Assembly (NCBI GenBank): GCA_019637335.1
Contig: JAHBVV010000012.1
Span: 1 to 64,000 of the forward strand
Length of the DNA: 64,000 nt
Source: Candidatus Hydrogenedentota bacterium
GTDB taxonomy: Bacteria > Hydrogenedentota > Hydrogenedentia > Hydrogenedentales > JAEUWI01
Direction of reading: 5' to 3'
Of the stretch, positions 1 through 64,000 are shown one piece after another. The notes beneath the pieces are model-generated. The model was not told the DNA's origin. It saw only the letters and a list, made by a program, of their open reading frames with translations, and searched no databases. Position 1 is the first letter of the stretch, and every line of letters starts with the position of its first letter. Both the position numbers and the translations under genes were made by a program.

Positions 1-153
1 CATTCGTCCGCACTTCCGTTGCGGCGCGGGATTGTATCGTCGAGGAATCAAGCCAGCTTCATTCCGCTAAAGAATTACGAAATTTCTTGCTTGCGCCGTG
101 GCGGTTCTTCGATTACAGTCTGGCCAGAATCATCCACTTGGGAGGCACAGGCC

Positions 154-402
154 GTGGAAAAAACCTGGCAACTACAGGAAGCCAGAAACCACTTCAGCGA
201 GGTCGTCGAACGCGCGATGACTGCGGGGCCCCAGATCGTTTCCCGTCATGGGAAGCCCGCCGTGGTTGTACCTTCCTGCGAGGCGTATGACCGCCTGACA
301 GACCGCTCGGAAAGCCTCGTGGCGTTCCTGCGTGCGTCCCCGCTCCGCGGGCACGATTTGGAGCGCCAGCGTGACCTCCCGGCGGGCAGCCGCCCCGCGT
401 AA
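154..402 (+). CDS. Orphan Phd/YefM-like antitoxin
   Basis: An 82-residue protein of the Phd/YefM antitoxin type. The N-terminal half, with 'ARNHFSEVVERA' followed by 'GPQIVSRHGKPAVVV', matches the DNA-binding half of that family. The GTG start is chosen because GGAGG lies at 141-145 with good spacing; an upstream extension in the same frame has no comparable site. The C-terminal half, which normally wraps the toxin, is divergent and rich in Arg, Ala and Pro. No toxin follows: the next gene is on the opposite strand and only 13 bases away. It is therefore an orphan antitoxin, or its toxin lies elsewhere. The family call is from motif recognition. Confidence 0.7.
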   Translation: MEKTWQLQEARNHFSEVVERAMTAGPQIVSRHGKPAVVVPSCEAYDRLTDRSESLVAFLRASPLRGHDLERQRDLPAGSRPA

Positions 403-415
403 GCGGCCCCCCAAT

Positions 416-1234
416 TCACCCCAGCCGGTCGGCCAGGTCCATCGCCGCCTTGCGCGGGCTGGTGTTGTGCAGAAGGCTGCTCAGGTGCACCGCGTCCTGC
501 ACGTGGCCCCACTCCCACAGCGTGTCGATGTAGGTTTCCCGGGCCGCCTGGCTCAGGTCTTGCCAGCCCGGCGCGTTCACCTTCTCCAGCGGTTTCGACG
601 GGTAGCGCGCCTCGAACCATTGCGCCGCCGCAAGCTCGCGCGGCGCCATCCAGTCCCACACGAGCCGGATCGTGTGCCGATCATGCAGCCGGACCGCGCC
701 GACGATGTCCCGGCGGATCCCGATGCCGCTGCGGAGCCGCGGATTGCGCCGGATCTGCGCCAACCCGACCAGCAGTTGATCGGGCGCCGCGTTGCGCAGC
801 GCGACGTCGAAGTAGGTGTAGTGGTTCTTGTAGCGGCCGTGCCGGTCCGGCAGCGTGCGTAGCTCGCGCACGCGCGAAATGGACGCAATGGCCTCGCGCG
901 GCACGAAAAACACCTCCGGGGCGCCCTCGGCAAGCGGCGCGCCGGTATTCGATTGCAGGTTGATGTAAAGCCCGTTGTCCGCCGCCTTAATCAGCCAGTT
1001 CCGGCGGCCCAGCGCCTGGCGCAACCGCCACAGCAGCAGCAGGCCGGCGAGCAGCGTGACCGTCCCCGGCACCGCAATCAGCACGGGGTTGGTCGGCTCG
1101 CCCTTGGGGATGGCCGTGTACGCCGTGATGACCGCCATGATGACCGTCACCCAGAGCAGGCCGCGCCAGGCCGCGTTCTTGAAGACCTGGCCGATGCCCG
1201 TCTCGGGGACTTCGCTGTACGCCAGAAACTGCAT
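416..1234 (-). CDS. Two-TM membrane protein of unknown function
   Basis: A 272-residue protein with two hydrophobic segments near residues 23-42 and 50-69 and a soluble remainder. It begins 13 bases after the stop of the sulfatase gene on the same strand, so the two are probably co-transcribed. The middle region, with 'EVFFVPREAIASISRVREL', resembles the membrane-proximal strand of a PH-like domain, but this is only a resemblance. The C-terminal 60 residues are rich in Trp and charged residues. I do not recognise the family. The ribosome-binding site is weak, which would fit translational coupling to the sulfatase. Confidence 0.7.
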   Translation of the reverse strand: MQFLAYSEVPETGIGQVFKNAAWRGLLWVTVIMAVITAYTAIPKGEPTNPVLIAVPGTVTLLAGLLLLWRLRQALGRRNWLIKAADNGLYINLQSNTGAPLAEGAPEVFFVPREAIASISRVRELRTLPDRHGRYKNHYTYFDVALRNAAPDQLLVGLAQIRRNPRLRSGIGIRRDIVGAVRLHDRHTIRLVWDWMAPRELAAAQWFEARYPSKPLEKVNAPGWQDLSQAARETYIDTLWEWGHVQDAVHLSSLLHNTSPRKAAMDLADRLG

Positions 1235-1247
1235 GGCGCCCCGCTGC

Positions 1248-2672
1248 CTATTCGCCCGCGCCGGGCAACCGGGTGGCCCGCAGCGCCGCGTGGTGGTCGT
1301 TGATCTTCTCGCTCAATTCCGACCGGATCGCCGCATACGCGGGATCGTTGATCAGATTCCGCGTTTCACCCGGGTCGTTCTTCAGGTCGTAGAGCTCGTC
1401 CTGCCCGGGTCGGCGAAAGTCCCGCACGAGCTTCCACTCGGGCGTGCGGTACGCGCGCATATCGCAATCCGCGTAGTGGTGCATACCGTACTCCGCGTAG
1501 AAGCCGTTGTCCCACGCCATCGTCTTGCCCTTCAGCAGGGGCAGGAAATTACGCCCGTGGATCAGCGCCGCCGGGTCGGGTTCCATGCCGGCCATCGCCA
1601 GGAGCGTCGGGAACCAGTCGAGATTCGTGATCACCTCGTCCACCATCGCGCCGGGCGTCACCACCCCCGGCCACCGCACGATCGTCGGGAGTTGCATGGA
1701 CGTGTCGAACATATTCGGACGCCGCCCGCTCGGGTGCGTGCCCTCCAGCGTCATCCACGATCCATTCCCCTTGTGGATCAGCCCGTGGTGGCCCACGTTG
1801 TACCCGTGATCGCTCGTAAAAATGACGGCCGTATTCGCCGCCAGCCCGGTCTCGTCCAGCAGCGCGAGGACGCGGCGCAGATTCCGGTCCACCCCCGCCA
1901 CGCTCGCCAGGTACTCGCGCATCGTGCTGTCCAGCCGCGCGTGATCGAGGTTCGGCAGTCCGGGATCCGGCAGCGTAAGCGCGCGATCCTTCACATGCGC
2001 CTCGTCCGCTTCCGCCACGGGCTTCCACGGCGCGTGCGGCGCGCGGTAGTGCAGCGAGAGCACAAACGGCTGCCCGCTTCCGGCCGATTCCTTCAGGAAA
2101 TCCAGCGCCTTGTCCGTCAGCAGGTCCGTGGTCAGTCCCTCCTCCTCGCGGATGACCCCGTTGTGCTCCAACTCCGGATTCACCACCTTCGCCCCGCCTT
2201 CGCGGAAACCGTAGAAGAAGTCATAGCCGAAATGCGCCGGCAGGTAGCGATCCTGCGTGCCCAGGTGCCACTTGCCCACCAGGCCCGTCCGGTAGCCGGC
2301 GTCCCGAAGCGCCCGTACCCAAGTCGGCAGCGACGGATCCAGCCCCAGCTGCGACTCGTCGCGGGTTCCCGGCCGCGGCCGCGGCATGATCCAGTCCGTA
2401 ATGCCGACCTCCGACCCGTAGCGGCTCGCCAGAAACCCCACGCGCGACGGCGAACACACGGGCGTCGTCGTGAAGAAGTTGACGAACTTCGCGCCCTCCG
2501 CCGCCAGCCGGTCCATTGCCGGCGTATCCGCGTCGGGATTGCCCGCGTTCGTCATGGCCCACGGACCCTGGTCGTCGGTCATCACAAAGAGAATATTCGG
2601 CCGCGTCTTGGCCAGGGCGCCCGCCGCCACGGCGATCGCCACCGCAAGAAGCGTTGGTGGAAATAAGCGCAT
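1248..2672 (-). CDS. Exported arylsulfatase (type I, formylglycine)
   Basis: A 474-residue sulfatase of the alkaline phosphatase superfamily. Residues 1-21 form a Sec signal peptide. 'RPNILFVMTDDQ' carries the N-terminal metal ligands D33 and D34. CSPSR at 73-77 is the CxPSR motif whose Cys73 is converted to formylglycine. 'FTSDHGYNVGHHG' supplies further metal and active-site residues. The start at 2672 is preferred over an ATG ten codons upstream because AAGGATG lies just before it and the signal peptide then starts at residue 1. It would hydrolyse sulfate esters outside the cytoplasm, probably on sulfated glycans. No sulfatase-maturating enzyme is in the window. Confidence 0.93.
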   Translation of the reverse strand: MRLFPPTLLAVAIAVAAGALAKTRPNILFVMTDDQGPWAMTNAGNPDADTPAMDRLAAEGAKFVNFFTTTPVCSPSRVGFLASRYGSEVGITDWIMPRPRPGTRDESQLGLDPSLPTWVRALRDAGYRTGLVGKWHLGTQDRYLPAHFGYDFFYGFREGGAKVVNPELEHNGVIREEEGLTTDLLTDKALDFLKESAGSGQPFVLSLHYRAPHAPWKPVAEADEAHVKDRALTLPDPGLPNLDHARLDSTMREYLASVAGVDRNLRRVLALLDETGLAANTAVIFTSDHGYNVGHHGLIHKGNGSWMTLEGTHPSGRRPNMFDTSMQLPTIVRWPGVVTPGAMVDEVITNLDWFPTLLAMAGMEPDPAALIHGRNFLPLLKGKTMAWDNGFYAEYGMHHYADCDMRAYRTPEWKLVRDFRRPGQDELYDLKNDPGETRNLINDPAYAAIRSELSEKINDHHAALRATRLPGAGE

Positions 2673-2723
2673 CGAAAAACATCCTTCATCCGGGTAGCCC
2701 ACGGGAACATCGCTGCACGCGCC

Positions 2724-2753
2724 ATTCTAAGCCCCTGGCCAATGATTCTACAA
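2724..2753 (-). promoter_or_regulatory. Putative promoter of the sulfatase gene
   Basis: On the minus strand, TTGTAG (2753-2748) is separated by 18 bases from TAGAAT (2729-2724). It lies about 50 bases upstream of the sulfatase start. Both hexamers are close to the primary-sigma consensus. The rest of the gene-free stretch 2673-3067 shows nothing I can identify. Confidence 0.35.
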
Positions 2754-3067
2754 AGAGCGGAACCCCGCCCGAGCCGCGCCAGGAAAGTGGCGCCGAAACC
2801 CGGTTCGTACCGCGTCAATTCCTGGAAAAGCCAGGACGATATTCCAACGGGCGCCAACGTGGGTTAAGCTTCCAGCTTGACGCAACGCCCACTCCGGAAC
2901 ATGAAGGTCGCTTCACACTGGGACCAGCCGCCCTGATCAACCAAGAATTCCCTCCGGGTAGTGGCAAATCGCGATCCGCCTCATCAAGGCTCCGCAGGTT
3001 GCCCCAACCGGGACGGGCACGCGCCCTGTGGCGTTCGTGAGCCACGCGCCAGTCGCCCCCACCCCCA

Positions 3068-5506
3068 TCACTCCGTATTGTCCACCGATTCCCGGATGGC
3101 CGCGTCGTACGCCCGCCGCGCATGCTCATACGCCGCTTGCGCCGCCGCCTTCTCTTCCGGCCGGATCTGCGGCTCCTTCATCTTCCAGCACCGGTCCACC
3201 GCCGCCCGGCACCACTCCGCGCTCCGCCGCGACGCGCGGATGGGTTTGTCGTCCACGATCACGTAGATCGGGTTCGTATGCGCGCTCGCCGTGATGCGCA
3301 GCGCGATCCAACTCGAATACGGGACCTCATGCGTGAACGACACCGGCCGCTCCACGCCATCCGCCGCAATCGCCTGCTCCCGCACGGGGTAGCCGTTCAC
3401 GATCAGCTCCACCGCCACGTCGCGCGTGCCCGGGATGCGGCTCTTCTCCACATGCCAGTAGGGCCGCCCCTCGAAGCCGCCCTCCGCAATGCGCCGCCCG
3501 GCCTCGTCCCGCACCTCATTCAGATATGCCGCGACATCCGCCGTCACCGTGACCGCGCGCGGGCCATCGAGGCGCACCTCGTTCTTGTTCTGGCCCAGCT
3601 CCGTCTCGTCGACCCGGAAGTTGTAGATGTGCGCGCGCCCGTCCGAAACGTAGTTCGCGCCGTCCCGCAACTTGCCCGCAAACGCGTCGAAGTCCAGCGC
3701 GCCGTCGAGGCGGCTGTAGCTCCGCGCCATGCCGATCCGGTCGTCAAAGATGCACGGGAAGTCCGTCTCCCCGCTGATCGCCGTGCGGTACCCGCTGTTG
3801 AGCACGTGGTACCAGATATTGAGCTCCCAGTGCAGCGGCGTGTCGCCCGCCGAAATGAAATCCACCGCGCCATGCGTGACCGTCACGATGTACTCGTTCG
3901 CGCCGATCCCGTCAAACTTCGCCATCACGTAGTTCGGCAGTTCCTGCGTCGGCGTTTCCGGGTTCAGGCCCCAGCCGCTGTGCGAATAGCCCACGATGCC
4001 GCCCTGCTCCTGGCCCCACTGCAGCACCGGGAGCGTCCAGCTCGGCCACTGCTCGATGTACTCCGCGCCGGGGTAGTCGTCCTCCTTCAGGCGCAGCAGG
4101 CACAGGTGGCCGGCGTGGCTCGAGGGGAAGCCCGACACCTCCACGTCGTACCGGATCAGGTTTTCCGCCGTGGAGAGCGCGTTGACCTGGCCCTCGAAGA
4201 ACGTCTTCTGGTGATACCAGCACGGGCCCCACGAGAGCACGCTCGCCACGTTCAGATCCTCGCCCATCGCCTGCCGGAGCATCGCCTCCGGGCGCACGCC
4301 GGCCTCCGGGCTCTCGTAGTGGCTGCACCCGCCGCCGTGCACGTGGTGGTCCAGGCTGTAGAAGCCCTTTTCCTTCATGTGGATCCAGCGCTCAAGCTGG
4401 AACGTCTCTGTATGCTCCGAAACACCGTCGGGCACTGTAATCGTCCGCGTGTGCGACAGGTACTCCGGCCCCCGCGTCCACGTAACGTCATAGGCGCCCG
4501 GCGGCAGGTACACGTGCTCGCCATCCGCCCGGTATACCTGCGGGTGGAAAAAGAAATCGGGAAACTCCGATTCCGTGGCCACGCGGCGCGAGGGCAGCGG
4601 ATACACCCCCACCAGCGGCGGGCCCGTCAGCCCCTGCCGCGCCCAAGGCTCGTTCAGCGCCTTCCGGTTCCGGTAATCGGCGGGCAGATCGCCGCCGCCC
4701 GCATCGGCCAGGCGCTCGATGTTGTCGCGGATAATGAACGACGCCATCGCCGGCCCGCCGTCGTGATCCTTCACGCGCAGCGTGACCTTCACCGACGGAT
4801 CGCAGTCGAACAGCACCGTCACCGCATTCCGGTAGCCGATGTCCTGCGATCCCTGGCCCACGTGAAAGCCGATCTTCGCCTCGCGCGGCCCCACCTGGTC
4901 CGTGTAAACCTGGAGCACCTTGTACTCCACCAGTATCCCGGAAAGATCCGCCGTGAGCGGGCGGTTCTCGTAAAACGCCATCTCCAGGTAGCGGTTCGCC
5001 ACCTCGCCCGGGGTCAGCAGGTTTTCCTCGCGCGGGTTCGGCGCGCCCGTCGACTGGTGCAGCACCGGCGCCGCATTGGGCGACTCCCATTGCAGGGGCG
5101 CCCGCGTGCCCGCCTCGTTGTGCACCTTGATCAGGAAGCTCTTCCAGCCCCCCTGCTGCAGGCGCGCCGCCGCCGGCCCCCGCATCACCTTCACCCGCGC
5201 CTCGGGATTAATGTTCACCCCCGCCAGGCAGTAGGGGTCCAGCACCTCCTGAATCGCTTCCGCAAGCTCCGGGGTATGCGCCCGTTGCGACAATTCCGCA
5301 AGCCGCGCGGAGTCCGCCGGCGCCAGCGCGCTGCCCAGGTAGCGCAGCGCCTCCTCCAGCCGCACGCTCGACGCGACCAGTGGCTGCACCGGCGCATTCG
5401 GAATGACATCCAGCGGCGCGGCCACGGCCTGGTAACCGAGCAAAACCGCCAGCGCCGCCAGGGCCAGAAACCCGCGGCCCAGAAAAACAAAAAGGGAAGC
5501 GCGCAT
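3068..5506 (-). CDS. CehA/McbA-type PHP-like metallohydrolase, exported
   Basis: An 812-residue protein with a signal peptide in the first ~30 residues. The N-terminal ~400 residues are beta-rich. The C-terminal half has the histidine-rich landmarks of the CehA/McbA branch of the PHP metallohydrolases: 'SLDHHVHGGGCSHYES', 'GYSHSGWG' and 'SGETDFPC'. These would bind metals for hydrolysis. The start at 5506 is chosen because GGAGAG precedes it and gives a clean signal peptide. The substrate is unknown; characterised family members act on carbamates, but environmental homologues are numerous and mostly uncharacterised. It may form a degradative locus with the adjacent sulfatase gene, but the 395-base gap suggests separate transcription. 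Confidence 0.8.
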   Translation of the reverse strand: MRASLFVFLGRGFLALAALAVLLGYQAVAAPLDVIPNAPVQPLVASSVRLEEALRYLGSALAPADSARLAELSQRAHTPELAEAIQEVLDPYCLAGVNINPEARVKVMRGPAAARLQQGGWKSFLIKVHNEAGTRAPLQWESPNAAPVLHQSTGAPNPREENLLTPGEVANRYLEMAFYENRPLTADLSGILVEYKVLQVYTDQVGPREAKIGFHVGQGSQDIGYRNAVTVLFDCDPSVKVTLRVKDHDGGPAMASFIIRDNIERLADAGGGDLPADYRNRKALNEPWARQGLTGPPLVGVYPLPSRRVATESEFPDFFFHPQVYRADGEHVYLPPGAYDVTWTRGPEYLSHTRTITVPDGVSEHTETFQLERWIHMKEKGFYSLDHHVHGGGCSHYESPEAGVRPEAMLRQAMGEDLNVASVLSWGPCWYHQKTFFEGQVNALSTAENLIRYDVEVSGFPSSHAGHLCLLRLKEDDYPGAEYIEQWPSWTLPVLQWGQEQGGIVGYSHSGWGLNPETPTQELPNYVMAKFDGIGANEYIVTVTHGAVDFISAGDTPLHWELNIWYHVLNSGYRTAISGETDFPCIFDDRIGMARSYSRLDGALDFDAFAGKLRDGANYVSDGRAHIYNFRVDETELGQNKNEVRLDGPRAVTVTADVAAYLNEVRDEAGRRIAEGGFEGRPYWHVEKSRIPGTRDVAVELIVNGYPVREQAIAADGVERPVSFTHEVPYSSWIALRITASAHTNPIYVIVDDKPIRASRRSAEWCRAAVDRCWKMKEPQIRPEEKAAAQAAYEHARRAYDAAIRESVDNTE

Positions 5507-5561
5507 GAAACCGTCTCTCCAGTAAGTGCCACACACCAGGGTCCACTGCGACCAGACGTTA

Positions 5562-5590
5562 AGTATGCGTCACGCGCCAACGGGTTGCAA
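5562..5590 (-). promoter_or_regulatory. Putative promoter of the CehA/McbA-like gene
   Basis: On the minus strand, TTGCAA (5590-5585), a 17-base spacer and CATACT (5567-5562). Transcription would start near 5555, leaving a leader of about 49 bases. The TTGC plus ATACT pattern recurs at other promoters in the window. Confidence 0.45.
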
Positions 5591-5835
5591 GCGCTTCCAC
5601 CGACCGCGCAACAGGAGGCCGGACATTGTGCCCGGCACAGCGGACGCCCCCGAAGCCACCCCGCGAGCGGCCCCCGGGGACGCTGGCATCCCCGACCCGC
5701 AACAACCCCGACATCCCAAAGCACCCCGGGCCCGGCCCGAACGCCCACCAATGAAACCAAGCGGGGCGGTTTGCGGACGCGACCACACCGCGCCCGCAAG
5801 CCGCCCGACTTGCTATCACACCGATTCCCGCGGGC

Positions 5836-6297
5836 CTACGCCAGCATGCCGAAGGGGCGCGGGTGCGCGAGCCGCTCGAAATCCCGGTAGGACATGCTCA
5901 TGACCTCGTCATGGCCGCCGGCATTGAACGCAATCGTGTCGTTTTGCGCGAGGTCCCGCTCGACGAAGACTTCCATGCCGTAGAGGTTGCCAAAGGGCGG
6001 CATGGCCCCCAGCTCGCATTCGGGGAAGGCTTCCTTGAAGTCGTCTTCGTGGGCGAGTTCGACGCGGTGGGCGCCGGTCAGCCGCTTGATGGCGTCCATA
6101 CGCACGCGGTGGGTGGCCGGCACGACAATAAGCGCCAGGGAACCATCAATCTTCGCAACCACCGTCTTGGCGAGGCGGTGGCCCGAAATGTGCGTAGTGG
6201 CCGCGACCTCCTGCGCGGTGAACGCCGGATTGTGCCGCACGGTGAAGTACTTGATTCCGTTCTCGTCGAGCATTTTCTGGAGGGAGGAGGCGAGCAT
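5836..6297 (-). CDS. YbaK/ProX-type aminoacyl-tRNA deacylase
   Basis: A 153-residue single-domain protein of the YbaK/ProX/EbsC superfamily. These proteins hydrolyse mischarged aminoacyl-tRNAs or bind tRNA. Family landmarks are 'YFTVRHNPAFTAQEVAATTH', 'AKTVVAKIDGSLALIVVPA' with the conserved Lys, and 'GAMPPFGN' near the C-terminus. The length is normal for the family. The start at 6297 has AAGGAG eight bases upstream; the in-frame ATG 14 codons earlier has no such site. Which tRNA it edits cannot be read from sequence. It is divergent from the oxidoreductase at 6548. Confidence 0.88.
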   Translation of the reverse strand: MLASSLQKMLDENGIKYFTVRHNPAFTAQEVAATTHISGHRLAKTVVAKIDGSLALIVVPATHRVRMDAIKRLTGAHRVELAHEDDFKEAFPECELGAMPPFGNLYGMEVFVERDLAQNDTIAFNAGGHDEVMSMSYRDFERLAHPRPFGMLA

Positions 6298-6442
6298 GAG
6301 AAATCTCCTTTCGTCCGGCGCCGGCCGGGCGGCCCGCACCGCTGGGCGGATACTGTGCGCCGCCGCGGCATTCTCGCTTCCGCATCCAGTATAGCACCGC
6401 CAGCCGCCTGCCGGGAGCCATTTTTACTCGGTTGGATTTCAG

Positions 6443-6471
6443 TTGCGCCAGCCGGAATAACGGCGTATACT
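6443..6471 (+). promoter_or_regulatory. Putative promoter of the 6.5-11.7 kb cluster
   Basis: TTGCGC (6443-6448), a 17-base spacer and TATACT (6466-6471). It lies about 75 bases upstream of the first oxidoreductase start and resembles the promoters at 17116 and 5562. Confidence 0.45.
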
Positions 6472-6547
6472 TCCTTTAGTGACGCATGCTTCGCGGGGGA
6501 AGCATGTTGCTGTAACGAAGGCATGCGCCCAAACGGGGAGTATTGCC

Positions 6548-7798
6548 ATGTCTTCGTTGTCTACCCGCCGCACCTTCCTCAAGTCCACGGCCCTGGCGGG
6601 CGCCGCCGTATCGATGACCGCGCGAAGCTATGCCCGCGTGCCCGGAGCAAACGACCGGATTTCCATCGGGATTATTGGATGTGGGCAGCGTGGGGCCCAC
6701 GCGCACATGCCGGGGATTCACACGCACGCCAAGGCGGAAAACGTGGAAATCACCGCCGTGTGCGACCCCTGGCGCCAGAAGCGCGAGGCCGCGGCCGCAA
6801 AATGCAAGGAATGGTATGGCGCCGAGGCGCGCCAGTTCGTCTCGTACCAGGATCTGCTCGCGCTCAACGATGTGGACGCGGTGACGATTGGCTCGTGCGA
6901 CCACCAGCACACGGCGCACCTGGCCGCCGCCGCCGAATCGAAAAAGGATGTGTACATCGAAAAGCCGCTGGGCAAGGATCTGGCCGGCGTCATCAAGGCC
7001 TGCGACGCCGCCGTTTCGAACGGGATCGTGGTGCAAGTCGGCACCCAGCTGCGGAGCATGGGGAGCATGGCCGGCGCGCGCGAGCGCTACCAGACCGGCG
7101 TGCTGGGGAAGGTAAGCCGGATCGAACAGTGCCGCAATGCCTGGCGCCCCTACTGGTACAGCCATATTGCGCCCGTGGAGGAGGCGGACGTGGACTGGAA
7201 CGAGTTCCTGATGGATCTCCCGCCGCAACCGTTCAACGCGGACCGCTACAGCGCCTGGTACGGCTACCGGGAAACCTCCGACGGGCCGATACCGGGCTTC
7301 GCAAGCCACTTCCTCGATCTGGTGCACTACATCACGGGGGCGCGCTTCCCGGTGAGTTGCGTCTGCCAGGGCGGGACCTTCACCTGGAACGATGAACACG
7401 GTTTTACCGCCCCGGATCACGTGCAGGCCACGTGGATCTATCCCGAGGGCTTTCTGGTGAGCTACAGCACCAATTTCGGCAATGGAAGCGGGAATTCCTT
7501 CAAGATTTTCGGGGACCGGGGGGTCCTCGACCTGGTGGACTGGAACGATCCAATGCTGACGGGGGAGGGCGCGGGCCCGCAACAGGCCTGCGTGAGCGAG
7601 CCGGAGCGGGTGGCCTATATCGAGCGCCCCGATCACATGCTGGACTGGCTCCGGTGCATCCGGTCGCGCGAGACCACGCACGCGCCCATCACGGCGGGCT
7701 ACCAGCACGCGGTGGCGGTGCTCATGGCCGTGCAGTCGTACGACACCGGCCGGCGCACCCTCTACGATCCCGAGTCGCGTACGATCCGGGAAGGCTGA
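6548..7798 (+). CDS. Tat-exported Gfo/Idh/MocA oxidoreductase
   Basis: A 416-residue NAD(P)-dependent sugar oxidoreductase. It begins with a twin-arginine signal, 'STRRTFLKS', followed by a hydrophobic stretch. The Rossmann motif 'IGIIGCGQRGAHAH' follows, and 'DVYIEKPLGKD' is the family EKP motif whose Lys takes part in catalysis. Length is typical of the family. The start at 6548 has GGGGAG upstream and places the twin arginines near the N-terminus; a 23-residue upstream extension is rejected. It is first in a cluster with an isomerase-like and an aminotransferase-like protein that also carry Tat signals. Family members oxidise or rearrange sugars with a tightly held nucleotide; the substrate is unknown. 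Confidence 0.92.
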   Translation: MSSLSTRRTFLKSTALAGAAVSMTARSYARVPGANDRISIGIIGCGQRGAHAHMPGIHTHAKAENVEITAVCDPWRQKREAAAAKCKEWYGAEARQFVSYQDLLALNDVDAVTIGSCDHQHTAHLAAAAESKKDVYIEKPLGKDLAGVIKACDAAVSNGIVVQVGTQLRSMGSMAGARERYQTGVLGKVSRIEQCRNAWRPYWYSHIAPVEEADVDWNEFLMDLPPQPFNADRYSAWYGYRETSDGPIPGFASHFLDLVHYITGARFPVSCVCQGGTFTWNDEHGFTAPDHVQATWIYPEGFLVSYSTNFGNGSGNSFKIFGDRGVLDLVDWNDPMLTGEGAGPQQACVSEPERVAYIERPDHMLDWLRCIRSRETTHAPITAGYQHAVAVLMAVQSYDTGRRTLYDPESRTIREG

Positions 7799-7916
7799 TT
7801 CCTCCCCAACACGGGGAGTCCAAACGAAACGTGGGGAAACTGGCGCATGCGGGCGCCGCACAGGCGGCTCCTGAACCGGCGCGCCGTAACACCGGTCATC
7901 CACGGGGAGAATGACC

Positions 7917-8798
7917 ATGGCGTTTTTCTATTCGTCCCGCCCCTCCGGCCTTACCCGAAGACACTTCCTCGGCTGCGCGTCCGCGGCCGCCCTGGCGTTG
8001 CCCGCGCAGCTGGCCGCAGCGGGTGATTCGCCCCCCCGGCGCGCGCTGGCGTGCCGCCTGGCGAGTTATGGCGCCTATGAGGAGGCGGCGTGGACCCACC
8101 TGCCCGCCATCGGCGTTCGCCATATGTTTATGAACGTCCCCGAGCCCGATCAGATTGATGCGGTCGCGGCGCGCCTCGAGGCGCACAAGCTCGCGCCCGT
8201 AGTCATGCGGGGCGCGGCGGATCTCTCCACCCCGGAAAGTATCGGGATTCTTGCCGGGCAACTGGCGATCTGCCGCCGCTTCGGCGTTCGCTACATGTTT
8301 CTCTCGCCGAAGCACGCCGAGGCCCCCAGGGAGGTCGCCTGGGAGCACCTGCGCCGGGCGGGCGACGCGGCGGCGGAGCAGGACGTGATCATCGCGCTGG
8401 AAACGCACCCCGATCTCGGGACCAACGGCGCCGTCCACCTCGAAACGATGCAAGCCGTCGATCACCCCTATGTGCGGGTCAATTTCGACACCGGCAACAT
8501 CACCTACTACAACCGCGACACGGACGCGGTGTCGGAGTTGAAAAAGATCGTGGACTACGTCGCCACGGTGGAGTTCAAGGATCACAACGGCGGCTTCGAG
8601 ACGTGGACTTTCCCGCCCCTGGGGCAGGGCGTGGTGGATTTTCCGGGGGTGCTGGACGTCCTGAACGCTCACGGATACGCCGGCCCGATCACCCTCGAGT
8701 TCGAGGGGACCAAGGGCGTGGAGCTCGATGAAGCCCAGACCCGGCAAGCCATCGAAACCTCGGTCGCCTATGTGCGCAGCCTTGGAGAATTCGACTGA
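7917..8798 (+). CDS. Tat-exported sugar isomerase/epimerase-like TIM barrel
   Basis: A 293-residue protein of the xylose-isomerase-like TIM-barrel family. A Tat motif, 'LTRRHFLG', is near the N-terminus. Family features are 'IIALETHPDLGTNG' with a metal-ligand Glu, 'VRVNFDTGNITYYN' with the conserved Asp, 'VEFKDHNGG' and a late 'ITLEFEG'. The start at 7917 gives GGGGAG seven-base spacing; the ATG at 7911 is two codons upstream and too close to it. The gene follows the oxidoreductase by 118 bases on the same strand. An isomerase or epimerase acting on the product of the neighbouring oxidoreductase is the simplest reading, but this is inference. Confidence 0.85.
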   Translation: MAFFYSSRPSGLTRRHFLGCASAAALALPAQLAAAGDSPPRRALACRLASYGAYEEAAWTHLPAIGVRHMFMNVPEPDQIDAVAARLEAHKLAPVVMRGAADLSTPESIGILAGQLAICRRFGVRYMFLSPKHAEAPREVAWEHLRRAGDAAAEQDVIIALETHPDLGTNGAVHLETMQAVDHPYVRVNFDTGNITYYNRDTDAVSELKKIVDYVATVEFKDHNGGFETWTFPPLGQGVVDFPGVLDVLNAHGYAGPITLEFEGTKGVELDEAQTRQAIETSVAYVRSLGEFD

Positions 8799-8898
8799 CG
8801 CGACGCGCGGCCGCCCGCCCGCGCGGCGCCGGGCCGCCGGATCAACACGGACCGGAGCACCAGCCCCCAGAGGCCCTCCGGCCAGAAGGAACAGAACC

Positions 8899-10233
8899 AT
8901 GCATACCAGCCAGAAACCCGGAACCATCCCCCATGTCACGCGCCGCGGCTTCATGAAAGCGGGCGGCGCGGCTATTGCCGGACTCACCCTCACCGGCGGC
9001 GCCTCCGCGGCCCCGCTCGAAAAGCTCGCCTTGGAAGGCGGCCCGAAGAGCGTGACCGTGGCCGAGGAAATCACCGCCGCGCTGACGCGGTGGCCCCGCT
9101 ACGGCGACGCCGAGAAACAGGCGTTGCACGCGCTGATCGACAACAACAAATTCTATGACGAGCTTCCACTTTTCGAGGACGAGTGGAAAGCGTATACGGG
9201 TTCGCCCTTTGTGAAGGCGCACATGAACGGGTCAAGTGCGCTGACGAGCATGTATTTCGCGCTGGACCTGCCGCCCGGGAGCGAAGTGATGGTCCCGTCC
9301 TACACGTTCTTCTCGGCGTGCCTCGCGATGCGCTTCTCGGGGCTGGTCCCGATCTTCGTGGATATCGACCCGAAAACCGCCTGCTTTGACCTGGAAGATG
9401 CGAAGCGCAAGCTGACACCGCGCACCAAAGCGGTGGAGGTCATGCATTCGTGGGGCCTGCCCTGCGATATGGACCGCATCTGGGAATGGTGCAACGAGAA
9501 GGGCCTGATCACGCTCGAAGACGCCGCGCACGCGCACGGCGCCGCAATGCAGGGCAAGAAGATCGGCACGTGGGGCGACATGGCCATCTTCAGTTTCCAG
9601 ACCACCAAAGTGATGCCTTGCGTGGAGGGCGGCATGGGCATGTACAAGACGCGGGAATTCTTCGAGCGCGCGGCCGCATTCGGCCACTACGAGGACCCGG
9701 TGAAATTCGCGGAGGACAGTCCCGTGCGCGCCTACGAGGGCACGGGCTTCGGCCAGAAGTACCGGATGCACCCCTTCGCGGCCGCCGTGTGCCGCCAGCA
9801 GCTCCAGGCGCTCGACACCACCAACGCCATGGTCGATAAGAACATCCGTGCGTTGAACGATGAGCTCGTGCAGCTCCGCGGGATTACCGAGCCGCATTGC
9901 CGCGAGGACCAGGAGCGCGTCTACTACTACAAGAACATGCTGCTCGTCGATTTCGCGGGCCTCGGCGTGGCGCGCGACAAGGTGCTGGCCGCGCTCAAGG
10001 CCGAGGGCGTGCAGGCGGATGTCTGGGACTACCCCGAACAGCACAAGCTGAAGATCTACAGCGAACCGCAGTGGTGGCATCACCCGCCCACCATCCCGGA
10101 ATCCATGCCCGGCAACGCCTACGTCAACGGAAACCACATCTTTGTGCCCATCTTCTACGGCGAGGCGCCGGAACTGATCGCGCAGTATGTCAATGCCTTC
10201 CAGAAAGTCTGGAGCCAGTTGGACCGGCTGTAG
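8899..10233 (+). CDS. Tat-signal DegT/DnrJ/EryC1/StrS PLP aminotransferase
   Basis: A 444-residue fold-type I PLP enzyme of the sugar aminotransferase family. The catalytic segment is present: 'VPSYTFFSACLAMRF', 'LEDAAHAHGA' with the PLP-binding Asp, and Lys237 in 'FSFQTTKVMPCVEGGMG', the Schiff-base Lys position. The odd feature is a Tat-type N-terminus, 'VTRRGFMKAGG', then a hydrophobic segment ending 'GGASA'. Most family members are cytoplasmic. The start at 8899 has AGAAGGA upstream; the longer frame reaching back into the preceding gene is rejected. The stop codon is the first TAG of a heptamer repeat. It probably acts on a keto-sugar made by the neighbouring oxidoreductase (inference). 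Confidence 0.9.
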   Translation: MHTSQKPGTIPHVTRRGFMKAGGAAIAGLTLTGGASAAPLEKLALEGGPKSVTVAEEITAALTRWPRYGDAEKQALHALIDNNKFYDELPLFEDEWKAYTGSPFVKAHMNGSSALTSMYFALDLPPGSEVMVPSYTFFSACLAMRFSGLVPIFVDIDPKTACFDLEDAKRKLTPRTKAVEVMHSWGLPCDMDRIWEWCNEKGLITLEDAAHAHGAAMQGKKIGTWGDMAIFSFQTTKVMPCVEGGMGMYKTREFFERAAAFGHYEDPVKFAEDSPVRAYEGTGFGQKYRMHPFAAAVCRQQLQALDTTNAMVDKNIRALNDELVQLRGITEPHCREDQERVYYYKNMLLVDFAGLGVARDKVLAALKAEGVQADVWDYPEQHKLKIYSEPQWWHHPPTIPESMPGNAYVNGNHIFVPIFYGEAPELIAQYVNAFQKVWSQLDRL

Positions 10234-10293
10234 GCTTTAGGCTTTAGGCTTTAGGCTTTAGGCTTTAGGCTGTAGGCTGTAGGCTTTAGGCTG
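10231..10293 (+). repeat. Heptamer tandem repeat TAGGCTT, nine units
   Basis: Nine head-to-tail 7-base units, TAGGCTT or TAGGCTG, followed by a broken tenth (TAGGGTA). The first three bases are the stop codon of the aminotransferase. Because the unit is seven bases long, TAG occurs in all three forward frames. The array ends 27 bases before the next start codon. Confidence 0.95.
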
Positions 10294-10320
10294 TAGGGTA
10301 ACTATAGTAAGGATGCTATT

Positions 10321-11670
10321 ATGAAGTTCTTTCACAAAGGTGTTGTGATCTGTCTGGGGGTGGCCGCTTCATGTGTCTTCGCGGCAGCGGCGGACCCGTT
10401 TCAACCGGCGAACCGCATTACGGCGAAAACGTGGAACTCCGGGTTTGCCGATGCGCACGACTCCTACAACAGCATGGGCGCCGCGAGTGACGGCAACGTG
10501 TACTACGCGCTGAGTTCGACGCGCCATGACGTCGGCGCCCAGCTGTACCGCTTTGAGCCGGGCTCCGGAGTCATCACGCATCTCGGCGACCTCACCGAGG
10601 CCTGCGGGGAGAAGGATACAAAGACCCTGGTGCAGGGCAAGAGCCACAACGTGTTCGTGGAGGCGAACGGGAAACTGTACTTCGCGACGCACGCCGGCTA
10701 TTACAGCATCATCGACGGCAAGGAGCAGATGGGCATCCCGCCGGAAGGCTGGAAGCCGTATCCGGGCGGCCACGTGCTCTCCTACGATCTGGCGACGGGC
10801 GCATTCGAGGATCTGGGCATCCCCCTGGCCAACGAAGGCATCCTCACCATGGCGATGGACACGGCCCGCGGCCGCATCTTCGGCATTACCTGGCCGGCGG
10901 GCCATTTCGTCCGCTATGACCTGGCCCAGGGCGCCTGGAAGGACTTCGGCCCCATCTCGGCAAAGGGCGAATCGGGCCAGGGCGCCGAGTACCGGACGCT
11001 GTGCCGCTCTATCGCCGTCGATCCGCGCGACGGTTCCGCCTATTACACCGTCTCCGAGGGCGATATCTTCCGCTACGACCACGCGAAAGACGCCATCGAG
11101 CCCGTAACCGGTGAAAACCTGCGCAAGGACTATTTCGGCCTTTACGACCCCACCTCCCCGGGGCATATGGCCTACAACTGGCGGCAGACCATCTGGAACC
11201 CGGTCGATTCGCAATTCTACGGCGTGCACGGCAACTCGGGCTACCTCTTCCGCTACGATCCAACAGCGAACCGCGTGGTCGTGCTGGATCGCATCACCTC
11301 CGAGGTTTCAAAGCGCAGCGGCATGTTCGATCAGTTCAGCTATGGCTATCTCGGCTTCGAACTCGCGCCGGACGGGCGCACCCTTGTCTACCTGACCGGC
11401 GGCCCGATCTACCAGGACGGGCGGCGCGTGGCCGGGAAGGAATCGACCGCCATGGGCGAGGCGAAGGGACTGGAGAACCTCCACCTGATAACGTGGGACA
11501 TTCCCACGGGCCAGTACCTCGATCACGGCGCGATCTTCTATGAGAACGGCGATCGCCCGCTTTACGTGAACTCGCTCGCCATCGCGAAGGACGGCGCCAT
11601 CTGCTTCCTGGCGCGGATCACCGAGAATGGCCACCTGCGATCGGATCTGGTGACGGTCCGGATACCGTAG
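10321..11670 (+). CDS. Secreted protein, probable beta-propeller
   Basis: A 449-residue protein with a Sec signal peptide (about residues 1-23). It has recurring blade-like strands ending in 'LYRFEPGSG', 'VLSYDLATG', 'FVRYDLAQG', 'IFRYDHAKD' and 'LFRYDPTAN', each followed by a turn, as in beta-propeller proteins of the SMP-30 or quinoprotein style. I do not recognise a named family. AAGGA lies just before the ATG. It is the last gene of the cluster and is followed by a strong terminator. A role as an extracytoplasmic sugar-binding or lactonase-like protein is possible, but no catalytic residues can be assigned. Confidence 0.75.
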   Translation: MKFFHKGVVICLGVAASCVFAAAADPFQPANRITAKTWNSGFADAHDSYNSMGAASDGNVYYALSSTRHDVGAQLYRFEPGSGVITHLGDLTEACGEKDTKTLVQGKSHNVFVEANGKLYFATHAGYYSIIDGKEQMGIPPEGWKPYPGGHVLSYDLATGAFEDLGIPLANEGILTMAMDTARGRIFGITWPAGHFVRYDLAQGAWKDFGPISAKGESGQGAEYRTLCRSIAVDPRDGSAYYTVSEGDIFRYDHAKDAIEPVTGENLRKDYFGLYDPTSPGHMAYNWRQTIWNPVDSQFYGVHGNSGYLFRYDPTANRVVVLDRITSEVSKRSGMFDQFSYGYLGFELAPDGRTLVYLTGGPIYQDGRRVAGKESTAMGEAKGLENLHLITWDIPTGQYLDHGAIFYENGDRPLYVNSLAIAKDGAICFLARITENGHLRSDLVTVRIP

Positions 11671-11688
11671 CAAAACGCTTTGCAGCGG

Positions 11689-11732
11689 GGATGGGACGCC
11701 GCGTATGATCGGCGTTCCATCCTTTTCCTTTT
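11689..11732 (+). terminator. Rho-independent terminator
   Basis: A 13-bp stem, GGATGGGACGCCG with CGGCGTTCCATCC (one G-T pair), and an 8-base loop, followed by TTTTCCTTTT. It lies 18 bases after the stop at 11670 and closes the 6.5-11.7 kb cluster. Confidence 0.88.
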
Positions 11733-11752
11733 GAGCCGATTCGCGTAATCCC

Positions 11753-12937
11753 ATGACCCAATCCCACATCTACGAAGCCATCATTCTCGGCGCCGGCGCC
11801 GCAGGGCTCTTCTGCGCCATCGAGGCCTGCCGCCGCGGCCGCCGCGTGCTCCTGATCGAGCACAACGCGACGCCGGGCCGGAAGATCCGCATTTCCGGTG
11901 GCGGGCGCTGCAATTTCACCAACCTCAACACCGAACCCCCCCGCTTTTTCTCGGAAAACCCGCGCTTCTGCTACTCCGCGCTCGCGCGCTATACCCCGCG
12001 GGACTTTATCGCCTACGTGGAAGGCCACGGTATCGCGTGGCACGAGAAGAAACTCGGGCAGTTGTTCTGCGATGACTCGGCGCAGCAGATCATCGACGCA
12101 CTGGTGGGCGACTGCGCCGCCGCGGGCGTGGACCTGCGGACGAATTGCGCAGTGTCGGGCGTGGAGAAGCCCGACGGCTTTTTCGTGCACACGGCCCACG
12201 GGACCTTTCAGGCGCCCGCGCTCGTCGTGGCTACCGGCGGGCTGTCCATCCCGAAGATCGGCGCCACGGGCTTCGGCTACCAGCTTGCGGAACAATTCGG
12301 CGTGCCGCTGATTCCGCCCGCGCCCGCGCTCGTGCCGTTGACGCTCCCCGAAACGGAGCTTGGGAGCCTGTCGGATCTGTCGGGCAACGCATTTGAAGCG
12401 GCGGTGACCTGCGGCGGGGCGCGCTTTGAGGAAAGTGTGCTGATTACGCACCGGGGCCTCAGCGGGCCCGCCATCCTCCAGATTTCGTCGTATTGGCGCG
12501 AAGGCGATCCGGTGCATATCGACTTGTTTCCGGGGGTCCGGCTCGAAGAGACCCTGCTGGACCAGAAGCGCGCACAGCCCCGGACCCAGCCCGCCGCGAT
12601 CCTGCGGGAACGCCTCATGGCGCGTCTCGCGAAACGCCTCTGCGAACAACACGGCTGGCAGCGGCCCCTCGGCGAGACCCCGGATCGCGACCTGCGCGCC
12701 ATGGCGTCCGCGTGCCAGGACTGGACCCTGCCCATCCGGGGCACGGAGGGCTTCGCCAAGGCCGAAGTGACGCGGGGCGGTGTGGACACGCGCGCGCTCT
12801 CGCCCAAGACGATGGAGGCCCGCGACGTGCCGGGTCTGTACTTCATTGGCGAGGTGATGGATGTGACCGGCTGGCTCGGCGGCTATAATTTCCAATGGGC
12901 CTGGGCCTCCGCCGCGGCCGCGGGACGGGCGCTTTGA
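11753..12937 (+). CDS. BaiN/HI0933-family flavoprotein oxidoreductase
   Basis: A 394-residue FAD-binding protein of the HI0933/BaiN family. The dinucleotide-binding motif 'AIILGAGAAGLFCAIEA' is at the N-terminus, followed by 'GRKIRISGGGRCNFTN', which is diagnostic of the family. The C-terminal 'GLYFIGEVMDVTGWLGGYNFQWAW' contains the second FAD contact and the family signature. Length is normal. The biological role of most members is unclear; BaiN acts in bile-acid dehydroxylation, and others are annotated only as NAD(P)/FAD-dependent oxidoreductases. It stands alone, following the terminator at 11732. No clear ribosome-binding site is visible. Confidence 0.92.
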   Translation: MTQSHIYEAIILGAGAAGLFCAIEACRRGRRVLLIEHNATPGRKIRISGGGRCNFTNLNTEPPRFFSENPRFCYSALARYTPRDFIAYVEGHGIAWHEKKLGQLFCDDSAQQIIDALVGDCAAAGVDLRTNCAVSGVEKPDGFFVHTAHGTFQAPALVVATGGLSIPKIGATGFGYQLAEQFGVPLIPPAPALVPLTLPETELGSLSDLSGNAFEAAVTCGGARFEESVLITHRGLSGPAILQISSYWREGDPVHIDLFPGVRLEETLLDQKRAQPRTQPAAILRERLMARLAKRLCEQHGWQRPLGETPDRDLRAMASACQDWTLPIRGTEGFAKAEVTRGGVDTRALSPKTMEARDVPGLYFIGEVMDVTGWLGGYNFQWAWASAAAAGRAL

Positions 12938-12950
12938 CGCTACCGATGTA

Positions 12951-12979
12951 TTGAAGCACAAGCTACTATCACGTAGAAT
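12951..12979 (+). promoter_or_regulatory. Putative promoter of the ATPase-nuclease pair
   Basis: TTGAAG (12951-12956), a 17-base spacer and TAGAAT (12974-12979), in the 107-base gap before the ATPase gene. The expected leader is about 60 bases. Confidence 0.42.
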
Positions 12980-13044
12980 CAACGAAGCGCTCAAGAACAC
13001 CTTCTGGAAACACTCCTGTCACGACGGCAGCGCCTGGATGCGAC

Positions 13045-14442
13045 ATGAACGTAAAGCTACGAAAACTGGGACCAATCGAGCAGGCGGAATTCGAGCTCGG
13101 TGACCTGACGGTAATCTGCGGCTCGAACAATACGGGAAAGACCTACGCCACATACGCCTTGTACGGTTTCCTCGACTTCTGGGAAGAAGCCTATGTCCCG
13201 CCGGTGCAAGAGAAAGTACTTGAGGCGCTTTATGCCAATGGAAAGGCCCGTATATCGCTTGCTCATTACGTGGAGCGCGCCCGGAAGGAATTGGACAGGG
13301 CGTCTACCGAGTATTCGCAGCTGTTGAGCGAGGTTTTTGCATCGCGGGAGAAGCTTTTCAAGGACTCATCCTTTGAAGCCCGGCTTGCGTCGAAGCCAGC
13401 GCCCGATTCTTCCTACGAAAAATCCACGTTGCGGTCGCGCGAGAAGGATGTCTTTTATATTGACCACGTTGAACCGGAATGGCTCGAAGTAGCCCTTTTG
13501 GTCGAAAAGGACAGCTCCGAGCTGATCCCCCCGAAGTACGTACTGGAACACCGGATCGGAGCGGCCATCAAGCGTATCTTGTATGGCCAGTTGATCCCGA
13601 GACCGTTTATCGCCAGCGCGGAACGAACGGGCGCCGCGATTTTTCGGAAGGAACTCGACCTGGCCCGGAATCGCGCATTGGACATGTTGAGTGACAAGAC
13701 AGCGAAATTCGACCCGTTTCGCTTGTTGCGTGAGTACTCCACCGACTATGCGCTCCCCGTCAAGCGCAATGTCGATTTTACGCGCCAGATCGGCGAACTG
13801 GACAAGCAGGAGAGCGCACTTTCAAGTCGCCACCCGGACCTGTTGCGCAAATTCTCCGACATCATTGGCGGGACCTACAAGGTTGTGAAGGACGAACCGT
13901 ACTTCATTCCCTCCGACAAGCGAAATGTCCAGTTAACGATGGACGAAAGCTCCAGTTCGGTCAGGTCCCTGCTGGACGTGGGCTTCTATCTACGGCATAT
14001 CGCCCGCCCCGGCGAGCTGTTGATGATCGATGAGCCGGAATTGAACCTTCACCCCGAAAACCAGCGGCGGGTTGCGCGCCTCCTCGCAACCTTGGTCAAC
14101 CACGGGCTGAAGGTGTTTATAACCACGCACAGCGACTACATTGTGAAAGAGTTTAATACGCTCATCATGCTGAACCATCATAAGGACGGGGTCCACAGTC
14201 TCATGCGGCAAGAGGGATATGCGGAGGACGAACTGCTCGACCCGGCCAGGGTTCGGCTCTACATTTCCGGAAAGCATACGCGGGCCGTGGATGGGAACCA
14301 GCGCAAGAGAAACGTTTTTACGCTCACCCAGGCGCACATTGATCCCGAGTTGGGCATTGAAGCGGAGAGCTTCGACAAGACGATTGATGATATGAACCGG
14401 ATTCAGGACGCGATTCTTTACGGGGTGGAATCGACCGTGTGA
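13045..14442 (+). CDS. AAA/ABC-type ATPase (OLD-like), first gene of a pair
   Basis: A 465-residue SMC/ABC-type ATPase with the AAA_15/AAA_21 arrangement. Walker A GSNNTGKT is at residues 26-33. A long helical middle (about 60-300) follows. Walker B 'ELLMIDEPELNLHP' has D329 and E330, and 'KVFITTHSDYIVKEFN' supplies the switch His. 'SSSVRSLLDVGFYLRH' is in the ABC-signature position. No TOPRIM domain is fused, unlike OLD nucleases. The second gene starts 13 bases downstream. Base composition is visibly less GC-rich than the flanking metabolic genes, which suggests transfer. Such ATPases are common sensors in two-gene anti-phage systems; the role here is inferred. Confidence 0.85.
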   Translation: MNVKLRKLGPIEQAEFELGDLTVICGSNNTGKTYATYALYGFLDFWEEAYVPPVQEKVLEALYANGKARISLAHYVERARKELDRASTEYSQLLSEVFASREKLFKDSSFEARLASKPAPDSSYEKSTLRSREKDVFYIDHVEPEWLEVALLVEKDSSELIPPKYVLEHRIGAAIKRILYGQLIPRPFIASAERTGAAIFRKELDLARNRALDMLSDKTAKFDPFRLLREYSTDYALPVKRNVDFTRQIGELDKQESALSSRHPDLLRKFSDIIGGTYKVVKDEPYFIPSDKRNVQLTMDESSSSVRSLLDVGFYLRHIARPGELLMIDEPELNLHPENQRRVARLLATLVNHGLKVFITTHSDYIVKEFNTLIMLNHHKDGVHSLMRQEGYAEDELLDPARVRLYISGKHTRAVDGNQRKRNVFTLTQAHIDPELGIEAESFDKTIDDMNRIQDAILYGVESTV

Positions 14443-14455
14443 CAGGGGCAATACA

Positions 14456-14998
14456 TTGCTCGAAGACCTTTTCAATGACGACTATTGCGTTTATCCCAAG
14501 GGCGGCGTGCTGGAGTTGACCGAGAAGGATCCGGGGTCGAAACTGCGCCAGGTTACGGTCAGGGGTGTTCCGGAAGGAGCCCTGGCCCTCCGTCTGGATA
14601 CCGGTGATCTCGGCTATTTTCTGCGGCACGGCGCTGGAGAGCGCCGTTGCTGCGACTATATTCTCATCGTATACGAGGGAGAGCGCCAGCACCTGATATT
14701 CCTCGAAATGAAGTCCGAACATTTCGAAATGCGCCGTGTCCGGGAACAGTTTTTGGGGGCGGAGTGCGCCGTGGCATACTGCGAAGCGGTTCTCGAACGA
14801 TTTCACGAAGCGCCAGAGTTTTTCGGCGCATTCGAGCGGAGGTACTTCGTCGTGCACCGGTCCCGATCCATACAAAAGCGAACCACACGACCCAGAAAAA
14901 ATCCATATCTAGAAAATTGCCCGCACGACGCGCACAGGTATCCCTTCGCCCGCAGCGACAATCCGCAAATTCCCTTGCGCGCGCTCGTGGGCCCGTAA
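14456..14998 (+). CDS. Small partner protein, possible PD-(D/E)XK nuclease
   Basis: A 180-residue protein starting at TTG, with AGGGG about seven bases upstream, 13 bases after the ATPase stop. I do not recognise a named family. Residues 66-86 read as a restriction-like core: a Cys-Asp (D67) at the start of one strand, then 'LIFLEMKSE' with E84 and K86, fitting D-x16-E-x-K. This is followed by a helix-like region with 'VREQFLGAECAVAYC'. It could also be a non-catalytic effector or sensor. The tight spacing and shared low-GC composition suggest it works with the ATPase. Confidence 0.65.
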   Translation: MLEDLFNDDYCVYPKGGVLELTEKDPGSKLRQVTVRGVPEGALALRLDTGDLGYFLRHGAGERRCCDYILIVYEGERQHLIFLEMKSEHFEMRRVREQFLGAECAVAYCEAVLERFHEAPEFFGAFERRYFVVHRSRSIQKRTTRPRKNPYLENCPHDAHRYPFARSDNPQIPLRALVGP

Positions 14999-15044
14999 CT
15001 CATCCTGTATAACCTCAGTCCGTAATCCTTGTAGAGAGCCTCCT

Positions 15045-16820
15045 TTGCGAAGCGTATATTGCCCGATCCGTCACGCCATCATCGCCGCCTGCGCGGTGCT
15101 GTTCCTTTCCCTGTCCGGTTGTCCGCTGCCCGGAGATCGCGCCGCAGATCTGAATGATATCGCCCAGACGTGGATGCGGCTGGCGCTGGATGCGACGCGC
15201 GCGAAGGATCAGGGGCCGACGGTGCAGGCGCGGAAGCTCTGGCACGTGAGCGCGACGATGTATGAGGCGTGGGCCGCCTACGACCCAACCGCTTCCGGCT
15301 ATTTCACGGGTACGCGACTCAAACCGCGCGTGGGCGACCCGGCGATCGAGAACGTGGCGGAGACGCTGAGCCACGCGCTGTACCCGGTGCTGCGCGAGGG
15401 CTTCATCGCGCTGGCGGACGAGCCGCGCGGGTCGGCGGGCCACGCGGCCTATGCGGCCTTCAAACAGCAGATGATCGCCCTGGGCTACTTCACGCCTGCG
15501 GGCTTTCCCGTGAACTCGCCCGCGCAGGCGCTGGGCGTGGAAATCGCCGAAGCAGCGCTGGACTTTTGCGCGGCGGACGGCGCGAACGAGCCGGACGGCT
15601 ACGTGGACACAACGGGCTACGTGCCGGCGAATCCACCGCTCGAAATGGACGGCCCCATGCCCGCCGCGCTCGACGTGAACTACTGGCAGCCCATTCGCCT
15701 GCCGTCGGGCGATGTACAGTCCTTCCTGACGCCGCACTGGTGTTTCGTGACGCCCTTCGCGCTGCCCCCGTACCGGGAGGACGCGCTCCGCATCGATCCC
15801 GGCCCGCCCTACCGTTACGGAAGCGATACGGAGGCGAAATTCATCGCGGACTTCATGGAGGTGGTGCGCTATGGCGCGGCGCTCGACCCGGAGACGGGCG
15901 CGGGGCGGGATTGGGTCAACATTTCACCCGGCGCGCGCGGGAACAACCCCTTTCCCGAGGACAGCGGCACGGGCCACGCGGAGAATCCGCATACCGGCGC
16001 GCCGTATGCGGACAATTATGTCCGGCGGGGCGACTACTACCGCGCGCAGGCGGCCTTCCTCGACGGCAACCGCTTCAACATGCCGGGGCCGTGGTGGTTT
16101 CAGATCGCGACCGATGTGCTTTCCGGATCGGGGCTGGTGGACCGTCCGCCCGCGAACAAGCCTGCGCGCCACGACCTGGCCTATGACGTAAAGCTCTATT
16201 TCGCGCTGGGCGGCGCGATGCACGACACGGCGATCGCGGTGTGGGATGTAAAGCGCCACTACGACTGGGTTCGCCCGATTACGGCAATCCGCTGGCTGGG
16301 CGAACGCAATCTGCTGCCGTTGGAGCCGGGCGTGGTCGAGATCATCGCGCCGGGCGACCCGCTGGCGGGCCCGGACCGCGAGAACGTGGGCCGCCAGAAG
16401 GTGATGGGCTGGCGCGGGCCACACGCCGGGGTGGGTTGGATCCTGCCTGAGCGCTGGATCCCCTACCAGCATCCGGACTTTGTGACGCCTCCCTTTTCGG
16501 CCTACACCTCCGGCCACGCCGCTTTCGGCTGGGCCTTCAAGGAAGTGATGGAAGCCATGACCGGGGACCGTTTTGCGCCCGGCGGGCTGATGGCGTGGGA
16601 GGTGTCCGAACTACCCTTCGACGCGCCGCTGGAGGCCCCGATCCGCCTGCAGTGGGCGACCTACCAGGACATCGCGGACGACAGCGGGCTCGGCCGCCTG
16701 ATGTGCGGCGTGCATCCGGCGATCGACACGGCGGGGAGCCGCCCGATCGGCCGCACGTGCGGCGAGGCGGCGGTGGAAGAAGCCCGAGCGTACTTCGCGG
16801 GCGCGCGCGGCGGTGTGTAG
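15045..16820 (+). CDS. Vanadium-haloperoxidase/PAP2-like lipoprotein
   Basis: A 591-residue protein with a lipoprotein signal; the lipobox 'LSGC' puts Cys26 as the lipidated residue. The C-terminal half carries the three motifs shared by vanadate haloperoxidases and PAP2 phosphatases: K-x6-RP in 'KRHYDWVRP', SGH in 'YTSGHAAFGWAF', and R-x5-H-x3-D in 'RLMCGVHPAIDTAG'. The 'MYEAWAAYDPTA' segment is also common in these bacterial proteins. The start is a TTG at 15045, chosen as the first start giving a full signal peptide. Phosphatase versus haloperoxidase activity cannot be decided from sequence. Confidence 0.82.
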   Translation: MRSVYCPIRHAIIAACAVLFLSLSGCPLPGDRAADLNDIAQTWMRLALDATRAKDQGPTVQARKLWHVSATMYEAWAAYDPTASGYFTGTRLKPRVGDPAIENVAETLSHALYPVLREGFIALADEPRGSAGHAAYAAFKQQMIALGYFTPAGFPVNSPAQALGVEIAEAALDFCAADGANEPDGYVDTTGYVPANPPLEMDGPMPAALDVNYWQPIRLPSGDVQSFLTPHWCFVTPFALPPYREDALRIDPGPPYRYGSDTEAKFIADFMEVVRYGAALDPETGAGRDWVNISPGARGNNPFPEDSGTGHAENPHTGAPYADNYVRRGDYYRAQAAFLDGNRFNMPGPWWFQIATDVLSGSGLVDRPPANKPARHDLAYDVKLYFALGGAMHDTAIAVWDVKRHYDWVRPITAIRWLGERNLLPLEPGVVEIIAPGDPLAGPDRENVGRQKVMGWRGPHAGVGWILPERWIPYQHPDFVTPPFSAYTSGHAAFGWAFKEVMEAMTGDRFAPGGLMAWEVSELPFDAPLEAPIRLQWATYQDIADDSGLGRLMCGVHPAIDTAGSRPIGRTCGEAAVEEARAYFAGARGGV

Positions 16821-16876
16821 GGGTGGGTGCAGTCTTTTACGACGCCTTGCGCCATCCGTTATGGGTGAAGACGGAC

Positions 16877-16916
16877 GGCGGCTTCGCCGCCTGGCAGGCG
16901 AGGACGCCTGCGCTCC
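16877..16916. repeat. Double-hairpin dispersed repeat (copy 1)
   Basis: GGCGGC-TTC-GCCGCC (16877-16891) is followed by GCAGGCG-AGGA-CGCCTGC (16894-16911) and then GCTCCC. The same architecture, with different stem sequences, is at 57147-57195. It lies in the gene-free stretch 16821-17182, which otherwise holds only the promoter at 17116. Confidence 0.6.
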
Positions 16917-17115
16917 CAGCCTTTGACACTTCCTTATGTGGGTATGCGGTAATCTGGTTCGCGTGAGGCCGTTGTGGTGGCGCCGCATCGTAGATTTTCG
17001 AAGCAGGCGCCCGTGATACGGGGTGGTTGGGCGCTTTCGCGGCTGGTGTGTAATTTCGCCGTTGTCAGTCCGCGATGCGGGGGTTGAAATCTCCGCGCAG
17101 CATCCCCGAAGGCCC

Positions 17116-17144
17116 TTGCGTTATCCGGGATTCTTTGATTTAAT
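17116..17144 (+). promoter_or_regulatory. Putative promoter of the 17-27 kb catabolic cluster
   Basis: TTGCGT (17116-17121), a 17-base spacer and TTTAAT (17139-17144), 38 bases upstream of the start codon at 17183. Confidence 0.45.
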
Positions 17145-17182
17145 GGGCTTTCCGCTTCTGGTAGCGCCGAAAGGAACATCCC

Positions 17183-18517
<1,335 letters not shown>

Positions 18518-18681
18518 GGGCCCAACGATTCTTGGACGCGATACCCGAATGCGTCCGCGCACGAAATCTCCCGGCGGGGCGGCGCCGGCCTTGTTCCGCG
18601 GGAGCGGCACGGTCCGCTTTACCACGGGGGACCGTGGTAACGAGTGCCTATCGGAACGTCACCCTCAGGGAGGCGCCATTC

Positions 18682-21600
18682 ATGCCGTCAACGAAAACAA
18701 TTATTGGCTGCGCCGCAAGCTGCTTGGCGGTCGCCGCCCTCGCGGCGCAGGCCCCCGCCCTACCCGACCCCACGGTCGAGTGGACGGTGGAGACGCCGGG
18801 CATCTCGGGATCGCCGGTGGCCTATCCAGCGGAGAACCCCGACAGCGTGGTAAGTTCCTCGGGCGGGCGGGCCGTTCGCATCAGCGGCGCGGGCGAAGTG
18901 ATCTTCGCGGTCGAGTTCGGCCCCGAAGCCTCTCGGGGCGGCGTGATGGAGCCGAGCGTGGCGGATCTGGACGGCGACGGAGTGGACGAGATCATCACCG
19001 GCCACAACGACGGGCTCATTGTGGCCTTGCGGGGCGCGGATGGCCGCGTCTTGTGGGAATACGACCTGGGCACGTCGCTGGACGTATGGCGGATGCCGAT
19101 CACCGCGGATCTCGATGGCGACGGGGCGGCCGAGGTGATCGCAGCGAACATGGACGGCTGGATCGCGTGTCTCAATGGCGACGGCAGCCTCCGCTGGCGC
19201 AGCAAGATCGAGGAATACCGGCTGTCGACGCCCGCCGTGGGCGACATCAACAACGACGGGCGCCCGGAAATCGTGTATGGCACGGCCACCCGCCACGTGA
19301 TCGCGCTCGACGCGGACGGCCGCCTGCTCTGGGACCGCTTTCACCCGCCGCTGCACATGGGCCGGACGAAACCCGTGATCGCGGACCTGGACGGGGATGG
19401 CGCGGCCGAGGTATACACGATGTCGTCGATGATCGGCGAGGGCATCGGGCTGTTGTGTTTGAACGGCGCGGACGGCGCGGTGAAATGGGAAGGGGCCACG
19501 TGGCACAAGGCCTACCACGGCCTCAGCGTCGCGCGACTGGCGGACGGAAGCCTGGGCGTGCTCGCCTGCGACAAGGGCGGCAATCTGGGGGCCTACGGCG
19601 CGGATGGCGTGCTGCGCTGGCGCACGCAGGTGCTCGGGCAGGGTATCTGGACGCCGCCGGTGCAGGCGGACGTGGATGGCGACGGCCGTCTGGAGATCCT
19701 GTTCACGCAGCGGAATACCTCGCTGGACGGCGAGGGGCACTCCTGGTATGTGCTGGACGACGGCGGGGCGGTGATCGGCGCCTATGGCGGCGGCAACGGC
19801 TTCCATTCGCCCCTGGTGGCGGATATCGACGGCGATGGGGTCCTGGAAGTGGTGATCGCGTTCGGAGAAGGCCGGATCGTGTGCCACAGCTTCGGCGGCG
19901 CGGCGAAGGAGGGCGCGGTGGTCGCCGCGGACTGGCGGGGGCCCGCGTACAGAGCCCGTGCGGGCGCGCAGGATCGGAAAACCGAGACATATGGAGAGGC
20001 GCTGGAACTGGCGACACTGAAATCCGATCCCCATCTCGGCTTGAATCCGATTGAAGTAACGATTCCCGACGGCATCGCGGCAAACGCCGTGGAAATCAGT
20101 GCGCAACCGGCGGATGGCCCTGTCTGGCGGCGCGTATACCGGGCGGAGCACGGCGAAAAGGCGATTCAAGGCCGGTGGCCGGTCGTCTCGAAAGGACCCC
20201 AGACGCTGACGCTGACGCTGCTCGATACCCGGACGGGCGCGGCGTTGGGAAGCCAGGAGATTGCGATCAACCTGGAGCGCCCCGAAGAGCCCATTTCTGT
20301 CGCGCGCGCCGAAGCCATGAAAGTCCTGGAGCCGGGGAACGGCGAGACCATTACAGCCAGTCAGATGGGTACCCTGGCCATGCTTTCGGGACAGCGGGAG
20401 AAGCTTCGCTACGAATTTGACCATCTCCGGCTAAAGACGCTCGGTCTAAATCGCAAATCGGCGGGCGTACAGGACGAGGCGTTTCGAGAAATCGATGCCT
20501 ATCTGCAAGAAGTTGACAATAGCGTCCGGCTTGCATCGCTGGTTCGCAAGGTGTGGTCTTCCGGCCGCGGCGCATCGTTGATTATGTGGCAAGACGACAA
20601 TCCCTGGGACAACATACCGCCCAAAAACGCGCTACCCGATTCGGGCGGGCCGCTCACCGCGCGGACGTGGGCCTTCGGGCGGGAAATCGAATCTGTCGCC
20701 ATAAACGCCCTCAACCTCACCAGCAAAGGCATGACCCTGCGCTTTGAGCCGGGGCAGATCTACCGCGCCGGCGAGGAGCAAGCCCTGGGACCGGCGGGGG
20801 ATGTGGCGACGTTGATGCGCGCGGTTTGGCTCCCGAGCCGCTTCGGCGAAGTCGTGCCGGATATGCTCCCGGAGCTCGGCGCCGGTTCCCTGCTCGACAT
20901 CGCGCCGGGCGAGGTGAGCCAGCTCTGGATTAATCTCAACACCCACGATCTGGAGCCGGGTTCCTATGAACTCCGCTGGCCGGTCCACACGCTCGATCAG
21001 CCCCCCGCGGAGCAAACACTGACTGTGGCGCTGGAGGTATCGTCCGTGCGGCTGCCGGAAAAGAGCCGCTTCCTCACGGGCTACTGGTCGAAGAACCGCA
21101 TCGGTGATTTCAGCACGGTGGCGAACCTGAACGAACACCTGCAAACGCTGTGGTACCAGCTGCCGCTGCCCGCCGCGGAGGCGGATGCGTCCGGGAATCT
21201 GTCTGGCGCGCTGGACTGGAGCGCGCACGACGCGATTTTGTCGGAGGCGCGGCAGGTGGACATGATTCTATACAGCGGCCCGCCGGTTCCCCGTTTTCCG
21301 GAGGGGGTCGAGGTGACCACGGAATTACGCCGCGCGGGTCAGCGCGCCTATTTTCAGGCGATGGTGGATCACCTGGCGGAATTCGGGCTCGGGCCCGAGC
21401 ATTTTTGCTTCTACGTGGAGGACGAGCCGGGCCTGCGCGGAACGATAGAACACTACATGGAGCGCGCGCGGGAGAACCGGGAGATCGACCCGCGCATCCA
21501 GAACTACGCCAATCCCTGGGGCGGCATCACCATCGAGAATATCCGGGAGATGGCCCCGGTGACGGATGTGTGGCAGCCGGGCATGGAGACGATCGAGTTT

Positions 21601-22095
21601 CTCGGGCCGGAATATGTGGAGGCGATGCGCGCGCCGGGCGAGCGCATCGCGATGTACACGCCGCCGGGGAACTGCCGCGTCCTGCGCCCGCTGGGCTTCT
21701 ACCGCGCGCAGCCGTGGCAGGCCTTTCACTGGGGCATCGAGGGCGGAGGCTGGTGGGTGTACTACCAGGGTGACGACCTCTTCGCGACGGACCCGAACAA
21801 GGAGCCCGCCTATGCCGCCGTTCACTTCGACGGTCGCGCGCTGGTGAACAGCCGCCGCTGGGAAGCGCAGCGCGACGGCATCGAGGATTTCAACGCGATC
21901 ACCATGCTCTCCGAACTGGCCGAGGTGAGGAACGACGCCGCGGCGAAGGCGGTGCTGAAGGAGGCGGTGGACTACGTCGCGGGAGAGACCATCACCGGCA
22001 TGCCGCGCGAAGCGGCGGATTACGATATGGACTTCGCGCGGTTCAGCGAATTGCGCTCAAAGATCCGGCTCGAGCTGGAGCGGTTATGGCCGTGA
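18682..22095 (+). CDS. Secreted FG-GAP repeat protein with DUF4091-like C-terminus
   Basis: A 1137-residue exported protein. The signal peptide is followed by at least six FG-GAP/VCBS-type calcium-binding repeats with D-x-D-G-D-G-x-x-E cores, for example 'VADLDGDGVDEI', 'TADLDGDGAAEV', 'VGDINNDGRPEI', 'QADVDGDGRLEI' and 'VADIDGDGVLEV', which suggest a propeller. The C-terminal ~450 residues end in 'ALVNSRRWEAQRDGIEDFN', a hallmark of the DUF4091/GH123-like domain, with acidic 'CFYVEDEPGL' as a candidate catalytic region. The start at 18682 has GGGAGG upstream; 56 residues of upstream frame are excluded. A putative glycan-binding and glycosidase fusion; the activity is unproven. Confidence 0.82.
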   Translation: MPSTKTIIGCAASCLAVAALAAQAPALPDPTVEWTVETPGISGSPVAYPAENPDSVVSSSGGRAVRISGAGEVIFAVEFGPEASRGGVMEPSVADLDGDGVDEIITGHNDGLIVALRGADGRVLWEYDLGTSLDVWRMPITADLDGDGAAEVIAANMDGWIACLNGDGSLRWRSKIEEYRLSTPAVGDINNDGRPEIVYGTATRHVIALDADGRLLWDRFHPPLHMGRTKPVIADLDGDGAAEVYTMSSMIGEGIGLLCLNGADGAVKWEGATWHKAYHGLSVARLADGSLGVLACDKGGNLGAYGADGVLRWRTQVLGQGIWTPPVQADVDGDGRLEILFTQRNTSLDGEGHSWYVLDDGGAVIGAYGGGNGFHSPLVADIDGDGVLEVVIAFGEGRIVCHSFGGAAKEGAVVAADWRGPAYRARAGAQDRKTETYGEALELATLKSDPHLGLNPIEVTIPDGIAANAVEISAQPADGPVWRRVYRAEHGEKAIQGRWPVVSKGPQTLTLTLLDTRTGAALGSQEIAINLERPEEPISVARAEAMKVLEPGNGETITASQMGTLAMLSGQREKLRYEFDHLRLKTLGLNRKSAGVQDEAFREIDAYLQEVDNSVRLASLVRKVWSSGRGASLIMWQDDNPWDNIPPKNALPDSGGPLTARTWAFGREIESVAINALNLTSKGMTLRFEPGQIYRAGEEQALGPAGDVATLMRAVWLPSRFGEVVPDMLPELGAGSLLDIAPGEVSQLWINLNTHDLEPGSYELRWPVHTLDQPPAEQTLTVALEVSSVRLPEKSRFLTGYWSKNRIGDFSTVANLNEHLQTLWYQLPLPAAEADASGNLSGALDWSAHDAILSEARQVDMILYSGPPVPRFPEGVEVTTELRRAGQRAYFQAMVDHLAEFGLGPEHFCFYVEDEPGLRGTIEHYMERARENREIDPRIQNYANPWGGITIENIREMAPVTDVWQPGMETIEFLGPEYVEAMRAPGERIAMYTPPGNCRVLRPLGFYRAQPWQAFHWGIEGGGWWVYYQGDDLFATDPNKEPAYAAVHFDGRALVNSRRWEAQRDGIEDFNAITMLSELAEVRNDAAAKAVLKEAVDYVAGETITGMPREAADYDMDFARFSELRSKIRLELERLWP

Positions 22096-22192
22096 AGGCA
22101 TACCTGAGAGGATGGCCCTGCCGGCTCGGGTGGTCGCTGGCTGTGCCGGCGTGCGCGGCCCCGCGGTATACTGGCGTCAGGAGGAACAACCC

Positions 22193-23464
22193 ATGGCAAA
22201 TTACCTTTCCCGCCGCACATTTCTGAAGGCAACCGCGGCCGCCCCGCTGATCCTGGCGGGCCGGGCGGGAAGCCAGCCCGCGCCGAGCGAGCAGATCACG
22301 CTCGGGTTCATCGGCACGGGCGGGCATGGCGTCGGCTGGAACCTGAAGTATTTCAGCCAGATTCCCGAGGTGCGCGTGCTGGCGGTGTGCGATGTATTCC
22401 AGGATCGTCGGGAATCCGCGAAGGCGCGGGTCGACGCGCACCACGGCAATGCGGACTGCGCGATGTACAACGATTTCCGCGAGTTGCTGGCGCGCGACGA
22501 TGTTGACGCGGTGGTGATTTCGACGCCGGATCACTGGCACGTGCTCATGTCGGTGATGGCGGCGCGCGCGGGGAAGGATGTCTTCTGCGAAAAGCCGACA
22601 CTGACCATCGAGGAGGGGCAGGCGCTGGTGCGTGTGTTTCGCGAGACGGGCCGCATCTTCCAGGGCGGCATCGAGGACCGTTCCGTGGCGGTGTACCACC
22701 GCATGGCGGAGCTCGTGCGCAATGGCGCGCTGGGCAAGCTGGAGCGCATTCGCGTGGCGCTGCCGCCGGGCGACGCCTTCCCGAAGGAGGAGTCCGCGCC
22801 CGTGCCGGAGGGGCTCGACTACGACCTGTGGCTCGGGCCCGCGCCGTACGCGCCCTACTCGCCCACGCGCCTCGAACCGCAGCAGTGGCGGAACATCTTT
22901 GACTACTCCGGCGGCAAGTTCACCGATTGGGGCGCGCACCTGATGGACACGGCGCAAGTTGCTCTCTTCGAGGAGCACGGCGGCCCGGTGGAGGTCGAGG
23001 GCGTCGGCGACTTCCCGGTGGATTGCATGGCGGACGCGGCGACGACCTACGAATTGAACTACCGCTACGCGAACGGCGTGACAATGGAGGTGAAGTCGGA
23101 CGGCGCGGGCATCGGCTTCTACGGCAGCGAGGGCTGGATCCGGAGCAACGGGTGGCGCGCGGCGATGGAGTCGAGCAGCGAGGAAATCGCGCAACACGTT
23201 TTCCCTCCGGACGCCAACAAGATGTACCCCCTGCCCCCTGGCGAGCACCAGGCCTTTATTGACGGCGTGAAATCGCGGGCGATGCCGTATTACAGCCCGG
23301 CGGACATCCACCGGCTGAGTTCGGCGATGCACATCGGCAATATCGCGATGCGCCTGGGCCGAAAGCTTCAGTGGGATCCCGCCGCGGAGGAATTCCCGGG
23401 GGACGCGGAAGCCAATGCGATGCGCGGGCGCCCCATGCGCGCGCCGTGGACGCTGGACGCCTGA
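22193..23464 (+). CDS. Tat-exported Gfo/Idh/MocA oxidoreductase
   Basis: A 423-residue enzyme with the Tat motif 'SRRTFLKAT'. It has Rossmann 'LGFIGTGGHGVGWN', 'ISTPDHWHVLM' and the EKP motif 'KDVFCEKPTLTIEEG'. AGGAGG lies nine bases before the ATG at 22193, so the longer upstream frame is excluded. It follows the FG-GAP protein by 97 bases and precedes the SDR gene by 103. It differs from the oxidoreductase at 17183 enough that they probably act on different substrates or steps of one pathway (inference). The 'SGGKFTDWGAHLMDTAQ' region is the family's substrate-side His/Asp segment. Confidence 0.92.
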   Translation: MANYLSRRTFLKATAAAPLILAGRAGSQPAPSEQITLGFIGTGGHGVGWNLKYFSQIPEVRVLAVCDVFQDRRESAKARVDAHHGNADCAMYNDFRELLARDDVDAVVISTPDHWHVLMSVMAARAGKDVFCEKPTLTIEEGQALVRVFRETGRIFQGGIEDRSVAVYHRMAELVRNGALGKLERIRVALPPGDAFPKEESAPVPEGLDYDLWLGPAPYAPYSPTRLEPQQWRNIFDYSGGKFTDWGAHLMDTAQVALFEEHGGPVEVEGVGDFPVDCMADAATTYELNYRYANGVTMEVKSDGAGIGFYGSEGWIRSNGWRAAMESSSEEIAQHVFPPDANKMYPLPPGEHQAFIDGVKSRAMPYYSPADIHRLSSAMHIGNIAMRLGRKLQWDPAAEEFPGDAEANAMRGRPMRAPWTLDA

Positions 23465-23567
23465 TCCGAGGCGCGGTCGCACCCGGCCGCCCGGATGTGG
23501 CATCATGGGCGGCTCCAGTTTTCAGGCAGCCAACCCGCGACACGGTCCAATTTCAGGAATTTCCCGC

Positions 23568-24605
23568 ATGCTTTCGTTCCCCGCCACCATCGACACCGTA
23601 GAAACCCTGGAGGAGCTCTTGAGCCGCCCGACGCCGGCGGTGATCGAGATGATGGGCCGGCTGGAGGGGGATATTCTCTTTCTGGGCGCGGGCGGGAAGA
23701 TGGGGCCGACGATGGCGCGGATGGCGCGGCGGGCGGCGGACGAAGCGGGTGGCACGCGTCGAATCCTGGCGGCGTCCCGCTTCAGCGACGCGGCCGCGGA
23801 GGCGTCGCTCCAGGCGGTGGGCGTGGAGACGATCCACTGCGACCTGCTGGATCCCGCGCAGGTGGCGGAATTGCCCACGGCGCCGAATGTCGTGTTCATG
23901 ACCGGCATGAAGTTCGGATCCACGGGCCAGGCCGCCATGACCTGGGCGATGAACACGTGGCTGCCTTCGCTGGTGTGCCAGCAATTTCCCGAGAGCCGGA
24001 TCGCGGCCTTTTCCACGGGCAATGTATACGGCCTGACGCCGCTTTCGCTCGGCGGATCGCTGGAGACGGATGAATTGCATCCGGCGGGCGAATACGCCAT
24101 GAGCGCGGTGGGCCGCGAGCGCATTTTCGAGTACTTCGCGGCGGAGAAGGGCATTCCCACGAGCCTGATCCGGCTGAACTACGCCTGCGAGCTGCGCTAC
24201 GGCGTGCTCGTGGACGTGGCGCGACGGGTATGGGATGGCGAGCCGGTGGACGTGTCCATGGGCGCGTTGAACACGATCTGGCAGGGCGACGCGAACGCGA
24301 TGTCACTGCTGGCGATCGAGCACGCGGCGAGCCCGGCGTGGGCCGTGAACGTGGCCGGCCCGGAACTGGTGAGTGTACGGCGCGCGGCGGAGACCTTCGG
24401 CCGCCTGATGGATCGCGAACCGGCCATCGTCGGGGAGGAGGCGCCGGACGCGCTCCTGAGCAATGGCCAGCGCGGCCACCTGCTCTTCGGCTACCCCTCG
24501 GTTCCGCTGAGCCAGATGTTGAGCTGGATTGCGGACTGGATCATGCGCGGCGGCGCGAGCCTGAACAAGCCGACGCATTTCGAGAACCGGAAAGGGAATT
24601 TCTGA
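23568..24605 (+). CDS. NAD-dependent epimerase/dehydratase (extended SDR)
   Basis: A 345-residue extended short-chain dehydrogenase. The coenzyme motif is 'ILFLGAGGKMGPTMARMA', a variant of GxxGxxG. Its usual YxxxK catalytic pair is not clear: 'GEYAMSAVGRERIFEYFA' occupies the expected place with Tyr but Arg instead of Lys at +4. 'FSTGNVYGL' carries the Ser/Thr strand. This may change the chemistry. There is no signal peptide, so it is cytoplasmic, in contrast to the Tat-exported oxidoreductases upstream. The stop codon overlaps the start of the next gene in TGATG, indicating translational coupling. Confidence 0.85.
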   Translation: MLSFPATIDTVETLEELLSRPTPAVIEMMGRLEGDILFLGAGGKMGPTMARMARRAADEAGGTRRILAASRFSDAAAEASLQAVGVETIHCDLLDPAQVAELPTAPNVVFMTGMKFGSTGQAAMTWAMNTWLPSLVCQQFPESRIAAFSTGNVYGLTPLSLGGSLETDELHPAGEYAMSAVGRERIFEYFAAEKGIPTSLIRLNYACELRYGVLVDVARRVWDGEPVDVSMGALNTIWQGDANAMSLLAIEHAASPAWAVNVAGPELVSVRRAAETFGRLMDREPAIVGEEAPDALLSNGQRGHLLFGYPSVPLSQMLSWIADWIMRGGASLNKPTHFENRKGNF

Positions 24606-25669
24606 TGCCCATGCCGGAGCGGTTGCGCGCCGTACTCGATCAGGGTGTTGTCATTCCGGCGCACCCGCTGGCCTTGACGGCGGAGCGCAAGATCGACGAG
24701 CGACGCCAGCGCGCGCTGACGCGGTATTACATCGACGCGGGCGCGGGCGGCGTGGCCGTGGGCGTGCATACGACGCAATTCGCGATCCGCGATCCGAAGG
24801 TTGGCCTTTTTGAACCCGTGCTCTACCTGGCGGCGGAGGAATTGAACCGCGCGGAGGACCAGGGAAAGCCGCACCTGATCCGGATCGGCGGGATCTGCGG
24901 GAACACCATGCAGGCGCTGAAAGAAGCCCGGCTGCTGCGCGACCTGGGCTACGACGCGGGCCTGCTGAGCCTGGCGGCGCTGGAGGATGCGGACGTAAGG
25001 GGGCTGCTGGCGCATTGCCGCGAGGTGGCGGAGGTGCTCCCCGTGATCGGGTTTTACCTGCAGCCGTCGGTGGGCGGGCGGGCGCTCCCCTACGCCTTCT
25101 GGCGCGGCTTCGCGGAGATCCCCGGCGTGGTGGCGATCAAGATTGCGCCCTTCAACCGCTACCAGACGCTCGATGTCGTGCGCGCGGTGGTGGACGCGGG
25201 CCGCGACGACATCGCGCTGTACACCGGCAACGACGACAATATCGTGGCGGATCTGGTTACCCCGTTCCGCCTGAAGCGGCGCGGCGAAACGGTGGAGCGC
25301 CGGATCGTCGGGGGCCTCCTGGGGCACTGGTCGGTGTGGACGCGCCGCGCTGTGGAACTGCTGAAGCAATGCCATGAGGAGATCGCCAACGGCGAGGGCA
25401 TTCCCGCGTCGCTGCTGGCCCGGGGCGTCGCGGTCACCGATTCGAACGCGGCTTTTTTTGACGCCGCGAATGGCTTTGCGGGCTGCATCGCCGGCCTGCA
25501 CGAGGTATTGCGGCGGCAGGGGCTGCTGGAAGGGATCTGGTGCCTGGATCCCGAAGAGGGCCTGAGCCCGGGGCAGATGGAAGAAATTGATCGGGTCTAC
25601 GCGCAGTACCCCGATCTGAACGATGACGAGTTTGTACATGCGCACCGCGACGAATGGCTGCGCGGATGA
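24605..25669 (+). CDS. DapA/NanA-family aldolase
   Basis: A 354-residue class I aldolase of the dihydrodipicolinate synthase/N-acetylneuraminate lyase family. 'VVAIKIAPFNRYQTLDV' gives the Schiff-base Lys position. 'VIGFYLQPSVGGRALPYAFWRGFAEI' is the typical preceding Tyr-containing strand. The first ATG overlaps the previous stop; a second ATG at 24611 is an alternative. The family splits or forms keto-acids with pyruvate or hydroxypyruvate donors. With the coupled SDR and the exported sugar oxidoreductases, a keto-deoxy sugar acid pathway is a reasonable inference. No signal peptide. Confidence 0.87.
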   Translation: MPMPERLRAVLDQGVVIPAHPLALTAERKIDERRQRALTRYYIDAGAGGVAVGVHTTQFAIRDPKVGLFEPVLYLAAEELNRAEDQGKPHLIRIGGICGNTMQALKEARLLRDLGYDAGLLSLAALEDADVRGLLAHCREVAEVLPVIGFYLQPSVGGRALPYAFWRGFAEIPGVVAIKIAPFNRYQTLDVVRAVVDAGRDDIALYTGNDDNIVADLVTPFRLKRRGETVERRIVGGLLGHWSVWTRRAVELLKQCHEEIANGEGIPASLLARGVAVTDSNAAFFDAANGFAGCIAGLHEVLRRQGLLEGIWCLDPEEGLSPGQMEEIDRVYAQYPDLNDDEFVHAHRDEWLRG

Positions 25670-25683
25670 GAGGAGCCTGATCT

Positions 25684-26931
25684 ATGAGCGAGGAACGCCG
25701 GTGGTATCACCGCGTGGGACCGGGGCTGATTACGGCGGCGGTGGTGCTGGGCCCGGGAAGCATTGTATCGTCGAGCACGGCCGGCGCGAAGGCGGGGTAC
25801 GGCCTGGTCTGGATGCTCGTGCTTTCCGGAATTGTGATGGCCACGTTCACCTCCATGGGCGCCCGGATCGGCTGCGCGCTGGACGAATCGTTCCTGCAGC
25901 ACCTGGCGAAGCGCTGGGGCCGCCCCATCGCGGCGATCACGGGGTTCTCCGCGTTTTTCGTCGCGGCGGGCTTCCAGTTCGGGAACAATCTCGGCGTGGC
26001 CGTGGCGATGCAGGGGCTGGCGCCCGGCATTCCCGGGTGGATCTGGCCGGTCGTGTTCACGGGCCTTTCCATCGTGTTCATGATGATGGCCCACAACCTC
26101 TACCACCTCCTCGAACTGATCATGCGCTTCTTCGTGGGCATGATGCTCGCCGCGTTCGCCGGGAACCTTTTTTTCACCGGCATCAGCCCGGTTGGCCTCG
26201 CGAAAGGGCTCGTCCCCGGCTCCTTCGGCGCCGGTGAACTCCTGATCGCCACCAGCCTCCTGGGAACCACCTTCTCCGCCGTGGCCGCGTTCTACCAGTC
26301 CTACCTCGTGCAGGCGAAGGGCTGGAAGAAGCACAACCTGTTCAACGCCATCCAGGACGCGTGGATCGGGATCGCGCTCCTCGGCCTGATGGGCCTGGTC
26401 ATCATGATCGGCGCCGCACAGTCGCTCTACGGGCAGGAAGGCGACTTCAACAACATCGGCGAGCTGGCGAGCCAGCTCCGCAACGTGCTCGGCAACAGCG
26501 CCGTGCTCGTATTCAGCTTTGGGCTGGGCGCGGCGGCCTTCTCCTCCTTCATCGCCAACTCGCTCATCGGCGGCACCCTGCTGGCCGATGGACTCGGCCT
26601 CGACCCGCGCATGGAAAAGCGCCCCGTGCGCATCTGCACGATCGCCGCGCTGCTGATCGGGTGCGGCGTGGCCATCGCCACCCTCCAGACCGGCGCGGGC
26701 GGCGCACAGAGCGTGCTCATCGCCCAAACCTCGACCATCATCGCGTCGCCGCTGTGCGCGCTGCTCCTCTTCTACTTCGCAAACAACGCCGCGCTCATGG
26801 GCGACCTGCGCAACCGCCTCTGGAGCAACGTGATCGGCGCCGTCGGCCTGGCGATCCTGCTGGGACTCGCCGGGCGCACGCTCTTCAGCGTGATACCCAG
26901 AATTGCCGCCCTCTTTGGAGCGGCGGCCTAA
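25684..26931 (+). CDS. NRAMP-related transporter lacking metal-site motifs
   Basis: A 415-residue integral membrane protein with about 11 predicted hydrophobic helices, matching the NRAMP/SLC11 superfamily in overall pattern. In helix 1 the canonical D-P-G-N metal motif is replaced by G-P-G-S ('VLGPGSIVSSSTAG'). In helix 6 the Met-Pro-His motif is absent ('LLGTTFSAVAAFYQSYLVQAKGW'). The Asp, Asn and Met metal ligands are therefore missing, so transition-metal transport is unlikely. It is 14 bases after the aldolase stop, so its cargo probably belongs to the same pathway (inference). Such metal-site-lacking NRAMP relatives are known, but their substrates are mostly unknown. Confidence 0.8.
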   Translation: MSEERRWYHRVGPGLITAAVVLGPGSIVSSSTAGAKAGYGLVWMLVLSGIVMATFTSMGARIGCALDESFLQHLAKRWGRPIAAITGFSAFFVAAGFQFGNNLGVAVAMQGLAPGIPGWIWPVVFTGLSIVFMMMAHNLYHLLELIMRFFVGMMLAAFAGNLFFTGISPVGLAKGLVPGSFGAGELLIATSLLGTTFSAVAAFYQSYLVQAKGWKKHNLFNAIQDAWIGIALLGLMGLVIMIGAAQSLYGQEGDFNNIGELASQLRNVLGNSAVLVFSFGLGAAAFSSFIANSLIGGTLLADGLGLDPRMEKRPVRICTIAALLIGCGVAIATLQTGAGGAQSVLIAQTSTIIASPLCALLLFYFANNAALMGDLRNRLWSNVIGAVGLAILLGLAGRTLFSVIPRIAALFGAAA

Positions 26932-26969
26932 AGTTCCCCGCCGATCTGCCGATACCTTAAGCACAGGGC

Positions 26970-27290
26970 CGAGACACGGAGGTCAAGGCGACGAAGGACA
27001 CGGACGTCACCGCGAAAGCGCGGAAAAGGCTGGATGATCCGCCGGGTGTCATTCCCAACACCAACGCGATCGGCGAATCGATCCCATAGTCTTTCCATCC
27101 ATGAGAGGCGCCATAACGCTACGTTGTGGCGTTTTTCTCTTTTCGGGCGGATATCCCCGCGAATGCTTGCCCCGCCCGAAAATATTCGCACTAAAGTTCT
27201 CCCGCGCGGCGCCGATACAAGAAGTACAAGGCCAACACACGGAGGTCGAGGCCAGCACGACACGGATGTCACTTGCTACAAATCCTGGAA
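26970..27290 (+). repeat. Diverged direct repeat around the terminator
   Basis: 'GACACGGAGGTCAAGGCG' near 26972 recurs as 'CACACGGAGGTCGAGGCC' near 27238; both are followed within 30 bases by an 'ACACGGA(C/T)GTCAC' block. The gene-free stretch 26932-27487 also has a perfect AAACGCGCC/GGCGCGTTT inverted repeat (27354-27384) between convergent genes, perhaps a weak terminator for the aldehyde dehydrogenase. No coding gene is evident. Confidence 0.5.
27109..27143 (+). terminator. Rho-independent terminator
   Basis: Stem CGCCATAACG with CGTTGTGGCG (one T-G pair) and a 3-base loop CTA, followed by TTTTTCTCTTTT. It lies 178 bases after the NRAMP-like gene and ends the 17-27 kb transcription unit. 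The intervening sequence is non-coding. Confidence 0.88.
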
Positions 27291-27487
27291 TTACTCACAG
27301 GGTGGAAAATCCCGCCACCTGCCAATGGGAGTCGGCCCAGGGTCTTACCTCAGAAACGCGCCTCGGCAACCCCGCGGCGCGTTTCCAATTTACAGAGAAA
27401 TCCCCGGTCACCGAGACCATTCACCGCGGCAAATCCACGCCATCCACTCTGTCCACGCCGCCCGCGCGGGTGCGGCCTCGGATCTCG

Positions 27488-28885
27488 TCAGCTCGGTATC
27501 GTCGTTCGCAGGTGCATGCTCTTGAGGCGGGTGAGGCCGAGCAGGCCGTATTTGGAGAGGGTGGCGCCGCGGCCGGTGTCCTTCACGCCGCACCAGGGGA
27601 GCGCGGGGTCGAGATAATCGCAACGGTTCATGTAGAAGGTGCCGGTTTCGATTTGCTCGCCGATGCGAATGGCGCGGGCGACATCGGCGGTCCAGATGGA
27701 CGCCGTGAGGCCGTAGGCGCTGTCGTTCATGTGGCGGATGGCCTCTTCGTCGCCGGAAACCTTGAGGATGCCGATGACGGGGCCGAAACTCTCTTCCTGC
27801 ATGAGCCCGGAGTCCTGCGGGGCGTCCGCGACGACGGCGGGGGCGGCGAAATAGCCGGTTTCGGGCAGCCTGAACTCGGCGGGGTCGACCACGAGACGTC
27901 CGCCCGCGGCGACGGCCTCGGTCACCTGCTGTGTGAGGAAGGCCGGAGCGCCCTTCGAGGCGAGGGGGCCGATGGTCGTGCCCTCGGCCATGGGATCGCC
28001 CACGACGTAGGCGCGGACGGCGGCGGCGTAGGATTCGACGAAGCGATCGTAAACGGGGGCTTCGACGTAAATGCGTTCAATGGCGCAGCAGGACTGGCCG
28101 GCATTGTAAAAGGCGCCGTCGACGCAGTTGGCGACCGCCCAGTCGAAATTGGCGTCGGCGCAGACGTAGGCGGGGTCCTTGCCGCCGAGTTCGAGGCCCA
28201 CGCCGATAAACCGGTCGGCGGCGCTGCGGTTGACTTCGCGCCCGCCCGAAACGGAGCCGGTGAAGGAGACGTGGTCCACGCCGGGGTGCTGGATGAGGCG
28301 CTCGGTCACCGCGTGGTCGGCGGCGACGGCCTGAACGAGGCCCTCGGGGGCGCCGGCGGTGCGGAAGGCCTCGGCGAAGGCCTCGCCGCATTTCGGGGTC
28401 TTGCTGGAGTGCTTGATGATGACGGCGTTGCCGGCGAGGATGCCGGGTACGACGACGTTGACCGCAATAAGGAGGGGGTAGTTCCAGGCGGCGATATCGA
28501 GGACGACGCCGAGGGGCTCGTGGCGGATGTAGCGCTGGAAGCCTTCCTTTTCGGGGAGGAGATCGTCGGCGAGGGTCTCCTCGGCGATGCTCATCATGTG
28601 GCGGGCGCGCTCGATGGTGCCATTGACTTCGCCGCGGGCCTGGCCGAGGGGCTTGCCCATCTGGACGGTGATATCGCGCGCGACGGCATCGGCGTTGGCT
28701 TCGAACCAGTCGATCATACCCTGGCAGAGGGCCACGCGATCGGCCACCGCGGTGTGGCGCCAGGCGGAGAACGCGGCGCGCGCGCGGGATACGACAGCGT
28801 CGATTTCGCCGGCGGAAAGCGCCGGGATACGGAAGGCTTCGGCGCCGGTGTACGGATTGGTGACGATGATTTCAGCGGTGCTCAT
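27488..28885 (-). CDS. Aldehyde dehydrogenase (ALDH superfamily)
   Basis: A 465-residue NAD(P)-dependent aldehyde dehydrogenase. 'VLDIAAWNYPLL' contains the oxyanion Asn region, 'FTGSVSGG' the coenzyme-binding loop, 'LELGGKDPAYV' the general base E232, and 'NAGQSCCAIERIYVE' the nucleophile C266 followed by a second Cys. 'QEESFGPVIGI' is the late family motif. The start at 28885 has GAGG upstream; a Pro/Arg-rich 65-residue extension is excluded. It is single and convergent with the 17-27 kb cluster. The substrate cannot be read; succinate-semialdehyde-like or other aliphatic aldehydes are common for this branch. Confidence 0.93.
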   Translation of the reverse strand: MSTAEIIVTNPYTGAEAFRIPALSAGEIDAVVSRARAAFSAWRHTAVADRVALCQGMIDWFEANADAVARDITVQMGKPLGQARGEVNGTIERARHMMSIAEETLADDLLPEKEGFQRYIRHEPLGVVLDIAAWNYPLLIAVNVVVPGILAGNAVIIKHSSKTPKCGEAFAEAFRTAGAPEGLVQAVAADHAVTERLIQHPGVDHVSFTGSVSGGREVNRSAADRFIGVGLELGGKDPAYVCADANFDWAVANCVDGAFYNAGQSCCAIERIYVEAPVYDRFVESYAAAVRAYVVGDPMAEGTTIGPLASKGAPAFLTQQVTEAVAAGGRLVVDPAEFRLPETGYFAAPAVVADAPQDSGLMQEESFGPVIGILKVSGDEEAIRHMNDSAYGLTASIWTADVARAIRIGEQIETGTFYMNRCDYLDPALPWCGVKDTGRGATLSKYGLLGLTRLKSMHLRTTIPS

Positions 28886-29119
28886 GGGCGTCCTCAATGG
28901 GGTCGAAGGTTCGGACGGCGCGGGGCGCGCGGGGCGCCGGGGTCCGGGGGTGGCCCGCACGGCGAGCGCGGCGGGCGGAGCGCTGTGGAGAGTATATGTA
29001 AGGGGCGGGCGGGCGCTCAAGTTGGGTGCGTGGCGGGCGAGGAATCGCGGGCGAGCGGGGGACTGAAATTGGAGCCACAAAGAGATCAGGGCAGCCTCAG
29101 GCCGTAACCAAGGAATTGA

Positions 29120-29300
29120 TCACCACGAAGCGTACGAAGAGCACGAAGAAAAGAAGAAACGGAGAAGGGATTTAACCGCAGAGAACGCATAGAGCGCGAA
29201 GGGTGATTTTCTGTGTGCGGATGGTGTGGGTGGCTGGGTGGCGGCGTGAATTATGAACCACTTGAACCGCGAATAAACACGAATAAACGCGAATTGTATG
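29120..29300. repeat. Low-complexity ACGAAG and CGAATAAAC short repeats
   Basis: Short imperfect repeats of 'CACGAAG' and 'ACGAAGAG' around 29124-29157, and of 'GCGAATAAACACGAATAAA' type around 29269-29295. This is the non-coding simple-sequence clutter common in some PVC-type genomes. It lies in the long gene-free stretch 28886-29881, where I see no convincing gene. Confidence 0.5.
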
Positions 29301-29347
29301 GTGGTTCAAGGCAGTCGATATTGAATGTAGTGGACTTGGGTTTCCCG

Positions 29348-29368
29348 CTCTTTCGGCCCGAAGGGCCA
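29348..29368 (+). repeat. Dispersed palindromic repeat, family B copy 1
   Basis: A 21-base unit with the GGCCCGAAGGGCC palindrome. It is identical to 45367-45387 and present inverted at 45588-45608. Confidence 0.8.
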
Positions 29369-29405
29369 GTGCAGCTTCGAGCCTCTTCGGGACGGGCGTG
29401 AATAG

Positions 29406-29436
29406 CAGGATCGCGGACATTCGTGTCCGCGGCAAA
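29406..29436 (+). repeat. Dispersed palindromic repeat, family A copy 1
   Basis: 'GATCGCGGACATTCGTGTCC' and following bases, with the GCGGACA/TGTCCGC inverted repeat. Related copies are at 29554-29590 (inverted) and 49980-50016. Confidence 0.75.
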
Positions 29437-29553
29437 GTGAGCCCGGGAAATAAAGTGACGTACGTGGTTTGGAATAGAATTCTGGCGTCCACGGGAGCGG
29501 AAAGCATTGTGAACCCGCGCCTCTTCACATACACTTCGAGCACGATATGTCTT

Positions 29554-29590
29554 GCGCTCGTCCTGCCGCGGACAGGAATGTCCGCGATCC
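29554..29590 (-). repeat. Dispersed palindromic repeat, family A copy 2
   Basis: Read on the minus strand, this 37-base unit matches 49980-50016 at 36 of 37 positions. It includes GCGGACA-TTCC-TGTCCGC. Confidence 0.85.
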
Positions 29591-29759
29591 TTTGCGGCGC
29601 TTCCTCGTTATTAACGGTCCGTTCGTGCTGTTTACGCGCGTTGCTGCTTCAGGCGGCTAAAATGTTACAAAACAAGAAAATGGCGGATAGTAGGACAGAG
29701 AAATTGAGTGAAGAGCTATGGCCTGAGGGGGGCAGCGCGGGAGAATGGCTCGCAAAGGA

Positions 29760-29800
29760 TACGCCCTGAAAGGATCGAGGATGCGCCGAAGGCGGACAGG
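29760..29800 (+). repeat. Dispersed repeat, family C copy 1
   Basis: It starts 'ACGCCCTGAAAGGATCGAGG' and matches 45441-45480 at 37 of 40 positions. It contains GCCGAAGGC, a short palindrome. Confidence 0.8.
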
Positions 29801-29881
29801 TCCAGTGCGGATGTCCCGGCGTGCGCGTGGTGGTTTGTGTGTGGCGGCGGGTCTGGTATGATGCGGCGGAGCGAGGAACCC

Positions 29882-30583
29882 ATGGCTGAAGATGCGATTC
29901 TGGATACCATTTGTCACGCGCCCGACCGGGCGCACCGGCTTTCGCTGGATTACCTGCTTTCGTGTGTGCCGCGATCGGCGCGGCGGGTGCTGGATTGCGC
30001 GGTGGCTCCGGGCGCGCGCGCGGCGGCCTTGCGGGAGCACGGGGCGCGGACGGTGGTGGGGCTGTTTGCGGAGGCGCCGGATCCCGGGGATCCTTCGGGC
30101 TATGATGTGGTGATTCCGGGACCGATGGATTTTGCGACATTTCCGCCTGCGAGTGAGCCGTTTGATTGTATTCTGTGCACGGGGGTGTTGGAGCGGCTGC
30201 GGAATCCGGACGCGTTTATTCCGGCGCTGCTGGAACGGCTGGCGCCGGGCGGGCTGTTCCTGGCGACGGTTCCGAACATGCAGTATCACAAGATTGTGTG
30301 CGCGCTGGCGGAGGGGCGGTGGGCGTATGGGGATTCGGGGGTGTGGGATCGGAATAACCTGCGTTTTTACACGGCGCGGGAGATCCGCCAGCATTTGCAG
30401 ATCGCGGGTTTGTCGAGCATCCGGATTGCGGGGCTGGTGGGGGATTCGCCGTCGGATTTTCCACGTGATGAGGCGGGCTATGCGCGATGCGGGCGCCTGC
30501 GGATCGGTCCGATGGACGATGCGGCATATCCGGCGTGGCTGGCGGAGTATTATCTGGTTTTGGCGGCGCGGGAGGGGGGGTAG
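29882..30583 (+). CDS. Class I SAM-dependent methyltransferase-like protein
   Basis: A 233-residue protein with the layout of a class I methyltransferase. 'RRVLDCAVAPGARAAALREHGARTVVGL' is a diverged motif I region, 'FDCILCTGVLERLRNPDAFI' matches motif IV and V, and 'LAPGGLFLATVPN' the post-IV strand. The glycine-rich loop is weakened (Ala-Pro-Gly-Ala), so SAM binding is probable but not certain. The start at 29882 has GCGAGGA upstream; a 58-residue extension into repeat DNA is excluded. Similar proteins act in glycan or secondary-metabolite methylation. No partner genes are adjacent; the next gene is convergent. Confidence 0.75.
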   Translation: MAEDAILDTICHAPDRAHRLSLDYLLSCVPRSARRVLDCAVAPGARAAALREHGARTVVGLFAEAPDPGDPSGYDVVIPGPMDFATFPPASEPFDCILCTGVLERLRNPDAFIPALLERLAPGGLFLATVPNMQYHKIVCALAEGRWAYGDSGVWDRNNLRFYTAREIRQHLQIAGLSSIRIAGLVGDSPSDFPRDEAGYARCGRLRIGPMDDAAYPAWLAEYYLVLAAREGG

Positions 30584-30707
30584 GATGCACGGGCCGGGAC
30601 ATGCCCGCGCCTTGGTGCATTTGTTTTGGTGGTTGGGGTGTGGTGGATGGACGCGGTGTTGGCTGGGGTGGGTTTGGGTGTGTTGCGCGGGTACGTCCCT
30701 TGTCTCC

Positions 30708-32462
30708 TCAGTAGCCGATGGCGCAGCCGTCTTTTCTGGGGTCGGTTCCGCCGAAGTAGCGCCGGGGGTTTTCTTCGCGCCAAATGCCCTGGTAGCCGCC
30801 GAAGGCGCCGATGTCTTCGGTGACGTCGTGGCCGCGCCGGCGGAGCGCGGCGAGGGTCTTCTCGGGGATGTGGCGCTCGGCCTTCACCGTGCCGCTTTTT
30901 TCGATGCGGGTTCCGTCGGGGTCGGAGCTGCCGTTGTGCTCGATGCGGGGCTGTTCGCCGGCCTGCTGAGGCGACATGCGGAAGTCGATGAGGTTCATGA
31001 GCAGCTGGGTGTGTCCCTGGGGCTGGAAGGCGCCGCCCATGACGCCGAAGGAGAACACCGGGGCGCCTTGGCGCGTGACGAAGGCGGGAATGATCGTGTG
31101 GAAGGGGCGCTTGTGGCTTTCGAGGCGGTTGCGGTGGTTGGGATCGAGGGCGAAGGCGCATCCGCGGTTCTGGAGGGGGAATCCGAGGCCGTCGGGCACG
31201 AGGTGGCTTCCCCATCCGTAGTAGGTGCTCTGGATAAGCGAGACCATGTTGCCGCTGGCGTCGGCGGTGGTGAGGTAGATGGTGTCGGAGGCGTCGAACT
31301 CTCCGGGGGCGACGCGTTTGGAGGCGCGGCGGGGGTGAATAAGCTGGGCGCGTTGGGCGCCGTATTCCTTCGATATGAGCCATTCAAGCGGGACGTCGGC
31401 GCGGTCCATGTCGGCGTAGTAGACGGCGCGATCTTCGAAGGCGAGTTTCTTGGCTTCCAGGAAGAGGTGGAGGTGGGCCGGGCTGTTCGGTTCCAGGGCG
31501 GCGACGTCGAAGTGCTCCAGCATGTTGAGCATCTGGAGTACGCTGATGCCCTGTCCGTTCGGCGGAATCTCCCAGACATCGTAGCCGCGGTAGCTGGTGG
31601 AGACGGGCTCGACCCAGGTAGCCTGGTGATCCGCGAAGTCGCGTCGGGCGAAGTAGCCGCCCTGCGCTTCGGAGAAACGGACGATGCGCTCCGCGATTTC
31701 GCCCTGGTAGAAGGCGGCGAGGCCGTCGCGGAGGAGGATTTCGTAGAAATTGGCGAGATCGGGGCTGGCGTAGATGTTGCCGAAGGCCGGCGGCTTTCCG
31801 CCGGGGGCGAAGGCCGTCGCGAGCGAGGGGAACTCGTCGGGTTTCATGCGTCCCCAGTCGCGCGCGATGATCGGGCTGACGGGGAATCCGTTTCGGGCGT
31901 ACTCGATGGTGGGCGCGAAAAGGCGCGCGGGCGGCCGCGAGCCGAAGCGTTCGTGGAGGGCTTGCCATCCGCTGACGCACCCGGGGACAGTCCAGGAGAG
32001 CGGAGAATAGGGGGGAATGCGGGTCAGGTCGTGTTTCCGGGCTTCGTCGAGATTCCAGGCATGGGGGGAGCGCCCGCTGGCGTTCAAGGCGTAGAGTTTG
32101 CGGTCGGCCTCGATCCATACGATGGCGAAGAGGTCGCCGCCGGGCCCGCAGTTCATGGGCTCGACCAGGCTCAGAAGGGCGTTTGCGGCGATGGCGGCGT
32201 CCACGGCGTTGCCGCCTTCGCGGAGCACATCGGCGGCGGCCAGGGAAGCGAGGGGCTGGCTCGTGCAGGCGATGCCGCCGGTGCAGGCGACGGTGGATCG
32301 GTTTTGATTGCGGTGCGCGAGCCGGGTGGGGTCAACCCGCATTCCGGCGCCAAGATCGGGGGCGGCGCCGGTCGGGGTGGTTGGGATGGTGGCGCATCCG
32401 GCGAGCCCGATGCCGGCCGAAGCCGCCGCGCCAACGCCCTGCAAAAAGGTTCTACGGTTCAT
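30708..32462 (-). CDS. Gamma-glutamyltransferase family, Tat lipoprotein
   Basis: A 584-residue N-terminal-nucleophile hydrolase of the gamma-glutamyltranspeptidase family. The N-terminus 'NRRTFLQG' is a Tat motif, and 'GLAGC' ends the hydrophobic stretch as a possible lipobox. 'GGNAVDAAIAANALLSLVEP' and 'GPGGDLFAIV' are the conserved large-subunit segments. 'DTIYLTTADASGNMVSLIQS' is the autoprocessing site with the nucleophilic Thr, though the usual TTH reads TTA. 'FQPQGHTQLLMNLIDF' is a small-subunit motif. The start at 32462 has AGGAG upstream. It would cleave gamma-glutamyl bonds, for example of glutathione, outside the cytoplasm. Confidence 0.9.
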   Translation of the reverse strand: MNRRTFLQGVGAAASAGIGLAGCATIPTTPTGAAPDLGAGMRVDPTRLAHRNQNRSTVACTGGIACTSQPLASLAAADVLREGGNAVDAAIAANALLSLVEPMNCGPGGDLFAIVWIEADRKLYALNASGRSPHAWNLDEARKHDLTRIPPYSPLSWTVPGCVSGWQALHERFGSRPPARLFAPTIEYARNGFPVSPIIARDWGRMKPDEFPSLATAFAPGGKPPAFGNIYASPDLANFYEILLRDGLAAFYQGEIAERIVRFSEAQGGYFARRDFADHQATWVEPVSTSYRGYDVWEIPPNGQGISVLQMLNMLEHFDVAALEPNSPAHLHLFLEAKKLAFEDRAVYYADMDRADVPLEWLISKEYGAQRAQLIHPRRASKRVAPGEFDASDTIYLTTADASGNMVSLIQSTYYGWGSHLVPDGLGFPLQNRGCAFALDPNHRNRLESHKRPFHTIIPAFVTRQGAPVFSFGVMGGAFQPQGHTQLLMNLIDFRMSPQQAGEQPRIEHNGSSDPDGTRIEKSGTVKAERHIPEKTLAALRRRGHDVTEDIGAFGGYQGIWREENPRRYFGGTDPRKDGCAIGY

Positions 32463-32835
32463 GGTGCTCTCCTGGCGGGATCTTGCGCGGCTCGTGACAG
32501 GAGCGCGCCTGCCTCCCTGGCGTTGACTGTAGCAGAGGTGGTGGCGGTAGTAAAGGATCACGAAGCGGCGGCGTGTCTCGCCCTGCGGTTTCCGAGCGGT
32601 TTCCGGGCCCCATCAGCGAATGCAGTCAATGTGTGAGTGCGCCGCGCATGCGATCTCCGTCTGGAAGCCCGGGCCGCGGGCCGTTACACCCCGGCAATGG
32701 GGATAGGCCGAGACCGCCGTTGCCTGGAGCACGGGAGATCCCCCGGGAGTATGAACGCGTCCCGCCTTGAATGCTATAGTCTGCGGCAGGGAATCGCGCC
32801 GGTCCGTAACAGGGCCGCAACATTGGAGGCTGGTT

Positions 32836-35328
32836 GTGACCGAAGGCTACTCGCCGCAGGCGACAATGGTGAGCAAAACGCTCCTGATGACCTTTGCCGC
32901 GGGCGTGGTTATCGGATTCCTGATCGGCTGGGGCGCGGCAACATCCCGCACCAGCCCGCCGGAGACGCCCGACGCCCCCCTGGCCGATCACGCGCCGCAA
33001 GAGCTGGATCCCGCGCCCGTGGAACCGGATCCCGCCCCCGCGGAACTGCCCGCCGCCCCGGTGGCGGCGGATGCGCGGCCGCTGCCTCGCTTCGAACCCG
33101 ATGTCGATGGCCTCTGGCCGCTGGAGCATGTCTTCGCCGGCGTGAGCGGTGTGAAGGCGGACGTGGCCACCCTCGAATGGCTCAACGAATTCAAGCCCGG
33201 CGGCGTGGTGTTGCGCCCCGAAAATATGCGTGATCCGTTGCAGGTCGCTTCGCTCGTGCTCCAGATCAAGCAGGCCGTCGGCCTGGGCACAACCCTGTCC
33301 GATCCCCCCGTAATCCTGTTCGCCGACAGCGAAAGCGATCTCCCGCGCCTGCTGGAGGGCGACGCGGCGGCGGTTTCGCTCGCGTCGATCTCCACCGAGA
33401 CCGCCGAGGCCGCCGCCGCGCGCGCGCTCGCCGGACGGCAGGCCGGTGTCGCGGGGATTCTAGGGCCCGCCCTCGAGGCCGGGATTGAAGCCGGCGCGTT
33501 GGACGGCGCCGGCATCGCCGCAATGCAGGCGCGCGCCGCCGCCATCTCCCGGGACGGCGTCGCGTACGCCAGCCGCTTGCGCGCGGGCGGCATGCTCCCC
33601 GTGGCGCGCCTGCTGCCGGGCGCCAGGATCGCGCGCGAGGAGGACGGTGTATGGCGGATACCGGCGGAGCCAATGGACGCGCTCGCGGCGTCCCTGCAGC
33701 CTTTCAAGGCCGCCGTCGACGCGGGCGTACCGGGCCTCCTCGTCGGCCATGTCGCCGTGCCCGGTATCGATGCCGATCGCCCCAACCGCCCGGCCTCCCT
33801 CTCCCCGAAGCTGATCCAGTTGCTCGTGCGCGACGACTGGGGCTACGACGGGGTCATCCTCGCCGACGATATCAATCGCCACCCGATGACGCGCGACCTG
33901 CCGCCGGAGGAAGTGGTTCTCAAGGCGCTCGTCAGCGGCTGCGACGCCGTGATTCTGCTGGACCCGGCCCCCGATCAGCTACGCGCCATCGGCGAGACCT
34001 TCGCGCAGCTCGCGCAGCGCTCCGATTTTCCGATCAGCGCGATCCAGGCGAGTAAGCGCCGCCTCGCCGCGTGGCGCGAATTCCTGAAGCAGCCCGTATC
34101 CGCCGCCGGGCCGGCCCGCATCGCGGCCGCACCCGAGGCGAAGCCGGTGGACACCCCACCGGATTCGAGCGAGACCGGCGAGACCAAAGCCGAGGACGAG
34201 TCCCCTCCAACCGCAACCGGCGCGGACGCCCAACCCGAGCTGGCGCCGGAGTCGCCGGAACCGGAGTCGCCGGAAAGCGAGCAGACGGAAAGCGAGCAGA
34301 CGGAAAGCGAACAAACGGAAAGCGAACAAACGGAAAGCGATCAGACGGAAAGCGCCCCCGGCGAGACGCAGGCCCCCAGCGCGCCAACGGTGGCCGCTCC
34401 CGGCGCACCGGCGCCGGTGAGCGTCCCCGAGCCGTTCATTGAGCATACGATCGCGCAGGGCGAGACACTGACCGCCATTGCGCGGCGTTACGGCGTGTCG
34501 TTGAACGATCTCATGGCCTGGAACGGCCTGGCGGACGGCAATATCAAGTACGGCCGTAAGCTGAAGGTCCACGTAAAGGACCAGGCAACCGCCCCGGAGG
34601 CCCCAGAGCCGGAAGCAAGTCCGGAGCCAGAGCCAACACCCGCGCCGGAGAAATCACCCCAGGCGGAACCAGAATCCGTGCCGTCCCCCACGCCGGAGGC
34701 GGGTGCGGATGCCGCCGCGGAACCCGATCCGTCCGCCACGGCCGATGAACCAGCCGCGCCCGAGATGGAGCCCGAAGCCGCCGCGCCCTCTGGCGAAGAA
34801 AGTGCGGCCGCCGCACCGCGGACCGTGGAGTCCGTGGTCACGCTGGACGCCGTCGAAGCGGGCGCGCCGGACGATGCGCCCCGCGCGCCGGGACTTCCCC
34901 CGCAGCCGCCCGATACGACACGGCGGGAGCACGCCGTCCAGCCGGGCGAATCCCTGGCGTCCATCGCGGATGAATATGGCGTTACCGAAGCCGATATCCG
35001 CGCCTGGAACGCCCTCGCGGATGGCGCCATTGCGCCGGATACGCTCCCGGCGCTCGTCCTCTACCTGCCGGTTGCGGCCCCCGACGCGGAAGACGCGGAA
35101 CCGGCGCCGCCGGCCACGCCGGAACCGGTCGAAGCGACTCCGGCGCCCGCCGCAACGGAGTTCACCGTGTATGAAGTCGTCGCGGGTGACAACCTGCGGC
35201 GTATCGCCATGCGCTTCGGGGTTACCCAGAAGGCCATCATGGAACTGAACAACCTCAAAATCGCCGACCATGTCGTGATCGGCTGGAAACTCAAGATCCC
35301 GAAACCGGAGGGCGCGGCGCCGCCCTGA
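32836..35328 (+). CDS. Membrane-anchored GH3-like domain with three LysM domains
   Basis: An 830-residue protein starting at GTG, with GGAGG six bases upstream. One N-terminal transmembrane anchor precedes a GH3/NagZ-like domain (about 75-385). 'GVPGLLVGHVAVPGID' and 'DWGYDGVILADDINRHP' match NagZ, with the nucleophile region at D344/D345. The NagZ loop normally reading KHFPGHG then D-S-H reads 'ARLLPGARIAREEDG', so the catalytic His-Asp dyad is missing. A Pro/Glu-rich linker includes five ESEQT units (about 478-505), and three LysM domains (about 534, 695 and 774) should bind peptidoglycan. The hydrolase may be inactive or altered. Confidence 0.85.
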   Translation: MTEGYSPQATMVSKTLLMTFAAGVVIGFLIGWGAATSRTSPPETPDAPLADHAPQELDPAPVEPDPAPAELPAAPVAADARPLPRFEPDVDGLWPLEHVFAGVSGVKADVATLEWLNEFKPGGVVLRPENMRDPLQVASLVLQIKQAVGLGTTLSDPPVILFADSESDLPRLLEGDAAAVSLASISTETAEAAAARALAGRQAGVAGILGPALEAGIEAGALDGAGIAAMQARAAAISRDGVAYASRLRAGGMLPVARLLPGARIAREEDGVWRIPAEPMDALAASLQPFKAAVDAGVPGLLVGHVAVPGIDADRPNRPASLSPKLIQLLVRDDWGYDGVILADDINRHPMTRDLPPEEVVLKALVSGCDAVILLDPAPDQLRAIGETFAQLAQRSDFPISAIQASKRRLAAWREFLKQPVSAAGPARIAAAPEAKPVDTPPDSSETGETKAEDESPPTATGADAQPELAPESPEPESPESEQTESEQTESEQTESEQTESDQTESAPGETQAPSAPTVAAPGAPAPVSVPEPFIEHTIAQGETLTAIARRYGVSLNDLMAWNGLADGNIKYGRKLKVHVKDQATAPEAPEPEASPEPEPTPAPEKSPQAEPESVPSPTPEAGADAAAEPDPSATADEPAAPEMEPEAAAPSGEESAAAAPRTVESVVTLDAVEAGAPDDAPRAPGLPPQPPDTTRREHAVQPGESLASIADEYGVTEADIRAWNALADGAIAPDTLPALVLYLPVAAPDAEDAEPAPPATPEPVEATPAPAATEFTVYEVVAGDNLRRIAMRFGVTQKAIMELNNLKIADHVVIGWKLKIPKPEGAAPP
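34273..34350 (+). repeat. 15-base tandem repeat encoding ESEQT units
   Basis: About five 15-base units of the type GGAAAGCGAGCAGAC within the GH3-LysM gene. They encode a Glu/Ser/Gln/Thr linker in frame, so copy-number change would alter linker length without a frameshift. Confidence 0.85.
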
Positions 35329-35352
35329 ACCGCCGAAATCGGGCCCGCGCCC

Positions 35353-36243
35353 TTACCGGCCCCGGCCACCGCCCGGCCCGCCGCCAAAACCGCCGCCGAA
35401 ACCGCCGCGCCCTTCGCCGAAACCGCCGCCGCCCGAGTTCCAAAGCAGCGCCCCGGGATTGGTGCTGAACAGCGGGCTCGATATGGCCGATCGCACCGCC
35501 TGCTCAAACGCCGCCTGGTCGCCCGGGCGGGATATCCCGAACTGCGTTGCGATCGCGCCCAGCATGTCCTGCTGCTGCTCGATCATCAGTTGGCGCGCGT
35601 CATCCATCACCTGGCCGAACGCCCGGCCCAGCGCCTCCCGTTCCTCGTCCGTCTCCGCAAGCCGCATCTGGCTGCGCAGGTCGAACATCTCAAACGATTT
35701 CTGTTCCAGCGCGATCAGGCGCTGCTGCATCTCCGGCGTGCTCGAGTGCTCCAGCTCGCCCGTGAAGAAATTGGACATGTTCTCCTGAAGCCGCGCCGTG
35801 AATTCCTGGCGCCGGGCCTCCCGCTCCTCGGGCGTGCCGCCCCAGCGGCCTTCACCCGGACCGCGCCGCCCGCCTTCGGGGCGGGAGCCGTCCTCCCGCG
35901 CCGGCGCGCCTTCCACCGCCGGCTCTGGAGCCAGCTCCAGGGCCGCGTCCGCGATCGGAGCCGATTCCGCCGCAAAGTCCGGGGCCGCCGGCCGCTGGGT
36001 GGACTCCAGCATCGCGTACGCGGCGTCCAGCCGATCGTTGAACTGGTCGCGCTCACGCTCCAGCCGCGCCAGCTTGTCCTGGGACTCGCTGTTCGCGGTC
36101 TTAAGCGCGGCAAGCTCCCGCTCCGTCTGCGCCAGCGCCGCCGACGTCTCCATCCACTGCGGCATCAGCCATTGGTGCATGCCCCCCGCACCCGCAATAA
36201 CCCCCAATACAAGCGCCAGTGCCCCAATTACGATCGCTTTCAT
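35353..36243 (-). CDS. Membrane-anchored coiled-coil protein with Gly-rich tail
   Basis: A 296-residue protein. A hydrophobic segment at residues 1-20 is followed by a coiled coil (about 35-80) with repeating Leu/Glu/Arg. An acidic and Pro-rich stretch and a second helical region (about 140-240) follow, and the tail alternates Gly and Phe ('GGFGGGFGGGPGGG'). I do not recognise a family. It is convergent with the GH3-LysM gene, 24 bases away. It could be an envelope scaffold or a periplasmic chaperone-like protein, but this is speculative. There is no catalytic motif. Confidence 0.7.
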   Translation of the reverse strand: MKAIVIGALALVLGVIAGAGGMHQWLMPQWMETSAALAQTERELAALKTANSESQDKLARLERERDQFNDRLDAAYAMLESTQRPAAPDFAAESAPIADAALELAPEPAVEGAPAREDGSRPEGGRRGPGEGRWGGTPEEREARRQEFTARLQENMSNFFTGELEHSSTPEMQQRLIALEQKSFEMFDLRSQMRLAETDEEREALGRAFGQVMDDARQLMIEQQQDMLGAIATQFGISRPGDQAAFEQAVRSAISSPLFSTNPGALLWNSGGGGFGEGRGGFGGGFGGGPGGGRGR

Positions 36244-36352
36244 CTATCCAGCCTTTCTTGTTGAACTGCCACCGGCCGCGTCCGGGGCGGGCCACCGGGA
36301 CCGCCCGGACATCGTTTGAGCGAACACCCCTATTGTAAACCAAAACGCCCCC

Positions 36353-36382
36353 TTGCGGCGCGATTGTTTCTCCGCGCATAAT
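36353..36382 (+). promoter_or_regulatory. Putative promoter of the aldo/keto reductase
   Basis: TTGCGG (36353-36358), an 18-base spacer and CATAAT (36377-36382), 30 bases before the start codon. Confidence 0.38.
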
Positions 36383-36411
36383 TGTCCCGGAATGACAGAA
36401 GGAGTACAGCC

Positions 36412-37404
36412 ATGCGTCACAGCACCCTCGGGCAAACCGATATCGACCTCCCCGTTATCAGCTTCGGCGCCTGGGCAATAGGCGGCTGGATGTGGGGCGG
36501 GCCCGACGACGCCAGCGCCATACGCGCGCTCCATGCCGCCGTCGACGCCGGCATCACGTGCATCGACACCGCCCCGACCTACGGCATGGGCCACAGCGAA
36601 CATCTCGTCGGCCAGGCCCTCCACGGCTGCCGGGATCGGGTCATCCTGGCCACCAAATGCGGGATGCGGTGGGATCGCGCCGAAGGCCACCGCCAGTTGG
36701 ACACGGCCATGAACGACGGCACGCCCTGCACCGTATACCGAAACGGGCGCCCGGAGTCCATCCGCGAGGAATGCGAGCTCAGCCTCAAACGCCTCCGCAC
36801 CGACGTCATCGATCTATACCAGGTCCACTGGCCCGACAGCACCTGGCCGCTCGACGATACCATGGACACGCTGCTCCGCCTCAAGGAAGCCGGAAAGATC
36901 CGCGCCATCGGCGTCAGCAACTTCGATACGGACATGATCCGCCTTTGCCAGACGAAGGGGCGGGTCGACAGCGTGCAGCCCCGATACAACGCGCTCCAGC
37001 GCGAGCCGGAAGCGGATCTTCTCCCCTTCTGCGTGGAGCGGCAAATCGGCGTCCTCGCCTACAGCCCCATCGCCCAGGGCCTCCTCACGGGCAAGGTCAC
37101 CATGGAACGGACCTTCCCGGACGGCGACGTGCGCAACCGCAACGCCCTCTTCGAACCGGAGAACCGCCGCAAGATCCTCGACATGCTGCAACGCGTCGAA
37201 CCCGTCGCCCGCGACCACCACCTCACCCTCGGCCAGCTCTTTACCGCCTGGCTCGTACACCAGCCCGGCGTCACCACGGCGCTCGTCGGCGCGCGAAATC
37301 CGGAGCAGGTCCTCGAAAACGCCAAAGCCGGAGAAGCAACGCTGAGCGACGAAACGTTGGCGCTAATCCGGAGCGAGCTCGAAAGCCTCGGCGCACTCAA
37401 GTAG
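36412..37404 (+). CDS. Aldo/keto reductase
   Basis: A 330-residue NADPH-dependent oxidoreductase of the aldo/keto reductase superfamily. The catalytic tetrad is visible: Asp and Tyr in 'CIDTAPTYGMGHSE', Lys in 'ILATKCGMRWD' and His in 'DLYQVHWPD'. 'GVSNFDTDMI' and 'YSPIAQGLLTGK' are the usual coenzyme-loop motifs. Length is normal. AAGGAG lies before the ATG at 36412; an upstream frame start ten codons earlier is excluded. Single gene, no operon partner. The substrate is unknown; carbonyl reduction of sugars or xenobiotic aldehydes is typical. Confidence 0.93.
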   Translation: MRHSTLGQTDIDLPVISFGAWAIGGWMWGGPDDASAIRALHAAVDAGITCIDTAPTYGMGHSEHLVGQALHGCRDRVILATKCGMRWDRAEGHRQLDTAMNDGTPCTVYRNGRPESIREECELSLKRLRTDVIDLYQVHWPDSTWPLDDTMDTLLRLKEAGKIRAIGVSNFDTDMIRLCQTKGRVDSVQPRYNALQREPEADLLPFCVERQIGVLAYSPIAQGLLTGKVTMERTFPDGDVRNRNALFEPENRRKILDMLQRVEPVARDHHLTLGQLFTAWLVHQPGVTTALVGARNPEQVLENAKAGEATLSDETLALIRSELESLGALK

Positions 37405-37987
37405 TTTGCTCCTGCATCCGCAACGCGCGATTCGACGGCATTCAATTTCTCCGTTGACGTAGGGCCTCCATGCTGCTATTGTTACTCTCAGACACGCATT
37501 CGGGAGTACTGTAGATAGTTTTATGTCTACCGATAGCCATGATAGAGGAATAAAGAATGATTGCCTTGGAATGTCCTCGTTGTGGGAAAACTTTACGAAT
37601 CGATGAGGCCTTTAAAGGGGCCCAGGGAAAGTGCAAGGCTTGTGGTGGGATAGTACAAGTGCCTGACTTGCAGCCTGAAATCGACGCTGGCCGCTCTGAT
37701 CAAACCGCCAATCCACAAAGCATGCGTTCGCTTCAGTCTACTCATCCAGGACCCTCCCCCGCTTATTTGCACGCATCAACGAATGAGCCCCTCACCCTGT
37801 ACTCGAGGCCGGTACCGGCATATCTGGTTAATTCCCTTTCGAAGAATGAGTGCATTGTAGCTATATTTAAAGTTCACTGGTGTGCGTGGATGATGGAGTA
37901 TAAAACTTTCTGTAAAAGGGGCTAGACAAAGATGGCCGTCATTTGCTCCAGTCTAGGTGTTTTTGGAAGAAGCCAAGACGAGGAGTA

Positions 37988-39176
37988 ATGACAGCCATGA
38001 AGGATTTTGCGGATTATCTGAGCCAGATTCAAGAAGGAGGGGAGGTAGACATCATGAAGTTGATGCTGGAGACCATGGCGAAGGCGGTGATGGAGGCTGG
38101 TGTGGCCGAGCACGTGGGGGCGGACCGTCACGAGCGCTCGGAAGGCCGGAAAGGCCATCGGAACGGGTACAAGCCGCGCAAGCTCAAGACCCCGGGTTGG
38201 CGAGCTTTCCTGGATGTCCCCCAGGTGCGCGGCACGGAGCCGTATTCGCGCTGTTCTTCGCCAAATGGGGCAGGCGAGCGAGCGCTGACGGCCTGCGCGG
38301 AGATGTATTTCATGGGCGTATCCACCCGGAAAGTGAAGCACGTGGAGAAGATGGGCGGTTTTGGCCTGTCGGCGAAGCACGGTTTCCTGCGTGGCCCAGG
38401 AGCTGGACGAGGAGCTCGCGGAGTTTCGGGAGCGCCGTCTGGACGAGCGGGAATGGCGCGGCGACGGTGGACGCGTGCTACGTCAAAGCCCGCTCTCACG
38501 GTAGGGTGCGCAAGCAGGCCGCTCTCGTGGTTTGCGGGCATCAACGATGACGGGCGCCGAAATTCTCACCTGGCGTCTGGCGCGGATTTGGAAAGCAAGG
38601 CCACTGGACCGAGGTGTTCCGCGAATTTGGACCCAGCGTGGCGTCACAGGCGTTGAAGCTGGTCGTCTCGGACGGGCACCTGGGCATACAGCGGCGGTGG
38701 GCACGCGGGTCCCAGGCCACCAGCGTTGCTGGACCCACTTCCAGCGCAACGCGCTGGCAAGTGGGTCACAAGGATAAGCCGCTGGCGCAGAGGCACCCGA
38801 GGCCGCCCGGAAGATTGAAGACGTCAAAGACAAGCCTGGCCGAAGCGGGCGCGTCGCGGAAACGCTGGGAAAATCAACCACCACCAGTCGCCACGCAAAT
38901 ACGGGAACAGTTCGAGGAGACCCTTGCCACGCACGACGCGGCCCGTGCCCAGGCGGCGGGTGTACACGACGAACATGATCGAGCGGGTCATGGCTGAGAT
39001 CAAGCGGCGAACGATGTCGTGGGCATCTTCCCCAATGTGGCGTCCGCGGACAGGCGATTGGCGCGCTGCTCGAACGCCATGAAAGCTGGGTCTGTGAGCG
39101 GGCGCGCTACCTTACGATGAACTGGGTGGACGAACGCAGGGCGAATACGAAGAAGCAGAAGCAGAACGCGGCATAA
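37988..39176 (+). pseudogene. IS256-family (mutator-type) transposase, frameshifted
   Basis: The first ~130 residues are intact and typical of the family: 'DRHERSEGRKGHRNGYKPRK', 'ALTACAEMYFMGVSTRKVKH'. After about 38390 the homology jumps between frames several times: 'QELDEELAEFRERRL', then 'ATVDACYVKARSHGR' with the first catalytic Asp, then 'LKLVVSDGHLGIQ' with the second, then 'NMIERVMAEIKRR', ending 'WVDERRANTKKQKQNAA'. At least four frame changes are needed, so the enzyme is not functional unless the sequence has errors. GAGGAG precedes the ATG. Confidence 0.88.
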
Positions 39177-39188
39177 CCAATACTAGTA

Positions 39189-39224
39189 CAGTTTCCCCCT
39201 CCCCCCGGGGGGAGGGGGAAACTG
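39189..39224. repeat. 36-base perfect palindrome without loop
   Basis: Arms of 18 bases: CAGTTTCCCCCTCCCCCC followed directly by its exact reverse complement. It lies inside the IS just after the transposase stop. No T-tract follows on the plus strand. Confidence 0.95.
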
Positions 39225-39693
39225 AAAAACAACCCGAGGTCAAAACCTAAACCCAGGCTTCAACCAAGACACCAAGACAAATTACAGAAAGTTCTTGACA
39301 CCAACGCGTGGATTCCCTTTGTGTTCTTGCTTATCATCAGTCTGCCCTTTATGTTACTCCCACTGCCTTTTATGTTACTCCCACTTCCGTTGGCGATCTA
39401 TACGTTCTTGCGGGTGAATAGCAGGGGCTATGCGTTGACGAGCAAGCGTGTAATCGCCAAGCAGGGTATTATCTCCCTGAACACCGAAGAAATGCGGATT
39501 GACCGCATTGAGAACATCCGGATCTCGAGAGGGATTATGGAATCAATACTTGGTGGCGGGTCTTTGGTTGTCACAGGGATAGGCGGCAGCAAGGTGGTGT
39601 TGAAGTGTATCTGCGCACCCGAATTAGCAAAGAAGATGATTGAAGTGTTAACTGAGGATTCGTAGCGGTTTTTCCGACCGACAGGTTAATTGA

Positions 39694-40122
39694 ATGAAAC
39701 GTGAAACTGAGAACCAGCTACGAAAATTGCTTATTGCCCAGAACGCCGAGATGAGACGGCAAAGGCAATTTGCGGTCGTCTTTGCGATCGCCGTTTTTTC
39801 ACCGCTTTTCCTTATGTCAATGGTGTTTCTTGCCCCCGCCATACTTCTCCCAAGTCAGAATTCGGCTGCCGGCGGCCAATCGAATCCAGACCGATCCGAT
39901 GAAGTTGCTCGCCCTGCGTTGCAGGCGCCCCGATCCAATGCGTACTCAGTAAGCCCGGCGCCTCACCTGACTCTCGAGAACGAAATGCCAGATAAAGTAT
40001 ACACGTCCGATGGCTACTATCACCTTCGTAAGGACTGCTTTGAAATAACGGGAACCCCCGGAATGTCGAGTGGCGCCAGCGCCGTAAAACGTGAGCTGGA
40101 ACCATGCCGCCAATGTACTTGA
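39694..40122 (+). CDS. Small membrane protein with Cys/His C-terminal motif
   Basis: A 142-residue protein. The N-terminal helix is charged and followed by one transmembrane segment (about 27-50). A Ser/Pro/Ala-rich linker precedes a C-terminal motif, 'VYTSDGYYHLRKDCFEIT', ending 'ELEPCRQC'. This resembles the small 'YH-x-x-x-C ... C-x-x-C' putative zinc-binding module often fused to nucleases or membrane proteins. It follows the split PH-domain gene by 28 bases and was probably co-transcribed with it before the insertion. No function can be assigned. Confidence 0.65.
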   Translation: MKRETENQLRKLLIAQNAEMRRQRQFAVVFAIAVFSPLFLMSMVFLAPAILLPSQNSAAGGQSNPDRSDEVARPALQAPRSNAYSVSPAPHLTLENEMPDKVYTSDGYYHLRKDCFEITGTPGMSSGASAVKRELEPCRQCT

Positions 40123-40283
40123 TTTGGCGGTAGCTGACCAGAAAAGGTTGGTCCGGGGAGATAGGGCGCTGCGTGAAGATTCGCCATTCGGCATATCCGC
40201 CCCACCTGTTCCAAACGTGGGTGAGCATGCACATATGAAATCAGGCTTCGACGGCGAGAGCGAACCACCGCATAAGTCTCGCG

Positions 40284-41138
40284 CTATTCCATCGTCCAGT
40301 CTTCCCCCTTCTTGCGCAGCGTGGTCGACGTTTTTCCGCCTTCCTCCTTGAAAACGATCGTCGCGACTTCACCGCGTACGAAAACCCCCTGCAAGTTCTG
40401 GGCGCGCATCGCGGGATCGGGCGCCATCTGCTTCACCATTTCGAGGAACGCTTCCTTGCCGACCTCGGCGATATACGCCTCCAGTTGCTGGACCCGTTCG
40501 GGCGTGGTCATCTTGCGCACCGTGTCGAGGTCGCCGCTCGCCAGCGCCTCCTCAAAGCGGATGTACGCCTTCATCGGCGCGCTGTCCATCCCTTCCTGGC
40601 CCTGAAGCACGGTGGCGGGCGTCGCCTTGGTTACGGGGGCGCGAAACGTGGCCGTGAAGGAATAGGCGGGGATACCAAAGTCGGGATCGCCCTCCGCCCC
40701 GTGCGCAACCGACCCCGTCAGCACCCCCTCGGCCAGCGCAAGCGAGTCCACCCCGCCCGCGCTGCCGCCCAGCGTGAAAAAGGGCATGGAGGACTGGGGA
40801 TTGCCCATCGCCGCGTAGACCGTCCCGTACACCTCGCGGGACTCGCCTTTCGGATCGAAGCGCAAGAGAACGCCCCGGAGCGCCCCCTCGCGCGCGCGGG
40901 CGTCGAGACCGAAAAGTATCGGCGCCTCCAAACCGGTCGGGTCGACCTTCCGATCGCTCAGGAGAATACGGAGCTCCGGGCCATCGCCCATGCCCTCCGC
41001 ATCGTCAAAATCCAGCACCAGAATGTGGCCCAACGGGACCGCCTCGCCGCCGGCGTTGAGCTCGCCCTTCAATTCGGGCTCTGCGGCGGCGGCGAAAAGC
41101 GGGAAGCAAGCGGCGAAAAGCAAGACGAAACGGCCCAT
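40284..41138 (-). CDS. Secreted protein of unknown function
   Basis: A 284-residue protein with a Sec signal peptide ending near residue 19 ('FAAAAEPE'). It has a beta-rich N-terminal part with Gly/Asp-rich strands and a C-terminal part beginning near residue 185 that looks like a DUF4878- or SnoaL-type lipocalin-like fold ('FEEALASGDLDTVRKMTTPER'). No catalytic motif is apparent. It is the last gene of the flagellin-oriented row, 146 bases after FlaG. Whether it belongs to the flagellar transcription unit is uncertain. Confidence 0.68.
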   Translation of the reverse strand: MGRFVLLFAACFPLFAAAAEPELKGELNAGGEAVPLGHILVLDFDDAEGMGDGPELRILLSDRKVDPTGLEAPILFGLDARAREGALRGVLLRFDPKGESREVYGTVYAAMGNPQSSMPFFTLGGSAGGVDSLALAEGVLTGSVAHGAEGDPDFGIPAYSFTATFRAPVTKATPATVLQGQEGMDSAPMKAYIRFEEALASGDLDTVRKMTTPERVQQLEAYIAEVGKEAFLEMVKQMAPDPAMRAQNLQGVFVRGEVATIVFKEEGGKTSTTLRKKGEDWTME

Positions 41139-41284
41139 GGAAGTTCTCCTGACTCACGAGGAACGCAACACGGGGGCTCCGGCCAGCGGCGCTGGGGAGC
41201 CCGGCGAAAGAATACGCCAACCTTAACGCCGGATCCAAGCCGTGCGGCCCAGCCGCCCCGCGGGGCCGATGCGCGCCGTTCGGG

Positions 41285-41629
41285 TCAGGTTTCGCGGTTA
41301 AACAGCAAGCCTTCGAGGCGGTTGAAGCGGACCGAGAGTTCCAGCAGCGCCTCCGGCGGAATCTGGCGGATCACCTGATTGTTCTCGTCCAGCACCTGCG
41401 CCACGATTTGCTTGCTCTCTTCATCCACCCGCAGCCGCGTGTTCGGCGGCAGCGGTTGTTGGACGCCCAGGCGCCGAGGCACCCCGCTCGGGCGCGCGGC
41501 GGCTTCCCGCGCCGCCGCGGAGGCCGCGCGGGCGTCGTTCTCCGGCGCCGGCGGGGCGGGTCTCGTGCTCTGGGCGCGTTCCGGCACGGCCTGCGTCCGG
41601 GCGCTGCTTTCTATAGCATTTAGTTCCAT
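41285..41629 (-). CDS. flaG: FlaG-family flagellar protein
   Basis: A 114-residue protein. The C-terminal ~55 residues match FlaG: 'LRVDEESKQIVAQVLDENNQVIRQIPPEALLEL'. The N-terminal half is a low-complexity Ala/Pro/Arg linker. FlaG proteins are often encoded next to flagellin genes and affect filament length; the exact role varies. Its position just downstream of three flagellin genes on the same strand supports the call. GC hairpins lie between it and the last flagellin. Confidence 0.82.
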   Translation of the reverse strand: MELNAIESSARTQAVPERAQSTRPAPPAPENDARAASAAAREAAARPSGVPRRLGVQQPLPPNTRLRVDEESKQIVAQVLDENNQVIRQIPPEALLELSVRFNRLEGLLFNRET

Positions 41630-41769
41630 GCGTGCGACTCCTTTCTCGCGCGGCTGCGTGGAGCGCCACCCGGGCTGTCCATGCCCGGGGGCCGGGTAGG
41701 CTCCGGCCGCCTATCGTCCCCGGCCATTCGCGCTGGCCGGTGTGGATTCGTTTGTTATTGGGCTATTTG

Positions 41770-42588
41770 TTAACCGTTCAACAGGTTCAGCGCGCTCTGC
41801 GGCGTAACATTCGCCTGCGCAAGCACGCTCACGCCCGCATTCACGAGGATCTGGTTGCGCGTGAACAGGATCGTCTCCCGCGCGATGTCCGCGTCCCGGA
41901 TCGCGCTCTCCGCCGCCGCCGCGTTCTCTTCCTGGATCGCCAGGGTGTTCACCGTGAATTCCAGGCGGTTCTGGAAGGCCCCAAGCGTGCTGCGAAGTGA
42001 ATTGACGCTCGCAAGCGCCACATCCACGAAGCTCAGCGCCGAGACGGCCCCCGCCGCGGTCGACACGGTGATCCCGCTGATGCGCAGATCCGATGTGCGC
42101 GCCCCCGCAACGCCAACCGTCAGCGTCTGGCTTACATTCGCGCCCGACTGAAGCGTGATCGACTGGTTCGCGCTCAATACCGCGATCCCGTTGAACTGCG
42201 TGTCCAGCGCGATATCCTCAATCTGGTTGAGAAGCTCGCGCACCTCCGTGTTCAACGCCGTGCGGTTGTCCGTGCTCTGCGTGCCGTTCGCCGCCTGGAT
42301 CGCAAGCTCCCGGATGCGCTGGAGAATATTCGTCGTCTCGCTCAGCGCGCCCTCCGCCGTCTGCACGAGACTGATGCCATCCTGGGCGTTCCGCTGCGCG
42401 GCCTGCGATCCCCGAACCTGCGACCGGAAACCCTCGGCAATCGCAAGGCCCGCGGCATCATCGCTGGCGCGGTTGATGCGCAGGCCGCTGCTCAAGCGCT
42501 CCAGGCTCTTCGTGAGCGCGCGCGTGGAACGATCCAGCGCCCGGCCCGTATTCAGGGCCGGCACGTTCGTATTGATACGAAGTCCCAT
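41770..42588 (-). CDS. Flagellin (copy 3, D0/D1 only)
   Basis: A 272-residue flagellin with only the conserved N- and C-terminal D0/D1 regions. It starts 'MGLRINTNVPALNTGRALDR', with 'LSSGLRINRASDDAAGLAIA' near residue 50 and a C-terminus containing 'ILVNAGVSVLAQANV'. There is no variable D2/D3 domain. AGGAGG precedes the ATG. It is the most diverged of the three tandem copies. The three genes are separated by spacers of 173 and 214 bases that contain strong hairpins. Confidence 0.95.
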   Translation of the reverse strand: MGLRINTNVPALNTGRALDRSTRALTKSLERLSSGLRINRASDDAAGLAIAEGFRSQVRGSQAAQRNAQDGISLVQTAEGALSETTNILQRIRELAIQAANGTQSTDNRTALNTEVRELLNQIEDIALDTQFNGIAVLSANQSITLQSGANVSQTLTVGVAGARTSDLRISGITVSTAAGAVSALSFVDVALASVNSLRSTLGAFQNRLEFTVNTLAIQEENAAAAESAIRDADIARETILFTRNQILVNAGVSVLAQANVTPQSALNLLNG

Positions 42589-42684
42589 GGTCTTACCTCC
42601 TGAGTCTCCCGGACGGGTATCCCTAACCGGCCGGGCGGGGCATTAATCTAACGTCGCGCACTCCTTTCCCTGCAATTCACCCAG

Positions 42685-42709
42685 CCCCGGCGCCGCGCGG
42701 GCGCCGGGG
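42685..42709 (-). other. GC hairpin after the second flagellin gene
   Basis: CCCCGGCGCC-GCGCG-GGCGCCGGGG, a perfect 10-bp stem. There is no T-tract, so it may protect or process mRNA rather than terminate transcription. Confidence 0.7.
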
Positions 42710-42761
42710 CGATGACATCATCCGATTTCGCGGGGGCGGCTCGCCGGCTCGCCCCCCGCGC

Positions 42762-43577
42762 CTACCCCAGCAGCTGGAGCGCCGTCTGCGGCACAACGTT
42801 GGACTGCGCCAACACCGACGTGCCCGCGCTCACCAGGATCTGGTTACGCGTAAACAGGATCGTTTCGCGCGCAATATCCGCATCCCGGATTGCGCTCTCC
42901 GAAGCCGCCGAGTTCTCCTCCTGGATCGCCAGCGTGTTGATCGTGAACTCGAGACGGTTCTGGAACGCGCCCAGCGTGCTCCGGAGCGAGTTCACGCTCC
43001 GGATCGCGTTGTCCACCGTGCTGATTGCCGCAACCGCCAGCGACGCAACCGAAAGCGTCACCGCGCTCACGCCGATATCCGCCGCGCGCGCGCCGCTCAC
43101 CGACACCGTCAGCGTCTGGCTCACATACGCGCCCGCCTGCAACGTCACCGTCTGCGCGCTGCTCAGCACGCTGATGCCGTTGAATTGCGTGTCCGTGGCG
43201 ATGTTGTTGATCTGGCCGATCAGCTCGTTGACTTCCCGCGTGAGCGCAAGCCGGTTGTCCGTGCTCTGCGTGCCGTTGGCCGCCTGAACCGCCAACTCCC
43301 GGATGCGCTGGAGAATGTTGGTCGTCTGGCTCAGCGCGCCTTCCGCCGTCTGCACAAGGCTGACGCCGTCCTGCGCGTTCCGCTGTGCAACCTGCGATCC
43401 GCGCACCACCGAACGGAAGGTCTCCGCAATCGCGAGGCCCGCCGCATCATCCGCCGCGCGGTTGATCCGGAGGCCGCTCGAAAGCCGTTCCAGGCTGCGG
43501 TTCAGGTCCAGGGTCGAGCGCTGCAATGTCCGCGCCGCGTTCAGCGACGACACGTTGGTATTAATTCGAAGTCCCAT
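42762..43577 (-). CDS. Flagellin (copy 2, D0/D1 only)
   Basis: A 271-residue flagellin nearly identical in plan to the copy at 43792. It has N-terminal 'MGLRINTNVSSLNAARTL', 'LSSGLRINRAADDAAGLAIA', and C-terminal 'ILVSAGTSVLAQSNV'. The ATG at 43577 is preferred over a TTG two codons upstream because GGAGG is nine bases away. High similarity to its neighbour indicates a recent tandem duplication, or homogenisation by recombination. Confidence 0.95.
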   Translation of the reverse strand: MGLRINTNVSSLNAARTLQRSTLDLNRSLERLSSGLRINRAADDAAGLAIAETFRSVVRGSQVAQRNAQDGVSLVQTAEGALSQTTNILQRIRELAVQAANGTQSTDNRLALTREVNELIGQINNIATDTQFNGISVLSSAQTVTLQAGAYVSQTLTVSVSGARAADIGVSAVTLSVASLAVAAISTVDNAIRSVNSLRSTLGAFQNRLEFTINTLAIQEENSAASESAIRDADIARETILFTRNQILVSAGTSVLAQSNVVPQTALQLLG

Positions 43578-43733
43578 AGTCAATTTCCTCCATGAGTGGC
43601 CAGAGGGATTCCCTTACCCTCCGTATTTGATGAGGTGTTTCCAGTGCGATACTACCTGGGCGGACGCGACGCGACTCGCGTTTCGCCCCGAACCGGGGTT
43701 GCCGTCCTCCTTTCCGTTCTTTAAGAGCCCTGC

Positions 43734-43775
43734 GGGGCGGCCGGCGGGAAATCCCTTTCCGGGTCCGGCCGCCCC
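43734..43775 (-). other. GC hairpin after the first flagellin gene
   Basis: GGGGCGGCCGG (43734-43744) pairs perfectly with CCGGCCGCCCC (43765-43775). There is no T-tract on the coding strand. Confidence 0.7.
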
Positions 43776-43791
43776 GGCGTTATTGCGTCCT

Positions 43792-44607
43792 TTATCCGAG
43801 CAACTGCAGCGCCGTCTGCGGCACCACATTCGCCTGCGCAAGCACCGAGGTGCCCGCATTCACCAGAATTTGATTCCGGGTGAATCGAATCGTTTCCTGC
43901 GCGATATCCGCATCCCGGATCGCGCTCTCCGAAGAAGCCGAATTCTCCTCCTGGATCGCCAGCGTGCTGATCGTGAACTCGAGCCGGTTCTGGAACGCGC
44001 CAAGCGTGCTCCGGAGCGTGTTCACGCTGCGGATCGCGTTATCAATCGTGCTGATCGCCGCCACCGCCAGCGACGCCACCGAAAGCGTCACCGCGCTCAC
44101 GCCGATGTCCGCCGCGCGCGCGCCGCTCACCGACACCGTCAGCGTCTGGCTCACATACGCCCCAGACTGCAGCGTAACCGTCTGCGCGCTGCTCAACACG
44201 CTGATGCCGTTGAACTGCGTGTCCTTCGCAATATCGTTGATCTGGCCGATCAGTTCATTCACCTCGCGCGTAAGCGCCAGGCGGTTGTCCGTGCTCTGCG
44301 TGCCGTTCGCGGCCTGTACCGCAAGCTCCCGGATGCGCTGCAAGATATTCGTCGTTTCGCTCAGCGCGCCCTCCGCCGTCTGCACCAGGCTGATGCCATC
44401 CTGCGAGTTCCGCTGCGCGACCTGCGCACCGCGAACGACCGAACGAAAGCTCTCGGCAATCGCCAGGCCCGCCGCGTCATCGGCCGCCCGGTTGATCCGG
44501 AGGCCGCTCGAAAGCCGCTCCAGGCTGCGGTTCAAATCCAGCGTCGACCGGCGAAGTACCCGCGCCGTGTTCAACGCCGAAACATTGGTGTTGATGCGAA
44601 GTCCCAT
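43792..44607 (-). CDS. Flagellin (copy 1, promoter-proximal)
   Basis: A 271-residue flagellin, first of three in the direction of transcription. It starts 'MGLRINTNVSALNTARVL' and has the conserved 'SSGLRINRAADDAAGLAIAE' and C-terminal 'ILVNAGTSVLAQANV' segments. It lacks the central domain. GGAGG is eight bases before the ATG. A sigma-28-type promoter lies about 440 bases upstream. It is probably exported by the flagellar type III system and assembled into the filament. No other flagellar structural gene is in the window. Confidence 0.95.
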   Translation of the reverse strand: MGLRINTNVSALNTARVLRRSTLDLNRSLERLSSGLRINRAADDAAGLAIAESFRSVVRGAQVAQRNSQDGISLVQTAEGALSETTNILQRIRELAVQAANGTQSTDNRLALTREVNELIGQINDIAKDTQFNGISVLSSAQTVTLQSGAYVSQTLTVSVSGARAADIGVSAVTLSVASLAVAAISTIDNAIRSVNTLRSTLGAFQNRLEFTISTLAIQEENSASSESAIRDADIAQETIRFTRNQILVNAGTSVLAQANVVPQTALQLLG

Positions 44608-45049
44608 CGTAATTTCCTCCTTGAGTGGTTAGTGCGGCGCGTCCATGCGCCGCAACGGAAACCCGACGCCGTGGAGCACCGCGCTCCGTCCCATGGCGGC
44701 GTGTTCCCAAGACCGGCTCCTACGCGGATGCCGGCCAGGTCCCATTGATTCACTTCGCGGCCCCGCCCGGATTTCCCAAACATGTCCCGTGCCGGGATTT
44801 CCGCCAAAAGGGGCCGTATCAAACGTTTCCGGATGGCCGGGCTTCCTGCCCGGCGGCCAGATTATTTCGAAGTCATTCGATCAAACGTCGTAAAGATTCA
44901 ACTGTTGTAACCGGACCGCATGGTCCATCGCGGGCGCCTGCCCCGCCAGATGGCGTTATCCTCCATGATGTGGCTCGAACGCGTCCCTGCGTTCTCGTTC
45001 CGTTTTCAACGTGGCGTCGGCCGGGTCTTTTTCGGCTTACCTGACGTTT

Positions 45050-45076
45050 TTATCGGCAACTTTAGCGAAAACTTTA
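45050..45076 (-). promoter_or_regulatory. Sigma-28 (FliA)-type promoter for the flagellin row
   Basis: On the minus strand, TAAA (45076-45073), exactly 15 bases, then GCCGATAA (45057-45050). This is the complete sigma-28 consensus. Transcription would run toward the flagellin start at 44607, leaving a leader of about 435 bases. The stretch 44608-45829 has no convincing gene. Confidence 0.8.
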
Positions 45077-45366
45077 GAAAAAAATTTAGTCCCCCACAAA
45101 GCAAAAACCACTATCAGCCGACCAAAACCGCCGATTACGCCCGAAATCCAGGCCGCCGCCCGCTTTTCCAGTTCGACAAGCCCGAAAATTCAGGAAAAAA
45201 ATTGGCTCATCCGGTTGGAAGGCACATCGGCAACGATGACGGCAAATAGGAGTCGATTGCTCGGTTCTCCTTTCCGGGCGGCGACGCCAAGAGCGGATAC
45301 GAGATTCCTTGGACCATCTCTGTAGTGCAGACTGAATATTCGGCTGAGGGACTGGATGCCAACGCA

Positions 45367-45387
45367 CTCTTTCGGCCCGAAGGGCCA
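45367..45387 (+). repeat. Dispersed palindromic repeat, family B copy 2
   Basis: Identical to 29348-29368 over 21 bases; core GGCCCGAAGGGCC. Confidence 0.8.
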
Positions 45388-45440
45388 ACGCAGTTTTCAG
45401 CCTTGGGAAACGCCCAGGGATTGAGCGGTGGGTTTCTTAT

Positions 45441-45480
45441 ACGCCCTGAAAGGGTCGAAGATACGCCGAAGGCGGACAGG
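45441..45480 (+). repeat. Dispersed repeat, family C copy 2
   Basis: Matches 29760-29800 at 37 of 40 positions. A GCCCTTTCAGGGC palindrome follows near 45522. Confidence 0.8.
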
Positions 45481-45587
45481 CAGTTGAACTTCAGATACGC
45501 TGGACTGACTCACTGCGCTGCCCTTTCAGGGCGGGGAAGCCGGTGTCCCCGTGTTCCCCGGGCGTTGCCCGGGGCTGGGAGCTGCAC

Positions 45588-45608
45588 TGGCCCTTCGGGC
45601 CGAAAGAG
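45588..45608 (-). repeat. Dispersed palindromic repeat, family B copy 3 (inverted)
   Basis: Exact reverse complement of 45367-45387. A CCCCGGGCGTTGCCCGGGG hairpin lies just before it. Confidence 0.8.
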
Positions 45609-45829
45609 CAGTCGATACGATCTCACCAACAGAGGCCGCAACCGGCATACATTGGCGGTTCCGGATAATTGGGACACGGAGAAACGGCTATGAAAAATCC
45701 CGTACGCTCCAACCGGATGAGCCAAAAAATTCGCCGAGCTCACCCCAAGCCCCGCGCCACCCGATCACGCCCCGATCTGGGCTGATAGTTCGCCGCAGGC
45801 GAGTTTGGGTATCCCGCCACGCCGCGCCC

Positions 45830-46657
45830 CTACCGCACCATCCACCCAATCGCCCCCTGGATCACCTGTACATCGAATAGCAGCTGCACCCCCGCCAGCA
45901 GCGTCAACACCATGATGATCCGGCTGAACCACCATTCCGACACCCGGTGGTGCATCCAGTGCCCCAGCCACGACCCGAGCGGGATCAGCGCGACCAGGCA
46001 CAGATCGAACAGCAACACATCCGTCTTAATCAGCCCGGCCCACGCGTAGAACGGCAGCTTGGTGATGTTGATCAGCGTGAAGGTCCACGCCACCGTCCCC
46101 ACGAACAGCGTCTTGCCGAAACCCTGCGAATATACATACAGGCTCACGATCGGGCCCGCCGCGTGCGCGATGGTCGATGTGAATCCCGCGAGCACCCCGG
46201 CGATCACCGCCGTTCTCGGCCCCGCGCGATGCCGCGCCACCCACGCCATGGAACGGTCCTTCGCCAGGATGTACAGCCCGAAAACTATCGCAATGACCCC
46301 GACCATCCGCTTGATCAGCAGGCTGTAAAACGCCACCCCGTCCTGCCCGATCTTCCACCACACCGCGGCTCCAACCAGAATCCCAGCGCACGCCGGAACA
46401 AAGATCGCCAGGATCACCCGCCAGTCCTTATTGCGCCGGTGGTGGTAGATCGCGTTCAGGTCGCACAGGATCAGCAGCGGCAGCAGTGTCGCCGCGACCT
46501 TGTCCACCGGCATCACCAGCATCATCAGCGGGAGCGACAGGATCCCCGCGCCCCCCGCGAACCCGGACTTGCTGATGCCCTGGATGACGATTGCGACCGC
46601 CGCAAACAGCCAGAACAGGATCGGCGGCACGCCGGGCTCGATAAAGGCGTCAAACAT
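45830..46657 (-). CDS. TauE/SafE-family permease
   Basis: A 275-residue integral membrane protein with about eight hydrophobic helices, of the TauE/SafE (DUF81) family of sulfite or organosulfonate exporters. Family marks are 'GISKSGFAGGAGILSLPLMML' near the N-terminus and 'AGVLAGFTSTIAHAAGPIVSLY' in the second repeat. The start at 46657 gives the usual first helix; a hydrophilic 82-residue upstream extension through the terminator is excluded. The cargo is not known. Its presence near sulfatase-bearing DNA is suggestive only, since the sulfatase is 43 kb away. Confidence 0.88.
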   Translation of the reverse strand: MFDAFIEPGVPPILFWLFAAVAIVIQGISKSGFAGGAGILSLPLMMLVMPVDKVAATLLPLLILCDLNAIYHHRRNKDWRVILAIFVPACAGILVGAAVWWKIGQDGVAFYSLLIKRMVGVIAIVFGLYILAKDRSMAWVARHRAGPRTAVIAGVLAGFTSTIAHAAGPIVSLYVYSQGFGKTLFVGTVAWTFTLINITKLPFYAWAGLIKTDVLLFDLCLVALIPLGSWLGHWMHHRVSEWWFSRIIMVLTLLAGVQLLFDVQVIQGAIGWMVR

Positions 46658-46690
46658 ATGCGGGGATCTCGCGCGAAGAATGCAGAGGGC

Positions 46691-46723
46691 GTAAAAGAAG
46701 CGGCAGGTCCGAAGACCTGCCGC
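46691..46723 (-). terminator. Rho-independent terminator of the prepilin gene
   Basis: Perfect 10-bp stem GCGGCAGGTC/GACCTGCCGC with a 4-base loop (46700-46723). On the minus strand it is followed by TTCTTTTA. It lies 28 bases after the prepilin stop. Confidence 0.85.
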
Positions 46724-46751
46724 GCGGAATGGAATCAATTTAGGCTGAACG

Positions 46752-47732
46752 CTACTGGACCACCTTGATGAAGGGACCCTGCCCATTCGTACCGTCGGGC
46801 AGAATGTGGATGTTGCCCGCCTGCTTGCGGTCCTCATAGCTGAAATCCAGCAGCCGATCATCATCCTTGTCACGCGTCGCCAGATACGCGATGCGCAGGC
46901 CAATCACGTGGTACCTGTGCTCGGGCTCATAGTCGACGCCTTCTGTGCCCGGCGCGCCCACCGAAAGGATGCCGCCGTCGTTGCCGCCCGGTCCGTTGCC
47001 AATCAGCACAAACCCGTCGTAGTTCGGCGGCGGAAAGAAAATGCGACCGTTCAGATCCGGATGCGACGTGTCGAACACGCGACCGTAGTCGCCGTCATCA
47101 TTGCCGAGGCGAACCCAATACCGGCGTGCCGCCGTGAGCTGCCGGGAGTTGAAGGGAATATACGCATACGGCCGCACATTCGACGCGAGTTGGGCGGTTC
47201 GTTCATTCACAGCGCCCGACATCGGCGAGTTGCCGCCCGTGTACAATTCGTCCGAGAAGATATAGCCGTCCGTGCCCGGGTTCCGCACGCCCACCGGCAG
47301 GTACTCGAACAGGCTCAGCGAACCGTCCCGGTTGCTGTCGAACGAGTTCGTATAGCGGGCCACTTCGTACACATCCGTCGCGTTGTGCAAACCGATGGTG
47401 TACGTATACGGCTCCGTGACAAAGTACGGCGCGCCGAAAGGAGAAGGGAAAGGAAGGGCCTGGTCCCGCGATTCGTTCTTGATATACCCGTAGGCCGGCG
47501 GGTAACCAAACTTGTTCTCGACGCGCGCGGCGTACTCCGAAAGCGATTGCGTGATCTGTTGCATGTTCGCCTTTGTCTTGGTTTCCTGCGCCTTGTTCAG
47601 ATACTGCGGCACCGCGACCGCCGTCATGCCCGCAAGCACGGCAATAATCGCGATAACTGTCAACAGTTCAATCAACGTGAAGCCTGCATTGGATGCCCAA
47701 TGCGCCATCCGGCCACGATTCGTGTTCTTCAT
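46752..47732 (-). CDS. Type II secretion/type IV pilin-like prepilin
   Basis: A 326-residue protein with a prepilin signal. The leader ends in Gly before 'FTLIELLTVIAIIAVLAGM', the consensus site for the prepilin peptidase, with Glu at mature position 5. 'VAVPQYLNKAQETKTKANMQQ' matches GspG-type pseudopilins. The C-terminal domain is long (about 290 residues) and contains acidic loops such as 'DSNRDGSLSLFEYL' and 'GNDDGDYGR', possibly calcium-binding. GGGAG lies before the ATG. No other secretion gene is adjacent, so the assembly machinery must be elsewhere. Confidence 0.9.
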   Translation of the reverse strand: MKNTNRGRMAHWASNAGFTLIELLTVIAIIAVLAGMTAVAVPQYLNKAQETKTKANMQQITQSLSEYAARVENKFGYPPAYGYIKNESRDQALPFPSPFGAPYFVTEPYTYTIGLHNATDVYEVARYTNSFDSNRDGSLSLFEYLPVGVRNPGTDGYIFSDELYTGGNSPMSGAVNERTAQLASNVRPYAYIPFNSRQLTAARRYWVRLGNDDGDYGRVFDTSHPDLNGRIFFPPPNYDGFVLIGNGPGGNDGGILSVGAPGTEGVDYEPEHRYHVIGLRIAYLATRDKDDDRLLDFSYEDRKQAGNIHILPDGTNGQGPFIKVVQ

Positions 47733-47773
47733 GCTTGTATCTCCCGGGAAAATATAGGGTTTGAGCTACCTTC

Positions 47774-47802
47774 ATGATACCATCGACGGGGGAAGCGGTC
47801 AA
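47774..47802 (-). promoter_or_regulatory. Putative promoter of the prepilin gene
   Basis: On the minus strand, TTGACC (47802-47797), a 17-base spacer and TATCAT (47779-47774). The start codon is 42 bases downstream of the -10 element. Confidence 0.5.
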
Positions 47803-47882
47803 TGGTCTTGATGCATAACTATCCGCACGAAAAGAGGATAGGGCGCAAACTGCGTATTCTGGCGCATAGCCGCCCCCCGCTG

Positions 47883-48947
47883 TCAACCCAATACCGGCGC
47901 CAGCAGGTCCCGGTGGTCCCGGATCCAGCGGCAAACCGACGCCACCGTCGCCTCCGCCGTGAGCTCCGGACGCCAGCCCGTTGCCTCGGTCACCCGCGCG
48001 TGGTCCGTCAGGTAAAGCGGCACGTCGGCCGGCCGATCGGCAAGCTCGCTGCCAATTTCCATTGATCGGCCCGTTTCCGCCGCGCACAGCGCCGTCAGCT
48101 CGCGCAGGGATACGCTCACCGGACGCCCGCCGCCCACGTTAAACGTGCGCCCGCTCAGCGCGTCCAACTGGTCAATCTGGCGGTAGATCAGGTCGGTCAG
48201 GTCGTCAATATGCAGGATATCCCGCACCTGTTTGCCCTGGCCGCCGAAACCGATGTACGACAGCGGGCCGCCGTAGAGGTGCCGCGCCGCCCACAAGACC
48301 ACCACGCCCTGATCCGCCTTGCCCATCTGCCAGGGGCCCGTGAGCACGCCGCAGCGGTTGACGATCCCGCGCAGGCCATACATCGCCAGGTACTCCAGCA
48401 TCATCAGTTCCGAGGCGAGCTTCGTGGCGCCATAGAGCGACCGGCTGCCCTCCAGCGGGAAGTCCTCCGCGACGCCGCGCGCGCTCGCGCCGGCCAGGGA
48501 CTGATCGGGCGCCAGCTCCAGACGCGTCTCCGCCTCCACACACGCCAGCCCGCGCAGCGCCGCAAGCGGGTACACCCGGCTGGTGGACAGGAAGATCAGC
48601 GCCGCCCCGTGCCGCCGCGCGGCCTCCAGGCAATTCAGCGTCCCCGTCAGGTTCGTATCGATCACGTACCTCGGCGACCCCTGAAAGCCCGCCAGTACCG
48701 AGGGCTCCGCGCTGCATTCGATCAGCAAATCGAAGCCGCCCGCCTCCTCCAGATCCGCCGCCACGCGGATATCACCATGCAGGAAGTCCACACCGCCCGC
48801 CCGCAGGCGCGAGAGATTCAACTCGGAACCCCGGCGCCGCAGGTTGTCGAGGGCCACGACGCGCGGCGCCCCGAAACGCGCCTTGAGGCCGAGGGCCAGG
48901 CTCGAACCCACAAACCCCGCCCCGCCCGTCACCAGAATCGATTGCAT
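47883..48947 (-). CDS. NDP-sugar epimerase/dehydratase, CDP-paratose 2-epimerase-like
   Basis: A 354-residue extended SDR. 'ILVTGGAGFVGSSLA' is the NAD-binding motif, 'VVALDNLRRRG' the acidic end of strand two, and 'SLYGATKLASE' the catalytic YxxxK. 'YIGFGGQGKQVRDILHIDDL' closely resembles the CDP-paratose/tyvelose 2-epimerase branch. The start at 48947 is used; the 46-residue upstream frame lacks coding character. It is divergent from a glycosyltransferase gene 177 bases away. The two may form a lipid-linked or surface sugar locus (inference). Confidence 0.88.
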   Translation of the reverse strand: MQSILVTGGAGFVGSSLALGLKARFGAPRVVALDNLRRRGSELNLSRLRAGGVDFLHGDIRVAADLEEAGGFDLLIECSAEPSVLAGFQGSPRYVIDTNLTGTLNCLEAARRHGAALIFLSTSRVYPLAALRGLACVEAETRLELAPDQSLAGASARGVAEDFPLEGSRSLYGATKLASELMMLEYLAMYGLRGIVNRCGVLTGPWQMGKADQGVVVLWAARHLYGGPLSYIGFGGQGKQVRDILHIDDLTDLIYRQIDQLDALSGRTFNVGGGRPVSVSLRELTALCAAETGRSMEIGSELADRPADVPLYLTDHARVTEATGWRPELTAEATVASVCRWIRDHRDLLAPVLG

Positions 48948-49124
48948 GCGCGCGCGTGTTCCCTTCCCTTGATCGCTCTGCGGTGGCGTGCCTAGAATGG
49001 ACGCTGGCCCGAACATTTCCCAGCGGGATCGCGGGCCCGCCGCCCCGCCGCACGCAGGGTACACCGCCGCCGCCCGAAACAACAACCCCGGGCCGGTAAA
49101 CTATCACCCCAATGGAGAATGCGC

Positions 49125-49940
49125 ATGCCCGCTCCCGCCGCCCCGCTTCGCCCGGCGGAAAAGAATTCCCTCGTGTACTCCATCCTCATCCCGGCGTACA
49201 ACGAGGAGGAAAACATCGCGCCCACCCTGGAGGCGCTCGGGGCCGCCCTGCGCGCCGAGAATATCCCCTTTGAACTCCTCGTCGTCAACGACAACAGCAC
49301 CGACGGCACTGCCGCCGTCGTCGAGGGCCTGGCCAACTCGCTCCCCGAGATCCGCCTCGTCCACAACCGGCCTCCCGGCGGCCTCGGCCGCGCCATCCGC
49401 TGCGGCCTGCGCCATTTCAGCGGCGACGCCATCGCCGTCGTCATGGCCGACAGCTCCGACAGCCCCCGCGACGTCGTGCGCTGTTACCGCAAAATCGAAG
49501 AGGGCTACGACTGCGTCTACGGCTCCCGCTTCATCCGCGGCAGCCGCGTCACCCACTACCCGCCCGTGAAGCTGCTGGTCAACCGCATCGTGAACAAGGC
49601 GATGCAGGCGCTCTTCCTCACCCACCACAACGACCTCACCAACGCCTTCAAGGTCTACCGGCGCCACGTCATCGAGAGCGTGCAGCCACTCCAGGCCGCC
49701 CACTTCAACATCACCATCGAGCTCTCCCTCTCCAGCCTCATCCGCGGTTACCGCATCGCCCAGATCCCCATCGACTGGTCCGGCCGCACCTGGGGCGTCA
49801 GCAACCTCCGACTCCGAAAAATGGGACGCCGCTACCTCTGCACCCTCCTCATGATATGGTGCGAACGCCTCCTCATCCTCGACGACCTGCTGACCGAAAA
49901 CAAGGCCCCGGAACCCGAACCGCGGGATTCCACGGAATAG
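49125..49940 (+). CDS. Glycosyltransferase family 2, dolichol-phosphate-mannose synthase-like
   Basis: A 271-residue GT-A glycosyltransferase. It has 'SILIPAYNEEENI', 'LVVNDNSTDGTAAVVE' with the acidic nucleotide contact, 'MADSSDSPRD' in place of DxD, and 'YGSRFIRG', all typical of DPM1/DpgS-like GT2. It has no C-terminal transmembrane pair, so it is a soluble or peripheral type. GGAG is seven bases before the ATG at 49125; an ATG at 49119 is two codons upstream and too close. It probably transfers a sugar from an NDP donor to a polyprenyl phosphate. It is divergent from the epimerase. Confidence 0.88.
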   Translation: MPAPAAPLRPAEKNSLVYSILIPAYNEEENIAPTLEALGAALRAENIPFELLVVNDNSTDGTAAVVEGLANSLPEIRLVHNRPPGGLGRAIRCGLRHFSGDAIAVVMADSSDSPRDVVRCYRKIEEGYDCVYGSRFIRGSRVTHYPPVKLLVNRIVNKAMQALFLTHHNDLTNAFKVYRRHVIESVQPLQAAHFNITIELSLSSLIRGYRIAQIPIDWSGRTWGVSNLRLRKMGRRYLCTLLMIWCERLLILDDLLTENKAPEPEPRDSTE

Positions 49941-49979
49941 CCCGGCTGTCCAACGCCACGCGATCAGGCGACGCGCAAT

Positions 49980-50016
49980 GGATCGCGGACATTCCTGTCC
50001 GCGGCAGGAGGAGCGC
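49980..50016 (+). repeat. Dispersed palindromic repeat, family A copy 3
   Basis: Matches the minus strand of 29554-29590 at 36 of 37 positions. It begins 39 bases after the glycosyltransferase stop. The rest of the gene-free stretch 49941-50357 holds a partial match to 29643-29675 near 50235-50266 and nothing else recognised. Confidence 0.85.
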
Positions 50017-50357
50017 CAGACTTCATGTGATCGTGGCGCTTGTGAAATGGCCCCGGTCCCCATTCCATTCCGGTTTTGGGGACGCGGGGATCCTATTCCA
50101 GGCCAGCCATGCCCGTCGAATGCCGAAGCGGGCGTTGCCGCAGGCAGGCCGAAGGTGCGCCGTGGCGGGAATGCCCGAGATCCTTTTACCGTGCCTCCTC
50201 TGAAATTGCCGGAGTGCCTGGGACTATACATGCTCGCTACTTCAGGCCGCTAAAGTGTTACAGACATCTCGGAGCGTACGTAGTAGCGCTTGTGTGTGGG
50301 ACCAGACATCCCGGTACCGCACGTACAGCGGCGGAGCCCTCTCCGCTCTTCATCGGT

Positions 50358-51212
50358 TTACGGCGCCACTTCCTCGGCCAACTGCCGTTCAATCTGCTCA
50401 AGCGCTGACGCGATATTCTTTTCCATTCGCGCCAGGTCCTTCTCTTTCATTGCAATTGGCTTACTTCGGATCAGGTCGTTGCGCATGAATTGTGCGGCTT
50501 TCGCGGCCTTACGATAGTACTTTTCCCGCCGCAGGAGATCGTCCATTCTCTCCGCCCGAAGGAGGGCCTTCGAGGAATCCGGCATCCCTTCACCGGTGGA
50601 GAGTTCCTTATAGAGGTCATGGTGGCATTTTGCCGCTAGATTACTTAGCCCTTGAGCGATATGGACCGCAGCGGGAATATAGTCAGGATGCCTGTAATCG
50701 ACGTTCCGCAGGATCGGTGCGGCGAATCTTTCCAGCAGCGCGATGCGCTCCTGATGGGGAATGGGCAGCGTCTCCAGCGGCGAAACGGGAAGATATGCGA
50801 AGGGAATGAGCATCACCCGATAGAAATAGTCGGACTCGGGGTTTTCAAGCAACCAGGCGTCCACCACCTGGAAAAGGAACTGAAGATCCCCTTGCTCCCT
50901 CAGAATGAGAAGCGGGCGCAGTTGAGCCCATTCCCTGATCTCCGGCGGGACGGTGGGATCGTCCCGAAGTCTTGCGCACGCTTCCAGTCGCGTATTCAGA
51001 TCGCGTTCCGAGTCCTCTGCAATGTTGCGCGTGACATAGATATCTTCCCGAAGGCGCACCCCGGCATCATCGGCCTGCTGTGCCGCATACATCCAAAGCT
51101 TGCCAACATCCGATGCGCTTAGCGAGCGAACATGCTGTGCCCTGCTATCTCCCATAGGAAGCAGGACTGCAAGAACCAATGCAAGTACTACAGCTTTACT
51201 TTTGCCGGTCAT
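50358..51212 (-). CDS. Secreted helical protein of unknown function
   Basis: A 284-residue protein with a Sec signal peptide (about 1-25). The mature part is mostly helical and charged, with an alpha-solenoid look in the middle ('QGDLQFLFQVVDAWLLENPE'). AAGGAG is nine bases before the ATG at 51212; a 17-residue extension upstream is excluded. It follows two similar-sized secreted genes on the same strand, 40 bases from the nearest, and is probably co-expressed. No family recognised. Base composition is less GC-rich than most of the window. Confidence 0.7.
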   Translation of the reverse strand: MTGKSKAVVLALVLAVLLPMGDSRAQHVRSLSASDVGKLWMYAAQQADDAGVRLREDIYVTRNIAEDSERDLNTRLEACARLRDDPTVPPEIREWAQLRPLLILREQGDLQFLFQVVDAWLLENPESDYFYRVMLIPFAYLPVSPLETLPIPHQERIALLERFAAPILRNVDYRHPDYIPAAVHIAQGLSNLAAKCHHDLYKELSTGEGMPDSSKALLRAERMDDLLRREKYYRKAAKAAQFMRNDLIRSKPIAMKEKDLARMEKNIASALEQIERQLAEEVAP

Positions 51213-51252
51213 GGTAACCAACTCCTTCAATTCGTGGCACATCTTCTTAGAA

Positions 51253-52014
51253 CTACTCGACAAGCCGCGTATCGTATGGTTCTGTTATCCCGGCGGCCAG
51301 ATTCTGCGCCTTTCGCATATAGGAACTGATTGCCGTCAGCACGGGGGAGTCTTTCGGGTAGGCATCCAGTACCTCTTCCATGAAATCCAGCACTTCGGGT
51401 GACGCCGGCGCAGCGCCAAGGTAAGCGGAAACCGCCATCCGAGCCGCGAATTCCAAGTCGTGCGCTGATATCGGCGTACCCTCGGAAGTACGGAGGTAGG
51501 GGCACTTTTCCGGGAGCGCTGCCGCCGTGGCGCATTTCTTTAAGATTGCGATTTCGCGCTCGGTGGCGTCAAATGCGAGCTGTCTAAATACTCCCCAGAT
51601 GATGGTACGTTCTACCTGGGTGAGATTTTCCGAGTACGGCAGTGAGAGAATCTGCTCACGCAGATCAGTCAGTTTCTGATTGTGCGGTTCGACCTTAAGT
51701 GCGCTTATGCCCGCCAGAACAAGCTGCCAATTGGGTTCGCCGTCCTTGAGATAAGGCTGAAGTATGGAAACTATTCCTTCCACTTCCCCCTCGGATCGTG
51801 GCACGGGTTCGAGCGTTCTTGGCGCGCCAAGCAGGCCCCCGCGACCGGCTACGGTCTGTTTAACAAGATTCTCTCGTTCTTCCGCCATTACCTGCAGTCT
51901 TTCGATGGCGGCCGCTTCTCCCTGAGTAGCGTAGGCGCTCGAGCTGAGTAGGACGGCGACCGTGATACACGGCAGAAGCGCGAAATACCTGGAGTCGAAG
52001 AATTGTAATAGCAT
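51253..52014 (-). CDS. Secreted protein, tandem paralogue B
   Basis: A 253-residue protein with a signal peptide ending near 'AYATQ'. It is clearly paralogous to the gene at 52035-52829 along its whole length: 'TQGEAAAIERLQVMAE', 'LEPVPR-EGEVE', 'FRQLAFDATEREI', 'EKCPYLRTSE' and 'AAGITEPYD' occur in both. Both have the same leader, a GGAGG seven bases before ATG. The C-terminus is shorter than in the paralogue. The proteins are helical with few Cys (a CxxxxC-like pair near residue 180). Function unknown. Confidence 0.75.
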   Translation of the reverse strand: MLLQFFDSRYFALLPCITVAVLLSSSAYATQGEAAAIERLQVMAEERENLVKQTVAGRGGLLGAPRTLEPVPRSEGEVEGIVSILQPYLKDGEPNWQLVLAGISALKVEPHNQKLTDLREQILSLPYSENLTQVERTIIWGVFRQLAFDATEREIAILKKCATAAALPEKCPYLRTSEGTPISAHDLEFAARMAVSAYLGAAPASPEVLDFMEEVLDAYPKDSPVLTAISSYMRKAQNLAAGITEPYDTRLVE

Positions 52015-52034
52015 ACCTATACCTCCGTCTTAAC

Positions 52035-52829
52035 TTACAGACTATTCACTCCGATTTCCTCTGGAATAGAACAGTCAGGCGGCGAATCGTATGGCTCTGT
52101 TATGCCGGCCGCCAGATCGTGCGCCTTTCGCATATTGCGATTAAGCATATCTAGTATGGGGGAGCCTTCCGGGTAGGCGTCCAGTACCTCTTCCATGAAA
52201 TCCAGCACATTGGGTGACGCCGGGGCAACGCGAAGGTAATCTGAAACCGCCATGCGGGCCGTGAATTCCAGGTCGTGCGTTGATATCGGCGTATCCTCGG
52301 AAGTCCGGAGGTAGGGGCACTTCTCCGGGCTTGCCGCAGCCTTGGCGCAAGTCTTTAGGATTTCGATTTCGCGCTCGGTGGCGTCAAATGCAAGCTGTCT
52401 AAATACTCCCGGGATGATGATACGTTCTACCTGGGTGAGATTTTCCGAGTACGGCAGTAACAGAATCTGCTCGCGCAGATCGGTCAGTTCCTCGTTGTGC
52501 GGTTCAAGCTTAAGCGCTCTTATGCCCTCCAGAACAAGCTGCCAATTGGGTTCGCCGCCCTTCAGATAAGGCTGAAGAATGGATATTATTTCTTCTACTT
52601 CCCCCTCAGCGCGTGGCACGGGTTCAAGCGTTCTTAGCGCGCTTAGCAGGCCCCCGCGAGTGGCTACGGTCCGTTCAACAACACTCGCGCGCGCTTCCGC
52701 CATTACCTGCAGTCTTTCGATGGCGGCCGCTTCTCCCTGAGTAGCGTCGGCGCTCCAGCTGAGTAGGACGGCGACCGTGATACACGGCAGAAACATGAGA
52801 TGTCTGGAGTCGAAGATTTGGAAGAACAT
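52035..52829 (-). CDS. Secreted protein, tandem paralogue A
   Basis: A 264-residue paralogue of the next gene downstream, with a signal peptide ending near 'ADATQ' and an 11-residue C-terminal extension. Conserved blocks and the shared ribosome-binding leader show that the unit, including its upstream sequence, was duplicated. Differences are scattered substitutions, with no frameshift in either copy, so both are under coding constraint. No domain recognised. It is the first gene of the three-gene row 52829-50358. Confidence 0.75.
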   Translation of the reverse strand: MFFQIFDSRHLMFLPCITVAVLLSWSADATQGEAAAIERLQVMAEARASVVERTVATRGGLLSALRTLEPVPRAEGEVEEIISILQPYLKGGEPNWQLVLEGIRALKLEPHNEELTDLREQILLLPYSENLTQVERIIIPGVFRQLAFDATEREIEILKTCAKAAASPEKCPYLRTSEDTPISTHDLEFTARMAVSDYLRVAPASPNVLDFMEEVLDAYPEGSPILDMLNRNMRKAHDLAAGITEPYDSPPDCSIPEEIGVNSL

Positions 52830-52968
52830 ACCTATACCTCCATCTTTTGTTTGGCTTAGGGATTTGCCATGGCCCCGTACGCGGAGGGCTGATTAGTTCC
52901 GGTGCAACCAGTGTTCGGATCAAGCGTGAGCGCTTTCTCCGAAACGTACGTGCGGCTCGCCCCATAGC

Positions 52969-53100
52969 TCATGAGATTTTTACGTATTCGTCGTCGGTAT
53001 TGCTCAAATCAACGTAGCCCGGGCTCTGATTGTGCCCGAACTCATGGACAAGCGTATCGCCGCCCGTGTGTTCATAATGAACTAGCTTTGGTAAATCTGT
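52969..53100 (-). pseudogene. Fragment with HEFGH metalloprotease-like motif
   Basis: The minus-strand segment reads 'VHYEHTGGDTLVHEFGHNQS' then 'PGYVDLSNTDDEYVKIS' and stops. HEFGH is a zinc-protease HExxH motif. Upstream coding character fades near 53100, so this looks like the C-terminal remnant of a larger gene, such as an RHS-type or secreted metalloprotease protein. It could also be chance. The rest of 52830-53438 shows no gene. Confidence 0.35.
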
Positions 53101-53438
53101 CAAGGAAAGTATCCAGACGATTGAGGCATTTGCCGGGCTGTTCACCCTTCCCGCGCTCCGGCGCCATCCCTCCCGAGCGCCAGCCGCCTGCGGAGGACAT
53201 GCGGAAAAGCGAACGTCGATTGGCATCGGAATGGGGCCGACCGCCCCGGAACGGAATCATGGACTCGCCCCCAGCGGAATCGGTGGCCGGCTCGACCGGA
53301 ATACGCAGGAGCGCCTCCACAGCGGCGCCTCAAGGCCCTTCATGGAGCCGAAATCTGGTAGGATAGCGGTGAAGGTGATTTGTCGCCTTGGTGACGAGGT
53401 GCTGAAGGTGTTTCGGGTATGACGCAGAGGATTGAGAC

Positions 53439-54017
53439 ATGACCCAGATTCCCGCGTGGGATGCGGCGGGTATCATTCCGCCTGTTAGGCCCGGCGCAGT
53501 TGGACACAGCCTGGATCGTTCCCCCTACATCGCGGGCGCGCTGGACCTGGTCGCGCGCTTCGGAACGAGCCAGGAGCGCTGCGCGATCCTCGACGGCTGG
53601 TTGCGGTACCGGGAAGAGTTGTATAGCGCCGGGTTGGTGACAGGTTTTCAATGGCTGGACGGAAGTTTTGTGGAGGATAGTGAACAGTATGAAGACAGGG
53701 CGCCCGGCGATATTGATGTGGTGACCTTTTTTGAATTGCCGGCAGGAGTGGATCAGATTCAGTTCGACGGGCAGTATCCCGAGTTGTTTGACCCGGATGC
53801 GACCAAGGCGAAGTATTTGGTGGACGCTTATGGTATGGAACTCGGACTGCCGCTGGACACTGAACTCATTGCCGACGTTACGTATTGGTACAGCCTGTGG
53901 TCTCACAGGCGGCAGGATTGTCGCTGGAAAGGTTTTGTGCAAGTAGACCTCAATGCCCGGGCCGATGAGGTTGCCGCGGCAAATCTTGCCATAATTGCCA
54001 AGGAGTTGCAGCAATGA
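53439..54017 (+). CDS. Nucleotidyltransferase-fold protein (DUF6932-like)
   Basis: A 192-residue protein. 'QWLDGSFVEDSEQYEDRAPGDIDVVTFFEL' (given here as key residues G75, S76, D91 and D93) matches the GS ... DxD core of the polymerase-beta nucleotidyltransferase fold, in the form I associate with the DUF6932 family. 'DGWLRYREELYSAGL' before it is also typical. The stop overlaps the next start by four bases (ATGA), so the two genes are translationally coupled. Lower-GC than most neighbours. Related folds act as toxins, antitoxins or nucleotide-modifying defence enzymes; the role here is unknown. Confidence 0.75.
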   Translation: MTQIPAWDAAGIIPPVRPGAVGHSLDRSPYIAGALDLVARFGTSQERCAILDGWLRYREELYSAGLVTGFQWLDGSFVEDSEQYEDRAPGDIDVVTFFELPAGVDQIQFDGQYPELFDPDATKAKYLVDAYGMELGLPLDTELIADVTYWYSLWSHRRQDCRWKGFVQVDLNARADEVAAANLAIIAKELQQ

Positions 54018-54922
54018 ACCTGCAAGAACGAGCGCACCTCACCTCCGAAATCGCGATGCTGAATGATTTGCTAAGCAAAACGCCCAAGGAGCGTGTCATA
54101 CATCGAAAGGGATTTGAAGCCCGGCTCCGCGCTGTACGTGAACTGTTGGATAGTGCCCCCGAGCAGACGGAGGCCCATTCGGGCAAAGTGCTCTTTCGCG
54201 GCGAACCAATCGTCGGAACGCACGGGATGTTTGCATCATTTGCGGGCAGGGCCGCGCATGCATTTTCCGAAGCCGTAGCGACGGTGACCGAAGGACTCGC
54301 GGGGACGCTGGGGAACATGGGGCCAATTGCGGGTGGCGACCGGAGCCGTCTCTTGATTACAGGGACTGCAACGGGTTCCTTCGGGTTCGCATTTGAAGTA
54401 CCCGTTGAACCCACGTTGCCTGGGTACGATGGCCCCGGCAGCGTAGCCCTTGCTATACCGAAGATTCAGGATCTGTTTTCAGAGGCGTCTCAGGGAGAAG
54501 TCGAAAGCCTCGCCGACATAGTTGCCGATATTCACCCGCGTGCGGTGAGGAAAGTGAGAGAATTTCTGGATGTACTTGTCGAATATGGCGCCTGGTGCAG
54601 CCTGGAGTATCAAGATCGCCCCTTCGCATTTAAAGACGTTTCGGAGGTGCAGGAGACGTGTTTTCTGCTACGCGACGAGAATATGGCGGAGTCGGATACA
54701 ACCGTTGTAGGCGTGATGGAGGGCATATTGCCCACCGCGCGGCAAATCGAGTTACGCGTGCCCGAAGAAGAAATCCTCCGGCTGCGAATTCGCCGGGAAA
54801 TCAAGGATGTGGAAGCCCTTAAGGCTTTAATGGATAAGCGGATCAAGGTACAGCTTCATGTAACGCGATTGGCGAATCGAAAGCCACGATACGAGCTAAC
54901 GGCTGTCCCTGAACTTGCATAG
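54014..54922 (+). CDS. Partner protein of the NTase-fold gene, unknown family
   Basis: A 302-residue protein coupled by a 4-base overlap to the NTase-fold gene. Residues 1-50 are a helical, charged region. The middle has a Gly/Ala-rich stretch ('GTATGSFGFAFEVP') and the C-terminal part has 'VVGVMEGILPTARQIELRVP', followed by a helix with repeated Arg/Glu. I do not recognise a catalytic motif. The tight coupling implies that both proteins act together. Candidate roles are a regulator, sensor or effector. Confidence 0.7.
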   Translation: MNLQERAHLTSEIAMLNDLLSKTPKERVIHRKGFEARLRAVRELLDSAPEQTEAHSGKVLFRGEPIVGTHGMFASFAGRAAHAFSEAVATVTEGLAGTLGNMGPIAGGDRSRLLITGTATGSFGFAFEVPVEPTLPGYDGPGSVALAIPKIQDLFSEASQGEVESLADIVADIHPRAVRKVREFLDVLVEYGAWCSLEYQDRPFAFKDVSEVQETCFLLRDENMAESDTTVVGVMEGILPTARQIELRVPEEEILRLRIRREIKDVEALKALMDKRIKVQLHVTRLANRKPRYELTAVPELA

Positions 54923-54962
54923 CAGAATGCGCGAAATCGCTGGCTATTCGAACTCTTGAATT

Positions 54963-55130
54963 TCCGCATCGCCTGACACCTTCAAAACCAGCCTCGCCCG
55001 CCTCACGAACGCCGCGCAGAAGGCGGTAAAGACCACAGCCTTTTATCTGCAATCGAACCCGGCGAATCCGGGCATGAAGCTGCATGAGCTGGAGAAGGCC
55101 AAGGACAAGCACTTCTGGTCGGTGCAGGCG
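54963..55130 (+). pseudogene. RelE-like/helicase-associated N-terminal remnant
   Basis: The frame reads 'PDTFKTSLARLTNAAQKAVK', 'TTAFYLQSNPANPGMKLHEL' and 'EKAKDKHFWSVQAAG'. This is recognisable as the RelE-like toxin fold found free or at the N-terminus of some UvrD-type helicases, where the tail normally continues to a WSVRVNxDxR core. Here the catalytic end is lost and no start codon or ribosome site is visible. A decayed gene fragment. Confidence 0.6.
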
Positions 55131-55264
55131 GCCGGGGCAAGTCTCAGGCAAGAAACACCTGAGTCCCTGGGTCGCCGGTTTGATCGGAATGATCCAAGCT
55201 CCGTTTCGACGCCGGAAGCATCTCACGCCGCGTGCATCTTCCTCAATCGCGACTTTCCCTCTTC

Positions 55265-56947
55265 CTATGCGCCGGCCAGTCCCTTCTGCCTTTTCCGGAG
55301 TACGACGCCGAGGATGACCAGGCCGATCACGAGCGCGATGGCGATATGGCGCACGTAGATGCCGGTGCCGGGGATTTGCGCGTTGTCGTTCAGGATGGAA
55401 ATGGCGGCGCCGGAAATTGCGAGCCCGATGGCGACGATCATGAGGAGATTCCACACGAGGCGCGCCGAGCCGGTGGGCATGTTTTCGCCGAGGAGGCGCC
55501 GGCTGTTCATCATGTAGAAGAAGGCGATGTAGGCGATGGGCAGGAGGGCCATACCAAACTTGCTCGTGGGTACGGCGAGGTAAAACTGGGCCTCTCCGGA
55601 CCACAGGAACAGCGCGCCGAATGCGCCGGTGAGCCCGGGCAGCAGGCAGGCGAACCGGTAGAGCCGTCCCGTGAGGGGCTTGCCGGCCATTTCGCATACG
55701 GCGAAGCCGTTGATCAGCATGAGGATCACGATGGTGGAGATCGCCATGCCCGCGACGCCGATGCCGAAGAGGGCCTGCGCGTAGCGTTCGCCGGCGAGCC
55801 GTTCGAGGGCGTTGGCGAGATCGAATGCGTCTCGCCGGATGAGCGTGGCCGCGAGAATGCGGTCGGCCTCGGGCGCCTCTTCCAGCGCGAGCCCGCCGCC
55901 GCTGGCCGCGAGCATGTCGTTCAGGTTGCCCTCGTACGCCTCGACCAGCTTGGCGGGCAGATCGGGCCGGGATTCAACGGGGGTCTGGTGGTATTCGGCG
56001 AGGCCGGATTCGGGGACCGCGTGAAATTGGGAGGCGGCCGCGATCACCACGCAGCTGGTGGCCAGGAGGAAGGGGATGAAGAGGCTCGTGGCGAGATCGA
56101 ACTTCACGAGCCCGCAGAATTCCTTGTCCCAGCCGCGTTTCATCATGGAATAGGGCAAGAGGAAGGTCATGTTGATGCCCACGGCGGTGGCGGCGGCGGC
56201 GACCATGCGATCCCGCTGCGCCGAGACGATCATTTCGTGCCAGTAGGCCGGGGCGAACGAGGCGTTCACCAGGGGCATCAGGGAATCCGCCGGCGCGAAG
56301 ATGAGGCCGGGATTGGGGATGAATCCGGCGAAAATGCGCCCCCAGGGCAATCCGTCGGCGCTCAGCGTCAGCAGGAGGACCACCAGGAAGAAGCTGACGA
56401 CCACCATGCCCACCATGAGTTTCAAGACGATGTCGAAGGCCTTGTAGGCCGTGCCGCTCTTGTCGTACAGCCAGACAATAACCGCCGCCGCGACCAACAA
56501 CAGCACGGTGGCCACATAGTTGCCGCCGTTGAAGGTGAACAGCCCGAGATTCTGGCGCATCGCCGCGACGCCGAGCGAAAACTGGGGCATGGCCCAGACC
56601 AGGTTGGCCAGGAGCGTCGCGATGACCCAGCCCCACCCCAGCACCGGGCTGACGTGCGTATTCAGCGCGCGAAACGGCCGCTCGCCGGAACAAAGCGCGA
56701 CCTGCGCGATGGCGCTGAGCATCACGATGCCAAAGAGCATCATCAGCGGTTGCAGCCACATCATTTCGTAGCCGCCGATGATGCCGAGATAGAGGCTGCC
56801 CGCGAGCGATCCGCCGCCCAGCGTGATGGCGCTCTGCAGCCAGCCGGGGCCCGAAAGCCTGAAATACAGCCCAAGCGTCGCGCGCGGGCCCGCCTTTCTT
56901 GCGGCAATAATCTTCTCGCGTGTTTCGGTGGCGTTATCCGTCGTCAT
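55265..56947 (-). CDS. NRAMP-related transporter, long variant, lacking metal motifs
   Basis: A 560-residue membrane protein with about 11-12 helices. Its first helix reads 'LSGPGWLQSAITLGGGSLAG', where NRAMP proteins have the D-P-G-N metal ligands, so the Asp and Asn are missing. The helix-6 region 'NMTFLLPYSMMKRGWDKE' lacks the Met-Pro-His motif. A large loop (about 330-400) is longer than usual and acidic. It is a distant relative of the transporter at 25684. The cargo is unknown. There is no convincing ribosome site, only a weak GGGAT upstream. Confidence 0.72.
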   Translation of the reverse strand: MTTDNATETREKIIAARKAGPRATLGLYFRLSGPGWLQSAITLGGGSLAGSLYLGIIGGYEMMWLQPLMMLFGIVMLSAIAQVALCSGERPFRALNTHVSPVLGWGWVIATLLANLVWAMPQFSLGVAAMRQNLGLFTFNGGNYVATVLLLVAAAVIVWLYDKSGTAYKAFDIVLKLMVGMVVVSFFLVVLLLTLSADGLPWGRIFAGFIPNPGLIFAPADSLMPLVNASFAPAYWHEMIVSAQRDRMVAAAATAVGINMTFLLPYSMMKRGWDKEFCGLVKFDLATSLFIPFLLATSCVVIAAASQFHAVPESGLAEYHQTPVESRPDLPAKLVEAYEGNLNDMLAASGGGLALEEAPEADRILAATLIRRDAFDLANALERLAGERYAQALFGIGVAGMAISTIVILMLINGFAVCEMAGKPLTGRLYRFACLLPGLTGAFGALFLWSGEAQFYLAVPTSKFGMALLPIAYIAFFYMMNSRRLLGENMPTGSARLVWNLLMIVAIGLAISGAAISILNDNAQIPGTGIYVRHIAIALVIGLVILGVVLRKRQKGLAGA

Positions 56948-57146
56948 GGGTAGTCATCCCGTGGAGATTAGGGGTTGGCGGCTTATACTCATAATAAATG
57001 CGTTGGGAGTTTAACAAATGCGGCGGCGTATGTCTAAGGCGGCGGGGTTTTGGACGGGGGCAATCGCGTTTAAACGTCCAACTCGAGCCGAGCGCCACAT
57101 GAACCACCTTCAATGCTATAAAGGGCGCGTGTTGGAGCGCTGGCAT

Positions 57147-57195
57147 TTCGCCTGCGGCGAATCTGGGACCTTGCCGGCACAGATGCCGGCGCTCC
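57147..57195. repeat. Double-hairpin dispersed repeat (copy 2)
   Basis: TTCGCC-TGC-GGCGAA (57147-57161) and GCCGGC-ACAGAT-GCCGGC (57173-57190), followed by GCTCCA. It has the same plan as 16877-16916. It lies in the gene-free stretch 56948-57383. Confidence 0.6.
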
Positions 57196-57325
57196 AAAAC
57201 GCTCACTATCGTTGATTCAAGGTTCCAAATCGACTCAAGTTTACGCCCATATACCGAGATCGAGTTTAAATGCGATTGCCCTGGGTTTTGGGCGGGGGTG
57301 GGAACTCCGGGGGTTCGCTGGCGGC

Positions 57326-57353
57326 TTGATGGGGCCGCGATATGTGGCATAAT
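57326..57353 (+). promoter_or_regulatory. Putative promoter of the ATPase-TOPRIM pair
   Basis: TTGATG (57326-57331), a 16-base spacer and CATAAT (57348-57353), 30 bases before the ATPase start. Confidence 0.38.
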
Positions 57354-57383
57354 AGGGGTCGGCCATGTGGGAAAGGTTCACCG

Positions 57384-58529
57384 ATGCAAGTAACGAGGGT
57401 TCAAGTCAGCGGCTTCAAGTCTCTGGCGAATTTTGAACTGGAACTCGCGCCGTTTACGTGTCTAATCGGCATGAACGGCTGCGGAAAATCCACGGTGCTA
57501 CAGTTTTTTGACTTTATTTCGCATGTACTTGCGGGCGACGTGGAGAAGTGGTTTGAAGCGCGGGAATGGGAGCCGGGAGACGTGGCAGGCCCGGGTTGTT
57601 CGGAAATTCAGTTCGAAATTCATTTTTCGGATGGCGCCAGTTGGTCTGGTGTTTACGCCGTTGAGCAACAGCGTTGCGTGGAAGAAAACATTGGAGCGGG
57701 TGCAATTTCCGGATCGTCGAAGAATTCATTCGCAACCCTGCCGCTCATAGAGGAAGGTGGAAAACTAGAGAATATTTCAGTGAGTACAAGACGCTTGGCC
57801 TACCGGGGTTCGGTGACGAATGCTTTTAAGGACGAGGGACTTGCGGAGGATATTCGCGTCCTGAAGCACTTCCTGAGAGCGACGAGGGTCTTTGATGCCC
57901 TCTCGCCTCAGAACCTGCGCCGCCGCGACCGACAGTCGCGGGACTCCATCGGACATGGTGGCGAACACCTGGCTACCTACCTGGATTCTCTTCCCAGAGG
58001 CGCATTGGAGGACATGGTTGCCGAGCTCAAGAATCTCTACCCACACCTGGAGAAACTGACAGTACAAAACCTTCCGGGCGGGTGGAAGGAACTACTGCTC
58101 CTGGAAGCCTATGACCCCGCATCGCATCTGCACACGCGTTCGCGCCACATTAATGATGGACTCTTGCGCTTCATTGCTATCCTTGCGGAGCTTCGTAGCC
58201 AGCACCGTTTCCTGTTATTCGACGAAATAGAGAATGGCATTAACGCCGAGTTCGTTGAAGGCCTGATCGGGCAACTTGTTTCCGCTCAACCGCAAGTCAT
58301 GGTCACCACCCACAGCCCCATGATTCTGAACTATCTGGAGGACGAGATCGCCCGCAAGAGCGTTGTGTTCCTCTACAAGGGGCCCGACGGCGGCACCCGC
58401 GCCAAACGCTTCTTCGACATTCCATCCATCGGCCAGAAGCTCGAGGTCATGGGGCCGGGCGAGGCATTTGTTGATACCAATCTCGTGTCACTTGCAGAGG
58501 AACTGAACGCGGCGGTGGCGGGGGCGTAG
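57384..58529 (+). CDS. AAA_21-type ATPase, first gene of a TOPRIM pair
   Basis: A 381-residue ABC-type ATPase. Walker A GMNGCGKST is at 29-37. 'RHINDGLLRFIAILAEL' is the signature helix. 'RFLLFDEIENGIN' has Walker B D280 and E281, and 'VMVTTHSPMIL' the switch His. It has no fused nuclease. GAAAGG lies before the ATG at 57384; the 14-codon upstream frame is excluded. The next gene starts directly after its stop codon. Composition is less GC-rich than trpS downstream. Pairs of such ATPases with separate TOPRIM proteins occur in anti-phage systems such as PARIS; this pair is similar in plan but not identified. Confidence 0.87.
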   Translation: MQVTRVQVSGFKSLANFELELAPFTCLIGMNGCGKSTVLQFFDFISHVLAGDVEKWFEAREWEPGDVAGPGCSEIQFEIHFSDGASWSGVYAVEQQRCVEENIGAGAISGSSKNSFATLPLIEEGGKLENISVSTRRLAYRGSVTNAFKDEGLAEDIRVLKHFLRATRVFDALSPQNLRRRDRQSRDSIGHGGEHLATYLDSLPRGALEDMVAELKNLYPHLEKLTVQNLPGGWKELLLLEAYDPASHLHTRSRHINDGLLRFIAILAELRSQHRFLLFDEIENGINAEFVEGLIGQLVSAQPQVMVTTHSPMILNYLEDEIARKSVVFLYKGPDGGTRAKRFFDIPSIGQKLEVMGPGEAFVDTNLVSLAEELNAAVAGA

Positions 58530-59252
58530 ATGCATTTTCTGTTCAGCGGTGAGGGGAGCACGGATTGCGGGGCATGTAGCGATATCGACCGGATTTGTAC
58601 CGGAGATCGCTTCCAGCCCGGGCCGATGATGCTCCTCGCGAGCCAGATTGTTGAGCACTTGCATGCGTACTCCCCGCTTGATTCCGGGTGTTGCGGGCTC
58701 GTTTCGAGAACCGCCCTGAAAGCCGCCATCGGTGACCTCAAGGCGAGGCGAAGGAGCCCAAGTCTTCCGGGCCCGCACCGAACGAAGGGGACGCTTTACT
58801 TCCGGCGTTCGGCGCGGGCCCTGGCGCGGTTGTCGCGTGCGTGGGCGGGGGAGACGAATGAGGAGGTCGTGGCGATTCTCTTTCGCGACAATGATGATCA
58901 TCAAGCCACCTCGGCAACCCTCTGGAGGGCAAGGAGAGACGCCACGAGGGCGGGGTTCGAAGAAGAGGGCTTCGCGCGCGGAGTCGCCATGATACCGCGG
59001 CCCACCTCCGAGGCCTGGCTCCTCTGCGCGCTCAAGGAGCAGCCCTACGAACGGTGTGAAGCGCTGGAGGAACGTTCCGGTAGCCCGAACGCACAACGCC
59101 CCTTGAAGAAGGAATTGGCAGACCGACTGGGAGCAACGCCCACACGCGAACTGCTGTGTATGCTTGTGATGGACGGAAGAGTCGACGCTGGCCGGATAGA
59201 AATGCCGTCTTTCACGGCGTTTCGAGAAGATCTGAAGACCGCGATTGCGTAA
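58530..59252 (+). CDS. TOPRIM-like (DUF4276/DUF4435-type) protein
   Basis: A 240-residue protein that starts on the base after the ATPase stop. It has the TOPRIM pattern: E8 in 'FLFSGEGSTD' and D120-N-D122 in 'ILFRDNDDHQ', as in OLD and DUF4276/DUF4435 proteins. 'MIPRPTSEAWLLCAL' follows, a segment common in DUF4276-like members. It probably cleaves nucleic acid or acts as a signalling effector released by the ATPase. Whether it is closer to DUF4276 or to AriB/DUF4435 cannot be decided by eye. It ends 12 bases from the convergent trpS. Confidence 0.75.
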   Translation: MHFLFSGEGSTDCGACSDIDRICTGDRFQPGPMMLLASQIVEHLHAYSPLDSGCCGLVSRTALKAAIGDLKARRRSPSLPGPHRTKGTLYFRRSARALARLSRAWAGETNEEVVAILFRDNDDHQATSATLWRARRDATRAGFEEEGFARGVAMIPRPTSEAWLLCALKEQPYERCEALEERSGSPNAQRPLKKELADRLGATPTRELLCMLVMDGRVDAGRIEMPSFTAFREDLKTAIA

Positions 59253-59263
59253 GATGTCCGCCC

Positions 59264-60325
59264 CTACGCCCGGTACAGGCTCCGCCCGATCCCCATGGCT
59301 TCGCGGCAGGCTTCGACCGTTTCCAGGGCGACTGGCGTCACCTTCTTTGCGTTTTCGCGGAGGAAATCCTCGATGAACGCGTCATTGTTGGCGGGGTCGT
59401 TGAACTTCTCGACGATGGGGGCGTTGAAGTTGTTGACGTGCTCGACGACGGCTTTCTTGAGGTTGCCGTAGAACTTGCCGCCCTGGCGGTACTGGTCGAG
59501 GAAGTCGAGGTAGACTTCCTCGGGGGCGACGAGGTTGAGGAGGCGGTAGAGGATGCTGAGGCCGCCGGGGAGCTTGTGGATGACCTGCTCGGGGTCGTTG
59601 CTCTCCGTGTCGAGGGGGAGGGGGTCGGTCGAGGTGACGACGGACATGATCTTCTTCTTCACCGCCGCGGGGTCGTCGAGGAGGTCGAGGGTGTTGTTGT
59701 CGCTCTTGCCCATTTTGGCGGAGCCGTCGAGGCCGGGCAGGCGCAGGGCGTCGCGCCCGACGGCCCGGGGGCGCTTGAGGGCTTCGCAGCCGAAGCGGGC
59801 GTTGAATTTCTCGGCGATGTCGCAGGCCATCTCCACGTGCTGGCGCTGGTCGTCGCCCACGGGGACCACGTCGGCCTTGACGATGAGGATGTCCGCCGCC
59901 ATGAGGACGGGGTAGCCCAGGAGGCCGTAGGAAAGCGGGTTGCCGTCGATCTTCGGGTCGTCCTGGAGCTTGCTGAACTTGTCCTTGTAGGTGGTGCCGC
60001 GCTCGAGGTGGCCGATGTTGGTGATCATGCCCAGCAGCAGGGCGAGCTCGGCGGTGCAGGGGAGGTCGCTCTGGCGGTAGACCACGGATTTGGCCGGGTC
60101 GAGCCCGCAGGCAACGTAGGTGCGCAACATGTCGAGGGTGTTGCGGTAGATGGCGGTCTTCTCGGTGACCGTGGTGAGGGCGTGGTAGTCCGCAATGAAG
60201 TAGTAGCAGGTGGCGTCGGTCTGCTGGAGGCGCAGAAAGTGGTGGATGGCGCCGAAGTAATTGCCGTAGTGGAGGCGCCCGGTGGGGCGGATGCCGGAGA
60301 GGATGACTTCTTGCGGTGCGGACAT
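59264..60325 (-). CDS. trpS: Tryptophanyl-tRNA synthetase
   Basis: A 353-residue class I aminoacyl-tRNA synthetase that charges tRNA-Trp. 'GIRPTGRLHYGNYFGAI' carries the HIGH-type motif (HYGN). 'SAKMGKSDNN' is the KMSKS loop. 'TCYYFIADYHALTT' and 'HVEMACDIAEKFN' are family blocks. Length is normal for bacterial TrpRS. It is the only clear housekeeping translation enzyme of the window and, with the YhbY-family gene on the same strand, marks the return to the core genome after the accessory stretch. Confidence 0.97.
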   Translation of the reverse strand: MSAPQEVILSGIRPTGRLHYGNYFGAIHHFLRLQQTDATCYYFIADYHALTTVTEKTAIYRNTLDMLRTYVACGLDPAKSVVYRQSDLPCTAELALLLGMITNIGHLERGTTYKDKFSKLQDDPKIDGNPLSYGLLGYPVLMAADILIVKADVVPVGDDQRQHVEMACDIAEKFNARFGCEALKRPRAVGRDALRLPGLDGSAKMGKSDNNTLDLLDDPAAVKKKIMSVVTSTDPLPLDTESNDPEQVIHKLPGGLSILYRLLNLVAPEEVYLDFLDQYRQGGKFYGNLKKAVVEHVNNFNAPIVEKFNDPANNDAFIEDFLRENAKKVTPVALETVEACREAMGIGRSLYRA

Positions 60326-60522
60326 GGAACGGCCTTATTCATGCTGGGGTTACGGGGGTATTGAGACCCCCTTAGGATACCGTATCGGGCGGGGCCGATT
60401 CCATGAATTGTGGCGGGTACAGGCACCCGCGAGAATTGGCTGGTCTCGGCGCTTTCGCGGCCGAGGTGGCATTTGTCGCGGGAGCCAGTCCCCTGGAAGT
60501 GTCCGCGCCCCTGAGGCGATTC

Positions 60523-60834
60523 TCAGGCCTTGCCCCGGGGGAGTTCGATTTTTCGCTTTTCTTCGTCGGGGTTCTGTTTGTAGAAGAGCGCAACGTGGCC
60601 GATCATGCCGGCGATGTGGCTGCCGGTCCGGCGTTCGATTTCCTCGGCGAGGGCGCGCTTTTCGTCCTTGAACTCGTTGAAGCGCACCTTGACGAGGTCG
60701 TGGGCTTCGAGGGCCTGGGTGACGGCGCGCACGAGCATGTCGGTGACGCCCTGCTTGCCGATAATGACAATGGGGTCGAGGTGGTGGCCGATCTGGCGGA
60801 GGTACTTGCGCTGGGTGCTGTTAAGCTGGGTCAT
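60523..60834 (-). CDS. yhbY: YhbY-family (CRS1-YhbY) RNA-binding protein
   Basis: A 103-residue protein containing the CRM/YhbY domain with the 'GKQGVTDMLVRAVTQALEAH' region, whose GxxG loop binds RNA, and 'LVKVRFNEFKDEKRALAEEI' after it. YhbY acts in large ribosomal subunit assembly. The start at 60834 gives the full domain; a long frame upstream is a shadow of the opposite gene. It lies 197 bases upstream of trpS on the same strand. Confidence 0.92.
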   Translation of the reverse strand: MTQLNSTQRKYLRQIGHHLDPIVIIGKQGVTDMLVRAVTQALEAHDLVKVRFNEFKDEKRALAEEIERRTGSHIAGMIGHVALFYKQNPDEEKRKIELPRGKA

Positions 60835-60969
60835 GGTGCGTCTCGGGGATGTCATGTGGGGGTGGAAGGAAGTATAGCAGAAGGATGGGCGGACGGGCAT
60901 CCCCAGCGCTCCCGGCGGCCGGCGGCGCCGTGCTACACTCCGGGACGTGCTCAACCCGGTGGAGGTCCC

Positions 60970-62598
60970 ATGCGTTTCCTCGTATCCCTGCTTCTTGCCC
61001 TGGCGGCGGTGTTCCCCTGCGGCGCCGGAGCGTTGCCCGATTTCGGCGTGATCCTCAATGACGATGGCGACCTCTCTTTCACGAGCCTCGACCCGGCGGA
61101 GTCCGTGCGGAATCTGCTCGCGCAGGTGGACTCCCTGGCAGGGTCGCCGGTGAAGACCCTGGCGTGGAGCGTGGGCGCGGGATCGGAGATTCTGTACTAC
61201 CCGACGGCGGTGGCGAATACGTGGGGCTGGCGGCCGATCCCGGAGAAGTACGAGGCGGAGTTCGGGTCCTGGGCGCACAAGGTCCAGGCGGGGATGGCGG
61301 CGGGCGTCGACCCCATTCGCATCGCGGGCGAGCGGGCGAAGGAACTGGGGATGTATTTTGTGCCCTCCTACCGGATGAACGACGATCACTTCATCTTTGA
61401 CCCGGTGGACTACCCGCTCACGGGCAAATTCTGGCTGGATCACCACGAGACGATGAAAATCGGTGAATCGCCGCAGCCCGCCGACCCGCACTACGGGAAT
61501 CTGCTCGATTTCACGCATCCGGAAGTGCGGCAATATCGGCTGGACGTTATTTTTGAAGTCATCGCGCGTTATGAGGACATCCTCGACGGTATCGAGCTCG
61601 ATTTCAACCGGTTCCAGATGATTTTTCCGAAGGATAAGGGCTACGAGCGCGGGCATCTGGTCACCGAGCTGATCGCGAAGGTTCGCGCGCGGCTCGACGC
61701 GGCCGAGGCGCGCCAGGGGCGGGCATTGTATGTGTTCGTGCGCGTGCCGCCGAGCCTGGCCGATTGCCACCGGATGGGCTACCGCATCGAGGACTGGCTG
61801 GACCCGCGCATCGTGGATGTGGTGCTGCCGTCGCAATTGATGACCCTGGCGCACGACATGCCGGTGCGGGAACTGGTCGAGCTTTGTGCGCCGTCCGGCG
61901 CGCAGGTGTACCCGAGCCTCTACCCGCGCACGTCGTACATGTGGCCCTTCCTGGAAGCGCCCGAAGCGCAGGACTACGCCGGGCGCCCGTCCCGGCAGGT
62001 CACCCCGGCGCTGTGGCGCGGTGCGATGGCGAATTACCGGGACCAGGGCGCGGCGGGCGTTCAGCTGTTCAACTTCAATTTGCCCGCCGATGCCTGGACG
62101 CACGAGATACTGCGCGACAGCATGATCCTGCCGCCACTGCACTACGCTCCGCGCGCGGACGCGATCTATGCGATTACCCCGGGGTACTACCTGGACTACA
62201 CCAACACGTACCAGTACAAAAAGCAGATTCCGGCGGTCATCCGGGAGGGGGAAGCCGCCGCCTTCACGCTCTACGTCGGGGAGGACTACGCCGATCCCGC
62301 GCGGCGCGCGGCGGTGGCGTGGGCGGCGCTGCGCCTGGGCTTCAAGAAACCGCTGCCCGCAAACGGCTGGCGCGTGGAAGTGCAAATGAACGGGATGCGG
62401 CTGCACGAGGGCGAGCCCGGCGCGCGCCTCGTGGAGACTTCCGGCGCGCTGGCGTATTTACAGCTCCAGATTCACGACATGGCGGTCATCTACCACCGGG
62501 AGAACACCGTGCGGGTGCTGCTGCACGGCATTCCCGAGACAAGCCTGGAGGAGGCGCTGGTCGGCGTGTTTTTTCGCGCGCATGATTTGAGTTTGTGA
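60970..62598 (+). CDS. Secreted GH10-like (GHL10) glycoside hydrolase
   Basis: A 542-residue exported protein. Signal peptide (about 1-20), then a TIM-barrel part with 'LGMYFVPSYRMNDDHFIF', 'LDFTHPEVRQYRLDVIFEVI' and 'DILDGIELDFNRFQMIF', the GHL10-type pattern in which an acidic pair follows a barrel strand. The C-terminal ~130 residues are a beta-rich domain. GGAGG lies directly upstream of the ATG at 60970. It probably cleaves a polysaccharide, but GHL10 members are poorly characterised. It starts 135 bases from the divergent yhbY. Confidence 0.82.
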   Translation: MRFLVSLLLALAAVFPCGAGALPDFGVILNDDGDLSFTSLDPAESVRNLLAQVDSLAGSPVKTLAWSVGAGSEILYYPTAVANTWGWRPIPEKYEAEFGSWAHKVQAGMAAGVDPIRIAGERAKELGMYFVPSYRMNDDHFIFDPVDYPLTGKFWLDHHETMKIGESPQPADPHYGNLLDFTHPEVRQYRLDVIFEVIARYEDILDGIELDFNRFQMIFPKDKGYERGHLVTELIAKVRARLDAAEARQGRALYVFVRVPPSLADCHRMGYRIEDWLDPRIVDVVLPSQLMTLAHDMPVRELVELCAPSGAQVYPSLYPRTSYMWPFLEAPEAQDYAGRPSRQVTPALWRGAMANYRDQGAAGVQLFNFNLPADAWTHEILRDSMILPPLHYAPRADAIYAITPGYYLDYTNTYQYKKQIPAVIREGEAAAFTLYVGEDYADPARRAAVAWAALRLGFKKPLPANGWRVEVQMNGMRLHEGEPGARLVETSGALAYLQLQIHDMAVIYHRENTVRVLLHGIPETSLEEALVGVFFRAHDLSL

Positions 62599-62651
62599 CC
62601 GTTCCGCCTTGAAAGATCCGGTGCGTCAACTGGAAAAGCCACCCTGGCCGT

Positions 62652-63056
62652 TCATGATGGGGACACCACGGTAAGTTCCGCGAAATAGTCTCGATAGAAT
62701 CCGTAATCCCGGGTAATGAGCCGGTCGCATTGTACCGCGGCGTGGCCCGCAACGAGAAAATCCGTGATAAGCCGTTGCCTTGAACCGCCCCGATCAATAT
62801 AGCGTTTCCAATGCTGGCCGGCGACATGGGCGGCATCTCGATTCACGGGCGAGTAACCGATTCCGAGAATGCCCATGTTCTCGTCGAGCACTTCCCGGGA
62901 AGGGAACAGGGCCCCGAGTTCGGCCCAAACGACTTCGCAGGCGACAACCGGGCCATCATTGATGCACTCGCGAAGCAATCTCGCCGACGCTTCGCCATAT
63001 ACGGGGTCGATCTTGAAGACATCGACCAGTACATTTGTATCAACGGCGGAAATCAT
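62652..63056 (-). CDS. vapC: VapC-type PIN-domain toxin
   Basis: A 134-residue PIN-domain ribonuclease. The acidic active-site residues are in place: D6 in 'SAVDTNVLVDVF', E46 in 'EVVWAELGAL', D99 in 'LITDFLVAGHA' and D117 in 'LITRDYGFYRDYF'. Length is normal. It overlaps the antitoxin gene by four bases, as in classic vapBC operons. VapC toxins cut specific RNAs, often initiator tRNA or rRNA loops; the target here is unknown. Confidence 0.93.
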   Translation of the reverse strand: MISAVDTNVLVDVFKIDPVYGEASARLLRECINDGPVVACEVVWAELGALFPSREVLDENMGILGIGYSPVNRDAAHVAGQHWKRYIDRGGSRQRLITDFLVAGHAAVQCDRLITRDYGFYRDYFAELTVVSPS

Positions 63057-63274
63057 TTGGCGCCGCGAACATATGCCATGAGTTCGTCGGTAGAATGATC
63101 AGACTGAAGGCATCCCATCACGCGGCTCACGGGATCTTCGCAGACCGCCTTGATGGCCACCAGCTTGCCGTCCTCCTCGTGAAATTCGAGGACGGTCCGG
63201 GGAGTAATGCCGAGCTTCCGGCGCAATTCCTCCGGTATCCGCACGTCGCCAGATTCCGTTACGATCGCTTCCAT
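63053..63274 (-). CDS. vapB: VapB-type AbrB-fold antitoxin
   Basis: A 73-residue swapped-hairpin AbrB-family antitoxin. 'AIVTESGDVRIPEELRRKLGITPRTVLEFHEEDG' is the DNA-binding part (key residues: Gly8, Ile12, Pro13, Leu20, Gly21). The C-terminal tail would neutralise VapC. The stop overlaps the VapC start by four bases. A palindromic site with an exact TATAAT lies upstream. Confidence 0.92.
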   Translation of the reverse strand: MEAIVTESGDVRIPEELRRKLGITPRTVLEFHEEDGKLVAIKAVCEDPVSRVMGCLQSDHSTDELMAYVRGAK

Positions 63275-63300
63275 GGGGGGCTCCTCTGTTTAAGGCCACG

Positions 63301-63325
63301 GTAACGCCATTATACACCACGTTAC
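63301..63325 (-). promoter_or_regulatory. vapBC promoter with candidate operator palindrome
   Basis: Inverted repeat GTAACG (63301-63306) and CGTTAC (63320-63325) around a minus-strand TATAAT (63314-63309). This placement suits autorepression by VapB or VapBC. No good -35 hexamer is seen. Confidence 0.5.
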
Positions 63326-63559
63326 AGCGCGGGCGCGTGGCGGGCGCAATGTGGCGCGCCCTGTCCGCCGCCGGCAAGTTTCCGCCTCTTTGCCCGCGAC
63401 CCAGCCATTATTCGAGCGCATCAAGGGGCCGGGTTGACCGGGCGCTTACGGAGCGTTAACATCGGCCTGACGCCAACGAAACGCAGCAGTGATAGCATAG
63501 GCGAGTCGCTCTGCCCGGTCGCGCCTCCGAGCCGGCCACAACAACAAGGAGTACCGCAC

Positions 63560-64000
63560 GTGAAGTCACTACAAACGGGTTCCCGCCGGAGCTTTCTCAA
63601 ACAGGCGGCCGCCGTCTCCCTGGGCTTTCAGGGCCTGGAAGCGCTCTTCCTCCGTACGGCCTTCGCGGGCGTTTCCGCCGCCGAGATCCCCGCGGGTTTC
63701 GGGCCGCTCGCCCGCGATCCGCACCGCATCATTGACCTGCCCGAAGGGTTCACCTACCGCGTGGTTTCTTGGGCGGGCGATCCCATGGACGACGGCCTCG
63801 TGGTTCCCGGCGCGCCGGACGGCATGGCGGCGTTCAGCGGACCCGATGGGCTTACCGTGCTGATCCGCAACCACGAGCTCTCGCCAGGGTCCGACGCCAG
63901 CGGCTTCGGCCGCCAGAATGAGCGTCTGCAGAAGATCGACGCCTCGCGGCTGTTCGATCCCGGATTCGGGGCGTCCCCGTCGGCCGGCGGCACGACTACC
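63560..64000 (+). CDS. PhoX/DUF839-family phosphatase, 3' truncated by window
   Basis: The first 147 codons of an open frame that runs past the window end. GTG start with AAGGAG eight bases upstream. The N-terminus is a strong Tat signal, 'SRRSFLKQAA'. The mature part begins with 'DLPEGFTYRVVSWAGDPMDDG' and 'GMAAF', then 'LIRNHELSPG', the characteristic opening of PhoX-type (DUF839) calcium-dependent phosphatases. The rest cannot be seen. It probably releases phosphate from organic esters outside the cytoplasm. Confidence 0.85.
   Translation, partial: MKSLQTGSRRSFLKQAAAVSLGFQGLEALFLRTAFAGVSAAEIPAGFGPLARDPHRIIDLPEGFTYRVVSWAGDPMDDGLVVPGAPDGMAAFSGPDGLTVLIRNHELSPGSDASGFGRQNERLQKIDASRLFDPGFGASPSAGGTTT

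What the first reader, a model, noticed from the sequence alone, without database searches (positions are those of the whole stretch)
6548..10233. Tat-exported oxidoreductase, isomerase and PLP aminotransferase in one row
Three successive genes carry twin-arginine signals, and the third is a DegT/StrS-type aminotransferase with an intact Lys237. Oxidoreductase, isomerase and aminotransferase would make an amino-sugar, but this chemistry is normally cytoplasmic and needs amino donors. An exported PLP enzyme would be folded with its cofactor before transport, which suits the Tat route.
Basis: partly seen in the sequence, partly recalled or inferred. Interest (0 to 1): 0.57.

Follow-up and report, generated by a model that had tools for sequence, protein, structure and literature searches.

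The report
Exported aminotransferase paired with sugar isomerase
This stretch encodes a vitamin-B6-type sugar aminotransferase that is built to be shipped out of the cytoplasm ready-folded, next to a sugar isomerase that is also exported; many environmental bacteria carry the pair, which suggests that some amino-sugar chemistry usually placed inside the cell takes place outside the inner membrane.

Summary
At 6548-10233 three same-strand genes encode a Gfo/Idh/MocA oxidoreductase, a xylose-isomerase-like TIM barrel and a DegT/StrS aminotransferase. Each has a readable twin-arginine N-terminus, and Lys237 of the aminotransferase is intact. Only the first passes NCBI's TAT model; the aminotransferase misses by 0.3 bits. 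Comparison settles much of the doubt. The aminotransferase belongs to a distinct subfamily in Hydrogenedentota, Verrucomicrobiota, Acidobacteriota, Planctomycetota and Omnitrophota. Its N-terminus reads RRx[hydrophobic] in all 105 distinct sequences classified (99 also pass my hydrophobicity rule). The TIM-barrel partner has an export signal in all 30 distinct sequences, usually Sec or lipoprotein rather than Tat: independent evidence for the same compartment. In 60 related genomes every TIM carrier (32) has the aminotransferase; 28 of 32 lie side by side, often with a sodium/solute symporter. The oxidoreductase is not part of the conserved row: none of 31 other genomes has it on the same contig, although it co-occurs genome-wide. 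No known nucleotide-sugar subfamily model fits. I read it as extracytoplasmic keto-/amino-sugar interconversion; substrate and direction are unknown. Tat-exported PLP transaminases are known (PvdN, PtaA), so this is a new variant of a known kind.

The parts
6548..7798 (+). Gfo/Idh/MocA oxidoreductase with twin-arginine N-terminus; present in the window's row but not in the conserved row elsewhere
   Evidence: Pfam PF01408 4.9e-18; TIGR01409 17.5 bits, cut-off 16.7; best solved relative DgpA 9.7e-12; orthologues of 50% or more in 37 of the other 59 genomes, none on a DegT contig
7911..8798 (+). Xylose-isomerase/epimerase-like TIM barrel with twin-arginine N-terminus (no TIGR01409 hit)
   Evidence: PF01261 8.3e-27; model pLDDT 89.4 matches Art22, IolE and D-tagatose 3-epimerase, Z 25-28; partner of the DegT in 28 of 32 carriers
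8899..10233 (+). DegT/DnrJ/EryC1/StrS-type PLP aminotransferase with twin-arginine N-terminus, intact Lys237, Asp208, Ser232
   Evidence: PF01041 9.5e-68; Lys237 in 39 of 39; model pLDDT 92.5 matches DegT structures, Z 41-45
8899..9006 (+). Tat-type signal region of the aminotransferase (residues 1-36, likely cleaved near GASA/AP); cleavage not shown
   Evidence: sequence; model of low confidence here apart from the helix around 15-21; RR invariant in 39 of 39
10321..11670 (+). Secreted beta-propeller-like protein, conserved neighbour in the window-type version of the locus
   Evidence: DUF6923 27.2 bits, cut-off 27; found beside DegT in G000, G010, G033 and within 6 kb in 11 of 80 loci

Best explanation
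A subfamily of DegT/StrS aminotransferases is folded with PLP in the cytoplasm and exported through Tat. It works outside the cytoplasmic membrane with an exported TIM-barrel isomerase/epimerase on a small keto- or amino-sugar (or cyclitol), probably not nucleotide-bound; the product is then taken up, in most Hydrogenedentota carriers by the adjacent sodium/solute symporter. In the window an exported Gfo/Idh/MocA dehydrogenase sits in front and could supply the keto-sugar, so that the row works like an extracytoplasmic counterpart of NtdC (dehydrogenase) plus NtdA (aminotransferase). Shown here: gene identity, intact PLP residues, universal Tat-type N-termini, export signals on the partner, linkage. 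Inferred: actual export, activity, substrate class, direction (salvage or deamination slightly favoured because of the symporter), amino donor or acceptor.
For: Twin arginines in 105 of 105 distinct members by eye, 99 by rule, across five phyla by record title. Partner TIM barrel has an export signal in 30 of 30 distinct sequences: 5 Tat, the rest Sec or lipoprotein-like. TIM in 32 of 60 genomes, DegT in 35, no TIM without DegT (Fisher 6e-14; within family f5 alone 8 of 8 against 0 of 9). Strong symporter matches in 28 genomes, 23 beside DegT. PLP residues invariant. DegT fold with high confidence. TatC present. Precedents: PvdN and PtaA carry PLP out by Tat (PMC6206403); NtdC and NtdA pair a dehydrogenase with an aminotransferase on a non-nucleotide sugar (PMC8788734).
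Against: The window protein scores 0.3 bits under the TAT cut-off and only 22 of 39 members hit that model at E 0.05. No fractionation or activity data. The nearest Verrucomicrobia and Bryobacterales relatives lack the TIM barrel nearby (63 of 80 loci lack it within 6 kb). A free amino donor outside the membrane is not accounted for. In the TIM barrel the usual metal-ligand His is Glu221 by alignment to 3tva, so isomerase activity is not certain. Fisher tests ignore relatedness of the genomes.
Confidence: 0.6

Rival explanations
1. The twin-arginine segment is a conserved N-terminal feature without export; the aminotransferase stays cytoplasmic and makes a nucleotide amino-sugar as most DegT enzymes do.
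For: DegT enzymes are normally cytoplasmic; the window protein is just under the TAT model cut-off; fold matches are nucleotide-sugar enzymes among others.
Against: RR plus hydrophobic stretch in all members but not in 8 of 9 other DegT of the same genome; partner enzyme has Sec or lipoprotein signals; nucleotide-sugar equivalogs far below cut-off.
Confidence: 0.1
2. Exported, but a tailoring or biosynthetic enzyme that aminates an envelope or secreted glycan or metabolite outside the membrane, in the manner of PtaA acting on pyoverdine.
For: PtaA and PvdN precedent; ceramidase-like hydrolases and a beta-propeller as neighbours are not transport proteins.
Against: A symporter next door in most Hydrogenedentota carriers fits uptake better; I saw no recurring glycosyltransferase or polymer genes among the neighbour clusters.
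Confidence: 0.2
3. Exported catabolic glycoside module: Gfo oxidises the 3-OH of a glycoside and the TIM barrel cleaves it (DgpA/DgpC-like), and the aminotransferase acts on a minor product or is a moonlighting PLP protein.
For: Only solved relative of the Gfo at 1e-10 is DgpA; the TIM profile weakly hits DgpC1, 1.5e-5; DgpA is Gfo/Idh/MocA and DgpC isomerase-like (PMC8563793).
Against: Gfo is not linked to the pair elsewhere; a DgpB-type subunit was not looked for; the aminotransferase is the invariant member of the module.
Confidence: 0.1

Closest known systems
PvdN and PtaA of Pseudomonas (periplasmic PLP enzymes of pyoverdine tailoring)
   Same: Tat export together with bound PLP; PLP chemistry outside the cytoplasm (PMC6206403, passages)
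   Different: Act on the pyoverdine side chain; here the DegT/StrS family with a sugar-isomerase partner; sequence relation to PvdN/PtaA was not tested
NtdA/NtdC (KabA/KabC), kanosamine synthesis
   Same: Dehydrogenase plus PLP aminotransferase on a non-nucleotide sugar (PMC8788734, passages); NtdA is hit at 1.1e-26 by the DegT profile
   Different: The ntd pathway acts on glucose-6-phosphate, intracellularly as far as I recall; here Tat N-termini, a TIM barrel and no phosphatase seen
Fic25 (8gyh) and inosose aminotransferases BtrR/RbmB
   Same: Best sequence hit 4.4e-62 with a shared N-terminal LA-x-GGP segment; fold Z 44
   Different: About 30% identity; the Fic25 chain aligns from residue 2, so no Tat segment in it; different substrates
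DgpA/DgpC C-glycoside cleavage
   Same: Gfo followed by an isomerase-like TIM barrel (PMC8563793, passages)
   Different: Weak similarity only; no aminotransferase in the described reaction
Glucose-fructose oxidoreductase of Zymomonas (recalled)
   Same: Tat-exported Gfo-family enzyme with tightly held cofactor
   Different: Stands alone; recalled, not tested

Membership tests
DegT/DnrJ/EryC1/StrS aminotransferases | Pfam PF01041 over gathering score | tested here: met
   229.5 bits, cut-off 19.8
DegT/DnrJ/EryC1/StrS aminotransferases | Schiff-base lysine and PLP residues (Lys237, Asp208, Ser232; roles recalled) | tested here: met
   39 of 39 members; a subfamily-specific change is Lys287 in place of the Asn found in 7 of 9 other DegT of the genome
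DegT/DnrJ/EryC1/StrS aminotransferases | Fold | tested here: met
   Z 41-45 to solved members
Named nucleotide-sugar aminotransferase equivalogs (DesI, PseC, ArnB, WecE) | NCBIfam curated cut-off | tested here: not met
   best 162.3 bits against 650
Tat substrates | Twin-arginine motif with hydrophobic stretch, conserved in orthologues | tested here: met
   6 of 105 fail my hydrophobicity threshold though RR is present
Tat substrates | TIGR01409 cut-off | tested here: inconclusive
   gene 1 met, gene 3 16.4 of 16.7, gene 2 no hit; 22 of 39 members at E 0.05
Tat substrates | TatC-dependent export and cleavage | not testable with these tools
   needs experiment; TatC gene present
Xylose isomerase-like TIM barrels | Pfam PF01261 and fold | tested here: met
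   94.9 bits, cut-off 31.1; Z up to 28
Xylose isomerase-like TIM barrels | Metal ligands Glu-Asp-His-Glu (recalled) | tested here: inconclusive
   E164, D193 and E263/E265 invariant; the His position holds Glu221 by alignment to 3tva
Glycoside 3-dehydrogenase BT_2158 family (gene 1) | NCBIfam cut-off | tested here: not met
   71 bits against 750
PtaA/PvdN | Sequence homology | not tested
   no comparison made; likeness is functional only

The most novel reading that the evidence does not exclude
A widespread extracytoplasmic amino-sugar pathway in uncultured PVC-related and acidobacterial lineages: a Tat-exported dehydrogenase, isomerase and DegT aminotransferase interconvert free sugars and amino-sugars outside the inner membrane before symport, with PLP delivered preloaded by Tat.
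Probability: 0.3. Interest if true: 0.72.

Novelty: new variant of a known kind. Interest (0 to 1): 0.52.

Why it matters
DegT/StrS enzymes are regarded as cytoplasmic makers of nucleotide amino-sugars. A subfamily exported as a whole, in at least five phyla and tied to an exported isomerase and a symporter, would place amino-sugar transamination outside the cell's inner membrane. It raises a testable question: where amino donors come from there and how pyridoxamine phosphate is turned back to PLP. It also gives a handle on carbohydrate use in uncultured bacteria. My searches for print on exported DegT enzymes listed nothing on it; I read listings only and the library is partial.

Tried and rejected
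Considered and rejected: (1) a conserved three-gene operon: the oxidoreductase is on another contig in all 31 other genomes that carry both. (2) Chance RR: rejected by conservation. (3) A dehydratase of the ColD type, which lacks the lysine (recalled): Lys237 is invariant. (4) A UDP-keto-sugar pathway: equivalog models far below cut-off. (5) Assigning the symporter's substrate: the best solved relative, 5nv9, is labelled only as a putative sodium:solute symporter (a sialic acid symporter as I recall), too distant to use. The propeller has no solved relative by sequence at E 0.01. Promoter and terminator scans gave nothing above shuffles; the only + strand terminator-like hairpin is after the propeller gene, at 11687. 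The A2-A6 profile comparison only showed that the two sets are the same family.

Dropped rows and limits: the 80 loci are the best 80 of 551 relatives, so they lean to the closest subfamily. In one search duplicates were collapsed and one DegT and one TIM without a usable start were left out; L112's TIM was called Tat by the rule but reads as a lipoprotein and is counted so here. The tree left out L092, L141 and matches under 600 bits; its outgroup has long branches, so the root is not trusted. Structure alignments held 39 of the DegT and 17 of the TIM sequences found.
Full report
WHAT IS THERE. The window lies in an unnamed 7.16 Mb genome (G000, contig C12). Three + strand genes run from 6548 to 10233 with gaps of 112 and 100 bases, and a fourth, a secreted beta-propeller-like protein, follows at 10321. 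Pfam puts the three over cut-off as GFO_IDH_MocA, AP_endonuc_2 and DegT_DnrJ_EryC1. The N-termini read TRRTFLK, TRRHFLG and TRRGFMK, each followed by an alanine/leucine-rich stretch. By NCBI's TAT model only gene 1 passes (17.5 bits, cut-off 16.7); the aminotransferase has 16.4 and the TIM barrel none. On the window alone the Tat claim for genes 2 and 3 would be moderate. Eight of 43 called genes of the window score as Tat-like by my rule, one of them clearly false, so Tat-type starts are common in this genome.

IS THE EXPORT SIGNAL REAL? I looked at relatives. Against one genome per species, the DegT protein has a close family: 71-73% identity in G010 and G033, 80% over a partial match in G014, then about 45-55% in many more genomes of the order. 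A profile scan of named genomes gave 80 loci from records titled Verrucomicrobia/Kiritimatiellae, Acidobacteria/Bryobacterales, Planctomycetota, Hydrogenedentota and Omnitrophota. Two are cut by a contig end; all 78 others show RR in front of a hydrophobic stretch. Taking all loci together and collapsing duplicates, 105 distinct DegT sequences were classified: 99 pass a Tat rule that I wrote (RRx[hydrophobic] followed by a 13-residue window of mean Kyte-Doolittle value over 0.9). The six others also read RRxF but fall under that threshold. TIGR01409 hits 22 of 39 members at E 0.05. Of nine other DegT-type proteins examined from the same genome, only one has a Tat-type start, and it is another member of the wider group with an LA-x-DGGPKAV segment.

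An independent line comes from the TIM-barrel partner. Thirty distinct sequences were classified: five have Tat-type starts (window, G010, G033, G014, G047). The remaining 25 have a plain Sec-type or lipoprotein-type signal, including L112, which the rule called Tat but which reads as a lipoprotein. None lacks a signal. Two enzymes whose genes travel together and which carry signals for different export routes are hard to explain unless the destination matters. The genome has one TatC.

IS THE ROW CONSERVED? In 60 related genomes the DegT subfamily (E 1e-90) is in 35 and the TIM barrel (E 1e-40) in 32, always once. No genome has the TIM barrel without the DegT (Fisher 6e-14; within family f5 alone 8 of 8 against 0 of 9, 4e-5; relatedness is not corrected for). 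In 28 of 32 the two are within about 2 kb; in G020, G025, G049 and G051 they are on different contigs. A sodium:solute symporter (PF00474) is the next member: strong matches in 28 genomes, 23 of them beside the DegT. The window-type version (G000, G010, G033) has no symporter there and has the propeller instead. Among the 80 named loci, within 6 kb: neutral-ceramidase-like protein 22, TIM barrel 17, symporter 15, Gfo 12, propeller 11, further DegT-type gene 9. So most loci, including the nearest Verrucomicrobia and Bryobacterales relatives, do not have the TIM barrel next door.

The oxidoreductase is different. Orthologues of 50% identity or more exist in 38 of 60 genomes, and in none of the 31 other genomes that also carry the DegT do they lie on the same contig. 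They do co-occur (32 of 35 DegT carriers against 6 of 25 non-carriers, 8e-8; within f5 p = 0.015). A functional link is therefore possible, but the row of three is a local arrangement. The window's own genus and family (G001-G006) have neither DegT subfamily member nor TIM barrel, and its Gfo, DegT and propeller genes have their nearest kin in G010, G033 or, for DegT over a partial match, G014; for the TIM barrel G010 and G015 are tied. This suggests horizontal acquisition, not proved. The tree places the window sequence among Verrucomicrobia, Bryobacterales and G010/G033/G014 sequences, apart from the genome's second copy, which falls with Hydrogenedentota sequences (quick method, long outgroup branches).

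IS IT AN ACTIVE PLP ENZYME? Asp208, Ser232, Gln234 and Lys237 are invariant in 39 of 39 aligned members; His211 is H in 36 and Q in 3. The subfamily differs from the genome's other DegT proteins by an invariant Lys287 where 7 of 9 others have Asn, by Pro292, and by a Trp393 segment near the C-terminus. The predicted model (pLDDT 92.5) matches solved DegT enzymes with Z 41-45, Pcryo_0638 and Fic25 at the top and tied. By sequence the best solved relative is 8gyh, i.e. Fic25 (4.4e-62), then 8y96, AHBA synthase and inosose aminotransferases. No nucleotide-sugar equivalog model comes near its cut-off. The TIM barrel model (pLDDT 89.4) matches Art22, IolE and D-tagatose 3-epimerase, Z 25-28. Glu164, Asp193 and Glu263/Glu265 are invariant, but the position that holds His in 3tva holds Glu221, so isomerase activity is likely rather than certain.

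HOW IT MAY WORK. The aminotransferase is folded with PLP inside, exported by Tat, and acts with the TIM barrel on a free keto- or amino-sugar or cyclitol outside the membrane; the symporter brings the product in. In the window the Gfo enzyme may make the keto-sugar. The nearest logic is NtdC plus NtdA, a dehydrogenase and an aminotransferase acting on glucose-6-phosphate (PMC8788734, passages). For PLP export the precedent is PvdN and PtaA, for which the review states that PLP is bound before transport and that PvdN stalls in the membrane when its lysine is mutated (PMC6206403, passages). A DgpA/DgpC-like glycoside cleavage (PMC8563793, passages) is a rival for the first two genes, on weak similarity. 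Direction, donor and substrate are not shown.

VERDICT. The three-gene amino-sugar row is partly right: the conserved unit is aminotransferase plus isomerase, often with a symporter. Export of PLP transaminases by Tat is known, so I file this as a new variant of a known kind.

Noticed in passing
window 10226-10297: About ten copies of a 7-base repeat, GGCTTTA, between the aminotransferase and propeller genes.
   Followed up: no
window 41770-44607, - strand: Three flagellin-like genes in tandem with near-identical N-termini (named by eye).
   Followed up: no
window 17183-18517 and 22151-23464, + strand: Two further Gfo/Idh/MocA-type proteins with twin-arginine starts; both are closest to the BT_2158 glycoside 3-dehydrogenase model but under its cut-off.
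   Followed up: partly
L007 (G000 C11:174505-175641): A third DegT-type protein with a Tat-type start in the same genome, about 32% identical to the window one; similar matches occur in G001, G002, G003 and G005.
   Followed up: partly
L068, L070, L071, L075, L080, L081, L083, L142: A neutral-ceramidase-like gene lies directly upstream of the exported DegT in many Verrucomicrobia and Bryobacterales; in L112 a related protein lies nearby whose later part looked sialidase-like to me by eye.
   Followed up: no
L101, L106, L052, L053: A second exported DegT paralogue closes the cluster DegT-TIM-symporter-DegT.
   Followed up: partly
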